52,212 nt of DNA, taken from contig NZ_CANNCR010000029.1 of NCBI RefSeq assembly GCF_947503125.1, positions 1-52,212 on the forward strand, read 5' to 3'. The notes under the pieces are model-generated. The model did no database searches. It was not told where the DNA came from and worked only from the letters and a program-made list of their open reading frames with translations. Below are positions 1 through 52,212 of this stretch, one piece after another; position 1 is the stretch's first letter; each line of letters starts with the position of its first letter. The translations under genes and the position numbers were made by a program. Origin of the DNA: an uncultured Metabacillus sp. GTDB taxonomy: Bacteria > Bacillota > Bacilli > Bacillales > Bacillaceae.

Positions 1-410
1 TCTTTTAAAAACTTAGAAATGTAATTAATTTTTGATTAAATGCATGACCTGAGAGAAGGTATGAATAATTCAGGTTAAGATAAGTTGTCTTTTTCATGTC
101 ATTTTCCAAATACAGTATCGAATCATTTTTGCTGTATGACACATATACGGAAAATGGTGCAATGCCTTAAGATTCCTCACCCCTTACTTGTACTAATAGA
201 ACAGTTCCAATCATATTCTTTTAAAGTGAGACTTATCACGCTTAAACCGCGACATCCTTATGTCTCACCTGACTTGGACATCCTGTCCTTCTTCGGATCT
301 TTACGGGCTAGTTATCACCCGCCTATCTTTTTCTCTAGAATTTTTGAATTAGGGGTCTTGCCCGATAAGAATGGAATAAAAGAATATAAGCAGAGGGAGT
401 GTAAAGTTAG
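1..410. other. No recognisable gene
   Basis: This is AT-rich sequence at the window edge. A 109-codon open frame (85-414, plus strand) has no recognisable family features, and no clear ribosome binding site was seen before its start. It runs into the start of the next gene, so I do not call it. A short dyad (GGACA-tcc-TGTCC, near 278-290) is the only structure seen. A GAGGGAG ribosome binding site for the following broken gene lies near 393-400. Confidence 0.4.
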
Positions 411-1356
411 TTGACAAAAGTTAAGGTTCGTTTACGTCCCATTGTAAATAGGATAAATTTACCCACTGTTTTGAAAACAACGATACTTCCGGGTGACTCA
501 ATGGAAAGATTGTTTATTGCAACCCAGATAGGAGAAATCTTTTACATAGGAAACTCAGGATTAAGAACCTTTTTAGATATTCGCCCGCGAATTATAAAAC
601 TAGGTGCTTCTGGTGGTTTAACGAACTACCCGCACCTATTCAGGAAACTCTTACGGTAATAGCAAAAGGCGTTCGCAATATACCAGGGATTTCATTTCAA
701 AAGTATTATAATCAGTATATTAAATATGTGGGAAATGTCGGACAGGATTTGGTAGAGTCGATTTTTTCATTCGTTCATTATAAACCAATACCGGTTACTC
801 AGCTTATTCAAGCTTCTTTCATAAACTCTGAACCTGACCAAGAAGGATTTATTAACTTTGGCTGGCGTGGTTGGGAAGGTGCTTTTCCTGCATCGATTAT
901 AAGGGGATGCTCTGCAAATTCGAAATTGGATGAGAAAACAATGCTTATTACAATGAGGCAATTAAAACGGCAGTAAGGCGGCTTCAGCCTTTAACTAGTT
1001 ATTACCATAAAGATCCCCGACCTGATAAATTTGCGGGAACTGCCATTACAGGAGTGCAAGCCTATATGGGCAGAGAGATCCCCGCTTTAACGGGAAGCGT
1101 TGTGTTTACTGATCTTGCCCGTAAGGAAGAATCTCAAACTCCGGTTAAAGGGGTTTTAGCTTATACAAGGGTAAGACAAGATTGTAAACTAAACGATTTT
1201 AGTGTGATAGAAACTGATTATCATTTTGGATCTCAATCTGCTTATTATGTTAATCTGGGAACAAATCTAAACCAAACGAGATTATATTTAGGAGTTTATG
1301 GCTCGATGAAAGTGACTGATTTTAACCAAGGTACTGTTTTTGAAATTGTTCCATGA
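411..1356 (+). pseudogene. Broken glucose/sorbosone dehydrogenase-like (PQQ-type beta-propeller) gene
   Basis: Three pieces in different frames read as one protein of the glucose/sorbosone dehydrogenase-like family known in Bacilli. The first, from a TTG start at 411 with GAGGGAG upstream, ends in RIIKLGASGG. At about 615-620 the reading jumps frame into FNELPAPIQETLTVIAKG, so a large internal stretch of the propeller is missing. The second piece (to about 942) includes FINFGWRGWEG. There the loss of one base (ACA-AT-GCT where ACA-ATT-GCT is expected for T-I-A-Y-Y) shifts into the third piece, which ends normally in FNQGTVFEIVP. The gene therefore carries an out-of-frame deletion plus a one-base frameshift and cannot make the full enzyme. 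The family name comes from remembered homologues; the frame changes are read directly. Confidence 0.75.
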
Positions 1357-1754
1357 CTCAAAACAATAAAATTCTACTTAATCTAGATAAATCTCTTGCT
1401 TAGACTGACATACAGCTTTTCCCCTAAAAAGTTATAAACATCTAAATTAACAAAATATAGAAGCAAAACTACAAGTCTTTTATTTTTGAACGGCGAAGAA
1501 AAGTAATTAAGATTTATCATATCTAGTTAATTAAGTTGACTGGGAAACGCCTTTGAGTACCAGTAACCGTAAACTTTCTACTTGTTCTTATGCCCTTTGA
1601 TTATTTAGTTGTCTTGATTTTGCGGATACCCTGCAGGACTTAATTCTAAATCAGATCAAAGGGCTTTATATCAAAGTTTGGAAATAATATCCTTATTATC
1701 AGCGTCTCCTTTCCCTTTCAGCTATTTGAATTATGACTCATTCAATATAGAAAA
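1357..1754. other. Intergenic region, convergent gene ends
   Basis: No gene was seen. It holds a 10-bp inverted repeat, GCCCTTTGAT (1592-1601) and ATCAAAGGGC (1655-1664), with a 53-nt loop. This is too open for a normal terminator, and its role is unknown. Confidence 0.4.
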
Positions 1755-2924
1755 TTATTTTTCCTTCGTACTTATAAAATTATCTAATACTTCAGCAGCA
1801 TTATTGGCTTCTTTATTGCCTACTTCGGCTTTAAGAACTGATATTATGCCTCTCATTTGATGTTCGGTTAACCCGACATTAGACCCAATACTAAAATGAG
1901 CCTGCAATTGTGAGTTAACACCCTCCATATTGGCTAAGGCTGCAATGGTTGCTATTTCTCTGCTTTGGAAATCTAAATTGTCTCTTCCGAAGATGTCTCC
2001 GAACAGGTGTCCTTTCAAAAATTCATCCATAACCGGGACGAATTCATACACTGCTCCTGTAACTGGTCTTCCTGCCAGGCTAGTTTGAATTTCCGTTCCA
2101 AGTTCAATGCTGCTTTTGTCAGAAGGTAAGGGACTTGCTTCTTTACCAATTTCGTCTTTAATGCCTTTTGCTTCCCTCTCTTCCAATACATCCATTAAAG
2201 CGGTGATACCATTCAAACTACGAGGGAATCCTGCATAAGCGTATAATTGTACGAGAATTTCTTTGATGTCATTTACGGTTAAACCGGCATTCAAACCTTC
2301 GTTCAAAGCAATTTTTAATTTTGGCAAATCACCCTCGGCAGTAAATGCAGCAATGGTAACTATATTTTCCTGCTTGGCGTTAAGAGCTATTGTTTCATTT
2401 TTCAGTTTTTCTTTCTTCTGTTCTTCATCTTTCATAACATATTGCTCATCGCTAACCTTCTCCAGCCATTCAACGTTTTGGCCATCGAGCACTCCCGTGA
2501 GAGCGATATGCGTCATTGAAGTGGTTGGTGAGGCACCATGCCAATGCTTAACACCAGGTGGGCACCAGATTACATCGCCTTCTCTGATTTCCTCAATAGG
2601 ACCACCCCACTCCTGTATCCAACCAATGCCTTCTGTAACAATCAGTCTCTGTCCTTCAGGATGTGTATGCCATGCGCTTCTAGCTCCTGGGTGGAATGTA
2701 ACATAACCACCAGTATATTGTGCAGAATCATTTTCTGAGAATAAGGGATCAATGCGTACATTACCGGTAAAATATTCTGCCGCTCCCTTATAAGAAGCTT
2801 GAGATCCGCTTCGAGTGATTGTTTGTGAATTTGAATTTGATTCGTTTGCCATTGCATGGCTTGTATAACCGCTAGCTGAAACAAGCAGTGAAAGTGAAAA
2901 AATAATTGCTGCAAATTTTTTCAT
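1755..2924 (-). CDS. Secreted cupin / carboxymuconolactone decarboxylase (CMD) fusion protein
   Basis: The 389-residue protein has an N-terminal signal peptide (residues 1 to about 26: basic start, hydrophobic core, SHAMA region) and no lipobox, so it is probably exported as a soluble protein. Residues about 45-155 form a cupin barrel with metal-ligand motifs WHTHPEG and HWHGA. Two CMD (AhpD-like) repeats follow, about 185-250 and 290-380. The first lacks the usual histidine after the helix (KLKIALNEG), while the second keeps it (LQAHFSIG). There is no CxxC pair, so it is not an AhpD-type peroxidase. Cupin-CMD fusions occur in aldehyde/aromatic redox clusters, but the substrate is unknown. 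The GGAG site before ATG supports the start. It has the same domain kinds as the separate cupin and CMD genes 8-10 kb away. An export signal on this architecture is unusual. Confidence 0.82.
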
Positions 2925-2992
2925 TGTTTTCTCCTTTCGTACTATGCTTTCTTAAAAATTGGAAGTATTTTTTGAGACCAATGCTATTATTA

Positions 2993-3060
2993 AGCAAAGA
3001 CAGACAATTCAACAATAGGATACAGATTCCGACTTTTTAAGTTGATATTTCTGGCATAAT
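2993..3060 (+). promoter_or_regulatory. Diverged, inverted copy of the AKR-cluster promoter element
   Basis: Read on the minus strand from 3060, this begins ATTATGCCAGAAATAT, as the copy at 10592 does, and has TGTCTG 54 nt further on, where the other copies have TGCCTG-like sequence at 49-51 nt. The implied -10 (GCATAAT, 3054-3060) points rightwards into 3061-3513, where no gene exists. It may be a relic of a lost target, or may act on the divergent cupin-CMD gene. It is weaker than the other four copies. Confidence 0.4.
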
Positions 3061-3513
3061 AGAAAATCTAAAATTTTAATTGTAAACCAAATAACATCTT
3101 CTATCTTGCAGGGCATCCGCCTTACCGAAATTCTAAAAAGGAAACTTTTAAAAAAACTTATTAGGCTATAGCATTTAGTTAGTTCAACAAGTTGAATGCA
3201 AAATAATTTTCATCTAGCTCATTATGTTCTTGGGTTGAAAAATTAATAATCCCCTCCTATTTTTAAAATATAGATTTTGGTAACCCCTTTGTTTTTAACA
3301 ATAAGCACTTTTAATTAGAAAAAGATTATAGAAAGATTAGAATATGATTAGAGTAATAGTGAAAATAAACCAATAAATAGTATCTCAATATTTAATCAAT
3401 AAAAACTTAATATTTCACGCTTTTTACGTATAAGCCCCATATAATATTACTGAGATTGATTGTTACATAAATTTAATAATAACCTTACAAAAAGTATTTT
3501 TTGCTAATCTACT
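3061..3513. other. Intergenic, no gene seen
   Basis: Very AT-rich sequence lies between the element at 2993-3060 and the stop codon of the MFS gene. Both strands were read and no open frame with a ribosome binding site or known motif was found. Confidence 0.4.
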
Positions 3514-4698
3514 TTAACCAGTATGTTTAGAAGTAAACAGCTGTTTTGGAGTCGAAAGACTTTGTTTTTTTAATAAGCGTCTTACTAAAAAAATGAACGT
3601 CAATAAAGAAAACACAACAGATACTGCACTTACGGTAAACATTATTCGGTAGCTAGTGTATTCGGAAACCCATCCTAGTATGATTGCACCTAGTCCGATA
3701 CCGAGATCGGTAGCAGTCGAAAATGAAGCATTAGCTACTCCTGTAGATTCTGGATTAACAAGACTAATCGTTGCCGCTTGAAGAGCAGGTTGCGCAGAAC
3801 CGAAACCAATACCGTACATCACTGCCGAAAGGATTATACCAAACAAATTGGTCGAATACCCTAAGACAAGCAGGGATGAAATCGAAATCAAAAGGGCAGG
3901 TAAAATGACAAATGTCTCACCTTTACTGTCTGAAAGTTTCCCTGCAACAGGACGGATAAGGACAAGTGTGACTGCATAAACCAGAAAGAATGTCCCTGAA
4001 GAATTTACTTTAATTGAATCTGCAAACAATGGTACAAAGGAGGTAATGCCCCCATAAGCAATAAACAAAAAAAATACTGATGCAGTGATCGGTAAAACGG
4101 ACTTTTCAAAAAACTCTATTTTCCTTGCTTCTGGTTTTGGCTGGAACGACATTTTTGCTCCTAACGTCAAGAACCAAGATGCAGCAGAGAACCCTACTGC
4201 AATTAGAAACAAAGCATGGTAGGAAAGGTTCTGAGTAATCCAAAGACCGAACATCGGGCCAATTGCCATAGCCAGAGTCATTGCCATGCCAGACCACCCC
4301 ATTCCTTCTCCACGACGCGAGGTTGGAATTAAATCCGTAACTGCGGTGAGAATGGCCGTTGTAGAAATCCCCCAGATAATTCCTTGTAATATTCTAATAG
4401 CCATCAAACCAGTAATTCCAACAACCCAATTATACATGTACATTGATGTTGCAAAAAGTAACAGTCCCGAGACTATGAAAGGTCGTCTACCAAACCGATC
4501 CAACAATCCACCCACAAAAGGGCGACAAATAACCGCAGATAGCATAAATGCCCCCATAGCTAAACCGACCTGCGATTCGTTGCCGCCTATCTCCTTGATA
4601 AACAGCGGTAGCGTTGGGTACAGCATATAAAATGCAGTGAATAGAAAAAACATCCCTACAGTCATAAGAATAAATGATTTTGTCCATAGACGGTCCAC
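3514..4698 (-). CDS. MFS transporter (drug/metabolite exporter type)
   Basis: This 394-residue integral membrane protein has about 12 hydrophobic segments and the major-facilitator signature between helices 2 and 3 (GGLLDRFGRRP, about residues 63-73). A related loop, GKLSDSKGE, in the second half supports the two-bundle fold. Such proteins usually export drugs or small metabolites by proton antiport; the substrate cannot be read. The start is GTG at 4698, preceded by GAGGAGG at 8 nt; an ATG six bases upstream is out of frame. It stands alone between the cupin-CMD gene and bglH, with its own 5' region, so it is probably transcribed separately. Confidence 0.82.
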   Translation of the reverse strand: MDRLWTKSFILMTVGMFFLFTAFYMLYPTLPLFIKEIGGNESQVGLAMGAFMLSAVICRPFVGGLLDRFGRRPFIVSGLLLFATSMYMYNWVVGITGLMAIRILQGIIWGISTTAILTAVTDLIPTSRRGEGMGWSGMAMTLAMAIGPMFGLWITQNLSYHALFLIAVGFSAASWFLTLGAKMSFQPKPEARKIEFFEKSVLPITASVFFLFIAYGGITSFVPLFADSIKVNSSGTFFLVYAVTLVLIRPVAGKLSDSKGETFVILPALLISISSLLVLGYSTNLFGIILSAVMYGIGFGSAQPALQAATISLVNPESTGVANASFSTATDLGIGLGAIILGWVSEYTSYRIMFTVSAVSVVFSLLTFIFLVRRLLKKQSLSTPKQLFTSKHTG

Positions 4699-4846
4699 AT
4701 TTCATTCCTCCTCGGATATGGGAATAGTGTTCTTTATTCTTTTTATTAATTACTTATATATCAATAGATTAGGTAACAATATTAATTTACAAATCAACAA
4801 TTTTCATATCCAAATTCACAACGAACTAAACTTTTAAAAAATTAAA

Positions 4847-4893
4847 GGAGGCATTACTCCATAGCTCGTATCATAGCTATGTGTAGTGCCACC
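4847..4893 (-). terminator. Rho-independent terminator after bglH
   Basis: On the minus strand a long imperfect stem (GGTGGCACTAC... pairing with ...GTAATGCCTCC, with AGCTAT/ATAGCT at the top) is followed by TTTAATTTTTT. It lies just past the bglH stop codon. Confidence 0.7.
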
Positions 4894-4901
4894 TTCAACT
4901 A

Positions 4902-6329
<1,428 letters not shown>

Positions 6330-6364
6330 TTACATACACTCCCGAAATCTATTATTTTATATTA

Positions 6365-8248
<1,884 letters not shown>

Positions 8249-8335
8249 CTAATTACAGATTTATTATTCTTTATCTCTCTTAAAACCCTAAAATTAGACC
8301 TTAACTTTTCTTTTATTCATGAATAGTAGAGCAAT

Positions 8336-8399
8336 TTCTTATCGATAAGAACTTAACATCCTTAATATAGCAAGAATACCTAAGTATAACTAATACCTA
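8336..8399. promoter_or_regulatory. Candidate operator region upstream of bglP
   Basis: A perfect 16-bp palindrome, TTCTTATCGATAAGAA (8336-8351), is followed by two direct copies of AATACCTA (8375-8382 and 8392-8399, 17 nt apart). Both lie 100-170 bases before bglP in an otherwise empty stretch. The LysR-type regulator encoded just upstream is a natural candidate to bind, but that is inference. Confidence 0.45.
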
Positions 8400-8483
8400 T
8401 ATTACATGTTTAATCATGCCTGCAAGGCATAGTTTTTAATAAAGAAGGAAAGACAAGATGGATAAGGAGAATGATTAAATTAT

Positions 8484-8527
8484 AAAAAGCCAAAACCATT
8501 TGTAAGTAAACGGTTTTGGCTTTTTTT
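8484..8527 (-). terminator. Terminator after the LysR gene (symmetrical)
   Basis: Stem AAAAAGCCAAAACC / GGTTTTGGCTTTTT with a 14-nt loop lies directly beyond the LysR stop codon. A/T runs on both sides let it work in either direction. Confidence 0.8.
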
Positions 8528-8530
8528 GTA

Positions 8531-9421
8531 TTAATAATGCTTATCTGTTTCATACGTATCTTTCATAAATTGAATAAATCTTGCGGTAGTAGGAGTAAAA
8601 ACTTTCGTGTTCTTCCAAATAAACAAACAGCTTGAAGTATATTCAGGGGAAAATGGCCTAAAGCAAGTATTTTCAATACCTCGAATCTCCATTACACTCT
8701 CAAGACAGATAGCATATCCCAAATGCTGTTGTACAAGAGCAGCTGCATTGTAAATTAGATTATATGTTGCAAAGACCTGTAAATTATCATAACGATTTCC
8801 AAACCAACCTGCTATCTCTTGTTGGACGACTGGTCGATTCGGAATAATTAATGGTAAGCCAACAACATCATCTGTCGTGACATATTCTTTCTTACTGAGC
8901 GCAGCATTGTTAGGCATAAGAATCCCCCATCTTTCCTGTTGGGGCAGCCTAATTGAATCGTATTTTTCAATATTAACTGGCGTTAGTAAAAGACCAATAT
9001 CTAGTAAACCTTTATCTATCTTTTCCCTAATATCATTCGCATTTCCAGTGTAGAGATTAAATTTAACTTGCGAATATTTTAAATGAAAAGTTTTTATTAG
9101 ATTAGATAAAATTTGTGAAGCCAATATAGACTCTACACTACCTATAGATATTGTCCCAGAAATATGGTTCTGTCCAACATCTCTTTCTATATTATCCATT
9201 AGAGTAAGAATTTCTTCTGCTCTTTGAGATAAAAGAACACCGTCCTCTGTCAATGTCACTCTTCTTTTTCCTCGTAAAAAGAGTTGTGTACCTAATTCTT
9301 CTTCTAATTGCATCAGTTGCCTGCTAAGAGTAGGCTGAGTGATATGTAAAATATCAGCCGCACGACTTATATTTTCTTCACGAGCAACTGTTAGAAAATA
9401 TCGAAGCACCCTTAATTCCAT
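8531..9421 (-). CDS. LysR-family transcriptional regulator
   Basis: This 296-residue protein has an N-terminal winged helix-turn-helix (about residues 1-60; ELRVLRYFLTVAREENISRA, then TQPTLSRQLMQLEEELG) and a periplasmic-binding-like effector domain (about 88-290). The ATG at 9421 follows AGGGGACATT; an upstream in-frame TTG (9436) overlaps that ribosome binding site and is rejected. It lies between an aldo/keto reductase gene and bglP, all on the same strand, and is separated from bglP by a terminator. It may control bglP or the reductase; the effector is unknown. Confidence 0.88.
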   Translation of the reverse strand: MELRVLRYFLTVAREENISRAADILHITQPTLSRQLMQLEEELGTQLFLRGKRRVTLTEDGVLLSQRAEEILTLMDNIERDVGQNHISGTISIGSVESILASQILSNLIKTFHLKYSQVKFNLYTGNANDIREKIDKGLLDIGLLLTPVNIEKYDSIRLPQQERWGILMPNNAALSKKEYVTTDDVVGLPLIIPNRPVVQQEIAGWFGNRYDNLQVFATYNLIYNAAALVQQHLGYAICLESVMEIRGIENTCFRPFSPEYTSSCLFIWKNTKVFTPTTARFIQFMKDTYETDKHY

Positions 9422-9536
9422 AATGTCCCCTGCCAATTTAGTATTAACTTGTTCTCAGTTTCAACCATTTTCATTTGATTCATACTATTGTTCCATCCCA
9501 CAAGTGGCCGTGTATTCGTATCTGGATAATCTTCAA

Positions 9537-10517
9537 TTAATTATGCCCAACGATTGGATGTGGTACATATGGCTCCTCCAGAAACGCAACTTCTTCAGGA
9601 GTTAACTTAATTGAAAAAGCACCTAAGGCATCTTCTAAATGAGCTATTTTAGTGGCTCCAATAATAGGAGCTGTTACAGGTTCCTTCTGCAACAACCAGG
9701 CAAGTGCGATATGGATACGTGGAACATTATATTTTTCTGCAATGGTTGCTACTCTTTCTACAACCAATCGATCAGCATCAGCGGTCGCATCATATTTAGA
9801 TTTTTGAATTTGATCTGTTTCTGAACGATACGTTGTTTCCGACCAATCACGAGTCAATCTTCCAGATGCGAGCGGACTATACGGTGTTACACCAATTCCT
9901 TCTTCCTTGCAAAGTGGTAGCATTTCTCTTTCCTCTTCACGGTATATGAGGTTGTAATGATTCTGCATTGATACAAACTTAGTCCATCCATTTTTGTCCG
10001 CTACGTGTAACGCTTTTTGAAATTGCCAAGCGTACATGGCAGAGGCACCAATGTATCTTGCCTTACCAGCCTTCACAATATCATGCAATGCTTCCATTGT
10101 TTCTTCAATAGGGGTATTGTAATCCCAGCGGTGGATGATATAAAGGTCTACATAATCAGTGCCAAGCCTCTTAAGACTCTTATCAATTTCGCTCATAATT
10201 GCCTTTCGCGAAAGTCCTGCACCATTTGGACCTTCATGCATACGACCATGGATCTTCGTTGCAATAACAACTTCATCACGGTTAGCAAAGTCTCTTAGAG
10301 CTCGTCCAAGAAATTCCTCACTAGTTCCCATTGAATAAACATTTGCCGTATCAAAAAAATTAATGCCACGTTCTAGGGCTTTTTTAATTATAGTTCGACT
10401 TTTCTCTTCATCAAGAACCCACTTATGAATCCATTTTTCTGCAACGCCAAAACTCATACAGCCGAGACAAAGCCGTGATACATCCAATCCTGTATTTCCA
10501 AGCTTCACATATTCCAT
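9537..10517 (-). CDS. Aldo/keto reductase (voltage-gated K-channel beta/YghZ-like subgroup)
   Basis: The 326-residue NADPH-dependent oxidoreductase has the AKR catalytic tetrad: D56 and Y61 (FFDTANVY), K88 (VIATK) and H129 (YIIHRWD). The C-terminal cofactor region PVTAPIIGATK is present. Such enzymes reduce aldehydes and ketones; the substrate cannot be told. The ATG at 10517 is preceded by GAGG at 9 nt; the in-frame GTG at 10532 overlaps that site, so it is not used. The gene is probably monocistronic and is preceded by copy A of the shared promoter element (10592-10690). Confidence 0.88.
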   Translation of the reverse strand: MEYVKLGNTGLDVSRLCLGCMSFGVAEKWIHKWVLDEEKSRTIIKKALERGINFFDTANVYSMGTSEEFLGRALRDFANRDEVVIATKIHGRMHEGPNGAGLSRKAIMSEIDKSLKRLGTDYVDLYIIHRWDYNTPIEETMEALHDIVKAGKARYIGASAMYAWQFQKALHVADKNGWTKFVSMQNHYNLIYREEEREMLPLCKEEGIGVTPYSPLASGRLTRDWSETTYRSETDQIQKSKYDATADADRLVVERVATIAEKYNVPRIHIALAWLLQKEPVTAPIIGATKIAHLEDALGAFSIKLTPEEVAFLEEPYVPHPIVGHN

Positions 10518-10591
10518 TTGATTATTCCTCACTTTCTTTTACTTGGTAAAGTCAATTTTTATTGTAGTTTATCATTATTTATTCACTACTA

Positions 10592-10690
10592 ATTATGCCA
10601 GAAATATAAAGAAGTCCTTATCCCATTCCTATCAACTTTTTGCCTAATCCTCTCACAGCATTTACATAATCGACGAATATGCTATAAAAT
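10592..10690 (-). promoter_or_regulatory. Shared promoter element, copy A (upstream of AKR 9537-10517)
   Basis: Written on the plus strand it contains ATTATGCCAGAAATATAAA at 10592 and TGCCTAATCCTCTCACA at 10641, 49 nt apart. Read in the direction of the minus-strand target gene, this gives a GAGAGGATTAGGCA box followed by a -10-like GCATAAT. Four comparable copies occur in the window. Confidence 0.65.
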
Positions 10691-10794
10691 GACTTTCAAA
10701 TAATCTCCAATGATTTTTCGCATGTGGCATATTATATATGGTCTTTCCAAAGTATTACTCCTTCTATAAAAAACAAATGATAGTGCTTACGATT

Positions 10795-10835
10795 GATATT
10801 AAAATTGCCCTGTATAACAGGGCAATTTTAATATC
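10795..10835 (-). terminator. Terminator after cupin gene
   Basis: An 18-bp perfect inverted repeat (GATATTAAAATTGCCCTG and its complement, loop 5 nt) overlaps the last stop codon base pairs. A/T-rich outer stems let it act in both directions. Confidence 0.75.
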
Positions 10836-11247
10836 AACTATTATTTACTTTGTTATATTCCTCATCTGATACTGGTTCCAACCATTCAGGAGTACCTGCA
10901 GTGATTGCTATATGTTCAAACCAGCTGTCTTTTGCGGCACCATGCCAGTGTTTCACACCATCGTGAGTGACAATGACATCGCCAGCTTTTAAGAATTGAG
11001 CAGGTTTTCCTTCTTCTTGGTACCAACCTTCGCCGCCAGTTACTAATAAAATTTGAAATCCATCACGATGGATGTGCCAGTTATTTCTGCATCCCGGTTC
11101 AAAAGTCACATTCCCAACACCAACGCTGACTTTAGGATCAGACACTAATCCTTTAAGATAACTTTGTCCCACAAAAAATTGTGAAAATGGATTTTTTTCG
11201 CCTACGGGGAAAATAACGCCATTTTTAACTTCTTCATGTTTCGCCAT
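10834..11247 (-). CDS. Small cupin-domain protein
   Basis: This 137-residue single-domain cupin has metal-ligand motifs NNWHIHRDG and HWHGA, and the ending GTPEWLEPVSDEEY is seen in cupins that accompany CMD and reductase genes. The ATG at 11247 has GGAGG at 8 nt; a longer in-frame start (11298) has no such site and adds an unrelated extension. It lies 82 bases behind the AKR gene 11330-12193 and is probably co-transcribed with it. Its cupin half resembles that of the secreted fusion at 1755-2924. Role: perhaps a sugar/aldehyde isomerase or binding protein; unproven. Confidence 0.85.
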   Translation of the reverse strand: MAKHEEVKNGVIFPVGEKNPFSQFFVGQSYLKGLVSDPKVSVGVGNVTFEPGCRNNWHIHRDGFQILLVTGGEGWYQEEGKPAQFLKAGDVIVTHDGVKHWHGAAKDSWFEHIAITAGTPEWLEPVSDEEYNKVNNS

Positions 11248-11329
11248 TTTGGTTCCTCCAATAAATATCATTAATATTTTTAGCCTCCTGCTGAGCAATT
11301 GCTAAAAAAAGTCGACATTTATTACTTGT

Positions 11330-12193
11330 TTACTTTAATTTCCCGCCAAATACCGGAAAGAAGCTATGCTCACCATAATTCTGGATCTGCTCTACATTCT
11401 TCAAAGTTTCCATATCTGCAGCGCTGATAACAAAATCAAGCTCTGCATTGATTCTCATGTGATCTGGATTTGCTGTCTTAGGAATTACTACAAGACCAAG
11501 CTGGATATCATAACGTAGGCAAAGCTGAGCAATAGAAACTCCATACTTATCAGCTATTACCTTAATCTCTGCATTATCGAGAACCGCACCGTGTGCAATT
11601 GGTGAATAGGCCTCTACCAAGATGCCATTCTTCTGACAGAACTCGATTAGTTCCAAAGGAGTATTGCTCACATGTGCCAATATCTGATTTACCATTGGCT
11701 TGATTTCACAGCTTGCAAGAATATTCTCTATATCATCCTGAAGGAAGTTAGAAAGACCGATTGCCTTTACCTTGCCTGTCTTATAAGCATCCTCCATTGC
11801 TTTCCATACTTCTTTGTTTTCCTCGAAGTAACGGTTCTCTTCACGGAACTCCTTCCAAGGCTGAGGACTGTGAATAATCAGAAGATCAATGTAATCCAGT
11901 CCCATCTTTGCTAAAGACTCATCAATGGACTGCGTAACTGCATCATAGGTCTTTGCTTCTGCAGCAACCTTTGTCGTAATGAAAAGTTCTTCTCTTGCGA
12001 TACCGCAGGAACGGATTCCTTCGCCTACACCTGCTTCATTCATATATGCCTGCGCAGTATCAATATGGCGATATCCGATAGATACCGCATCACGCACTGC
12101 CTGCGCTGCTTGTGCATCATCAAGCAGCCAGGTACCAAGACCTAATATTGGAATTTCTATATCATTTGATAATTTGTAAGTTTCATTAAACAT
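11330..12193 (-). CDS. Aldo/keto reductase (2,5-diketo-D-gluconate reductase-like)
   Basis: The 287-residue AKR has tetrad D45, Y50 (HIDTAQAY), K75 (ITTKV) and H108 (LLIIHSP), plus cofactor motif LGLVVIPKTANPDHM. It is closest in look to the DkgA-type subgroup, which reduces 2,5-diketogluconate, methylglyoxal and other aldehydes. The GAGGAG site 9 nt before ATG supports the start. The coding sequence looks richer in G/C and in C-ending codons than its neighbours, suggesting acquisition from another Firmicute; this is an impression, not a computed value. No copy of the shared promoter element was seen upstream. Confidence 0.88.
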   Translation of the reverse strand: MFNETYKLSNDIEIPILGLGTWLLDDAQAAQAVRDAVSIGYRHIDTAQAYMNEAGVGEGIRSCGIAREELFITTKVAAEAKTYDAVTQSIDESLAKMGLDYIDLLIIHSPQPWKEFREENRYFEENKEVWKAMEDAYKTGKVKAIGLSNFLQDDIENILASCEIKPMVNQILAHVSNTPLELIEFCQKNGILVEAYSPIAHGAVLDNAEIKVIADKYGVSIAQLCLRYDIQLGLVVIPKTANPDHMRINAELDFVISAADMETLKNVEQIQNYGEHSFFPVFGGKLK

Positions 12194-12311
12194 GGTTTTG
12201 TCTCCTCTAAATTGTTATATTTTTTGTAGTACCTTTTCTTATATACTAGGTTTTTCCATTTTTTATTAGGAATTTCTTCAAATAAAACAGAGATGCTTGA
12301 CTCTCCAGCGT

Positions 12312-12407
12312 TTACTTATCTTTGAAAGTTTGAACAATCTTATCATAAAGTTCTTTCTTTGGTTCATCAGTCCTGCTGGGTAAATATTTAACAATAATGT
12401 GTGGCAT
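12312..12407 (-). pseudogene. Truncated 4-oxalocrotonate-tautomerase-type gene
   Basis: A 31-codon reading begins MPHIIVKYLPSRTDEPKKEL and stops after FKDK. This is the N-terminal half of a tautomerase of the 4-OT family, which has about 60-75 residues; Pro2 (Pro1 after Met removal) is the catalytic base. The following sequence, in frame or nearby, does not resemble the rest of the family, so the gene is truncated. It starts 16 bases behind the CMD gene, the usual partner of such tautomerases. Only a weak ribosome binding site (AAGAGAA) is present. Confidence 0.65.
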
Positions 12408-12423
12408 CTCTTATTCTCTTTTC

Positions 12424-13179
12424 TTACTTTTCAGGAATAATTTCATTAACGCAAGCTAATGCGTTCAGAGTTCTCGGAAAACCCATATATGGAAGGCAAT
12501 GAGTAATTGCGGCAATCATTGTTTCTTTGTCGTTGCCGACATTTTTGTTTCCTTGCACATGTGCCTTCACTTGACCTTCAGCACCGCCTAAGGCGCTAAC
12601 GATACACAGAGTAAGTAACTCTCGCGTTTTCAAATCTAGTCCACCACGAGTGTAAAAATCTCCGAAACAAAAAGCGGAAAGATATTCTTGTATATGCTTT
12701 TGATTTGCCGGAGCTGATTCTTGCATTCTTTTAATCACATCTCCAAAAATCTCTGTTTGAACAGCAAATCCTTTCTCGAAACGGTTATCTTCAGTTACAG
12801 TCTTTTGGCTTTCAATTGGTAAAGCTATATTCTTTTCTTTGAAAACATCATTGACTTCGTTGAGGGCATTTAATGTTTTGGGAAATCCAATGTAAGGAGC
12901 ACACTGATAAACAGCCTCTTTGATTTCTACAGGTGTGAGCCCGACGTTTAGTGCGGCTCCTACATGTGCCTTAAGTTGTGGTAACGTCTGGTTCGCGGCA
13001 AGCACAACCAGAGTGATAAGTTCACGTTGCTTGTCATCCAGATTCCCTTGAGAAAAAACCTCTCCAAAAATAAAGTGGCTAAGAATGTCCTGAAAATCAG
13101 GATCAGTAGCGTATGCGGCTGGTACTCCATTTCCAAATAGCTGCTTGTACTTTTCCTTGCTCTTTTCTACACGGTCCAT
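12424..13179 (-). CDS. Two-domain carboxymuconolactone decarboxylase (CMD) family protein
   Basis: The 251-residue protein is two CMD helical repeats: about 25-110 (ELITLVVLAANQ, LKAHVGAALNVG, PYIGFPKTLNAL) and about 145-250 (ELLTLCIVSALGG, VKAHVQGNKNVG, PYMGFPRTLNAL). Both keep the KAHV histidine; neither has the CxxC of AhpD peroxidases. Relatives act on lactone or quinone-like compounds, but many are uncharacterised. GGAGG is 6 nt before ATG. It is divergent from a TetR gene with paired palindromes between, so TetR repression is likely. The broken tautomerase gene follows in the same transcript. Confidence 0.88.
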   Translation of the reverse strand: MDRVEKSKEKYKQLFGNGVPAAYATDPDFQDILSHFIFGEVFSQGNLDDKQRELITLVVLAANQTLPQLKAHVGAALNVGLTPVEIKEAVYQCAPYIGFPKTLNALNEVNDVFKEKNIALPIESQKTVTEDNRFEKGFAVQTEIFGDVIKRMQESAPANQKHIQEYLSAFCFGDFYTRGGLDLKTRELLTLCIVSALGGAEGQVKAHVQGNKNVGNDKETMIAAITHCLPYMGFPRTLNALACVNEIIPEK

Positions 13180-13259
13180 ATATAACCTCCTGTTTGAAGT
13201 TTATTTACATTTATTATTCCAAAAATTAGCTAAACATGATGCTATAAAAATTAATATTG

Positions 13260-13346
13260 ATTGATTAATCAACATCTGTTAATAATTATAAAAAAGCCAT
13301 TCATACTTTCAATGGTTAGATTAACGCAATTCGTTGATTACTCAAC
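13260..13346. promoter_or_regulatory. Paired palindromes in the CMD/TetR divergent promoter
   Basis: Two matching dyads, ATTGATTAATCAAC (13260-13273) and GTTGATTACTCAAC (13333-13346), share the form RTTGA-N4-TCAAC, and a lone half-site GTTGATTA sits at 13362-13369. They flank the centre of the divergent intergenic region and are likely sites for the adjacent TetR protein. Confidence 0.65.
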
Positions 13347-13394
13347 AGAACAATTAAAATTGTTGATTATCTTTAGAAAGATTGGTGAATTAAA

Positions 13395-13940
13395 ATGTCT
13401 AAAGTAGATAGAAGAATAGCCAAAAGCCAAATAGCTATAAAAAGTGCTGTAACTGAACTAATGTCCGAAAAAAGTTTTGACAACATTACCATTCAGGATA
13501 TTGCTGACAGAGCAAATGTTAATCGAGGAACCATTTATCTTCATTACACGGATAAATACGACCTCCTGGATAAGATGATAGGAGAACATATAGACAATCT
13601 CCGAGAACTATGCCAATCAGCATCTGAGATGACATTTCAAGAAGGAAATTATGTCTGGTATGAATACTTTGAACGTAATTATTTATTTTTTTCAACGATG
13701 TTAACGAGTAAAGGTGCACCATATTTTCGCAGTCGTTTTCTTGATTTAGTCATCGAAGAGTTTAAAGCTGAAGTGGATATAGAAATAGGAAAAAACTACG
13801 GATTAAATAAAGAAGTTATTCTTCAATTTTTTGGCTCGGCGGTCGTTGGGGCAGTGGAATGGTGGTTCAGAAATGAAATGCCTCTGTCAGCTCGTGACAT
13901 GGCTGAACAAACCGGTGCATTGTTAGATAGGAATCTATAA
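13395..13940 (+). CDS. TetR-family transcriptional regulator
   Basis: The 181-residue protein has a typical N-terminal TetR HTH (about residues 10-55: ITIQDIADRANVNRGTIYLHY) and an all-helical C-terminal ligand domain of the type common in Bacilli and Lactobacilli. It is transcribed away from the CMD gene, with dyads at 13260-13346 suited to repressing both genes. Its stop codon directly abuts the remnant of a cupin gene on the other strand, marking an ancient deletion joint. The inducer is unknown; an electrophile or aromatic compound would fit the neighbours. Confidence 0.88.
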   Translation: MSKVDRRIAKSQIAIKSAVTELMSEKSFDNITIQDIADRANVNRGTIYLHYTDKYDLLDKMIGEHIDNLRELCQSASEMTFQEGNYVWYEYFERNYLFFSTMLTSKGAPYFRSRFLDLVIEEFKAEVDIEIGKNYGLNKEVILQFFGSAVVGAVEWWFRNEMPLSARDMAEQTGALLDRNL

Positions 13941-14047
13941 GTGGGAACTAGCATTTCAAGAAATGCTGCCCCTATGAAATGGCCATTCGAAACTTTTACA
14001 CCTTTCGGGAAGATAACACTTTCACTTTTATCATGAATAGTAGACAT
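13941..14047 (-). pseudogene. N-terminal remnant of a cupin gene
   Basis: From an ATG at 14047 (AAAGGA upstream) the reading gives STIHDKSESVIFPKGVKVS and then GHFIGAAFLEMLVP. This matches the beginning of small cupins like the one at 10834-11247 (GVIFPVGEKN... QSYLKGLV). After about 35 residues the frame runs into the antisense of the TetR gene, so the barrel and all metal ligands are missing. It still has copy B of the shared promoter element in front. Confidence 0.6.
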
Positions 14048-14099
14048 AGTAGAGAACATCCTTTCCAAGAATTGTTTTTATGGTATAGCGCGTAACTTT

Positions 14100-14182
14100 A
14101 TTATGTAACAAATGGAAAAACAGACCGTTATCTCGATTATCTTAAATCCTTGCCTGATCCTCCCGAAACCACTTACGCAACA
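14100..14182 (-). promoter_or_regulatory. Shared promoter element, copy B (upstream of cupin remnant)
   Basis: On the plus strand: ATTATGTAACAAATGG at 14100 and TGCCTGATCCTCCCGAA at 14151 (51 nt apart), then ACTTACGCA. Spacing and sequence match copies A, C and D. It now drives only a truncated cupin frame. Confidence 0.65.
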
Positions 14183-14208
14183 GACGAATGTTGCTTATTA
14201 ATGGGAAG

Positions 14209-14238
14209 GCGTGTGGATTCATAATAGAATTCACACGC
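14209..14238. terminator. Hairpin downstream of AKR 14326-15177
   Basis: Stem GCGTGTGGATTC / GAATTCACACGC (one mismatch), loop 6 nt. It lies about 90 bases past the AKR stop codon. On the plus side it is followed by TTTATAT; on the minus side the T-run is poor. Confidence 0.45.
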
Positions 14239-14325
14239 TTTATATAGATTTAACACCTTAAAACATCTCCAACAGGATTAGGTGGGAAAACTCACCTCAG
14301 AATATTGAATTGATTAGAAGGAACA

Positions 14326-16219
<1,894 letters not shown>

Positions 16220-16280
16220 TTATGTTTTAGAGCCATACAATAGACATCAGGTGGAATAGTATGATTAACTCAGTAACCTT

Positions 16281-16360
16281 ATTATGCTACAAATGAAAAT
16301 GGCCTTGGTATCACATTCGTATCAAATGATTGCACAATCCTCTCACAACCATTTACGCAG
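16281..16360 (-). promoter_or_regulatory. Shared promoter element, copy C (AKR operon / regulator divergent region)
   Basis: On the plus strand: ATTATGCTACAAATGAAAA at 16281 and TGCACAATCCTCTCACA at 16331 (50 nt apart), then CATTTACGCA. In the direction of the AKR operon this is a GAGAGGATTGTGCA box followed by a GCATAAT -10 without a good -35, as expected for an activator-dependent promoter. It adjoins the AraC-type regulator gene. Confidence 0.7.
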
Positions 16361-16419
16361 AAAGTAAATTAGCTTTATAATGGGACAAACGCAGATGAAG
16401 AAAACAAAGGAGGGATTTT

Positions 16420-17337
16420 ATGTTTGAACAATTATATAGACAAAGAGTTGAACTTTCACAAATCATAGAGAGTCACACAGGAAAGGACGGGACTCAAATG
16501 ACTTCCATTCCGTCTTTATTTTTCTCCCGTTATTCTAATGAAACTGGACCAAATTACGGAGTTCACAAGCCTTCCTTATGTATTGTCGTTCAAGGGATGA
16601 AGGAGGTATTGCTTTCACAGGAACGCTTCAGATACGGTCCAGCCGATTACCTTGTTGCATCTGTTAACCTGCCAATTACTGGACAAGTCACTGAAGCCTC
16701 TTCCGAAGTTCCTTATCTGGCTCTTAAACTTGAATTCACTCCGAGTGAAATATTAGAGGTGTTACGTGAATTCCAAATGGCAGTTGACAAGAAGGAGAAT
16801 GCTAAACGAGGTATGTATGTCAGCAAAATAGAACAACCTTTACTAGACGCGGTAACAAGATTAGTTCGTTTGCTTGATACACCGAAAGATATCAAGGTAC
16901 TTGCTCCTCTAATCAGAAAAGAAATTATCTACCGGGTTCTGCAAGGAGAACATGGGGGGATGCTGAAACAAATAGCAATAGAAGGAAGTTCTACGCATCA
17001 AATCAGTGACGTGATTAAACATATCATGAATAACTATGAAAAGTCTTTTAAGATAGAAGAGCTTGCGGAATTAGCAAACTTGAGTGTTTCTTCGCTTCAT
17101 AGGCACTTTAAAGAGGTTACTGCGATGAGTCCAATCCAATTCCAAAAGCAACTAAGACTTCAAGAAGCTAGAAGCCTGCTGCTATCTGAGTCATCGGATG
17201 CAGCAGATGTTGCCTTCCGGGTAGGCTATGAAAGTCCATCACAATTCAGCCGAGAATATTCGCGCATGTTTGGTTTACCGCCAAAAGAAGATATAAAGCG
17301 CATGAGGGAACAATATGACCAAAGGGTAAAAGCTTAA
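16420..17337 (+). CDS. AraC-family regulator, YqhC type
   Basis: The 305-residue protein has an AraC_N-type sensor domain (about 20-180; IVVQGMKEVLL, YLVASVNLPITGQV) and a C-terminal double HTH (about 200-300; KIEELAELANLSVSSLHRHF, DAADVAFRVGYESPSQFSREY). The closest known relative by architecture is E. coli YqhC, which activates the aldehyde reductases YqhD and DkgA in response to reactive aldehydes. Position beside two AKRs supports the same role. GGAGGG precedes the ATG. It is the best candidate to bind the element found at 10.6, 14.1, 16.3 and 19.1 kb. A bidirectional terminator follows. Confidence 0.88.
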   Translation: MFEQLYRQRVELSQIIESHTGKDGTQMTSIPSLFFSRYSNETGPNYGVHKPSLCIVVQGMKEVLLSQERFRYGPADYLVASVNLPITGQVTEASSEVPYLALKLEFTPSEILEVLREFQMAVDKKENAKRGMYVSKIEQPLLDAVTRLVRLLDTPKDIKVLAPLIRKEIIYRVLQGEHGGMLKQIAIEGSSTHQISDVIKHIMNNYEKSFKIEELAELANLSVSSLHRHFKEVTAMSPIQFQKQLRLQEARSLLLSESSDAADVAFRVGYESPSQFSREYSRMFGLPPKEDIKRMREQYDQRVKA

Positions 17338-17400
17338 TTTCCCTTTACGTGGGTTTCTTCAATTTATCAATTATAGTGGGACATTCGCTTTAAATAATGA

Positions 17401-17440
17401 AAAAAGTGCATGAATCTAATCCCGGATTCATGCACTTTTT
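17401..17440. terminator. Bidirectional terminator
   Basis: A perfect 16-bp stem, AAAAAGTGCATGAATC and its complement, with an 8-nt loop, sits between the convergent AraC and DUF4405 genes. Confidence 0.88.
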
Positions 17441-17451
17441 CAATCTGCAAT

Positions 17452-18141
17452 TTATCTATCTTTGTACGCCAAAGCTTTATCTTGCTTCCGAACAAATTTC
17501 AGAGCATAATGAGTCCCACTGATATATATTCCCATGATAGCGAGATGATCGATTAAAAATCCCACGGAAGACTCATCAAAGCTCCAACCGAATGGATTAT
17601 ATATGGTTAACCTAGAAAGCATATCTCTCTCAAAAGAAGTCTGCACACCATAGACAACAATCAACACCGCTATGACACGTAACGCAATTGTGAGAATTCG
17701 GCTCGTGCTGGTAATCCCCGTCATTTTTCGTACTGCATTAATAATTGTCCCCCAGGACATTCCTATATGCACAGCCATCAAGATAAATCCCCAATATGAA
17801 GTCATAACATGTATCTGTAATAGCATCATGTCATTGTTTATAGGAATAAAGGCAAAGATGTTACGGGAAATTGGCACAGAACTTAGCATCACTACAGCCA
17901 TAGATACGAGAAAAAGTAAATTGACCGCAATGCTCAGAATACGCCTTACATTGTGCTTTCCTTTAAAAATTGTCTTATACCATCTTCGATTTAAAAAATT
18001 ATGAGTAATAAACAGCAAAAACAATATAACTCCTACCAGTTCATGGATTGTATTTCCGGTAATTTGGTAAGCCATTGCAACTAACATCAGAACGGTCATA
18101 GAAAGATCAACAACCAGCCTAATTAACATATTTCGTTTCAA
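17452..18141 (-). CDS. DUF4405 membrane protein (cytochrome b561-like)
   Basis: This 229-residue membrane protein has about six hydrophobic helices. Paired intramembrane histidines (H33 in TIHELVG, H47 in ITHNF, H111 in LQIHVM, H125 in AVHIG) match the DUF4405 family and could ligate b-type haem. It probably passes electrons across the membrane. The start is taken as TTG at 18141, 6 nt behind AGAGGAG; the ATG at 18129 is too far from that site and the TTG at 18159 is upstream of it. It is co-transcribed behind the haem lipoprotein 18242-18964, its likely outside partner. Confidence 0.75.
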   Translation of the reverse strand: MKRNMLIRLVVDLSMTVLMLVAMAYQITGNTIHELVGVILFLLFITHNFLNRRWYKTIFKGKHNVRRILSIAVNLLFLVSMAVVMLSSVPISRNIFAFIPINNDMMLLQIHVMTSYWGFILMAVHIGMSWGTIINAVRKMTGITSTSRILTIALRVIAVLIVVYGVQTSFERDMLSRLTIYNPFGWSFDESSVGFLIDHLAIMGIYISGTHYALKFVRKQDKALAYKDR

Positions 18142-18241
18142 GAAGTTCTCCTCTTTCAAATTTAATTAACAGTTGGGTAAGTTTTCCATCAGGACGCACT
18201 TATTAAATCGATTTCCGCCCAAATGCTCAATCCTATGTCAC

Positions 18242-18964
18242 TTAATTAAAATGAATCATTAAAAGAACCTTTTGGATGATCCCAGCTTTTTCTTTATCTT
18301 CTATTAAGCTCTTTCCAAGCAAATGATCCTGTGAGTCCTCTTTTACCACCCAGTGATCGGTAGGGATACCTGTGATTTGGGATTCTGTACCGTTATCCTT
18401 TGATCCTGTAAAATTTTCAAGATCATAACTCTTCATTTCATCCAACGTGTTAACATATTCATCCCGTTCTTGATTCGCATGGCAGGTAAAGCAGCGACCG
18501 ATATCTTCTTCATAATCCAACGATCTGTCAGCATTGAATTCCTGGTATTGCCAATCTCCGTTACGTGGTGTCCCTTGCGGTGTTTGGTCTCCCCAACCAG
18601 CACGCTTTTCCATCACGAAGATTTCATCAAGCACTTCATCTCTATATATTTCGAGAGTGATGACGGTGCCATCAGGAAATGGCTGCCCGTTCTGCACTGC
18701 TTCGATTGCTTCTCGGCTCGTGTAGAGTTCCTCTCTGACATTTCCTCGATGGACTGTCGTGTAGTTCACACCCTTATCGTAGTTCTCAGGGAATTTAACA
18801 AGTTCACGATCGTACCCGGATTGTTCCTGTTGGGAAGTGTCACCAGATGGCACCTGTTGCGATATCCCATTTGTATTATTATTATTATTATTATTATTAT
18901 TGTTGCATGCCGTAAGAGTGAGGGACATCACCAATGCAAGGGACGGAAATAGTCGATTTTTCAT
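18242..18964 (-). CDS. Cytochrome P460-like haem lipoprotein
   Basis: This 240-residue exported lipoprotein has a signal peptide with lipobox LTAC (Cys20), then ten asparagines in a row, a hydrophilic linker, and a P460-type domain (about 60-165). That domain has YRDEVLDEIFVMEKRAGWG followed by one c-type haem site CFTCH (C158, C161, H162). It would be anchored on the outer face of the membrane. The pair with DUF4405 suggests an electron path from outside to a membrane b-haem protein, or the reverse. Copy D of the shared element precedes it, linking it to the aldo/keto reductases. The reaction is unknown. The C-terminal tail looks irregular. Confidence 0.75.
   Translation of the reverse strand: MKNRLFPSLALVMSLTLTACNNNNNNNNNNTNGISQQVPSGDTSQQEQSGYDRELVKFPENYDKGVNYTTVHRGNVREELYTSREAIEAVQNGQPFPDGTVITLEIYRDEVLDEIFVMEKRAGWGDQTPQGTPRNGDWQYQEFNADRSLDYEEDIGRCFTCHANQERDEYVNTLDEMKSYDLENFTGSKDNGTESQITGIPTDHWVVKEDSQDHLLGKSLIEDKEKAGIIQKVLLMIHFN
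18875..18904 (-). repeat. AAT trinucleotide repeat encoding poly-asparagine
   Basis: Nine AAT codons plus one AAC directly after the lipobox cysteine code for Asn21-Asn30. Slippage here would change spacer length in whole residues without breaking the frame. Confidence 0.9.
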
Positions 18965-19112
18965 TATTGCTTTCCTCCTAAAAATTATTCGTATTTATAT
19001 CGGTTTTTACAATTAAAATTTGTATAAGATTCTGCCATGTGGTGCTGTGTTTAGAACCATGGGTATTATTTTTCAATAGAATAATAGTTATAGAAAAAGC
19101 AGAGGCATTTTT

Positions 19113-19200
19113 ATTATGCAACAAATGAAAAATCGACCGATATCCTATTCCTCTCAAATATTTGCCTGATCCTGCCATAATAAAATTTTAAGCTTTACGT
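19113..19200 (-). promoter_or_regulatory. Shared promoter element, copy D (upstream of P460/DUF4405 operon)
   Basis: On the plus strand: ATTATGCAACAAATGAAAAA at 19113 and TGCCTGATCCTGCC at 19163 (50 nt apart), with TATCCTATTCCT between. It shares the left half almost exactly with copies B and C. It lies about 150 bases before the lipoprotein gene. Confidence 0.65.
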
Positions 19201-19463
19201 CTGTTGATTTTCATAAAATTACAAATAGCTTCGTATCGTATAATATACTAGAATGGCCTGACTTAACTGCTATATGTCATGACAGTACCATTGGAGTAGC
19301 ATTAGGTCATCCCCTATGAAAACAATCAATATATAGAGGAAGAAGAGAGTGACTTAGTATGAAGAGATTACGCCAAGTCAATTTCGGGATGCCTATACCA
19401 ATATCTTTATTAAAATAATGTGAAATTTTAATTCCTTCACATTTATCCATTTTTTCTGCCCAT

Positions 19464-19496
19464 GAAGAAAGACCATCTTTTTGATGGTCTTTCTTC
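19464..19496. terminator. Strong hairpin, probable old terminator
   Basis: A 14-bp perfect stem, GAAGAAAGACCATC and complement, with a TTTTT loop. It sits about 35 bases downstream of the AraC-like remnant on the minus strand. Confidence 0.6.
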
Positions 19497-19531
19497 AAAG
19501 GGTAAAGCAAGTTGCCTCGCTTCACCCCTTT

Positions 19532-19650
19532 CTATCGATTTACATATAACGCATTATCCACTGACGAAGAATATTGTTGAGTTTTACAATATTTTATTCG
19601 ATAATCTGATGGAGCCATTCCAGTTTTCCCTAAAAATATTACAGACTCAA
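19532..19650 (-). pseudogene. Possible AraC C-terminal remnant
   Basis: The minus-strand frame reads FLGKTGMAPSDYRIKYCK near its end. This resembles the closing signature of AraC-type DNA-binding domains (F-K-K-x-T-G-M-x-P-S-x-Y-R). The upstream part does not hold together in any one frame, so it would be a decayed gene. The resemblance is short and the call tentative. Confidence 0.35.
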
Positions 19651-19899
19651 CTTGAATCGGTTTATTTAAGTGAGTCTTGCTTAGTTCGAAAATTTCAAAT
19701 AACGGCTGGATCACTAATGTTTGCATTTTTTTCTCATAAAAACGGCAATTTGTTCGATCAGCCTCTCAATGCGTGACTATTTAATGAAATCGTGTTGTTA
19801 AAGATAAATTTAAAAGCATAATCTATCAGATGTATTTCATAAACAGGATTCTGTTTTCGAGATTTTTCCCCAATTCTTTTTATATTTTTAATTAATTGT

Positions 19900-20643
19900 T
19901 TAATCAGCAACAATATATTCTGTACCGTCAAGCTCTGGAATGTGTTTATTCGTTATAAGAATACACTCATGAATTTCAAAAGCCTTACAAAATGTACTTT
20001 TATTAAATTTAGAAGCATCTGTTAGGACATAGCACTTTTTTGAGTTCGTTTTTACAATACTTTTTTTGCTTGCTTCTCGAATATCTGGTGTATTTACGCC
20101 CACATTTACACCAAAACCGTTAGCCCCAAGAAAAGATTTATCAAAATTTAAATTTCTCAGAGTAGTGTCTGTTAGCGGTCCTGAAATTGAATCTATATTT
20201 TTATTAACATCGCCCCCAACAACCATAATGTTTCCAATATGATAACCATTTGCCTCATTTAAAACTTGTATATTTGATGTAACGATTCTTACACCTTTTG
20301 CTTTGATATATTTGACCATTGCCGAACATGTCGTACCCGAATCAATGTAAATGACATCATCATCCTCTACCATAGATGCAGCGAGTTTTGCAATTTTTTC
20401 TTTACTCTCTTTATTAAGCAACTTCTTTGTACCCACAGGAATTTCATGTGAGTCCAGCTTTAATTTAACTGCTCCACCTCTTAATAGGACAATATAGTTT
20501 TCATCTTCAAGTATTTTTAAATCTCTACGAATGGTAGATTCAGAAACCCCATCAAAAATTTTAACTAAATCTTCGATATATAGGATTTGTTTATTTTCTA
20601 GTTCATCCATTATCTTTTCTCTTCTGACATAAGGGATCATCAT
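19900..20643 (-). CDS. DeoR-family sugar-responsive repressor
   Basis: The 247-residue protein has an N-terminal DeoR HTH (about 5-58; RREKIMDEL, GVSESTIRRDLKILE) and a DeoR sensor domain (about 75-230; DVIYIDSGTTCSAM, VVGGDVNKN, FLGANGF). The sensor usually binds a sugar phosphate. It is the last gene of the sugar ABC operon, 93 bases behind the kinase, and is expected to repress that operon until the kinase product appears. Two tandem ATGs (20643 and 20640) follow a GAGG; either may be used. Confidence 0.88.
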   Translation of the reverse strand: MMIPYVRREKIMDELENKQILYIEDLVKIFDGVSESTIRRDLKILEDENYIVLLRGGAVKLKLDSHEIPVGTKKLLNKESKEKIAKLAASMVEDDDVIYIDSGTTCSAMVKYIKAKGVRIVTSNIQVLNEANGYHIGNIMVVGGDVNKNIDSISGPLTDTTLRNLNFDKSFLGANGFGVNVGVNTPDIREASKKSIVKTNSKKCYVLTDASKFNKSTFCKAFEIHECILITNKHIPELDGTEYIVAD

Positions 20644-20736
20644 TAAAACCTCGATACTTAATTATTAATATTCTTCAACCTTCTTAACTGAACTAAAAGA
20701 TAGCACTATATTTTAGTGAAAATGTTTTTGTTTTAT

Positions 20737-21648
20737 TTACACATATTCGTTTAACTCAAAAAGTGTTGGCATTGCATCTTGAGCGCCAATTTTAGTTACA
20801 GTTCTTGAACTAACTATAGTAGCCAATTCACCTAACTTTTCTAGCGATAAATCATTTATAAGGCCATAAGTCAATGCACCAATATATGAATCTCCTGCTC
20901 CTGTGGTTTCAACTACATCTACTGTTCTACAAGGAATATGAATTGTTTTTGTTCCATCAAATAAAATACTGCCTTTTTCCCCAAGAGTGATAATTAACAA
21001 ATGATTAGGATATAGAAAAAGCTTTTTGCAGACCTTTTCAGCTTCTTCTACCGTTGAAACTCTCTCACCTGCATAAAAACTGGCTTCCGTTTCATTAACA
21101 ACTAGACAATCAACCATTTTTAAATATTCTACATCTAGTTCGCTTGCAGGAGCAGCATTTAAAATAACATAACAATTAGTCTCTTTCGCCTTTTTAATGG
21201 TATATTCAACCACTTGTTTTGGAATTTCTAATTGTAATATGACGATTTTGCTTTTTTCAAATAAGGAATGAGCGTTGTCTATATCCTCAAACGTAAGTCT
21301 GTAATTAGCACCTTTGGCAATGGTTGCAACCAATTTGCCATCTGAAATCGTGTTCACAACGCCGAGACCGGTATTTGTATCAGCTTGTGATACATAATCA
21401 ATATTCAGTCCGTACTTTTCCATATTCGCTAGTAATTCAGTTCCAAAGTGATCATTCCCGATTTTACCTACTATATAACTTTCAAGTCCCAGCTTGGCAC
21501 ATTGAACTGCTTGATTTGCTCCTTTTCCACCTCCACAGAAAGTGACACTTTCTGCAGAAAAAGTCTCGCCAATTTCCGGAAGTCGTTTTTGCTTAAGGAT
21601 AATATCATAATTTATACTACCTACTATTGTAACCGCATTCTTTTGCAT
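20737..21648 (-). CDS. Ribokinase-like PfkB-family sugar kinase
   Basis: This 303-residue cytoplasmic kinase phosphorylates the sugar delivered by the adjacent ABC importer. PfkB motifs are present: GSINYDI, GGGKGANQAVQ (about residues 39-49), LNAAPA, NETEA and the anion hole/catalytic TTGAGDSY (about 249-256). The residue before TTGAGD is Glu instead of the common Asp. It begins 2 bases after the permease stop codon, so translation is coupled. It resembles RbsK, but with an isomerase-like first gene in the operon the natural sugar may be another pentose or hexose. Confidence 0.88.
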   Translation of the reverse strand: MQKNAVTIVGSINYDIILKQKRLPEIGETFSAESVTFCGGGKGANQAVQCAKLGLESYIVGKIGNDHFGTELLANMEKYGLNIDYVSQADTNTGLGVVNTISDGKLVATIAKGANYRLTFEDIDNAHSLFEKSKIVILQLEIPKQVVEYTIKKAKETNCYVILNAAPASELDVEYLKMVDCLVVNETEASFYAGERVSTVEEAEKVCKKLFLYPNHLLIITLGEKGSILFDGTKTIHIPCRTVDVVETTGAGDSYIGALTYGLINDLSLEKLGELATIVSSRTVTKIGAQDAMPTLFELNEYV

Positions 21649-21650
21649 GA

Positions 21651-22643
21651 TTATTTACCTACCTCGATAGCTTTTGTTTTCGTTTTGACAACCTTCAATC
21701 CTTTAAGCTTTCCTTGAATCACTTCGAAATAAGCTGCTACTACAATTATAGCTCCTGTTGCGATATATTGCCAAAAACTATCAACGCCTACAACGACTAA
21801 ACCAACTTTTAGTGTGGATAATAAGATTGCTCCAAGTAGTGTACCGATCATATTTCCTCGTCCACCAGCAAGACTAGCTCCACCAATAGCAGCTGCAGCA
21901 ATTGCATTTAATTCATAGGTTTGCCCTGCTGCTGGCTCTCCTGAACCTAAGCGTGCCAATAAAACCATCCCAGCTAAGGCTGCCCCAGCTCCAGAAATAG
22001 CATAAGCGAGCATTTTACTTCTATTAACATTTACTCCTGATAAAAGAGTTGCTTCCTCATTCCCTCCTATTGCATAAATATAAGTCCCTAGTTTTGTATA
22101 CTTTAAGATGATATGTCCAATCGCACCAAATGCAAGAAGGACAAGAATTGACACTGGAAATGCTCCAAAAATATCTGAGTTGAAGATTGCTCTAAAATTT
22201 TCAGGAATATCAAGAACCGGCCATCCACCAGTTATGACATAAGCAATACCTCTATATGCACTCATTGTACCTAATGTTGCAATAAAAGGTTGAAGTTTTA
22301 ATTTAGTAATTAATAGTCCGTTAAATAAACCTAAAACAAAACCTATTGCGACTCCAAATACAATCGCTAAGACAGGGTTTAAACCACTGACAAGCAAATC
22401 TCCTACGACAACAATCACAATGGCAAAGATTGACCCAACGGATAGATCAATTCCACCTGTAACAATTGCATAGGTAATACCAAGAGCTAATAATCCATTA
22501 ATAACACTTTGGTCCATAATATCAAGTAAATTGCTTCCACTTAAATAAACAGGTTCAATAATAGAAAACACAATGACCATAATTATGATTGCTGCTACTA
22601 AGCTTAATTCTCTACTATATTCCTTCGTTTTTATCATCTTCAT
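21651..22643 (-). CDS. Ribose-type ABC transporter permease
   Basis: This RbsC-like membrane subunit of about 330 residues has 8-10 helices and motifs GLLALGITYAIVTGGIDLSVGS and LNAIAAAAIGGASLAGGRGN, typical of the ribose/xylose/galactose class. The start lies inside the end of the ATPase gene: ATG 22643 (or 22637) follows TGGGGG, giving a 23-29 base overlap and translational coupling. An in-frame start at 22697 is deeper in the ATPase gene without a site. It pairs with the ATPase before it and the binding protein at 24216-25301. Confidence 0.88.
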   Translation of the reverse strand: MKMIKTKEYSRELSLVAAIIIMVIVFSIIEPVYLSGSNLLDIMDQSVINGLLALGITYAIVTGGIDLSVGSIFAIVIVVVGDLLVSGLNPVLAIVFGVAIGFVLGLFNGLLITKLKLQPFIATLGTMSAYRGIAYVITGGWPVLDIPENFRAIFNSDIFGAFPVSILVLLAFGAIGHIILKYTKLGTYIYAIGGNEEATLLSGVNVNRSKMLAYAISGAGAALAGMVLLARLGSGEPAAGQTYELNAIAAAAIGGASLAGGRGNMIGTLLGAILLSTLKVGLVVVGVDSFWQYIATGAIIVVAAYFEVIQGKLKGLKVVKTKTKAIEVGK

Positions 22644-24141
22644 TAACCCCCATAGCATATTGAAGGATATCTTCCTCAGTAAGATTATGATTTTCAAATT
22701 CTTTTACTTTTTTCCCCTCGCGCATAACGATAATTCGATCACTTAGTCCCAATACTTCAGGCAATTCGGAAGAAACGATGATTATGGATTTTCCCTTTTC
22801 AAGTAATTCCTCTAGGACTCTATAAATCTCTGCTTTCGCACCGACATCGACACCTTTAGTAGGTTCATCTAAAATTAGGATTTCAGCATCTGAGGAGAGC
22901 CATTTGGCTATCACTACTTTTTGCTGATTTCCCCCACTCAAATGAGTTGTCATATAATGAGGGTCACTAGGTTTTAAATTAATTTCTTCTATATAATAAT
23001 TACAGTTCTCCGTTTTCTTTTTATGATTGACGAAGCCGTACATGGTGAATTTCTCCATTTTTGCAAGACCTATATTATTGGCATTATTAAAAAACTTGAT
23101 AAATCCTTGTGTTTTTCGGTTTTCCGGAATGAGTCCAATTCCCATTTGGACCCCTTGTCGAGGGTTTTTAATTTCTACAGGGGTTCCCTTAATTTTTATC
23201 GTCCCACCTGACTTTTCCTCTGCACCAAATATCGTTCGAACAACATCAGTTCGTTTGGAGCCAACCAAACCGGCAAAGCCTAATATTTCCCCTTTATGAA
23301 GGTGGAAATTAATGTTTTCAAAAACACCATTAACAGATAGGTTTTCCACTTCCAAAACTTTTTCATCTGTTTTTGGAGATGGTTTGGTTCTTACTGCATA
23401 AGCTGATACATCTCTTCCTACCATCTTTTTAATTAATTGCTCTCTTGTCACATCTTTTAAAGAAAAGGTATCTATATGCTTACCATCTCGAAGGACAGTC
23501 GCACTATCACAAATCTCGAAAACTTCATCCAGACGATGACTGACATAAAGAATCGTTATTCCATTTTTTCTTAAATCATTTATTATGGTGAATAGCGTTT
23601 GCACTTCTTGATTTGTTAGAGAAGCAGATGGTTCATCAAATGAAATGAGCTTCGCATTATGGTATAGACCTTTGGCGATTGCCACCATTTGCATTTCTCC
23701 AGTACTTAGCGAACCGGCGAGATCCTCGCTTTTAAAGTTACACTTCATTTTAGAAAGAATTTCATTTGCATCATGATGAAGCTTTTTATAATCAATAAAC
23801 ATTCCTTTTCTAGGTTCATGGCCTAACGTAATATTTTGACCTACGGTTAATTCTGGAATTAAACTTATTTCTTGATGAATTTTTACAATTCCATCACGAA
23901 TGGCATCATTGGCATTTTTATATGAAACTGGATTTCCTAGAATTTCAACTGTTCCTTCATATTCAACATTGACTCCATGAAGTGTATTCAATAAGGTTGA
24001 TTTTCCCGCTCCGTTCTCTCCTAATAGAGCATGTATCTCTCCTTTTTGAATATCAAAACTCACTCCATCCAAAGCCTTTACTCCAGGAAAAACTTTTGAA
24101 ATATTCTGAAATCTAATCATGCTTTCTGTTTGCTTTTCCAT
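22615..24141 (-). CDS. Ribose-type ABC transporter ATP-binding protein (RbsA-like)
   Basis: This 508-residue tandem ATPase energises sugar import. First half: Walker A GENGAGKST, signature LSTGEMQM and Walker B LISFDEPSASL. Second half: degenerate Walker A (GLVGSKRTDVV), full signature LSGGNQQKVV and Walker B ILILDEPTKGVDVG, the usual asymmetry of RbsA/MglA proteins. The ATG at 24141 has AAGGGGA upstream; a longer frame from 24195 adds 18 unlike residues and overlaps the leader. It is co-transcribed 74 bases behind the binding-protein gene. Confidence 0.9.
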   Translation of the reverse strand: MEKQTESMIRFQNISKVFPGVKALDGVSFDIQKGEIHALLGENGAGKSTLLNTLHGVNVEYEGTVEILGNPVSYKNANDAIRDGIVKIHQEISLIPELTVGQNITLGHEPRKGMFIDYKKLHHDANEILSKMKCNFKSEDLAGSLSTGEMQMVAIAKGLYHNAKLISFDEPSASLTNQEVQTLFTIINDLRKNGITILYVSHRLDEVFEICDSATVLRDGKHIDTFSLKDVTREQLIKKMVGRDVSAYAVRTKPSPKTDEKVLEVENLSVNGVFENINFHLHKGEILGFAGLVGSKRTDVVRTIFGAEEKSGGTIKIKGTPVEIKNPRQGVQMGIGLIPENRKTQGFIKFFNNANNIGLAKMEKFTMYGFVNHKKKTENCNYYIEEINLKPSDPHYMTTHLSGGNQQKVVIAKWLSSDAEILILDEPTKGVDVGAKAEIYRVLEELLEKGKSIIIVSSELPEVLGLSDRIIVMREGKKVKEFENHNLTEEDILQYAMGVNEDDKNEGI

Positions 24142-24215
24142 TTTGATTCCCCTTTTACTAGCTATAGCCGAACCCCTAGATCCGACTATAGCCATAAACT
24201 AGTAATCTATTATCC

Positions 24216-25301
24216 TTACTGAGCAATTGTCGGATCTTGCCAATTAATAATCTCTTCTGCTGGTTTATCTACATTCGTTTCATCGATTAACGCCTGTGGA
24301 GTCCAAATTACTCTTGGCAGTTCCTGTCCGCCTAATTGACGAATAATCATTTCAACGGCAATTTGACCCTTAAATTTAGGGAAAGAATCAATCGTAGCGT
24401 CCATTTCCCCCTTACGAATAGACTCATATGCTTCACCAATTCCGTCTACTCCGACTACAAAAATATCTTTTCCTGATTCATTTACAGCTTCTTGTGCCCC
24501 TAATGCCATTGTGTCATTATTCGCAAAGATTGCATGTAAATCATCATGTTTTTTAATCCAGGTTGCAGCAATATCCTTTGCCTTTGCACGATCCCAATCC
24601 GCATTTTGTTTTTCAGCAATATCGATGTCTGGAGCATTTTCCTTCATCCAATTTTCAAATCCAAGAGTACGTTGTCTAGCAGCGAAAGCTTTTGGCATGC
24701 CAACGATAATTGCTACCTTTCCTTCTCCATTTAATTTTTTTGAAATCCATTCAGCAGCTGATTCACCGTTTTGATCAGCTTTTGGTCCTACAAAGTTAGG
24801 AGCTTCCTTGATAATTCCGTCATTGACATTCATAACTGGAATATCCTTTTCAAGGGCACTTTCAACCCCTGGAACAAGATTGCTATCTGAAATCGGAGAA
24901 AGCAACAAAGCACTATATTTTTTGTTAATCATATCTTTTACAATCGCAAGCTGTCCTTCTTCATCTGCCTCACCTTGTGGAGATTTCACATCTATTGAGA
25001 GGTTCATTCCTTTGTCACTAAACTTCTGTGCCCCTGTTTCCATCCCTTCTTTCAATGTTCTCCAATATTCATTTTCAAATGCTTTTGCTACAGCACCTAC
25101 TTTTATCTCATCGGATAATTTAGGCACATCTCCTAAGCTTGATCTTACCTCTTCATATGTTTTCCCATCAGCATTATCCGGGTTAAATTCTCCTGTATCT
25201 TTATCTGGAGATGCACTTCCGCTGCTGCTACTACATGCTGTCAATGCCAAAGAAATTGCTAAAACACCAGTTATAAGTATATTTTTTTTAGACTTTTTCA
25301 T
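24216..25301 (-). CDS. Sugar-binding lipoprotein of ribose-type ABC importer
   Basis: The 361-residue lipoprotein has a lipobox LTAC followed by a serine-rich spacer, then a type-I periplasmic-binding fold (about 55-345) with IKVGAVAKAFENEYWRTLKEG near its start. Motifs SPISDSNLVPGVESAL, AIFANNDTMALGAQEA and GVDGIGEAYESI are typical of the RbsB family. It captures sugar outside the cell for the permease/ATPase encoded next. GAGGGGG lies before ATG, and a cre-like site overlaps the leader (25325-25338). The ligand cannot be read from sequence. Confidence 0.88.
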   Translation of the reverse strand: MKKSKKNILITGVLAISLALTACSSSSGSASPDKDTGEFNPDNADGKTYEEVRSSLGDVPKLSDEIKVGAVAKAFENEYWRTLKEGMETGAQKFSDKGMNLSIDVKSPQGEADEEGQLAIVKDMINKKYSALLLSPISDSNLVPGVESALEKDIPVMNVNDGIIKEAPNFVGPKADQNGESAAEWISKKLNGEGKVAIIVGMPKAFAARQRTLGFENWMKENAPDIDIAEKQNADWDRAKAKDIAATWIKKHDDLHAIFANNDTMALGAQEAVNESGKDIFVVGVDGIGEAYESIRKGEMDATIDSFPKFKGQIAVEMIIRQLGGQELPRVIWTPQALIDETNVDKPAEEIINWQDPTIAQ

Positions 25302-25324
25302 GTTTTTGCCCCCTCAAAATTGTT

Positions 25325-25338
25325 GGTAATCGCTTTCA
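25325..25338. promoter_or_regulatory. cre-like site (CcpA)
   Basis: GGTAATCGCTTTCA matches the TGNAANCGNWNNCA consensus except for the first base. It lies 24-37 bases before the binding-protein start, where CcpA would block transcription running through from the isomerase gene. Confidence 0.55.
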
Positions 25339-25392
25339 GAGTTCCAGAAAAAAATTTGTGTTTGTGTAAGACTAAGTTTAGTTAGTTAGTAA

Positions 25393-26337
25393 TTAATTAT
25401 TTACTTTCATTTCAAACATTGAAAAGAACATATCGTTTATTGAAATTGCATCATTTTTCTTAATTGTTTCTTCAATTTTTTCTAATCCAAGCCGGTCTAT
25501 TAAGCTACTAATTATATGAATAGCTTTTACATTTTGTCTAATTTCCGCAAATGGTTCCTCTCTGATTGGGAATGTGTCAAAATAGATAGCTCCATCATAC
25601 TTGTACTTTTTCAAATAATAGACAAATTCAAGTGTTTGCATTAATGAAACAGTTCCGACCATTAAGCCATCATCGTGGGTTCCATAGCCATCATTGATAT
25701 GAACACCATAGAGTTTACCCTTATCTGCTGCAAGACTTAAACCGTATGCAGGATTTTCTCGTTTCATAAGCATGTGACAGTAATCAACTGTAACACCAAC
25801 GTTTTCACGATTGATTTCATTTACCATTAGTAATGTTAGACCAATACTATCAATTAGTGCATACGATCTTTCTTGGTATGGCTTATATTCAATGCTGATC
25901 TGCAAATCTGGCGCATAATCAGCAAGAGCAGTTACGTATTCCTTCACTTGATTCCAGGCTTTTTGATAATCAACTTGGAATGGATAGTCAAACCCGTCAA
26001 AGCCTAGCCATAAGGTTAAAACTTTCCCACCTAGTACTCGACATGTATCTGCAGCCTCTTTACACAAATTAAATGCGTCCTCTGCAATCATCCTATTGTT
26101 ATTTCCAAATTCCCCATTAATGAAATGGTTTCTAAATCTTAAAGCTAATCCATTCACACCTAAATCTATAGAATTTAAGGTTTTATTTATCTCATCTACA
26201 GAATGATTTGAAAAATGTTCAGGATAATTTAAATCAACACATGTAATTCCTTCAATCTCAGAAACCTTTTTTAGAGCTTTAATAATATTTCCATCGACTT
26301 TTGGCATGATTGAATTAATTCTCGTAGCTAATTTCAT
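25393..26337 (-). CDS. Xylose-isomerase-like TIM-barrel sugar isomerase/epimerase
   Basis: The 314-residue protein of the AP-endonuclease-2/xylose-isomerase-like fold has the likely metal set E150 (ISIEYKP), D185 (VTVDYCH), H213 (YGVHINDG) and D254 (YFDTFP). Such enzymes interconvert ketoses and aldoses or epimerise ketoses. As first gene of the ABC/kinase operon it probably converts the imported sugar to the form the kinase uses, but the sugar is unknown. GGGGGAG precedes ATG. Upstream is a T-tract array at 10-bp period (26424-26480) and a cre-like sequence at 26406-26419 with two mismatches. Confidence 0.82.
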   Translation of the reverse strand: MKLATRINSIMPKVDGNIIKALKKVSEIEGITCVDLNYPEHFSNHSVDEINKTLNSIDLGVNGLALRFRNHFINGEFGNNNRMIAEDAFNLCKEAADTCRVLGGKVLTLWLGFDGFDYPFQVDYQKAWNQVKEYVTALADYAPDLQISIEYKPYQERSYALIDSIGLTLLMVNEINRENVGVTVDYCHMLMKRENPAYGLSLAADKGKLYGVHINDGYGTHDDGLMVGTVSLMQTLEFVYYLKKYKYDGAIYFDTFPIREEPFAEIRQNVKAIHIISSLIDRLGLEKIEETIKKNDAISINDMFFSMFEMKVNN

Positions 26338-26423
26338 TGTGCTCCCCCAATACTTTTTGTTTAAATTCTTTGTACTTTATTTCTTGAATCAAATTTAACA
26401 CCATAATAAAGCGATTTCAATAC

Positions 26424-26480
26424 TTTTTTTCATATTTTTTCATATTTTTTAATCTTTTTTCATATTTTTTAACATTTTTT
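26424..26480. repeat. Six phased T-tracts (predicted curved DNA)
   Basis: Runs of at least six T end at 26430, 26440, 26450, 26460, 26470 and 26480, an exact 10-bp period with CATA/AATC/AACA between. A-tracts in phase with the helix bend DNA. It lies 87-143 bases before the isomerase start, upstream of the presumed promoter of the sugar operon. Confidence 0.8.
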
Positions 26481-26520
26481 CACCATAATTGTAATCATTA
26501 GTTTGATCCTACCTATCAAA

Positions 26521-26556
26521 AGAAGACCCGCCATCAGGAAACTGGTCGAGTCTTCT
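26521..26556. terminator. Hairpin after MFS fragment
   Basis: AGAAGAC (26521-26527) pairs with GTCTTCT (26550-26556), and inner CCA/TGG pairs extend the stem. It overlaps the end of the fragment at 26555-26758, as a terminator would, but the T-run is weak. Confidence 0.5.
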
Positions 26557-26758
26557 ATTCTAAAAACCTAAAAACTTGTATTCTTTTTTTGGATCTCCCG
26601 AAATACCGATTACACCTAAGTAGAAAAAATTTAAGTTCCCCCATGATTGGCGGAAGTGCAGTTGCTAGCAGCGTTTGATTTAATACAGCAACAAATGTAC
26701 CAATAAGCAAGACTACTAGAAATGGAGTCTTTTTTATTGATTGTATTTCATTTTGCAT
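26555..26758 (-). pseudogene. N-terminal fragment of an EmrB/QacA-type MFS exporter
   Basis: The first 41 residues or so include VVLLIGTFVAVLNQTLLATA followed by LPPIMGEL, the first helix of 14-segment DHA2 exporters. After that the similarity stops and the frame ends at residue 67. The real protein would be about 450-500 residues, so this is a truncated relic. Confidence 0.65.
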
Positions 26759-27085
26759 AAAAATTCACACTCTAATCAAAAATACTAAAGAGATAGAATA
26801 AATTAAGTTATGCATATTCTCCTAAGTTTATTAAAGAGAATTTGAAAATTAATGGCCAAATACTAGTAGACAATTTGCATTGGTTATGAAGGGGATGCAG
26901 TTTTAGTAAATGCATCCATTTTAATTTGACGTAAAAGTCTTGGAAACGACCACGTTGATGTTTTTATTATAACCAAATATTTCCAATGTTTTTTATATTC
27001 AAATATTATACTTCTTTATTATAGGAATGCTGCCAAAACATAAATCAATTAGATGCCAGAAATATGTAAATACCCCTTTATATGT
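26759..27085. other. Intergenic, no gene
   Basis: AT-rich. It holds an inverted repeat GGATGCA/TGCATCC (26893-26899 and 26911-26917) that could be a weak terminator for the AraC gene 27086-27985. Nothing else was recognised. Confidence 0.4.
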
Positions 27086-27985
27086 CTAAGCATTAGTTTT
27101 TTTACGAAATTCTGTAGGATTTAATCCAGTCCACCTTTTGAATTGTCTGCTAAAGTGAGAAAGGTTTTTATAACCTAAACGATTTGCAATCTCATTTAAT
27201 GATATTTCTGGTTGTTGTAGTAGAATTTTAGCTTCTTGCAATTTTAAACCGGATAAATATTTTCGAGGTGACATATGATAAATTTTTTGAAAGACTTCTA
27301 ATCCATAATTGGGGCTTATCCCAAGAGAAGCAATAATCGGTTGTATGTGGATTGTGTAATCTACATTTTCATTTTTTTCTATACATTTTTTCTTAAAGGT
27401 CCACTTTATAGCTTCAGCAATTTCTTTAGCATATTTTGCTGTAGTCATTGATTGATTAGTTTGTATTTCCATGTTTAGTGGCTGTATATCTACCAAAACT
27501 TCTAATAACTCAAAAAGGACAACTTGAGCTCTTAATTTTGCTTTAGAAACCAACATTTCTGGTTCATCTAAAATGTCAATCCATTTTTGAAGACATTTTT
27601 TTAAACGACTATGATATGAATTGGAGGATTTATAGACCCATTCACAGTTATTCATTATTTTCATTCGTAAAGAAGGTTCATCAATATCAAAATGAGCACA
27701 AAAATATGTCATAGATTTAGTAGATAAACATTTATTAGTATGCTCGAAACCAGGAGGTATAAGGAGTATATCGCCTTTTTTTATTATATATTGTTCATTT
27801 TCAATAAATGTTTCTTGTTCACCATCTAATACAATTAATATCTCAAAAGCATGGTGAAATTCTTTAGTCATTGACCAATTTGAATAAACCGTTTGTTTGT
27901 GTGCACCAAAAAAACGAATATTCCAATCAATACGTGGGAGAAGTTGTGTTTTATTACCTACAAAGCTATTTTTATTATTTTCCAT
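27086..27985 (-). CDS. AraC-family regulator (cupin sensor), divergent from GH43 gene
   Basis: The 299-residue protein has an N-terminal cupin sensor (about 35-115; HHAFEILIVLDGEQETFI, IIKKGDILLIPPGFEH) and a C-terminal double HTH (about 190-295; second helix-turn-helix ISLNEIANRLGYKNLSHFSRQF, ending GLNPTEFRKK). GGTGG precedes ATG. Divergence from the GH43-MFS pair makes it the likely activator of that pair in response to a xylo- or arabino-oligosaccharide product. The 300-base divergent region contains a weak cre-like site. Confidence 0.87.
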   Translation of the reverse strand: MENNKNSFVGNKTQLLPRIDWNIRFFGAHKQTVYSNWSMTKEFHHAFEILIVLDGEQETFIENEQYIIKKGDILLIPPGFEHTNKCLSTKSMTYFCAHFDIDEPSLRMKIMNNCEWVYKSSNSYHSRLKKCLQKWIDILDEPEMLVSKAKLRAQVVLFELLEVLVDIQPLNMEIQTNQSMTTAKYAKEIAEAIKWTFKKKCIEKNENVDYTIHIQPIIASLGISPNYGLEVFQKIYHMSPRKYLSGLKLQEAKILLQQPEISLNEIANRLGYKNLSHFSRQFKRWTGLNPTEFRKKTNA

Positions 27986-28076
27986 TTTGTTGAACCACCT
28001 TTGATTTGGGTAAATTTATCTTTAATTGTACAATCGTATTTTCAGGTTAATTGTTTTTATAATATAACTAAGCATT

Positions 28077-28090
28077 AGGAAACGCTTTCG
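28077..28090. promoter_or_regulatory. Weak cre-like site
   Basis: AGGAAACGCTTTCG fits the cre consensus at its core, with mismatches at both ends. It lies in the AraC/GH43 divergent region. Confidence 0.35.
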
Positions 28091-28284
28091 TCTTTAGTAA
28101 GAATAAACTTATATTTACAATAATTTTATTATAGCCAAAATAGAAAACGGTAACAATCTGTTGTTTAGGGATATGTGACTGTCTAGTAAAAAAAGGGTAA
28201 ATACTGAGGGCATAAAATAGAAAGTGCTTACAATGAACTTCCGATTATACAAAAAACATTAGGCGAAGAAAGGGAATTAAAGAA

Positions 28285-29943
28285 ATGACAATAATTAAAA
28301 ATCCTATTATTCCTGGAATGGCACCGGATCCATCAATTATTCGTATTGAGGATGTATATTATATTGCAACATCCACTTTTCATTGGAATCCCAGCATACA
28401 AATTTTTAAATCAACGGATTTAGCAAATTGGGAACTAATTAGTTGCGTATTAAAAAACGGTGAAGTCAATTTACGTGGTACGAATACTCCAGCTGGTATC
28501 TGGGCGCCACACTTATCCTATGATTCTTCTACCAACAAATATTGGTTAGCATTTTCTCACATGGTAAATATGGCAGGTCGTGAATTTAACTCAGACTCAT
28601 ATGCAATGTGGGCAGAAGATATAAATGGACCTTGGTCAGACCCAATTTATATTACATCAATAGGTTTCGACCCAGCCATTTTTCATGATGATGATGGAAA
28701 ACATTACATCTCCATACTTGAATGGGAAACACGTCAAGGATATCAAGCGCCCGGACATATTGTAATTGCCGAGTTTGATTTAGATAACGGGGAGATTATT
28801 GGTAAATGGCATCGAGTAACGCAAGGGTTTACGAGTCGGGGATGTGCCGAAGCACCACAAATATATAAATATAATGGGTATTATTATCTTATTATAGCCG
28901 CTGGTGGAACAGGCTATGCACATGGTGTAGAGATTGGACGGTCAAAGAGTATTTTCGGGCCATATGAACCACATCCATCAGGAGAACCGATTATTACATC
29001 TTCACCCCGGCATTTATTTTCACTTGGTGATCCAGATGCGGGGCATTTTGAAATGTATAATCCAAATTCGATTATGCAGAAAGCAGGTCATGGTTCGTTA
29101 GTTCAAACACAAACGGGCGAATGGTATATTGCTCATCTTATGTCGCGTCCAATTGAAGGAACTCTTTTAAATCCATTAGGCCGTGAAACGTCTATTCAAA
29201 AAATGAATTGGACAGAGGACGGTTGGCTGGAAATGAAAGATGGATCAAATTTAGCAAAGATGGAAGTTGAAGGAATGGAAGGAGTTAAATTATCCAATAA
29301 ATTATCGCATGATATTTATGATAATTTTAATCATGAAAAATACACTCTACATTTTATGACTCCTTATCGAAATCAAGAGGTTGATTGGGTGAATACGATT
29401 GAGCGTCCAGGATTTTTACGTATTCACGGGGAGAACTCTTTCTTTTCACAAGTAAATCCAGCTATTATGGCAACACGTGCGACATCATTTAATTATGAAT
29501 TTCAAACAAAAGTGGAATTTCATCCTGATCATTACTCAGAAACTGCGGGTATGGGGCTTTACTACGATTCAAATAATTGGATTTATGTCCACTTAACTCA
29601 TTCAGAATCACTTGGTGGAACAGTTTTAAGATTACTACAGGCTAAACTAGGAGAGCGTATTGAATTTGTTCATAACAATATTATAGTACCTGAAGATATA
29701 GTTGAGTTAAAGGTTGTCTACAATTCAGGTAAAGCTGATTTCTTTTATCAATTGAGTGACGATATGGATTGGGAATTATTTATAGATAACATAGATGTTG
29801 CTTATTTATCTGATGAAGGCGTTAACGGGCAACCAGGAGAAATTGGTGGATTTACAGGATTGTTTAATTTTATAGGGTCGGTTGATTCTCACCAGCATGA
29901 TTCATTTGCAGATTTTGATTATTATTCAGTAAAGAATTACTAG
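28285..29943 (+). CDS. GH43 glycosidase (beta-xylosidase / alpha-L-arabinofuranosidase)
   Basis: This 552-residue, leaderless enzyme is therefore cytoplasmic. The five-bladed propeller domain (about 1-320) carries the GH43 triad: D15 in APDPS (base), D129 in GFDPAIF (pKa modulator) and E189 in CAEAPQI (acid). A C-terminal beta-sandwich (about 340-550) is typical of intracellular XynB-like xylosidases. It would release xylose or arabinose from short oligosaccharides imported by the MFS protein encoded 21 bases downstream. AAAGGGA precedes the ATG. Which of the two sugars is removed cannot be told from sequence. Confidence 0.9.
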   Translation: MTIIKNPIIPGMAPDPSIIRIEDVYYIATSTFHWNPSIQIFKSTDLANWELISCVLKNGEVNLRGTNTPAGIWAPHLSYDSSTNKYWLAFSHMVNMAGREFNSDSYAMWAEDINGPWSDPIYITSIGFDPAIFHDDDGKHYISILEWETRQGYQAPGHIVIAEFDLDNGEIIGKWHRVTQGFTSRGCAEAPQIYKYNGYYYLIIAAGGTGYAHGVEIGRSKSIFGPYEPHPSGEPIITSSPRHLFSLGDPDAGHFEMYNPNSIMQKAGHGSLVQTQTGEWYIAHLMSRPIEGTLLNPLGRETSIQKMNWTEDGWLEMKDGSNLAKMEVEGMEGVKLSNKLSHDIYDNFNHEKYTLHFMTPYRNQEVDWVNTIERPGFLRIHGENSFFSQVNPAIMATRATSFNYEFQTKVEFHPDHYSETAGMGLYYDSNNWIYVHLTHSESLGGTVLRLLQAKLGERIEFVHNNIIVPEDIVELKVVYNSGKADFFYQLSDDMDWELFIDNIDVAYLSDEGVNGQPGEIGGFTGLFNFIGSVDSHQHDSFADFDYYSVKNY

Positions 29944-29964
29944 TCTTCGGAGAGGAAGTTTCAC

Positions 29965-31206
29965 ATGCATACTATACCACTTAAACGTTTAGTACCAGGA
30001 TTAATTATCGGGCCAGCTTCTTGGCTTGGACCTTATATTGCAACTTCAAGTTTATTTTTACCAGCTCTCATTCAGCATTTAGATGCAGATAACAAAATTG
30101 AATTAGTAGCATTATTCTCAGCATTAGGAATGATTGTCGCAGCCATTTCAAATATGGTTGCTGGATATTTTTCTGACCGAACAAAATCTCGTTTTGGAAA
30201 ACGAACGCCTTGGCTAGTCTCCGGAGCATTCGTATTTATGTTAGCCATGATTCTTGCATCAATGACCACTACTATCCCTTTATTGTTACTAAGTTGGATG
30301 CTAGGACAAATTTCTTTAAACTTTATTGTAGCACCAATGGTTGCCTGGTTAGATTTAGCTCCCGAAAATGGTGAAGGAACAGCCTCATCTGCTTATGGGG
30401 GTTTAGGTATGGCGCTAGGTAACAATGGTTTTACAATTATAGCAGCTTTATTTTTAGGGCAATATCGTTTAGGGTTTATCATTTTTGGCATTATTACGTT
30501 CATAGGTACATTAATTGCAGCAATTATTGTTCGTGAACCATCAAACTTGGACAAGAAAATAGATAGATCAACAACAACAACTAAAAAGATAGCGTTGTCC
30601 ATAAAAGATGTACTTTCTATTTTTCCAAATTGGTCTGCTGGTCGTGATTACTATTTGGCCTTAATCGGTAAACTCTCCCAAGGAGTTGGAAACTTCGCTA
30701 TAACAGGTTATCTATTATTTATTATGACAGATTTTTTAGACAAAAATACAACTGCTACACAACAGTCTATCCAATTAATCAATATAATAATGTTAATTTT
30801 TGGTATAGCAATGGGATTTATTGCTGGGCCAATTTCAGATAAATTAAAAATATTAAAATTACCAGTAGGCTTATCTACTATTTCATTAGGAATTGGAGCA
30901 CTAAGTATTTTCTTTTTGCAAAATAATTCAGGTATTATTATTTATGCTTTTTTGGCAGGTTTAGGAATGGGAATATGGAATTCCTTGGATAACCTTTTAA
31001 ATTTGAAAGTTATCCCTGATAAGAATCGCGTTGGATTTTTCTTAGGAGTTTACAATTTAGGAAATACTGTAACTCAAGCTATTGCCCCAGTTATTGCTGC
31101 ATTTTTGATTTCAGCAGTAGGATTTTCATCAATTTTTATTATGTCATTTGTTTTCTCGATAATAGGAGGGATATCAATTCTTTCAATTAAATCCGTATCT
31201 AGGTAG
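29965..31206 (+). CDS. MFS sugar/glycoside transporter (SLC45-like)
   Basis: This 413-residue membrane protein has about 12 helices. The helix 2-3 loop GYFSDRTKSRFGKRTPWLV is characteristic of the sugar-cation symporter-like SLC45/GPH-type MFS group. It probably brings the substrate of the GH43 enzyme into the cell intact. It starts 21 bases after GH43 with GAGAGGAAG, so the two are co-transcribed. Use of a symporter rather than the ABC systems seen elsewhere in the window suggests a short di- or trisaccharide. Confidence 0.85.
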   Translation: MHTIPLKRLVPGLIIGPASWLGPYIATSSLFLPALIQHLDADNKIELVALFSALGMIVAAISNMVAGYFSDRTKSRFGKRTPWLVSGAFVFMLAMILASMTTTIPLLLLSWMLGQISLNFIVAPMVAWLDLAPENGEGTASSAYGGLGMALGNNGFTIIAALFLGQYRLGFIIFGIITFIGTLIAAIIVREPSNLDKKIDRSTTTTKKIALSIKDVLSIFPNWSAGRDYYLALIGKLSQGVGNFAITGYLLFIMTDFLDKNTTATQQSIQLINIIMLIFGIAMGFIAGPISDKLKILKLPVGLSTISLGIGALSIFFLQNNSGIIIYAFLAGLGMGIWNSLDNLLNLKVIPDKNRVGFFLGVYNLGNTVTQAIAPVIAAFLISAVGFSSIFIMSFVFSIIGGISILSIKSVSR

Positions 31207-31515
31207 ATTCTAATGTGAAAAATTTAACCTATGAGATATAATTCCTATCAACCAAATTAATAACTATTATTCTATAAGACACTGGCAGTGTATGAAATGA
31301 ATAGAGGAAGAGGTATTGTACCTGTATCCTCTATTCATACCTGTTCTGAATATTAATATACCTGGAATGCTTATTAATATGTAATAACTCTATTATATAT
31401 ATCATTTTTTATTGAGTTAGCAACAAGGTATTATATTTCCAATATCTTTTAATATAAGCCTTTGCGGAAGAAAGTAAAATGGGATTTAATCTGTGAATTC
31501 ATCTCTCAAAACGTG
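31207..31515. other. Intergenic between convergent genes, with inverted repeat
   Basis: TGAATAGAGGA (31298-31308) pairs with TCCTCTATTCA (31327-31337), and AGGTA/TACCT pair inside the loop. This is a probable transcription end without a good T-run. No gene was seen. Confidence 0.45.
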
Positions 31516-32028
31516 TTAATAACACTTTTCGTTAGTTGATAAAATAAAAAAACGTCTTATTCCAACATATGCTCTATTTTCGTAACGCTTAATATGGTTA
31601 AAAAACATAGATGAATTCGTTTTCATTTTTGGTGAGAGTAACACATCAGATTCGGAAAAATACACATAATAGTCATTAATATATGAACTTACAGTCTGAT
31701 ATCTATTTAACTCCTTTACATAGTCAATATATTCGTAATTACTTATATTTTGTTGGTTCATCATCAATCGATCTAACTTCTGATCAAAGGAGATTTGTAA
31801 TGATAATTGCTCGACTTCTTTAAATCTATTATCTAATACATCTTTTACTTGCTCCAACATTGCAGTATTTGAATTATTTGCATGTTCCACCATAATGGAT
31901 TCAATCCTATTAAATAGAAATATGCTAATAACGACAGGTAAAAGTAATACGATTAAATACGAAACTAAGAGCTTGATAAAAACAGATTTGCGCATTTCAT
32001 CCATACTGAAGCGTTTCCATTTTAACAT
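31516..32028 (-). pseudogene. Truncated membrane sensor, N-terminal part (YesN/AraC-type or histidine kinase)
   Basis: From ATG 32028 (AGGTG at 6 nt) comes MLKWKRFSMDEMRKSVFIKL and one membrane helix (LVSYLIVLLLPVVISIFLF), followed by an extracellular coiled stretch (LEQVKDVLDNRFKEVEQLSL). This is the standard start of the large Bacillus/Paenibacillus membrane-anchored AraC regulators and sensor kinases, about 600-780 residues long. The frame stops after 170 residues, before the second membrane helix or any DNA-binding or kinase domain. It is thus a remnant, perhaps of the regulator of a lost sugar cassette. Confidence 0.6.
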
Positions 32029-32175
32029 TACGTTCACCTCGCAACATAAGTAATTACACCTTTTTCAAACAAATTGACTTATGATTTTTGTTTCTTCTTT
32101 TAGAATTTACACTTCATTACTATTTATTTTTTTAGTTATATTAACAATAAATATGTCTATCTCAGGATTTGTAAT

Positions 32176-32200
32176 GGAAAAAGCACCCCGGGTGAGGTGC
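32176..32200 (-). terminator. Terminator after GH4 gene
   Basis: On the minus strand GCACC...GGGTGC is followed by TTTTTCC, 28 bases past the GH4 stop codon. Confidence 0.7.
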
Positions 32201-32227
32201 AAGTGTGTATCATTCTGTTCTAGATGT

Positions 32228-33646
32228 TTATACAAGATCCTTGGCATACCAATGCTCAGGAATAATATCCTTTTCCAACTCTAAAAGTTCTTCAATAATT
32301 TGATCTGCATCTGCAATAGAGTTAACGAGAGGATCGGTCAGCATAGCCCTTCTAAGCTTCGTACGATCGCCTTCCACAACGGCTTCCGCTGTTAATTCAT
32401 GTGTATCCAGTACTAGCTCCTGCATCCCGCGAATCCCACGAGGCATCTCGCCAACAGGTAAAGGTTTTACTCCATCCATAGTGACTTCACATAACAGTTC
32501 GAGGAATGAATCGTCGTTCATATTTGTTACCGCTCCTTGATTAAGTGTGTTAATGTAGAACGGTTTCCCTAATCCGCCCACCATATTTTCAATAATATCT
32601 GTCGCATGGTCCGGACCAAATGTATTCATATACTCGCTGATTGGTGTTTCACCGCTTAGGAAACGATCAATCTGCTGCCACATCTCATCATGGCGCTTAT
32701 ATCGGTCTTCCGTTTCCCAAATTGATAATGGCGGTATCGTATCTTCCAGCTTGCCGAGCCCTTGCCAATAAGGAACATACTCCTTTGTATGAGCAGTACA
32801 AGTTGGAACATAGCCGAAGATGTCATACAGTTGATAGCTGATGGCATCATTGTAAAGAGCCTTGGCACCTGTGTCACCACCTACTGTTTCGGTCTCCGCC
32901 GAACGCTTTAATGATTCTGCTATAATAGGAAGGACATCTTTTCCTTCATACTCTGCTTTTAATAGCCAAGTGAAGTGATTTACTCCTGCAATGCGCAAAT
33001 CGAATTTACGGTCGATTTCTTCGGAGTACTCACTTTTATCATTGATAATCCCTGCTCGTTCAGCATAGATTATTTTCTTATGCGGCATATGATGCGAATC
33101 ACACAAAGCAAAAGTTTTTAAATTTGGTGCATATTTTTTTAATGCCATTCCATTGACCGTCGACGGGTTAATATAATTAATGACCCAAGCTTCAGGACAA
33201 ATTTCTTCAATGTCTTTTGCACACTCCATAATCATAGGAAGCTCGCGCATCGCTCGGAAAATCCCACCTGGTCCGATCGTATCACCAGAGCACATTCTTA
33301 TTCCATATTTTTCGGAAATCTCACAGTCTATTCCCCTGTACTTTACCGTGTCCTTAGCAAAACTAAGTACAACAAAATCCGCATCTTGAAGAACTTGCTT
33401 ACGGTCAACCGATCCCTCAATCTTCAATTCTACTTGATTAGCATCGACAACCATTCGGGCTAATTCAACCAGTTTGTTTAACCGTTCTTCGTTTGTATCT
33501 ACTAAAGCTAAAGTACCTTTGTTTAGATGTTTAGAATGAACCATTTGCCAAATACACTGGCGACCGAAAAACAAACTCCCTGCTCCTAACACGACTACCT
33601 TTGGCTTCTGAATACTAATAGAAATCCCCTCCAATTCATTTGTCAT
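32228..33646 (-). CDS. GH4 family alpha-glucosidase/alpha-galactosidase
   Basis: This cytoplasmic NAD- and metal-dependent glycosidase has about 463-472 residues. It shows nucleotide-binding VVVLGAGSLFFGRQ (about residues 17-30), metal ligands C182 (LCDSHHMPH) and H224 (GVNHF), and NYINPS (about 157-162), all GH4 marks. GH4 enzymes cleave alpha- or beta-glucosides, galactosides or galacturonides by an oxidation-elimination path; the LCDSHH form suggests the alpha-galactosidase/glucosidase branch. Start problem: the ATG at 33646 has no ribosome binding site, whereas GGAGGGG lies inside the frame and points to an ATT at 33619. The gene is divergent from an AraC regulator, with a cre-like site before the start. 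Confidence 0.87.
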   Translation of the reverse strand: MTNELEGISISIQKPKVVVLGAGSLFFGRQCIWQMVHSKHLNKGTLALVDTNEERLNKLVELARMVVDANQVELKIEGSVDRKQVLQDADFVVLSFAKDTVKYRGIDCEISEKYGIRMCSGDTIGPGGIFRAMRELPMIMECAKDIEEICPEAWVINYINPSTVNGMALKKYAPNLKTFALCDSHHMPHKKIIYAERAGIINDKSEYSEEIDRKFDLRIAGVNHFTWLLKAEYEGKDVLPIIAESLKRSAETETVGGDTGAKALYNDAISYQLYDIFGYVPTCTAHTKEYVPYWQGLGKLEDTIPPLSIWETEDRYKRHDEMWQQIDRFLSGETPISEYMNTFGPDHATDIIENMVGGLGKPFYINTLNQGAVTNMNDDSFLELLCEVTMDGVKPLPVGEMPRGIRGMQELVLDTHELTAEAVVEGDRTKLRRAMLTDPLVNSIADADQIIEELLELEKDIIPEHWYAKDLV

Positions 33647-33654
33647 CTACAATT

Positions 33655-33668
33655 ATAGAAAGCGGATA
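33655..33668. promoter_or_regulatory. cre-like site before GH4
   Basis: AGAAAGCGGATACA differs from the cre consensus only at the first base. It lies 9-22 bases upstream of the GH4 frame, in the divergent GH4/AraC region. Confidence 0.5.
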
Positions 33669-33782
33669 CAAAATTAGAAATGTAAGAGAGTAATCACTTC
33701 ATGTCAAAAAGTAATATTTAATAATCCGTACAAATTCATATGCTATAATAATTAAGTAAGAAAATGCATAAAAGTATTAAAA

Positions 33783-34649
33783 ATGTCTAACAGTATGGGG
33801 ATGGTCTTACCGATGGATAGCTTAGATATTTTCAACGAACTTTCAGAGCTCATCAAGCTCCAAATAAATTCTTGTAGTGAAGTTGCACATCCCAATAGTT
33901 GGATTGAAAGAAGACAACATAAGGATTATGACTTATGGTGCATTCAAGAAGGACAGATTGAAATTCGTATTCAAGATGAAGTGTATCTCGCTACTGAGGG
34001 AGATTTGATTCTATTCACTCCAAAGGTTGCCTATACTGCTACAACCTTAAGTACCAGTTGCAAATTTATATTCACACACTTTGATCTTAGTCTCGGGGAT
34101 CATCTTCGGATATTAGACAATTATCAGCTGTCTGGAATAATTAATAGCACGCTTGTTGAAGAGGAGATTCGCCTTTTTTTGGATACATATGACCAATATA
34201 AACGTAGTGCCCCAATGTCAGGGATTCGTTTGAAAGGATGTTTGACGATTTTAATCGCTAAGATAATGGAACAGTATGGTCGTAAACAATATCGAGGAGA
34301 ATTCATTCATGATCCAACTAATCAGAAGTTGACCATGGATTTGGTTAAGCTTGAGCCAGTATTTGATTTTATCCATCAACACCTTCATCGGACCATTCGA
34401 GTTGAAGAGATTGCTGCAGTAGCGGGTATGTCACAGAAGTATTTTATCTCTTATTTTAAGCAATCTCTTGGTCTGACACCAGGACGCTACATTTATCAAT
34501 TAAAAATGAACCGTGCTCGAGAATTATTGTACCTTAAACGCTATTCGATCCAACAAATTGCAAGTATGCTCGGCTACCCTGATCCTTACAGTTTCTCTAA
34601 AGCGTTTAAAAAATATTATAAAGTTGCGCCTTCTAAGTTTGTTTGGTGA
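33783..34649 (+). CDS. AraC-family regulator (cupin sensor), divergent from GH4
   Basis: The 278-288-residue protein has a cupin-like N-terminal sensor (about 35-105; IERRQHKDYDLWCIQEGQIE, EGDLILFTP) and a C-terminal double HTH (about 195-288; IRVEEIAAVAGMSQKYFISYF, SIQQIASMLGYPDPYSFSKAF). The true start is unsure: 33783 lacks a good site, while ATG 33813 has GGGGATGG about 8-11 nt before it. A TATAAT (33744-33749) marks the likely promoter. It probably activates the divergent GH4 gene. Confidence 0.85.
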   Translation: MSNSMGMVLPMDSLDIFNELSELIKLQINSCSEVAHPNSWIERRQHKDYDLWCIQEGQIEIRIQDEVYLATEGDLILFTPKVAYTATTLSTSCKFIFTHFDLSLGDHLRILDNYQLSGIINSTLVEEEIRLFLDTYDQYKRSAPMSGIRLKGCLTILIAKIMEQYGRKQYRGEFIHDPTNQKLTMDLVKLEPVFDFIHQHLHRTIRVEEIAAVAGMSQKYFISYFKQSLGLTPGRYIYQLKMNRARELLYLKRYSIQQIASMLGYPDPYSFSKAFKKYYKVAPSKFVW

Positions 34650-34710
34650 GGTTAAAAGATCAATTGATAGTTACAAATCCTTCTTTAACCAAATTATAGA
34701 CGCCTCCCAT

Positions 34711-34742
34711 AAAGTATATCTGCGCCAACAGATATACTTTTT
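34711..34742 (+). terminator. Terminator after AraC gene
   Basis: Stem AAAGTATATCTG / CAGATATACTTT with a 6-nt loop is followed by TT, giving a TTTTT run. It lies 60 bases past the AraC stop codon. Confidence 0.82.
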
Positions 34743-34761
34743 GGGAGAATATACTCTCTAT

Positions 34762-34807
34762 AAAAGTAATAACACCCTACAACCATTTATAGGGTGTTAT
34801 TACTTTT
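34762..34807. terminator. Bidirectional terminator of sorbitol operon end
   Basis: An 18-bp perfect stem, AAAAGTAATAACACCCTA and complement, with a 10-nt loop, lies 25 bases beyond the HAD gene stop codon on the minus strand. Confidence 0.85.
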
Positions 34808-34831
34808 AAACATTCTTCCCAAACTTATCTT

Positions 34832-35497
34832 TCAACTAACATAAAGTGATTCGATCTCTTTTACAACATCCGTAAACTCTTTTTCTTTCATACTAGTTAA
34901 TTTTAGATGACTATTTTCAAATGAAAGGGTTTCGGTAATTTTATTTGGAACGATTACACATTTTAGGCCTGCTGCTATTGCTGCCTTAGAACCGTTTGCA
35001 GAATCCTCAAAAGCAATGGCTTCTGATGGATCGATTCCGAAATAGTTAATGACGTTCTGATATAATGCTGGATCAGGTTTCACCCTCTCAACATCATCTT
35101 TTGTTTGGATAATATCAAAGTATTCTAAGAGATTTAATTCTTGTAAAAAATATGTCACCCATTTTCGATCAGAGCTTGATGCTAATCCAATCTTAAACCC
35201 CAAGCTTTTTGCCTTTCTCAAATAATCCTCCACTCCATCCCTTGCAACAGGATTTTTTAGGTTATCTTTATGGAGCAAGGAAGATTTTTCGATAACTTCT
35301 TCTATAGTCATGGTGCCATTTGTTTTTTCTACAATAAAGTTATAAAGAGCTTTAGAATCAGTTCCTATGTAGGTAGCATAATCAGCAATTGGGAATTTAC
35401 TAGCTTCAAGTTTTAGCAATTTAAGAAATGATTCATAAAGTGCTATCTCTGTATCAATAATTAATCCATCAAAATCAAAGACGACTGCCTTTATCAA
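34832..35497 (-). CDS. HAD-superfamily sugar-phosphate phosphatase / phosphoglucomutase-like
   Basis: The 221-residue HAD protein has motif I VVFDFDGLIIDT, motif II ASSSD, the lysine KPDP of motif III and motif IV FEDSANG. The helical cap lies between motifs I and II. It resembles B. subtilis YhcW and beta-phosphoglucomutase-like phosphatases, which dephosphorylate sugar phosphates. The start is chosen as TTG at 35497, 8 nt behind GGAAGG; the GTG at 35506 touches that site. Last gene of the sorbitol operon, 15 bases behind the transaldolase; it may remove excess fructose or sorbitol phosphate. Confidence 0.83.
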   Translation of the reverse strand: MIKAVVFDFDGLIIDTEIALYESFLKLLKLEASKFPIADYATYIGTDSKALYNFIVEKTNGTMTIEEVIEKSSLLHKDNLKNPVARDGVEDYLRKAKSLGFKIGLASSSDRKWVTYFLQELNLLEYFDIIQTKDDVERVKPDPALYQNVINYFGIDPSEAIAFEDSANGSKAAIAAGLKCVIVPNKITETLSFENSHLKLTSMKEKEFTDVVKEIESLYVS

Positions 35498-35512
35498 ATC
35501 AATCACCTTCCT

Positions 35513-36196
35513 TTATTTTGTTGACATCAAATTATTGCTACCTACCCCATATTGATTCAACCACTCTTCTCTGAATTTTTCTACATCCCTCTCCACTGAT
35601 GGATGATGAAATATTTCCTTCATTAAATCTGGTGGAGCTGTAACACCGTGGGCACCAGATAAAAATACATCTTGAATTTGTTGGACATTTTTAAAGCTCG
35701 CTGCCAGCACTTTACAAGGAAGGTTCTGGGCTGAAAAAATATCTACGATGTCAGAAACTACTTGTGTACCATTACCTGTTAAATTATCAATTCGGTTGAC
35801 ATAAGGTGCAACATATTCAGCACCTGCTTTTGCAGCCATTAATGCACTCATTGGCGTATAAACTGTTGTAGCTAACGTTCGTATCCCTTCTTCTTGCAGC
35901 ATTTTTATAGCCTTGATTCCCTCCAATGTTACTGGAACCTTAACTAGAATACTTCCTGTTATCGTGGTGCAAATATAACGTGCTTCCTCTACAATTTCCT
36001 CTGCTTTCTTAGAAATCGTTTGTACAAATAACTCCTTTTCCTCACCAATAATATTTCTTATTTCTTTTAAAAGTGGCAGAAAATCCCCTTTTTCTTTCAC
36101 AATAATACTTGGATTTGTCGTAACACCGTCAATTGGTAAAAACTCATTTAAATTCTTAATAGCTTCGACATTTGCAGAATCAATAACTAAATTCAT
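35513..36196 (-). CDS. Transaldolase / fructose-6-phosphate aldolase type
   Basis: This 227-residue enzyme of the short transaldolase (FSA/TalC) group has VTTNPSI near the start, Schiff-base lysine K86 in SILVKVPVT, and ASFKNVQQIQDV with GAHGVTAPPD. It would act on fructose-6-phosphate, the product of the sorbitol pathway, either splitting it to dihydroxyacetone and glyceraldehyde-3-phosphate or making sedoheptulose-7-phosphate. GAGGAGTGGGG precedes ATG. It is separated from the EIIA gene by 98 bases with a strong hairpin that could set its expression below that of the PTS genes. Confidence 0.85.
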   Translation of the reverse strand: MNLVIDSANVEAIKNLNEFLPIDGVTTNPSIIVKEKGDFLPLLKEIRNIIGEEKELFVQTISKKAEEIVEEARYICTTITGSILVKVPVTLEGIKAIKMLQEEGIRTLATTVYTPMSALMAAKAGAEYVAPYVNRIDNLTGNGTQVVSDIVDIFSAQNLPCKVLAASFKNVQQIQDVFLSGAHGVTAPPDLMKEIFHHPSVERDVEKFREEWLNQYGVGSNNLMSTK

Positions 36197-36220
36197 ATAT
36201 CCCCACTCCTCTTAAATGAA

Positions 36221-36289
36221 AAACGACCGCTTAACTCTCTTGCTATTCCTTACTTACATAAGGTTTTACCTAAGTTAAGCGAGTCGTTT
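36221..36289 (-). other. Long intra-operon hairpin
   Basis: AAACGACCGCTTAACT (36221-36236) pairs with AGTTAAGCGAGTCGTTT (36273-36289), with one bulge and a 36-nt loop that itself can fold (AGGT/ACCT, CCTTA/TAAGG). On the minus strand it ends in GTCGTTTTTC. It lies between the EIIA and transaldolase genes and could be a leaky terminator, an RNA-processing/stability element, or a small dispersed repeat. Confidence 0.7.
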
Positions 36290-36294
36290 CTTGT

Positions 36295-36660
36295 TTATTT
36301 TGCCACTACTTGAATGAAGTCCCCGGATTTCGGTAAGACAATCTCGCTATCTTCTAAATACAATGTTCCAGGTAGCTCAGGTGCTGCAGACCCATCAAAT
36401 TTTAAGGTGATGTGTCCAAGAGACGATAAATTTTTCTTTACCGCATCCCCTACAGCCGTTATTTTATATTCATGTTCTCCAAGCTGAAGAGTATCCCCTG
36501 GTGCAAGATCATCTTCAACATGATGAACATCAATTAATAAGCAGTATTCTGCTAATTCAGCTGGAGCATTTTCTCCAAAAAGAATGAGCATTTTTTCGCC
36601 AAGAAAATCCTCGATTGATGGTCCAATTTTATTAATTTGTGTTTTGTATTTTGTTTGCAT
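36295..36660 (-). CDS. srlB: PTS glucitol/sorbitol EIIA
   Basis: This 121-residue cytoplasmic PTS component is the glucitol-specific EIIA (Gut family). It takes phosphate from HPr on a histidine in LIDVHHVEDD and passes it to EIIB. ITAVGDAVKKNLSSLGHITL and the FDGSAAPELPG segment are family marks. Length is standard. GGAGA precedes ATG. It follows the EIIBC gene by 48 bases within the sorbitol operon. Confidence 0.92.
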   Translation of the reverse strand: MQTKYKTQINKIGPSIEDFLGEKMLILFGENAPAELAEYCLLIDVHHVEDDLAPGDTLQLGEHEYKITAVGDAVKKNLSSLGHITLKFDGSAAPELPGTLYLEDSEIVLPKSGDFIQVVAK

Positions 36661-36708
36661 TGGGTAAATCTCCTTTACTTACATTGTGAATCAAGATTTT
36701 TTTTTAAC

Positions 36709-37719
36709 TTAATTATCATACATTCCGAAGCTTGCTAGCCAAGCAATAAAGACGGTGGGCGCTCCGGTCAAGAACCTTGAATAAAGTACAGATGGAACTC
36801 CTACCTCTACTGTTTCAACCTCAGCTTCTGCAAGACCCAGCCCTACTGGTACAAAGTCAGCTGCAGCTTGAGCATTAATTGCAAATAGCGCTGGCAATGC
36901 TAAATTAACTGGAATATTTCCTTTTCCAATTTCAACACCGATTAATGTTCCAACTACCTGCGCAATAACAGCTCCAGGCCCTAAAAATGGTGATAAGAGC
37001 GGGAATGAACATACTAACGCGATCACCATTAGTCCCCAAACATTACCAGCAAATGGTGATAAGATCTTTGCAAAAAGATCACCAATCCCAGATTCAATAA
37101 TGACACCGATTAAAAGAGCAACAAAGGCCATAAATGGAAGAATGGTTTTAATTACTGTATCAATTGCTTCACGGCCCGCTTGGTAGAATATGCTTGTAAC
37201 AGAGCCCAATGCCATACCTACTCGAGCTAACAATCCTTTTGGTGCTGTTTGTTCACTAATTTTCTTTTTCGTACTATATTTGCCTTCTTGTTTTCCCTCT
37301 TCCTTAACAGCTGTTTCAGCAGTAGTTGCTTCTTTTGAAGCTGCTGCATCACTTAACTGAATGTTCTCAACCTTAACACCTGAAACATAGATATCCTCTG
37401 TAATATGTTTTGCCAATGGGCCACTTTGTCCTGTAGGCATGATATTAATAGTAGGAATTCTTTTTTGCGGATATAATCCACAACGTAATGTTCCGCCACA
37501 ATCGATGATCACACATGCCATTTCATTTTCTGGAACAGATGTCTTAAAACCATCAACTAGTTCACAACCAGTTAACTCAGCAATTTTGTCTGCAATGTCA
37601 GGTCTTTGTCCACCTGTAATATATACTACTTTATTCTTCTCGGCTGTTGGTGTTATCACTAATGGACCACCAAAACCACCAGATCCTTTTGAAACTTTTA
37701 TTGAATGAAATGCAGTCAT
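36709..37719 (-). CDS. srlE: PTS glucitol/sorbitol EIIBC
   Basis: The 336-residue protein has an N-terminal EIIB-Gut domain (about 1-110; [20 protein letters not shown] with the phospho-cysteine, then [15 protein letters not shown]) and a C-terminal membrane EIIC part (about 170-336; [35 protein letters not shown]). With SrlA it forms the sorbitol channel. The ATG at 37719 lies 6 nt behind GGTGGTG; the upstream in-frame GTG overlaps that site. The preceding gene stops 12 bases earlier. Confidence 0.92.
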
Positions 37720-37731
37720 TATTTTCACCAC

Positions 37732-38280
37732 CTATAATTGAACTGTATCTTTTAATTTTACTTTTTGCTGTTTCGCAACATATACTGTCGTTAAATCGGT
37801 AACCCATCCTCTTAAAAAGTTCGTTGCAATACCAACAAGGAAATAGCGGAGTGCTAACTCTGTTGTATCGTGACCTAACGTTGTAATTCCTGCCGCAATG
37901 CCAAGGAATACAAATAATTCACCTGGGTTTACGTGTGGAAACAATCCATTATGTGTATGACATGAGTATGATGCTGCTGCATAGTAGCTTGGTTTGTATT
38001 TTTCAGGTAAAAATCTTCCAAGTGATAGTGTCATTGGATTTGCAAAAACAAATGTACCAATGACAGGCAATACGAAATATCTCGTAAACGGATTTTTCCC
38101 TGATTTTTTCGCAATTTTTTCTACTCTTTCTTCACCAACTAGACGAATAATCGCATTCATTGCAACTAATAACATAATTAATAATGGAACAATATCTGTC
38201 ACAAGATCTATAAATACTTCTCCGCCATGGCGGAACAAATCCATAAACTTTTCTGCACCTTTAATAATGATATCCATCAT
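37732..38280 (-). CDS. srlA: PTS glucitol/sorbitol EIIC
   Basis: This 182-residue membrane protein is the glucitol EIIC subunit, with about four helices and motifs [20 protein letters not shown] and [15 protein letters not shown] that mark the family. It transports sorbitol together with SrlE. Tandem ATGs at 38280 and 38277 follow AAGGGTG; the second has better spacing. It lies 12 bases behind gutM. Confidence 0.92.
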
Positions 38281-38292
38281 TTCACCCTTTTC

Positions 38293-38718
38293 TTATTTCT
38301 TACTAGGAATCAAATAATCGATCAAACCTTTTTTAACTCTCAGTTCTCCGCCTTTGGAGATAATGTCATAGCTTCTTAAGGCATCAGCTATCGCTAATCT
38401 CGTTAACTTATCAACACCATTAAAGTCTGCTTCTGAAATTTTTAATAAATACTTTCCTTCGAAGCCTTTAAGATCCCTCACACGAGAGAACACTGTAACC
38501 CCTTGCATCTTTGCTGCCTTTACGATTTTATTGCGTTTATCTATGCAAAACATAACAACAGTGCCTGCACGAAACATCCCAGTCTTTTTACCAATTGCCA
38601 CTCTTCCTAATGATCTCATCTCAGCATATTTTCGATTAAAATGCCGGATCTGCAAAAAGCCGAGTATACTCTGAATAAGCCATGCTGCACCTATTAATAG
38701 GATTAAATATAAAATCAT
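38293..38718 (-). CDS. gutM: Glucitol operon activator GutM
   Basis: The 141-residue GutM/SrlM-type protein has an N-terminal membrane helix (ILYLILLIGAAWLIQSIL) and a conserved body (RHFNRKYAEMRSLGRVAIGK, GTVVMFCIDKRNKI). In enterobacteria GutM helps activate the sorbitol operon; in Firmicutes it sits, as here, between the PRD regulator and EIIC genes. GGGGTGAAGAG precedes ATG. How a membrane protein activates transcription is not settled. Confidence 0.88.
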   Translation of the reverse strand: MILYLILLIGAAWLIQSILGFLQIRHFNRKYAEMRSLGRVAIGKKTGMFRAGTVVMFCIDKRNKIVKAAKMQGVTVFSRVRDLKGFEGKYLLKISEADFNGVDKLTRLAIADALRSYDIISKGGELRVKKGLIDYLIPSKK

Positions 38719-38824
38719 CTCTTCACCCCTTTTCTTTGATGTTATTTTGGTGCGGAGTTGACAACATAATGAAAAGCATAACCCTCAGCATGATTGCCCT
38801 TCACTGATAAACTCCAACCATAGA

Positions 38825-40744
38825 TTAAAGCCCACTTTCAAGAAAATGTATGATTTCACGATATGTCTTTGATGTAGACAATTTTTCTATTAATTGCTTA
38901 TCATTCGCTATACGGATAATTTCATCATAGATTTTCACAATTAAGTATTCACTATGATCTGTTTGCTGATCCGGCAATCCCAATAAGAAAACCAGCTTCA
39001 AATCCTTCCCATCTGCTTTGACTGTTTCTGGGAATATGCCAAGCGCAAGTTCAATTTGATCTGAACGTTGATTAAAAGTATGCGGCAAAGCAATATAATT
39101 ATCAAAAACCATTGAGCCCTTGCTTTCTCTTTCCTTCAGCCTATCCTTAAAGCCATGATCCAAATAGCCGTTTTCCATCAGTGAATCAACCATATTCCTT
39201 ACATTTTCGTGATAATCTTTTGAACGATCTAAAATAAAGAATTTCTCCTCAGTAACCAGCTCTGCAACAACGGATAAATTGACCTTTTCATTCTTCACCT
39301 TAATTTTTCGCTTGTAGAGAGTCTTCTCGATCTCCCTTTTCACATTTTTTTCATCAAATATTTCATTAATCATGATGAAGGGTGTTGTTGTTTCATAAGG
39401 TAGTTTCACAGTAGAAAAAATAAGATCATATTCGTTTAAAACTTCCTCTTGCACATCCATATCTGAATACAGATCAATTGTTGCCTCTTTATTAAGAATT
39501 CGCTCCAACTGTATAGCAATTAATTTTGCCGTACCTCTTCCCGTTCCACACACGACAGCAACTTTTTGAAATCGCTTTACCTTAGCATCGCTCTGGGTGA
39601 TGAAGACTCCAAAATAAAAGGCTAAGTACCCTAGTTCATCTTCACTTACCTTCACATCAAATTTACTTTCAATCACTTGACCAGCCATTTCAGCCATCTT
39701 ATATGCCACAGGATACTTTCTTTTTACATCAACTAGTAATGGATTTTTTAATCGTAATCCAAATAGCAAACGGTTAAGCATAAATGTGAGATGATATTGT
39801 AGATCAACGAAAAGCTGTTCATTCTCGTTAATAATTTCTTTATGAAATCCTAACTGCTCAACAATTTGTTCAAGTAGTTTTTTCACATCATCTGTAATGG
39901 TAATGTCGGCCATTGTTCTATTATTAGTAGGTGTTCGTCTCCCTGCAATGGGAATGGTGATAAACAATAACTCCGGTTCAGGAATTTTTATTGGTAACTG
40001 ACTTTCTAGCGTTTTAACAATTTCCTGGGCAATTTGATAATCATGAGTGTTTAATAGCTGTTTATGTTTATTTTGTATCTCATCAATTGGATGATCTTTT
40101 AATAGCCGATCTAACATAATGATGATAAATTCCATTAGCTTCGTTTGCGTTGTCGATTCCAAATCATGTTTATGAAAGATTTTAACTAGCTCCTCTGAGA
40201 TATCTTCATCAAGAGGGTACGATTTGTACAATACATCAAAGAGATTATCTAAAATGAATAGCCTTAGATCTAACTCTTTCCCACTTAAAGTCATCCCTAT
40301 ATTTTGTTTTCCTTGAACCTTTAAGTTATAGGTTTCCAAAGAGACAGACGCTTTTTTTAACTCATTTACAAGTGTCGTTCTTCCAATATTCATCTCAAAA
40401 GCCAGGTCATCCAATGTATAGGCTTCTTCACTGTTTATTAATCGGTCAATAATAAAAGCAATTCTTCGTTTTGGAGTATCAAGCAAATCATTCTCAAAAC
40501 GATTTGCTTCAAGGAGTAGTTGAAACGACTGCTCATCAACAATTTTCAGCGTGTATCCCTTGCCCTTTTCTTTTTCTATAGTTGCAACATTGGTTAGATC
40601 CTCATTTATTTGTTTTATATAATTACGAATGGTTCTTGTACTAACTCCAAGTGATTCTGCTAGATAATCCAAGGAGCAGTAGGGTTGCTTATAAGCTATC
40701 TCAACGATTTTAAAAACCTTTTCATCCATTAATAGGTCAGACAT
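38825..40744 (-). CDS. PRD-containing PTS-regulated transcriptional activator (sorbitol operon)
   Basis: This 639-residue multidomain regulator of the MtlR/BglG-like group has two N-terminal HTHs (about 10-60, SLDYLAESLGVSTRTIRNYI; about 85-140, TLDDLAFEMNIGRTTLVNEL). Two PRDs (about 180-390) follow, then an EIIB-like domain (about 398-490; VAVVCGTGRGTAKL) and an EIIA-like domain (about 500-639; His in YIALPHTFNQ). PTS phosphorylation of these histidines reports on sugar flow and glucose, so it should activate the sorbitol genes only when EII-Gut is transporting. GAGGTGATG precedes ATG. It lies within the operon, behind the dehydrogenase. Confidence 0.9.
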   Translation of the reverse strand: MSDLLMDEKVFKIVEIAYKQPYCSLDYLAESLGVSTRTIRNYIKQINEDLTNVATIEKEKGKGYTLKIVDEQSFQLLLEANRFENDLLDTPKRRIAFIIDRLINSEEAYTLDDLAFEMNIGRTTLVNELKKASVSLETYNLKVQGKQNIGMTLSGKELDLRLFILDNLFDVLYKSYPLDEDISEELVKIFHKHDLESTTQTKLMEFIIIMLDRLLKDHPIDEIQNKHKQLLNTHDYQIAQEIVKTLESQLPIKIPEPELLFITIPIAGRRTPTNNRTMADITITDDVKKLLEQIVEQLGFHKEIINENEQLFVDLQYHLTFMLNRLLFGLRLKNPLLVDVKRKYPVAYKMAEMAGQVIESKFDVKVSEDELGYLAFYFGVFITQSDAKVKRFQKVAVVCGTGRGTAKLIAIQLERILNKEATIDLYSDMDVQEEVLNEYDLIFSTVKLPYETTTPFIMINEIFDEKNVKREIEKTLYKRKIKVKNEKVNLSVVAELVTEEKFFILDRSKDYHENVRNMVDSLMENGYLDHGFKDRLKERESKGSMVFDNYIALPHTFNQRSDQIELALGIFPETVKADGKDLKLVFLLGLPDQQTDHSEYLIVKIYDEIIRIANDKQLIEKLSTSKTYREIIHFLESGL

Positions 40745-40787
40745 GTCATCACCTCTTTATTAAAAAGAATGCCATTTTTATGAAGTG

Positions 40788-40823
40788 AACAGGGAAAGAA
40801 TGTTACTAACAGAGTTCCCTGTT
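40788..40823. other. Inverted repeat between dehydrogenase and regulator genes
   Basis: AACAGGGAA (40788-40796) pairs with TTCCCTGTT (40815-40823). On the minus strand it is not followed by a clear T-run, so it may trim or attenuate the transcript rather than end it. Confidence 0.5.
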
Positions 40824-40874
40824 TCTTCGACATCCATAAGGCATGATCTGTCTCTATTCTTAATAACGCTTTCT

Positions 40875-41675
40875 TTACCCTCGGGACTTCCCACCTGAGA
40901 TATTTATCGTTGTACCAGTAATATAACTAGCACGATCAGAAGCGAGGTAAGAAACAAGATCGCCTATTTCCATTAGTTTTCCTTCCCGTCCAAGAGGGAT
41001 TGATTTACTATAGTCTGTTGAAAGACCATCTACTGTTACGCCGCGAGTATATGCTAGTGCTTCGTTATAGGCATCTGTGCGAAGTCCAGTTGTTTCAATG
41101 ATCCCAGGTGCAATGGCAACAACTCGAATGTTAAATTTACCAAGCTCTTTTGCCCAAGCACGAGTAAACGCAATGACTGCTCCTTTAGTAGCCGAATAGC
41201 AGCTTTGTCCAGCAGATCCCTCTTGTCCTGCTTCAGACGAAACATTAATAATAACACCTTTGTTATGCTTTAGCATTTCTTTGGCAGATGCTTGTGCAAA
41301 AAGATAAGGTCCCTTTTGGTTTACTGCTACCATAAAGTCAAAATCTTTCTCACTTAACTCATATTCTGGTCTTTCTCCACGTTCATCAACCAATAATCTC
41401 GGCAAATTGACACCAGCGTTGTTTACAAGAATGTCGACTTTGCCAAATAACTCTACTGTTAACGCTACTGCTCGATCTACGCTCTCTTTCTTTGTTACAT
41501 CACACTTCACAAAATACGAACCATCTGGTTGTTGTCCTTCCTCACCATTTAAATCAGCAACAACAACTTTAGTTCCATTCTTTTTTAGTTCATTCGTGAT
41601 ATTTAAACCGATTCCAGATGCCCCACCGGTAACGATTGCCACTTTTTCTTCTAAACCAAGCCAAGAATTGCTCAT
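40875..41675 (-). CDS. srlD: Sorbitol-6-phosphate 2-dehydrogenase (SDR)
   Basis: This 266-residue short-chain dehydrogenase oxidises sorbitol-6-phosphate, the PTS product, to fructose-6-phosphate with NAD. It has TGGASGIG (16-23), aspartate after the second strand (VVVADLN, favouring NAD), NNAG (85-88), catalytic Ser146/147 and YSATK (Y160, K164). The match to sorbitol-6-phosphate dehydrogenases of Clostridia and lactobacilli is by family look and operon context. It is the first gene of the operon; GGAGG precedes ATG and a cre-like palindrome lies 27-40 bases upstream. Confidence 0.87.
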   Translation of the reverse strand: MSNSWLGLEEKVAIVTGGASGIGLNITNELKKNGTKVVVADLNGEEGQQPDGSYFVKCDVTKKESVDRAVALTVELFGKVDILVNNAGVNLPRLLVDERGERPEYELSEKDFDFMVAVNQKGPYLFAQASAKEMLKHNKGVIINVSSEAGQEGSAGQSCYSATKGAVIAFTRAWAKELGKFNIRVVAIAPGIIETTGLRTDAYNEALAYTRGVTVDGLSTDYSKSIPLGREGKLMEIGDLVSYLASDRASYITGTTINISGGKSRG

Positions 41676-41701
41676 CTCTTCTTCCTCCTGTCCATTTATC
41701 G

Positions 41702-41715
41702 TGAAAGCATTTTCA
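41702..41715. promoter_or_regulatory. cre-like palindrome before sorbitol operon
   Basis: TGAAAGCATTTTCA has symmetrical TGAAA/TTTCA arms and one mismatch to the cre consensus (CA for the central CG). It lies in the leader of the first operon gene and is expected to mediate CcpA repression. Confidence 0.55.
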
Positions 41716-41988
41716 GCTATGTTGTTATTATAAGAATTATAGACTTGAAGATTAATACATACTTTTTCACAAAAAAATGAAAAGGGGTGAATGATTATGA
41801 GCGAATGTAAACGATACTGAATTTACTTTATTGTTAGCTAGTCTTTGGGACCTTGATTTCCCTACTCAGCTAAAGTCGGGTAAGGTTATCAATAGGATTA
41901 AGAAAGAATACTTACCAGCTCTGTTCAAGTTGAATAACGGCTCCTTGAGACGGTCCCCGCCTTCTTCAAACTTCCTAAGAACACATTT
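41716..41988 (-). other. Intergenic, possible helicase-loader gene remnant
   Basis: On the minus strand ATGGTTGA overlaps the stop of the DnaD-like gene, the usual coupling to a following DnaC/DnaI-type loader gene. The reading MVENVF then breaks, and one frame over gives KFEEGGDRLKEP and further codons before a stop. This may be the frameshifted start of such a gene. The evidence is only position and a short peptide. Confidence 0.3.
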
Positions 41989-42978
41989 TCAACCATACTC
42001 ATCATCTTCACCGGCCGTTAGATCTAGCTCAAATCCACTTGGAATCGCTCGTCCAGCAGGAAACGGTTCAGTTGTTTGCTTTAGCTTATGTATAGGGGTT
42101 TGGTTCTCCTGATATGAATCAATTTCTTCTACGGTCAGTAACGATTCATTTTCCCAATTTTTCAGAATCCCAACAACATAATTCAGCCTTCGCTTGTTAT
42201 TGGCACAGGCAATCGTCATCGCTTTAAAGATCACATCTTTCGGCTGTAAAAAGCTAGAATCATCTAACCAAGCTAACAGCTGCTGTTTTCCATTCACGTT
42301 TGAAAAACCAAAGCCATTGTTGTCCCAAAACTCAATAATTTCTTTAACGTCTTTCGTTTGTTGATTTTGAGATTGATCGGCTATGTCTGGGTTATTCTCT
42401 ATATTTGGGTTAAAAGCTTTTTCTTTTTGTTGTTGTTTTTCTTTTTCTTTTTGTTTTTCTTTTTGTGCCCGTATCGTATCACGACGCATAAACGTATCGT
42501 CATCTTCATCACACTCGGTGTCTGGATATGTATCAACTTCATCTTGGTAGTTCACTACACTACAAAAAGATTCATATAGACTGCGGATCTCCTCTTTCTG
42601 AATGCCTTCCGAAACATAGCGAATAAGCGAGGCATCCTCGACTTCATTTAATTCGAAAAAAATGCAATCCATGACCGGCTTCCCGCCTTTATGCAGGTTA
42701 TCCTTCCCCCAGTTTTTAATCGCGAGTTCTCTTGTTTCAGGATTATATCGGATCAACTTGTGATGCCGGATGAATCGTTCCATTAACGAATGAACACTCT
42801 CAATCGAATAGCCCAAATCAAAGGCCATTTGTTTTTTCGTAATGCGATAGATTCCAATTTGAGTTGTATGTGGATTTGTAAGAAGGTAGAGGTAAAAATA
42901 CTTATCCTCGGGGATCATCTCTTCTAAAACAATCGGATTCTTCCAAAAATCAGTACGCACCATTCGATATTTTGCCAT
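41989..42978 (-). CDS. Phage-type replication initiation protein (DnaD-like)
   Basis: The 329-residue protein begins MAKYRMVRTDFWKNPIVLEE and continues with PEDKYFYLYLLTNPHTTQIG, the winged-helix start of DnaD-type replication proteins of Bacillus phages and integrative elements. A charged low-complexity linker (about 165-185, rich in Lys/Glu/Gln) leads to a DnaD tail (about 205-280; VKEIIEFWDNNGFGF, LNYVVGILKNWE). ATG 42978 fits the family; frames from 43017 lack a good site. It lies between unrelated sugar operons with no other phage gene, so it is a stranded relic, intact in frame. Confidence 0.72.
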   Translation of the reverse strand: MAKYRMVRTDFWKNPIVLEEMIPEDKYFYLYLLTNPHTTQIGIYRITKKQMAFDLGYSIESVHSLMERFIRHHKLIRYNPETRELAIKNWGKDNLHKGGKPVMDCIFFELNEVEDASLIRYVSEGIQKEEIRSLYESFCSVVNYQDEVDTYPDTECDEDDDTFMRRDTIRAQKEKQKEKEKQQQKEKAFNPNIENNPDIADQSQNQQTKDVKEIIEFWDNNGFGFSNVNGKQQLLAWLDDSSFLQPKDVIFKAMTIACANNKRRLNYVVGILKNWENESLLTVEEIDSYQENQTPIHKLKQTTEPFPAGRAIPSGFELDLTAGEDDEYG

Positions 42979-43199
42979 CTTCAACCACTGCCCTTCTTCT
43001 AAGAAAGTTCTATTCATAGCTATATATAGAAAAATGAAGCAAAGAGTAGCGTAGGTTTCACATCAAAATAGGAATATTTTAAAAAAACTAGCCTGAAGGG
43101 AATAAGGAGAAATATATAATGGATTGTGGCAGTAAAAAGTCAATTAAAAACAATGAACTAAATTAAATCTATGAAATTTTTGAAGTAGCATTTCACAAT

Positions 43200-43236
43200 A
43201 AAAGGAACAGACACTGGTAAAGTGATTGTTCCTTTT
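43200..43236. terminator. Terminator after orphan binding-protein gene
   Basis: Stem AAAAGGAACA / TGTTCCTTTT with inner CACT/AGTG pairs lies 20 bases past the stop codon of 43256-44524. It closely resembles the hairpin after the paralogous gene (48949-48980). Confidence 0.82.
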
Positions 43237-43255
43237 AACTAATTACAAAAAATAA

Positions 43256-44524
43256 TTATTTAACATCTTCAGCTGATTTCTGCAAAAATTCTGCTGCTTC
43301 TTTTGAAGTAAACTCTCCAGTTATCACATTATCTTGCGCTTCAAAAAACTTAACAACTAGTTCTTGCGGTAATGCCTGATCTGTAATGACAAACGCTCCC
43401 TTATCTAGGGCATCTACTAGTGTAGGTACATTAGGAAGGTTTTCAGGAATTTCTACTCCAGCTGCAGCTACAGGAAATTGTACTTTGTCTTTATACTTTT
43501 CTGCTACTTCTTTGGATGAAGCATATAAAGCAAACTCTACTGCTGCATCTTGTACTTCCTTCGATGCATCACCTTTTATTTGGAGCATCTCAACAAAACT
43601 AGAAACTCTTTGCGGTTCTTGATCAGTTGGGAATGGAAATACCCCTATCTTTTCTAAATCAAACTCATCCTCTGTTGCAACAGTATCAAACCAAGGTCCT
43701 TCTAAAACCATTGCCGTATCACCACTATAGAAAGGCATTTTCGCCTCATTTGGATCTGCTGTAATAAAACCTGCTGGAAAATATCCCTTTCCTTCCCACT
43801 CTTTCAATTTTGCATAGGTTTGCTCAACGGCTGGATTGTCCCAAGATTCTTCTAGATTAATTAGTTTATCTTTTAGTTCTGGCCCAGCATAATGCTCTAG
43901 AACAGCTTCAGTAAATCTCATTGTATGCCATCCGAATTTACCCCCAACCGAAACAGGAGTAATATTATTTTCTTTTAGCTTCGCCATCACCGCTTCAAAT
44001 TCTTCAAATGTTTTTGGTACTTCAATGCCTAACTCTTCAAAAATATCTTTTCTATAGAAAATACCTAACCCTGCAAGCGATGTCGGCACTCCAGTAATTT
44101 GACCTTCATATTTTGTTAATTCAAGTGCAGTCTCTAAGTATAATTCATTCCATTTTCCTTGCTCAGCATATTCTGTTAAATCAAGTGTCAACCCATTTTC
44201 CGGATAAAACGAACCTAGAGATCCTCCCCAGTTAAACCATATATCAGGAAGCGTATTTGAAGAAGCCCCAACCTTTAACCCCTCTTTATGTGCATCAATC
44301 GTTCTTGTTGACATATTTATATCAATATCTGGATGTTCTTTTTCAAAATCTTCAATTATTGGCTCGTATAAGGCTTTATCATTATCAAGAGTCCAAAATT
44401 CTACAGTAACCTTGTTACTCGATGATTCACTACCACTAGCACTTTCACTCTCTTTGGAATTACATGCACTTAAAAGCGATAAAACGAACACTGTGATTAT
44501 TGTAAGTGAAAATAATCTTTTCAA
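43256..44524 (-). CDS. Orphan sugar-binding lipoprotein of ABC importer (paralogue)
   Basis: The 422-residue lipoprotein (lipobox LLSAC) is a family-1 extracellular solute-binding protein, as used by oligosaccharide importers. The best start is TTG at 44524, 7-8 nt behind GGGGGAGA: it gives MKRLFSLTIITVFVLSLLSAC, aligning exactly with the paralogue at 49006-50271, which has ATG at that point. A frame open to 44665 adds residues without a signal-peptide logic. The two proteins are alike over their whole length. This copy has no permease genes and its own terminator and promoter region, so it probably serves the same importer with different affinity or timing. Confidence 0.87.
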   Translation of the reverse strand: MKRLFSLTIITVFVLSLLSACNSKESESASGSESSSNKVTVEFWTLDNDKALYEPIIEDFEKEHPDIDINMSTRTIDAHKEGLKVGASSNTLPDIWFNWGGSLGSFYPENGLTLDLTEYAEQGKWNELYLETALELTKYEGQITGVPTSLAGLGIFYRKDIFEELGIEVPKTFEEFEAVMAKLKENNITPVSVGGKFGWHTMRFTEAVLEHYAGPELKDKLINLEESWDNPAVEQTYAKLKEWEGKGYFPAGFITADPNEAKMPFYSGDTAMVLEGPWFDTVATEDEFDLEKIGVFPFPTDQEPQRVSSFVEMLQIKGDASKEVQDAAVEFALYASSKEVAEKYKDKVQFPVAAAGVEIPENLPNVPTLVDALDKGAFVITDQALPQELVVKFFEAQDNVITGEFTSKEAAEFLQKSAEDVK

Positions 44525-44708
44525 TATAAATCTCCCCCTGTTTATTTTTAAAGCCCCTTTGAAAAATAAAAAGTACCTTCCTTTCTTAAAATAATTATTA
44601 AAAGTAATAGAATAAGAGGTTGAACTTATGATTCTATTACTGTTAATCAACAAATTAAAAACCACTTAATATTTGATTGTCTTGTTTTCATCACATTGAC
44701 TCCACTTT

Positions 44709-44722
44709 TAAAAGCGCTTACA
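44709..44722. promoter_or_regulatory. cre-like site
   Basis: TAAAAGCGCTTACA matches the cre consensus except at position 2. It lies about 185 bases before the binding-protein start. Confidence 0.55.
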
Positions 44723-44862
44723 AACATTTCTATAAAACATCTTTAATAATAGGTTATGAAAATGAAGTCTTTATAAACTTTTTTATATAAATAACTTTAT
44801 TTTTTTATATTATATATCACTAAAAATAATACAGTCAACAATTTATTTGATTTTTTTAGTTT

Positions 44863-44882
44863 GTTTAGTTAATAAATTAAAC
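44863..44882. promoter_or_regulatory. Inverted repeat, candidate LacI operator
   Basis: GTTTAGTT-AATA-AATTAAAC has 8-base arms with one mismatch. The GTTTA...TAAAC arms also occur in the dyad before the LacI gene (46240-46262), so the same repressor may bind both. Confidence 0.45.
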
Positions 44883-45079
44883 ATTGAAACATTTAAATCT
44901 ATCTGCAAACACTACAATTTAAAGAACTATATTTTAAAGATAGCACATGTCATCAGATATTATAGGATACGCAAAAGCTCAACTAAATTATCATTCTGTT
45001 TAACTAAATTTTTTTATTGAATACGCTAACACACACTGTTAAAATTTATATATACCATACTCTGAAGGGGGATCTTTCT

Positions 45080-46039
45080 ATGAAACATCCATTTGATATT
45101 CCTGAATCTAAGAAAATTCGTTTAATTATTAATACTGACGCTAAAAATGAAGCCGATGATCAATTTGCGATTGTGCATGCATTATTAACACCACGCTTTA
45201 AAATTAATGGAATAATTGCTGCCCATTTTGGTAAACACCGAACAGATTATTCAATGAAAGAAAGCTACGCAGAAGTTAATAAGGTTTTAGACATCATGAA
45301 CCTTCGAGACGAGGTAGCTGTTTATAAAGGGGCAGCAAATGCAATGCCTAATGAAGAGACACCTCAATTTTCAGAAGGTGCTGATTTTATCATTCGTGAA
45401 GCAATGAAGGATGATCCAAGTCCTTTATATGTTGCGTTTTTAGGACCTGTTACTGATTTAGCAGCAGCTTACATGAAGGAACCTGCAATAGCAGACAAAC
45501 TAACTGCACTTTGGATTGGCGGTGGTTCGTGGCCGGAAGGTGAATTTGAATTTAACTTAATGAATGATATAAATGCTGCAAATGTTATTTTCAAATCCCC
45601 TATTCCATTATGGGTAATTCCACAAGATGTTTATAAGCTGATGCGTGTAAGTATTGCGGAATTAGCTGTAAATGTAAAGCCATATGGTGAAATTGGCGCC
45701 TATCTGTTTCAACAACTCGCAGACTTTAACTTTGACGTAGTAAATAAACATATTCCTACTATGATAGAACGTGCAAAACAAGCCGGGAAGGAAATTGACC
45801 CTAAAGATTTCGAAGGATGGCCAAAGGGAGAAATGTGGCATTTAGGAGACTCTCCGATCGTTAGTTTACTTTTGGATGATCATCAGTATGGATACGAGAT
45901 GAAGCCTGCACCAAGAATCACTTCTGATATGCGATATGTTCATTATCAAAAAGAACGTTTGGTTCGCTGGTATCATTATGTTGATTCTACATTTACGTTA
46001 CAAGATATGTATGCTAAATTAAAATTACACTACGGATAA
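45080..46039 (+). CDS. Nucleoside-hydrolase-like (IUNH superfamily) protein with altered metal motif
   Basis: The 319-residue cytoplasmic protein begins IRLIINTDAKNEADDQFAI. The superfamily's calcium motif DTDPGxDD is here N18-T-D20-A-K-N-E-A-D26-D27, with the first Asp replaced by Asn and two extra residues, nearer to the DUF1593/Sde182-like branch. Later blocks LGPVTDLAAAY, GEFEFNLMNDINAAN and HLGDSPIVSLLL keep the fold. It may hydrolyse a furanosyl bond other than that of nucleosides. ATG 45080 follows GGGGGAT; the frame upstream (to 45017) lacks support. It is divergent from the orphan binding protein and precedes the LacI gene. Confidence 0.75.
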   Translation: MKHPFDIPESKKIRLIINTDAKNEADDQFAIVHALLTPRFKINGIIAAHFGKHRTDYSMKESYAEVNKVLDIMNLRDEVAVYKGAANAMPNEETPQFSEGADFIIREAMKDDPSPLYVAFLGPVTDLAAAYMKEPAIADKLTALWIGGGSWPEGEFEFNLMNDINAANVIFKSPIPLWVIPQDVYKLMRVSIAELAVNVKPYGEIGAYLFQQLADFNFDVVNKHIPTMIERAKQAGKEIDPKDFEGWPKGEMWHLGDSPIVSLLLDDHQYGYEMKPAPRITSDMRYVHYQKERLVRWYHYVDSTFTLQDMYAKLKLHYG

Positions 46040-46044
46040 AACTT

Positions 46045-46081
46045 ATCCCTATTTCCGATTGCAAAGGAAATAGGGATTTTT
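46045..46081 (+). terminator. Terminator after nucleoside-hydrolase-like gene
   Basis: Stem ATCCCTATTTCC / GGAAATAGGGAT, loop 9 nt, followed by TTTT, starting 6 bases past the stop codon. Confidence 0.88.
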
Positions 46082-46239
46082 ATAAACTTTTATAGATAGG
46101 AAGCTCCTATCATTTTTAGTTGAGATTTAGTTTATTTATTAACCCCCTTATTACTTTTCGCCTTTATTCAATAACTAAAATCCCCTGATTCTCAACTACA
46201 TCTAAATACAAACTAAACCAATTTTACTTATGTTATAAT

Positions 46240-46262
46240 TAAGTTTAGTGAAAATAAACTTA
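46240..46262. promoter_or_regulatory. Operator-like dyad in the LacI-gene promoter
   Basis: TAAGTTTA (46240-46247) and TAAACTTA (46255-46262) are perfect arms with a 7-nt spacer, placed directly after a TATAAT -10 box (46234-46239). The position suits autorepression by the LacI protein. Confidence 0.55.
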
Positions 46263-46285
46263 TTCTTAAAGTAGGTGTACTTTTT

Positions 46286-47323
46286 ATGAAAATAGATGAT
46301 ATCGCTAAATTAGCAAACGTTTCTAAGTCTGCTGTTTCATTAGCGTTAAATGGAAAACCTGGGGTGAGTCAAGAAACTCGTGATAAAATATTAAAAATTG
46401 CCCAGGATCATGGATATATTCCCCGTCCAATTATTAAGGCTGATCAGTATTTTCAAGCAAATTCAAAGTTATTAAGGTTTGTTGCGTGTACGAATGAAGG
46501 AATCGTTACCGAACAATATGAATCACTTCCTTTTTTTACAGAATTAATTAACAATATTGAAAAACAAATTAGTGCTAGCGGGTATTCACTTATTGTTTCA
46601 TCAATAAATATAGACAAGCTTGAGAATGAAATTTCCAGACTTGAGAAGGAGCAAAAATCAGCTGGCATTTTATTATTAGGTACAAACTTAATACCTGAAC
46701 AAATTAAACTTGTTTCTTCTATACAACCAAATTTAGTTGTGTTAGATACGAATTTCGAAACATTAGATGTTAATTTCATTGTCATGAACAACGTTTATGG
46801 AGCATATCAAGCAGGAAAATATTTAGTGGAATTAGGCCATCAAAATATCGGATATGTAGAATCACAAACGAGAATGTATAACTTTGATATGAGGAAAAAG
46901 GGATTTCTTCAAGCAATATCTGATCATCATTTAAAAATTGCTGAAAACAATTATTTCTCAGTTTCACCAACTGTCATTTCGTCTCAAGAGGTTTTTAAAG
47001 ATAAAATAAAAAACCGCCTGAACAAATTACCAACGGCATTGTTTTGCGAAGCTGATTATATGGCCATTAGTACAATAAAATCCTTAAGTGAACTAGGAAT
47101 AAAGGTTCCAGAAGACATTTCTATTATTGGCTTCGATAATATTTTTGAATCTCAAGTTATCACTCCAGAACTTACAACAATACATGTAAAAAAGGATAAA
47201 ATCGCTTTATTAGCAATTGAAAAGTTAATTAGAGAAATTGATCACAATGACACAGATAAAATTAAAATTTTGGTTGATACGGATTTAATTATTAGAAATT
47301 CATGTAAGGCTCTAAATGAATAA
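46286..47323 (+). CDS. LacI-family transcriptional repressor
   Basis: The 345-residue protein has an N-terminal LacI HTH and hinge (1 to about 55; IDDIAKLANVSKSAVSLALN, GVSQETRDKI) and a type-I periplasmic-binding effector domain (about 70-340; ILLLGTNL, ISIIGFDNI near the end). It sits between the nucleoside-hydrolase-like gene and the DUF5605-type hydrolase, and probably represses the sugar cassette until its ligand binds. Its own promoter has the dyad 46240-46262. A bidirectional terminator follows. Confidence 0.88.
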   Translation: MKIDDIAKLANVSKSAVSLALNGKPGVSQETRDKILKIAQDHGYIPRPIIKADQYFQANSKLLRFVACTNEGIVTEQYESLPFFTELINNIEKQISASGYSLIVSSINIDKLENEISRLEKEQKSAGILLLGTNLIPEQIKLVSSIQPNLVVLDTNFETLDVNFIVMNNVYGAYQAGKYLVELGHQNIGYVESQTRMYNFDMRKKGFLQAISDHHLKIAENNYFSVSPTVISSQEVFKDKIKNRLNKLPTALFCEADYMAISTIKSLSELGIKVPEDISIIGFDNIFESQVITPELTTIHVKKDKIALLAIEKLIREIDHNDTDKIKILVDTDLIIRNSCKALNE

Positions 47324-47362
47324 CAAAGATAACATACTATAAAAAAGAAAGCAAAATTAAAA

Positions 47363-47407
47363 AAGGAGGATGATGCAAGGGTAAATTTCCTACTCAGCAT
47401 CCTCCTT
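47363..47407. terminator. Bidirectional terminator
   Basis: AAGGAGGATG (47363-47372) pairs with CATCCTCCTT (47398-47407). A and T runs lie on both sides, between the convergent LacI and glycoside-hydrolase genes. Confidence 0.75.
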
Positions 47408-47420
47408 ATTTCTTAGTTAT

Positions 47421-48899
47421 TTAAGGTAAGGCCTTAGTTATTCTTAAAGCCATAAATGGTTTTCCAGGCAAGTCAATACGACTCTCATCTGTAAACAAAC
47501 CCTCTAAAGGAGTAATAGTCATTTCCCATGTATCAATTAATTCAACTTTATATTGATTTCCTTTTGGGAGCGGCAATTTTTTAAACGAAGGCCTACTTTG
47601 GCCGAAATAAGCTAAAATATATTCATCGTCTATTGCTCCTGCAAAAACATCCCAACTAAAGTCTATTGGAGTTAATCTTTTTGCAGGACCTTCTTCTAAA
47701 ATATTTCGTAAAAAAGCAATTCTTTCCGGACTTTCTCCATGCAGCTTCCCACCATGAGACCACCAGATTATTCCTTCTGGATGCATGTATGTTTCTCCAT
47801 GTGTCACGTATCCGCCACTACAAACACCACTCCAAAATAGTTCAACCATTTTTTCGGCTGTAATATTCCCCCATCCATGGTTTATATTCCCTTCATAACG
47901 ACATTCATCATTAATGATGGGCTTTCTAAAAGCTTCACGCCACTCTTTAATAAAGTACATATCATGATGCTGGATACTAGCGTGTGTCACCCATGGCTTG
48001 TTATGATCATACCAATGGTTATTATGACGATAATGAATAGTTGGGTTATGCCAATTATGAATGGATCTTAAGTGCTGTACCGGATCTTTTTCCTGTACAA
48101 GTTTAAAGAAACGGTCCCAGTCGTCCATCTTTTTGCTTTTCATTAAATCAAATTCATTTGCAAATGACCACCAGATATTACGGAAGGATGCTAATCGTGC
48201 TACTAGATAGGTTAAATAGCGATCATCTGCTTCTTGTCCCATATCCGAAAAGCCCCATCGATCATATGGATGGAAAATGATCAAATCTACCTCGATACCA
48301 AGATCACCTAAGTTATCAATCTGTTTTTCCAGTCTATGAAAGAAACCAGGATTAAATTGGGTAAAGTCAAAGCCTTCCTCCTTAGAACCTGCAAAAGCAA
48401 AATCAACTGGTTCATGAAGGTTATAATCATAATGCTTTGGGAATACGCACATCCGAATTTTATTAAAAGGTGCATTTTTCAATGATTCCAATGTTTGCTT
48501 TTCTAGCTGCTCCCCTTGATGATTCCATACATAAGCCGTTGTTCCAAATGGGTAAAAAGGTGAGCCATCGGCATATTGAAAATGGGTTTGATCTGTTACC
48601 TGAACGGGTCCATGATTATTTTCTCTTGGACTTGTACACATAAATGAACCAGTGACTCCATTTAATGAAATATGGTTACTTACAGTATGAAATGTCCACT
48701 CACCTTCTCTGTCTGGCATGAATCGTATACGATATTTACCGTTCCCATCATAAAACCCATCAGCTGGTATTTTCCGATTACCGAAAGTAAAAATCCCTTT
48801 AAGCTCCACTTCAATAAATGGATTACCTAAATCCGGCCCTTCTAATTCGATTTCAAAACGCCCCCAGCGCTCTACTTGTTCATTCCACTCTTTCCCCAT
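47421..48899 (-). CDS. Putative glycoside hydrolase (DUF5060/DUF4038-type barrel/DUF5605)
   Basis: The 492-residue protein has no signal peptide. An N-terminal beta-sandwich (about 5-95; WGRFEIELEGP, DREGEWTFHT; DUF5060-like) is followed by a TIM barrel (about 105-420). The barrel has SFANEFDL (E249, probable acid/base, asparagine before it as in clan A) and INDECRYEG (E332, probable nucleophile). A C-terminal sandwich (about 425-490) is DUF5605-like. Some relatives are apiosidase-like or act on furanosides; the exact linkage is unknown. AAGGAGGA precedes ATG. It is the last gene behind the ABC importer genes, with a hairpin between, so the imported oligosaccharide is its likely substrate. 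Confidence 0.78.
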   Translation of the reverse strand: MGKEWNEQVERWGRFEIELEGPDLGNPFIEVELKGIFTFGNRKIPADGFYDGNGKYRIRFMPDREGEWTFHTVSNHISLNGVTGSFMCTSPRENNHGPVQVTDQTHFQYADGSPFYPFGTTAYVWNHQGEQLEKQTLESLKNAPFNKIRMCVFPKHYDYNLHEPVDFAFAGSKEEGFDFTQFNPGFFHRLEKQIDNLGDLGIEVDLIIFHPYDRWGFSDMGQEADDRYLTYLVARLASFRNIWWSFANEFDLMKSKKMDDWDRFFKLVQEKDPVQHLRSIHNWHNPTIHYRHNNHWYDHNKPWVTHASIQHHDMYFIKEWREAFRKPIINDECRYEGNINHGWGNITAEKMVELFWSGVCSGGYVTHGETYMHPEGIIWWSHGGKLHGESPERIAFLRNILEEGPAKRLTPIDFSWDVFAGAIDDEYILAYFGQSRPSFKKLPLPKGNQYKVELIDTWEMTITPLEGLFTDESRIDLPGKPFMALRITKALP

Positions 48900-48948
48900 A
48901 ATTTCCTCCTTATAAAGCGAACGTTTAACTTCATTGACTTTTTAAATA

Positions 48949-48980
48949 AAGGAACAACCACTACTTAAGTGATGTTCCTT
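48949..48980 (-). terminator. Hairpin between binding-protein and hydrolase genes
   Basis: Stem AAGGAACA / TGTTCCTT with inner CACT/AGTG pairs, then TTATTTAAA on the minus strand. It probably reduces read-through into the hydrolase gene; it is the paralogue of the hairpin at 43200-43236. Confidence 0.7.
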
Positions 48981-49005
48981 ATTATCCTTCTTTTAAATAA
49001 ATAAA

Positions 49006-50271
49006 TTATTTAACTTCTTCTGCAGATTTCTGCAAAAATTCTGCAGCTTCTTTTGGTGTAAACTCACCAGTGATCACATTATCCTGCGTTTCAAAAAACT
49101 TAACAACTAGTTCTTGTGGTAATGCCTGGTCAGTAATGACAAATGCTCCCTTATTTAGGGCATCTACAAGTGTAGGGACATTAGGAAATTCTTCTGGAAT
49201 TTCTACCCCAGCTGCAGCGACAGGAAACTCAAAATTATCTTTATACTTATCTACTACTTCCTTCGATGTTGCGTATACAGCAAACTCTACTGCTGCATCT
49301 TGTACTTCTTTCGATGAATTACTATTTATTTGGAGCATCTCCACAAAACTAGAAACCCTTTGTGGTTCTTGATCAGTAGGAAATGAAAATACTCCTATTT
49401 TCCCTAAATCAAACTCATCCTCAGTTGCAGTTGTATCAAACCAAGGCCCTTCTAAAATCATTGCAGCATCTCCACTGTAGAAAGGCATCTTTGCCTCATT
49501 TGGGTCAGCTGTAATAAATCCAGTTGGAAAATATCCTTTTTCTTCCCATTCTTTTAATGTTGCGTAGGTTTTTTCAACTGCTGGATTGTCCCAAGATTGT
49601 TCTAAATTAATCAATTGATCTTTTAATTCTGGTCCAGCATAATGCTCTAGCACAGCTTCAGTAAATCTCATTGTATGCCATCCGAATTTTCCGCCAACTG
49701 AAACAGGTGTAATATCATTTTCTTTTAGCTTCGCCATAACCGCTTCAAACTCTTCAAACGTTTTTGGCACTTCAATACCTAACTCTTCGAAAATATCTTT
49801 TCGATAGAACATACCTAAGCCTGCAAGCTTTGTGGGTACGCCAGTAATTTGGCCTTCATATTTAGTTAATTCAAGAGCAGTCTCTAAATATAATTCATTC
49901 CATTTACCTTGCTCAGCATATTCTGTTAAATCAAGTGTCAACCCATTTTCTGGATAGAATGAACCTAATGTTCCTCCCCAGTTAAACCAAATATCCGGCA
50001 GTGTATCAGAAGAAGCGGCAACCTTTAACCCCTCTTTATGAGCATCAACGGTTCTAGTCGAAAATTTAATGTCAATTTCAGGATGCTCTTTTTCAAACTC
50101 CTCAATAACTGGTTCATAAACTGCTTTCTGAGTATCAAGAGACCAAAATTCAACCGTAATTTTGTCGCTGGATTCACTACTATTAGCGCTTTCATTGCCT
50201 TGCGAATTACATGCACTTAATAGTGATAAAACTAATACTGTGATCATTGTAAGTGAAAATAATCTTTTCAT
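49006..50271 (-). CDS. Sugar-binding lipoprotein of ABC importer
   Basis: The 421-residue family-1 solute-binding lipoprotein has signal peptide MKRLFSLTMITVLVLSLLSA, then Cys of the lipobox and a serine-rich spacer. The mature part has VEFWSLDTQ near the start, LPDIWFNWGG and MILEGPWF, typical of oligosaccharide binders. GGAGG precedes ATG. It is third in the operon behind two permease genes. No ATPase gene is present, so a shared MsmX-type ATPase elsewhere in the genome probably energises it, as in other Bacilli. Confidence 0.9.
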   Translation of the reverse strand: MKRLFSLTMITVLVLSLLSACNSQGNESANSSESSDKITVEFWSLDTQKAVYEPVIEEFEKEHPEIDIKFSTRTVDAHKEGLKVAASSDTLPDIWFNWGGTLGSFYPENGLTLDLTEYAEQGKWNELYLETALELTKYEGQITGVPTKLAGLGMFYRKDIFEELGIEVPKTFEEFEAVMAKLKENDITPVSVGGKFGWHTMRFTEAVLEHYAGPELKDQLINLEQSWDNPAVEKTYATLKEWEEKGYFPTGFITADPNEAKMPFYSGDAAMILEGPWFDTTATEDEFDLGKIGVFSFPTDQEPQRVSSFVEMLQINSNSSKEVQDAAVEFAVYATSKEVVDKYKDNFEFPVAAAGVEIPEEFPNVPTLVDALNKGAFVITDQALPQELVVKFFETQDNVITGEFTPKEAAEFLQKSAEEVK

Positions 50272-50341
50272 ATGAATTTCCTCCAGTTTAATTTACAAAA
50301 AACAAAGTAAATACCTTAATTTCTTAAAATATCTATCTTTC

Positions 50342-51169
50342 TTATCCTTTTACTGCTCCTCCAAATCCATTCACAAAATGCTTCTGGAAGATTATATAGA
50401 CAAGAAGTACAGGTAAAACCGATAATAAAACACCTGACATCATCAACGGATAATTTGTAGAATGCTCACCTTTGAATGACATGATCCCTGTTGTAACTGT
50501 TTTGAGGTTATCAGATGTTAAAAATATTTGAGCTAACAGGAATTCATTCCATGTTGCTAAAAAGTCTAAGATGATTAATGTTGAAATCGCTGGTAGTGCT
50601 ACGGGTAAAATAATTCGTATAAATAAAAACAAATCACTGCACCCATCTATTCGTGCTGCCTCATCTAATTCATTTGGAATCCCTTTAAAGAATCCGTATA
50701 AAATTAACGTTGCAAACGGTATCCCAAACCCTATATAAATAAAGATTAATCCTAAGTGCGTATCCATTAGATTCACCTTATTCAACATGATAACTAGTGG
50801 TACTAAACAAGCCTGAAATGGGATCGTCATTCCTAAGATAATAAACAAATAAACCGGCTTTTCCCATTTGAAATTCAGGCGAGTTAACCCAAATGCCGCT
50901 AAAGCAGCCACAAATATTCCTAGTGGAACTTTAATGACAGATATGATAAGACTATTCTTCATATACAGCCCTAAATTGCCTTCTTTCCACGCTTCCACAA
51001 AATTTCCCCATTTAAATTCTTCCGGTAAAGCAAATAAAGAATTCCCGAATAAATCGCCATTCGATTTTAAGGAAGTTAAAAGTAAAAAGAACACGGGTAT
51101 TAACCAAACCAAAGCAAACGAAGTAATAAAGATATAGAATAAAATTTTAGATGGCTTCAACTTTTTCAC
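50342..51169 (-). CDS. ABC sugar transporter permease (MsmG/MalG type)
   Basis: The 275-residue membrane protein has six helices and the EAA loop ELDEAARIDGCSDLFLFIRIILP, the contact site for the ATPase. The end KHFVNGFGGAVKG is standard for the second permease of CUT1 importers. The start is GTG at 51169 close behind GAGGGAG; TTG at 51160 is an alternative with 10-nt spacing. It follows the first permease by 8 bases. Confidence 0.9.
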   Translation of the reverse strand: MKKLKPSKILFYIFITSFALVWLIPVFFLLLTSLKSNGDLFGNSLFALPEEFKWGNFVEAWKEGNLGLYMKNSLIISVIKVPLGIFVAALAAFGLTRLNFKWEKPVYLFIILGMTIPFQACLVPLVIMLNKVNLMDTHLGLIFIYIGFGIPFATLILYGFFKGIPNELDEAARIDGCSDLFLFIRIILPVALPAISTLIILDFLATWNEFLLAQIFLTSDNLKTVTTGIMSFKGEHSTNYPLMMSGVLLSVLPVLLVYIIFQKHFVNGFGGAVKG

Positions 51170-51177
51170 ACTCCCTC

Positions 51178-52113
51178 TTAAACATGTGATTTTTTACCTT
51201 GCCATAAAATATATGGCACTGCAATAATCATAACTAAGAATAATAGCACCATAGATATAGCTGAACCTGTTCCAACGTTATTTAATGTAAATCCTTGATA
51301 ATACATCCATGAAGCTAATACTTGTGTACTATGAGACGGGCCTCCGCCAGTCATCGCATAAATAATGTCGAAAACCCTCATTGAATAAAATAATGTCGTA
51401 GCAAACACAATAATAAATGTTTCACGTAAGAGAGGTAAGGTAATATTGTAAAAGGCTTGAAAGCTAGTAGCTCCATCTACTTTTGCTGCTTCAAACGGCT
51501 CCTTCGACATGGATTGTAATCCTGCTAAAAAAATAACCATTGAACTTCCAACGTGTTGCCAGGTCGCAGCGATAAATACGGCATATAATGCAATTTTCGG
51601 ATCTGCTAACCATGGGATACTTTCAATTCCTATCTTATTAAGTAGTTCATTTACTAACCCCATATTTGGGTGGTAAATCCATACCCAGATAATCGCAACC
51701 ACGATATTCGATAGAATAAAAGGAAAATAGAAAACAGCTCTAAACAATGCGCGACCTTTAAAACTTTTGTTCAACATTAATGCTAGTAATAGTGCAATAC
51801 CCATGCTAAATACTAATGACAAGACAGTCCAGATAATATTATTTTTTAATCCTTTTACAAATACGGTATCATTTGTGAATAAGTTAATATAATTACCGAA
51901 ACCAACGAAGACTTTCTCAGCTGAAACCCCATTCCATTCAAAGAGACTAAGGTATAGAGTATAAAAGGTTGGTATTACGATAACAGTTAAATAAATAATT
52001 AAGGCTGGAAGCATATAGATAATCGGCTTCAGAGTCCGCCTTATTTCTGACTTTCTTACTATTTTTTTTGGATTTGATATCGATACATTTTGTTCAATTA
52101 CTTCCTGTTTCAT
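51178..52113 (-). CDS. ABC sugar transporter permease (MsmF/MalF type)
   Basis: The 311-residue membrane protein has six helices and the EAA loop KEPFEAAKVDGATSFQAFYN followed by ITLPLL. The ending TGGGPSHSTQVLASWMYYQG with a final helix is typical of the first permease of CUT1 oligosaccharide importers. GGAGGGG precedes ATG. First visible gene of the importer operon; about 100 bases upstream remain in the window, with no recognisable cre or dyad. Confidence 0.9.
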   Translation of the reverse strand: MKQEVIEQNVSISNPKKIVRKSEIRRTLKPIIYMLPALIIYLTVIVIPTFYTLYLSLFEWNGVSAEKVFVGFGNYINLFTNDTVFVKGLKNNIIWTVLSLVFSMGIALLLALMLNKSFKGRALFRAVFYFPFILSNIVVAIIWVWIYHPNMGLVNELLNKIGIESIPWLADPKIALYAVFIAATWQHVGSSMVIFLAGLQSMSKEPFEAAKVDGATSFQAFYNITLPLLRETFIIVFATTLFYSMRVFDIIYAMTGGGPSHSTQVLASWMYYQGFTLNNVGTGSAISMVLLFLVMIIAVPYILWQGKKSHV

Positions 52114-52212
52114 TATTTCCCCTCCTATTAAGCGGTCGTATTGTAAAAACTTTTATATTAAAAAAGTTAATAATCTTTGAATTTAAGGGCTTTAAATGCA
52201 AAAAACTTGCCA

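Follow-up and report, generated by a model that had tools for sequence, protein, structure and literature searches.

A candidate operator of a YqhC-type activator ahead of aldo-keto reductase genes and a P460-family haem lipoprotein gene in Metabacillus

We analyzed a contig stretch of 52,212 nucleotides from an uncultured Metabacillus sp. (hereafter the window), in which four copies of an intergenic element, boxes 1 to 4, precede minus-strand genes (Table 1). A preliminary description of the window had placed copies at 10592, 14100, 16281 and 19113, ahead of aldo-keto reductase genes, a truncated cupin gene and a P460/DUF4405 pair, and the positions, the orientation and the gene context were all borne out.

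Table 1. Boxes, genes and promoters of the cluster. R2 scores come from a model that itself includes these copies.
Feature	Positions	Strand	Details	R2 score (bits)
Box 1	10592..10655	-	Distal half-site 10640-10655, proximal 10619-10634, -10 CATAAT 10592-10597	58.1
Box 2	14100..14165	-	Distal half-site 14150-14165, proximal 14129-14144, -10 CATAAT 14100-14105	52
Box 3	16281..16345	-	Distal half-site 16330-16345, proximal 16309-16324, -10 CATAAT 16281-16286	60.3
Box 4	19113..19177	-	Distal half-site 19162-19177, proximal 19141-19156, -10 CATAAT 19113-19118	64.9
Aldo-keto reductase, box 1 target	9537..10517	-		
Truncated cupin, box 2 target	13946..14059	-	38 N-terminal residues	
DkgA-like aldo-keto reductase, second gene behind box 3	14326..15177	-	45% identity to E. 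coli DkgA	
Aldo-keto reductase, box 3 target	15215..16198	-	Box 3 lies between this gene and the divergent AraC gene	
AraC_N (PF06719) + HTH_18 regulator, YqhC-like	16420..17337	+	39% identity to E. coli YqhC, 256 aligned positions	
DUF4405 polytopic membrane protein, behind P460	17452..18141	-		
Cytochrome P460-family lipoprotein with CxxCH, box 4 target	18242..18964	-		
Divergent sigma-70-like promoter of the regulator	16352..16381	+	TTTACG-18-TATAAT, adjoins box 3	
Apparent remnant of a regulator-side promoter	10661..10690	+	TTTACA-18-TAAAAT, adjoins orphan box 1	
Apparent remnant of a regulator-side promoter	14172..14201	+	CTTACG...TTATTA, adjoins orphan box 2	

Read in the direction of the genes, all four boxes are tandem direct repeats with a 21-nt period (TGAkAGGATTAGGCAA / TGATAGGAATGnGATA), and the CATAAT -10 starts 54-56 nt after the first (distal) AGGAT. 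Among the offsets from 5 to 39 that were tested, 21 nt gave the highest self-similarity, about twice that of the next, in the five sites of this genome and also in 40 others. A simple consensus scan found no matching -35 at any of the four box -10s, which fits activator dependence and agrees with the activator-like promoter proposed earlier. As judged from the sequence, the direct-repeat half-sites about two helical turns apart, the proximal half-site abutting or overlapping a poor -35 and the fixed distance to the -10 are those of an AraC/XylS-type operator. Class II activators of this family (AraC at araI1-I2, MelR, RhaS) have direct-repeat half-sites about 21 nt apart at the -35; the half-site layout of the boxes is alike, whereas their sequence and the N-terminal domain of the regulator (AraC_N, PF06719) differ.

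The preliminary description had seen two blocks in each copy. Both are real, one being the spacer and -10 region (ATTATG is CATAAT on the other strand) and the other the distal half-site, but the proximal half-site, 21 nt further on, had been overlooked. In the copy at 10592 the first block is a poor fit (ATTATGCCAGAAATA), but both half-sites and the -10 are there. The gap of about 35 nt given between box and -10 was too short: since the distal AGGAT starts 54-56 nt before the -10, the distal GGCA lies about 43-45 nt from it. A degenerate 20-mer matched six times with at most two mismatches, including all four boxes, where 1.87 matches were expected, and no shuffle out of 100 reached six; it was written from the copies themselves and is thus circular, the model search of the whole assembly less so. 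Weak R2 matches on the plus strand at 9435-9487 and 2989-3061 were judged to be chance or relics.

With a model of the four copies, the 5.4-Mb assembly contained one further strong match (E = 2.5e-17, the next being 0.0185; 150 of 4095 first-look candidates were scored with the sequence-only model). On another contig (C62), this fifth box is flanked on one side by an aldo-keto reductase gene and on the other by a paralogue that shares 70% identity with the AraC regulator. The genome therefore has five strong boxes, each ahead of a gene, and exactly two AraC_N (PF06719) proteins, each adjoining a box; the genome scan proposed at the outset thus led to the sole other regulator of this type.

The window's own regulator combines a PF06719 N-terminal domain with an AraC HTH (180.8 bits), and its supposed resemblance to YqhC holds both for this domain and for overall identity (Table 1). 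In the second HTH, the residues that read the DNA (GYES.SQFSRE..R.FG) hardly vary, even with YqhC included. The regulator's sole cysteine, Cys54, recurs in 79 of 83 close homologues, whereas E. coli YqhC has Ile at this position.

The motif was expected to be enriched near YqhC-like genes in relatives, and this was found. The survey took in 60 genomes, with our own among them: regulator (E<=1e-60) and box (R1, E<=1e-4) occur together in 15, the regulator alone in two, the box alone in three and neither in 40 (Fisher p = 1.8e-9, kinship ignored). Within the genus the corresponding numbers are 11, 1, 3 and 6 (p = 0.009). The three genomes with a box alone (G007, G016 and G020) lack the regulator even at E<=1e-25, and a fourth of the genus with a box and no regulator (G015) has a weak R2 match (9.7e-4). 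In one genome (G048) a distant regulator occurs with no box, and another (G018) has only a weak box (4.4e-4). Outside this genome 50 sites were found at E<=0.01, 24 of them beside PF06719 genes; the consensus used 40 of the 50 (E<=1.4e-5), and model R2 was built from 36 of these 40 and our own five (41 sequences).

At named loci, the best 80 of at least 579, we looked for a box that points away from the regulator match and lies no more than 300 nt upstream of it; 61 loci had one (R2 E<=1). Of these 61 boxes, 53 reached E<=1e-4 and 42 lay 66-80 nt from the regulator match, a distance measured to where the tblastn match begins and not to a verified start codon. No R2 box was found in the tested place at the other 19 of these best 80. 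In 23 of the 25 loci with an absent (19) or weak (6) R2 box, the top core match of the whole locus fell within the 300 nt upstream; two of the 19 (L183 and L185) failed this core-matrix test too. At six Pseudomonas loci the best core match points toward the regulator, and for 3 of 16 named-locus genomes a whole-genome R2 scan gave nothing at E<=0.05. A spacing of exactly 55 nt to the -10 was seen in 33 of 45 sites, and again in 60 of 77 named sites; these 77, out of 83 matches (E<=0.02), also served for the counts of targets.

In E. coli, YqhC is an activator of the aldehyde-stress response. The top box match of the 5.5-kb yqhC-yqhD locus, weak when taken alone (8.8 bits, E = 0.01 in 5.5 kb), has CACAAT starting at 55 nt, the same distance as in Metabacillus. 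CACAAT is also the -10 published for yqhD (PMC6115493). The operator thus appears to be the same, on one E. coli sequence with a modest score and an identical -10 spacing. Both systems have an AraC_N and HTH regulator divergent from aldehyde or aldo-keto reductase genes, a tandem box 55 nt from the -10 and a DkgA-like second gene. They differ in that E. coli has the YqhD reductase first whereas in Metabacillus an aldo-keto reductase takes the yqhD position; no yqhD-type alcohol dehydrogenase adjoins the regulator, so our claim concerns a YqhC-type regulon and not the yqhC-yqhD-dkgA locus itself. E. coli YqhC is described as a single-target factor by gSELEX (PMC8249747), while Metabacillus has four boxed promoters in the window, one elsewhere and two regulators.

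A further difference from the E. coli system is the P460 haem lipoprotein-DUF4405 target. The lipoprotein has a PF16694 domain (52.2 bits, cut-off 27) and a C-terminal CxxCH that is invariant in 12 of 12 P460 proteins. Its profile resembles PDB entries 7s5o, 6hih and others through the CxxCH region (best five E values 6e-14 to 2e-8); compared with these P460 and P460-fold cytochrome c structures, the Metabacillus protein is a Bacillota lipoprotein, paired with DUF4405 and under a YqhC-type box. AlphaFold models of the P460 and DUF4405 proteins (mean pLDDT 48.4 and 57.9) were too poor for fold comparison, and a profile search gave no convincing solved relative of DUF4405 (best E = 0.09). The earlier extension of the regulon to a haem protein is supported by the recurrence of this target in Bacillaceae and Paenibacillus: a box stands at 8 of the 12 P460 genes examined, five of the 12 coming from loci chosen for the regulator. 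The counter-examples are the four P460 genes without a box among the seven found in the 60 genomes.

Taken together, the E. coli box with the same -10 spacing, the co-occurrence, the upstream position and the genome-wide specificity point to a YqhC-type activator regulon. The shared regulatory site for a YqhC-like protein that had been proposed is strongly supported by these, by the fifth copy and by the 21-nt repeat. We put at roughly 0.88 the probability that the four elements are operators of a YqhC-type AraC-family activator, most likely the product of 16420-17337, controlling the aldo-keto reductases and the P460-DUF4405 pair.

A rather unlikely alternative is that the boxes are alike merely through recent duplication of promoter regions, some being non-functional relics. 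Next to boxes 1 and 2 stand what appear to be remnants of regulator-side promoters, which suggests descent from divergent modules, so these boxes could partly persist by descent. Box 2 also drives the truncated cupin, which aligns to residues 1-38 of a 142-residue cupin at the corresponding place in a relative; the gene is probably dead and its box may be a relic. One relative (G019) has an extra box-MFS unit, and the window's two aligned blocks overlap inside box 3. Against duplication as the whole explanation, the half-sites and the -10 distance are kept across species while the letters between them vary, and the boxes precede unrelated genes and occur at the corresponding place in E. coli yqhC-yqhD.

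It is very improbable that the sites belong to the window's TetR (13395), to its LysR (8531) or to a global factor. TetR (by Pfam) and LysR-like genes do lie within or beside the cluster, but the fifth box, 24 of the relatives' 50 sites and 61 of the 80 named loci (the best of at least 579) adjoin PF06719 genes, box and PF06719 co-occur across genomes, and the 21-nt direct repeat is AraC-like, TetR sites being usually palindromic. The gene at 8531-9436 looks LysR-like, as judged from its translation. A transcribed RNA regulatory element or a mobile repeat, which the conserved blocks of this intergenic repeat of about 75 nt might suggest, is least credible of all: the box lies upstream of the -10 and so outside the expected transcript, an Rfam scan of 9000-20000 gave no match that reached the gathering score, and the assembly has just five strong copies, each preceding a gene.

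For the YqhC-type regulon, we propose that two subunits of the activator, most likely the 16420-17337 product, would sit on the same DNA face at the tandem half-sites 21 nt apart, and that the paralogue on C62 could share the boxes. The proximal subunit would abut or overlap the poor -35, as in class II activation, and RNA polymerase would use the conserved CATAAT -10. Binding of the regulator to the boxes and activation there are thus predicted. The targets would comprise the aldo-keto reductases together with a c-type haem lipoprotein of the P460 family, located outside the cytoplasm, and the DUF4405 membrane protein as its partner; in this strain the cupin target is broken. The homology to YqhC and the target enzymes lead us to infer an aldehyde or related electrophile as the signal, and we hypothesize that it may be sensed by Cys54. 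A broader idea is tentative and in our view doubtful: that most YqhC-family proteins of Bacillota, Pseudomonas and Myxococcota might be cysteine-based electrophile sensors, whose single, almost invariant Cys54 would react with reactive carbonyls. Through one cross-phylum operator they would induce a two-compartment defence, with cytosolic reductases and MFS transporters on one side and an extracytoplasmic P460 haem lipoprotein, given electrons by the DUF4405 membrane protein, on the other.

Among the titles of the matches listed in one open-access library, we found no published report of this operator or of a Bacillota YqhC regulon. A SoxS-like target site was reportedly mutated by Lee in 2010. 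The novelty of the E. coli half of the operator is weakened by two sources: YqhC binding sites mapped by ChIP-exo are said to show a sequence-specific pattern (PMC8464067), and activator sites are annotated in RegulonDB for the yqhC operon region (PMC13052891). A 2017 review calls direct electrophile action on YqhC unclear (PMC5297802).

Most knowledge of this regulator family comes from a single E. coli promoter; the box would add an operator that is both precise and predictive, and with it YqhC-type regulons may become readable from Gram-positive genomes. In the many homologues with the conserved single Cys54, direct electrophile sensing can be put to the test, and the regulatory context given to the P460-DUF4405 pair suggests a testable physiological role.

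The preliminary description tied four copies of an element ahead of unrelated genes (boxes 1–4) to the window's YqhC-like AraC regulator. A sequence-only model of these four copies (R1) was run over the 5.44-Mb assembly (244 contigs), with 150 of 4095 first-look candidates scored. It recovered all four training copies plus a fifth on another contig, C62 (E 2.5e-17); among the candidates scored, the next match had an E-value of 0.0185. The C62 box lies in a divergent intergenic region, with an aldo-keto reductase (AKR) on one side and a regulator on the other that is 70% identical to the window protein. Only two PF06719 (AraC_N) proteins are encoded in the assembly, the window regulator and this one, and both adjoin a box (box 3 and the C62 box), which supports the proposed tie. 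Boxes 1, 2 and 4 are each ≤6 kb from the window regulator. Judged on sequence, spacing and distribution, it is close to certain that the boxes are sites of the YqhC-type regulator.

Features of the window discussed in the text
Feature	Position	Strand	Remark
Box 1	10592 (start)		ahead of AKR gene 9537–10517 (minus)
Inverted repeat	10793–10837		perfect, 21 bp, terminator-like; between box 1 and intact cupin at 10834
AT-rich palindromes	13243–13360		TTGATTAATCAA-like cores; between divergent CMD (12424) and TetR (13395) genes
Box 2	14100 (start)		ahead of truncated cupin gene 13946–14059 (minus)
Box 3	16281 (start)		ahead of two AKR genes (minus)
Block overlap with G019	16278–16333		inside box 3
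Regulator	16420–17337	plus	AraC_N and HTH
Cys54 codon	16579–16581	plus	only cysteine of the regulator
Box 4	19113 (start)		ahead of P460 lipoprotein gene 18242–18964 (minus) and DUF4405
(ATT)n tract	18873–18906		poly-Asn linker after the P460 lipobox

The motif was also expected to be enriched near YqhC-like genes in relatives, and it is. Across 60 genomes, our own included (box at R1 E≤1e-4, regulator at E≤1e-60), 15 have both, 2 the regulator only, 3 the box only and 40 neither (Fisher p 1.8e-9, counting genomes irrespective of kinship). Within the genus alone (21 genomes) the counts are 11, 1, 3 and 6 (p 0.009, again irrespective of kinship). The three box-only genomes lack the regulator even at E≤1e-25. 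At a looser R1 cut-off (E≤0.01) the box occurs in 22 of the 60 genomes, and R2, a later model built from 41 sites, matches 16 of the 21 genomes of the genus at E≤0.001. One genome, G015, has an R2 box (9.7e-4), yet no regulator match. An AraC gene adjoins 24 of the 50 sites from other genomes (E≤0.01); 2 of these 24 are gene fragments.

Aligned in the gene direction, each of the four window copies consists of two half-sites in tandem direct repeat, TGAkAGGATTAGGCAA and, 21 nt further, TGATAGGAATGnGATA, followed by a variable T-rich spacer and CATAAT. Self-similarity over offsets 5–39 peaks at 21 nt, both in the five own-genome copies (0.325 vs 0.162 for the next best) and in 40 sites from other genomes (0.297 vs 0.149). 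The preliminary description had recognized the distal of the two half-sites, along with the -10/spacer block, and had missed the proximal one. From the distal AGGAT to the start of the -10, a distance counted over 45 sites in all (window copies included), the four window copies measure 54, 56, 55 and 55 nt. A consensus scan found no matching -35 for their -10s. A direct repeat at this spacing from the -10, with a poor -35, matches the layout of class II activator sites in the AraC/XylS family.

We also examined 80 named regulator loci, the top 80 among 579 relatives found in a scan with an alignment of regulators; they come from Bacillaceae, Paenibacillaceae, Sporomusa, Lucifera, Sulfobacillus, Pseudomonas and Myxococcota. 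At least one of them (L147) belongs to a genome also in the R2 model. Of these best 80 loci, 61 have an R2 box at E≤1, and 53 at E≤1e-4, that is oriented away from the regulator match and no more than 300 nt upstream of it; all 53 fall within the 67 non-Pseudomonas, non-Myxococcota loci. The box lies 66–80 nt from the regulator match in 42 of the 61. Among boxes at E≤0.02, NATAAT/C stands at exactly 55 nt in 60 of 77 and at 54–56 nt in 66. Elsewhere in the loci there are 16 further R2 matches (E≤1e-4), many ahead of AKR, P460 or MFS genes. Where R2 gave no box (19 loci) or only a weak match (6), a third tool, the core matrix, was applied; in 23 of these 25 loci, all but L183 and L185, its top match in the whole locus fell within the 300 nt upstream of the regulator. 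In six of these, all Pseudomonas (L196, L197, L198, L199, L201 and L204), the core-matrix top match faces the regulator gene. Whole-genome R2 scans of 16 named-locus genomes gave a match at E≤0.05 in 13, and none at that cut-off in the genomes of L187, L189 and L201; in the Pseudomonas genome of L188 the only such match (E 0.0195) is, by coordinates, the regulator's own site. In one Sporomusa genome (L167, L218, L219, L220), three contigs together carry nine boxes (E≤4e-4), and at least three regulators of this kind lie next to them; none of the bacilli examined shows so large a regulon.

The E. coli MG1655 yqhC-yqhD intergenic region contains GAGAAATAGGCAAGACATTGGCAGAAATGAG, the top R2 match in the 5.5-kb locus (8.8 bits, E 0.01) and first of its 10,928 positions by the core matrix; CACAAT begins at 55 nt. 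PMC6115493 gives the yqhD promoter as -35 TTGAGA and -10 CACAAT, crediting Lee et al. 2010. In gSELEX, YqhC bound at one place only in E. coli, the yqhC-yqhD region (PMC8249747). The E. coli site is probably already known in part, because YqhC sites mapped in vivo are reported to follow a sequence-specific pattern (PMC8464067) and activator sites in the yqhC operon region are annotated in RegulonDB (PMC13052891). We saw no report of its conservation beyond Gram-negatives among the open-access papers listed. E. coli YqhC is 39% identical to the window regulator over 256 aligned positions, with a nearly invariant second HTH (GYES.SQFSRE..R.FG), and DkgA is 45% identical to the second AKR of the window. 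By homology, aldehyde or electrophile control of the boxed genes is likely.

Cys54 of the window regulator is kept in 79 of 83 sequences (the 80 loci, which are the closest homologues only, plus the window, C62 and E. coli); of the other four, three have Gly and E. coli YqhC has Ile. Because E. coli YqhC answers aldehydes in reporter data (PMC6115493) without this residue, Cys54 is not a universal mechanism; we hypothesize that it could be the sensor in the Cys-bearing majority of homologues.

Genes behind the relatives' boxes include three AKR classes, MFS transporters, short-chain dehydrogenases, flavodoxin-like reductases and a cupin-CMD pair, among others, with the P460-DUF4405 pair recurring among the targets. 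In the named loci, chosen for the regulator and so a biased sample, all five P460 genes (Fredinandcohnia, Neobacillus, three Paenibacillus) have their own box 29–189 nt upstream; in the 60 genomes three of seven do (window included) and four do not. The suggested extension of the regulon to a haem lipoprotein is real in arrangement, with a box at 8 of 12 P460 genes in total (5 of the 12 from loci chosen for the regulator). DUF4405 adjoins P460 in 12 of 12; the converse pairing fails, since L127 and L104 have DUF4405-like pieces with no P460 in view. The P460 protein has a lipobox and CxxCH and matches P460-fold structures, and we infer that electrons would pass from the membrane through DUF4405 to the outside haem. 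The relative L088 has a shorter Asn run in its P460, and the length may vary.

The far sides of boxes 1 and 2, and not that of box 4, carry a TTTAC...TATAAT-like stretch resembling the regulator promoter at box 3 and C62. Boxes 1 and 2 look like divergent control regions after loss of the regulator gene, which would leave one regulator facing several orphan promoters. The cupin behind box 2 retains only 38 residues. The palindromes between the CMD and TetR genes are possible TetR operators. In G002 and G007 (loci L101 and L106) the box is followed by a plasmid-recombination gene (Mob_Pre), whole or in part, and is perhaps a relic near mobile DNA; in G007 no regulator was found at E≤1e-25. A stretch of about 2 kb with an MFS gene in the relative G019 is missing from the window, unless G019 gained it. 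The aligned blocks (window versus L088 5172–7371) overlap inside box 3, as recombination between two boxes would give, and the operators may thus act as recombination points that shuffle the members of the regulon.
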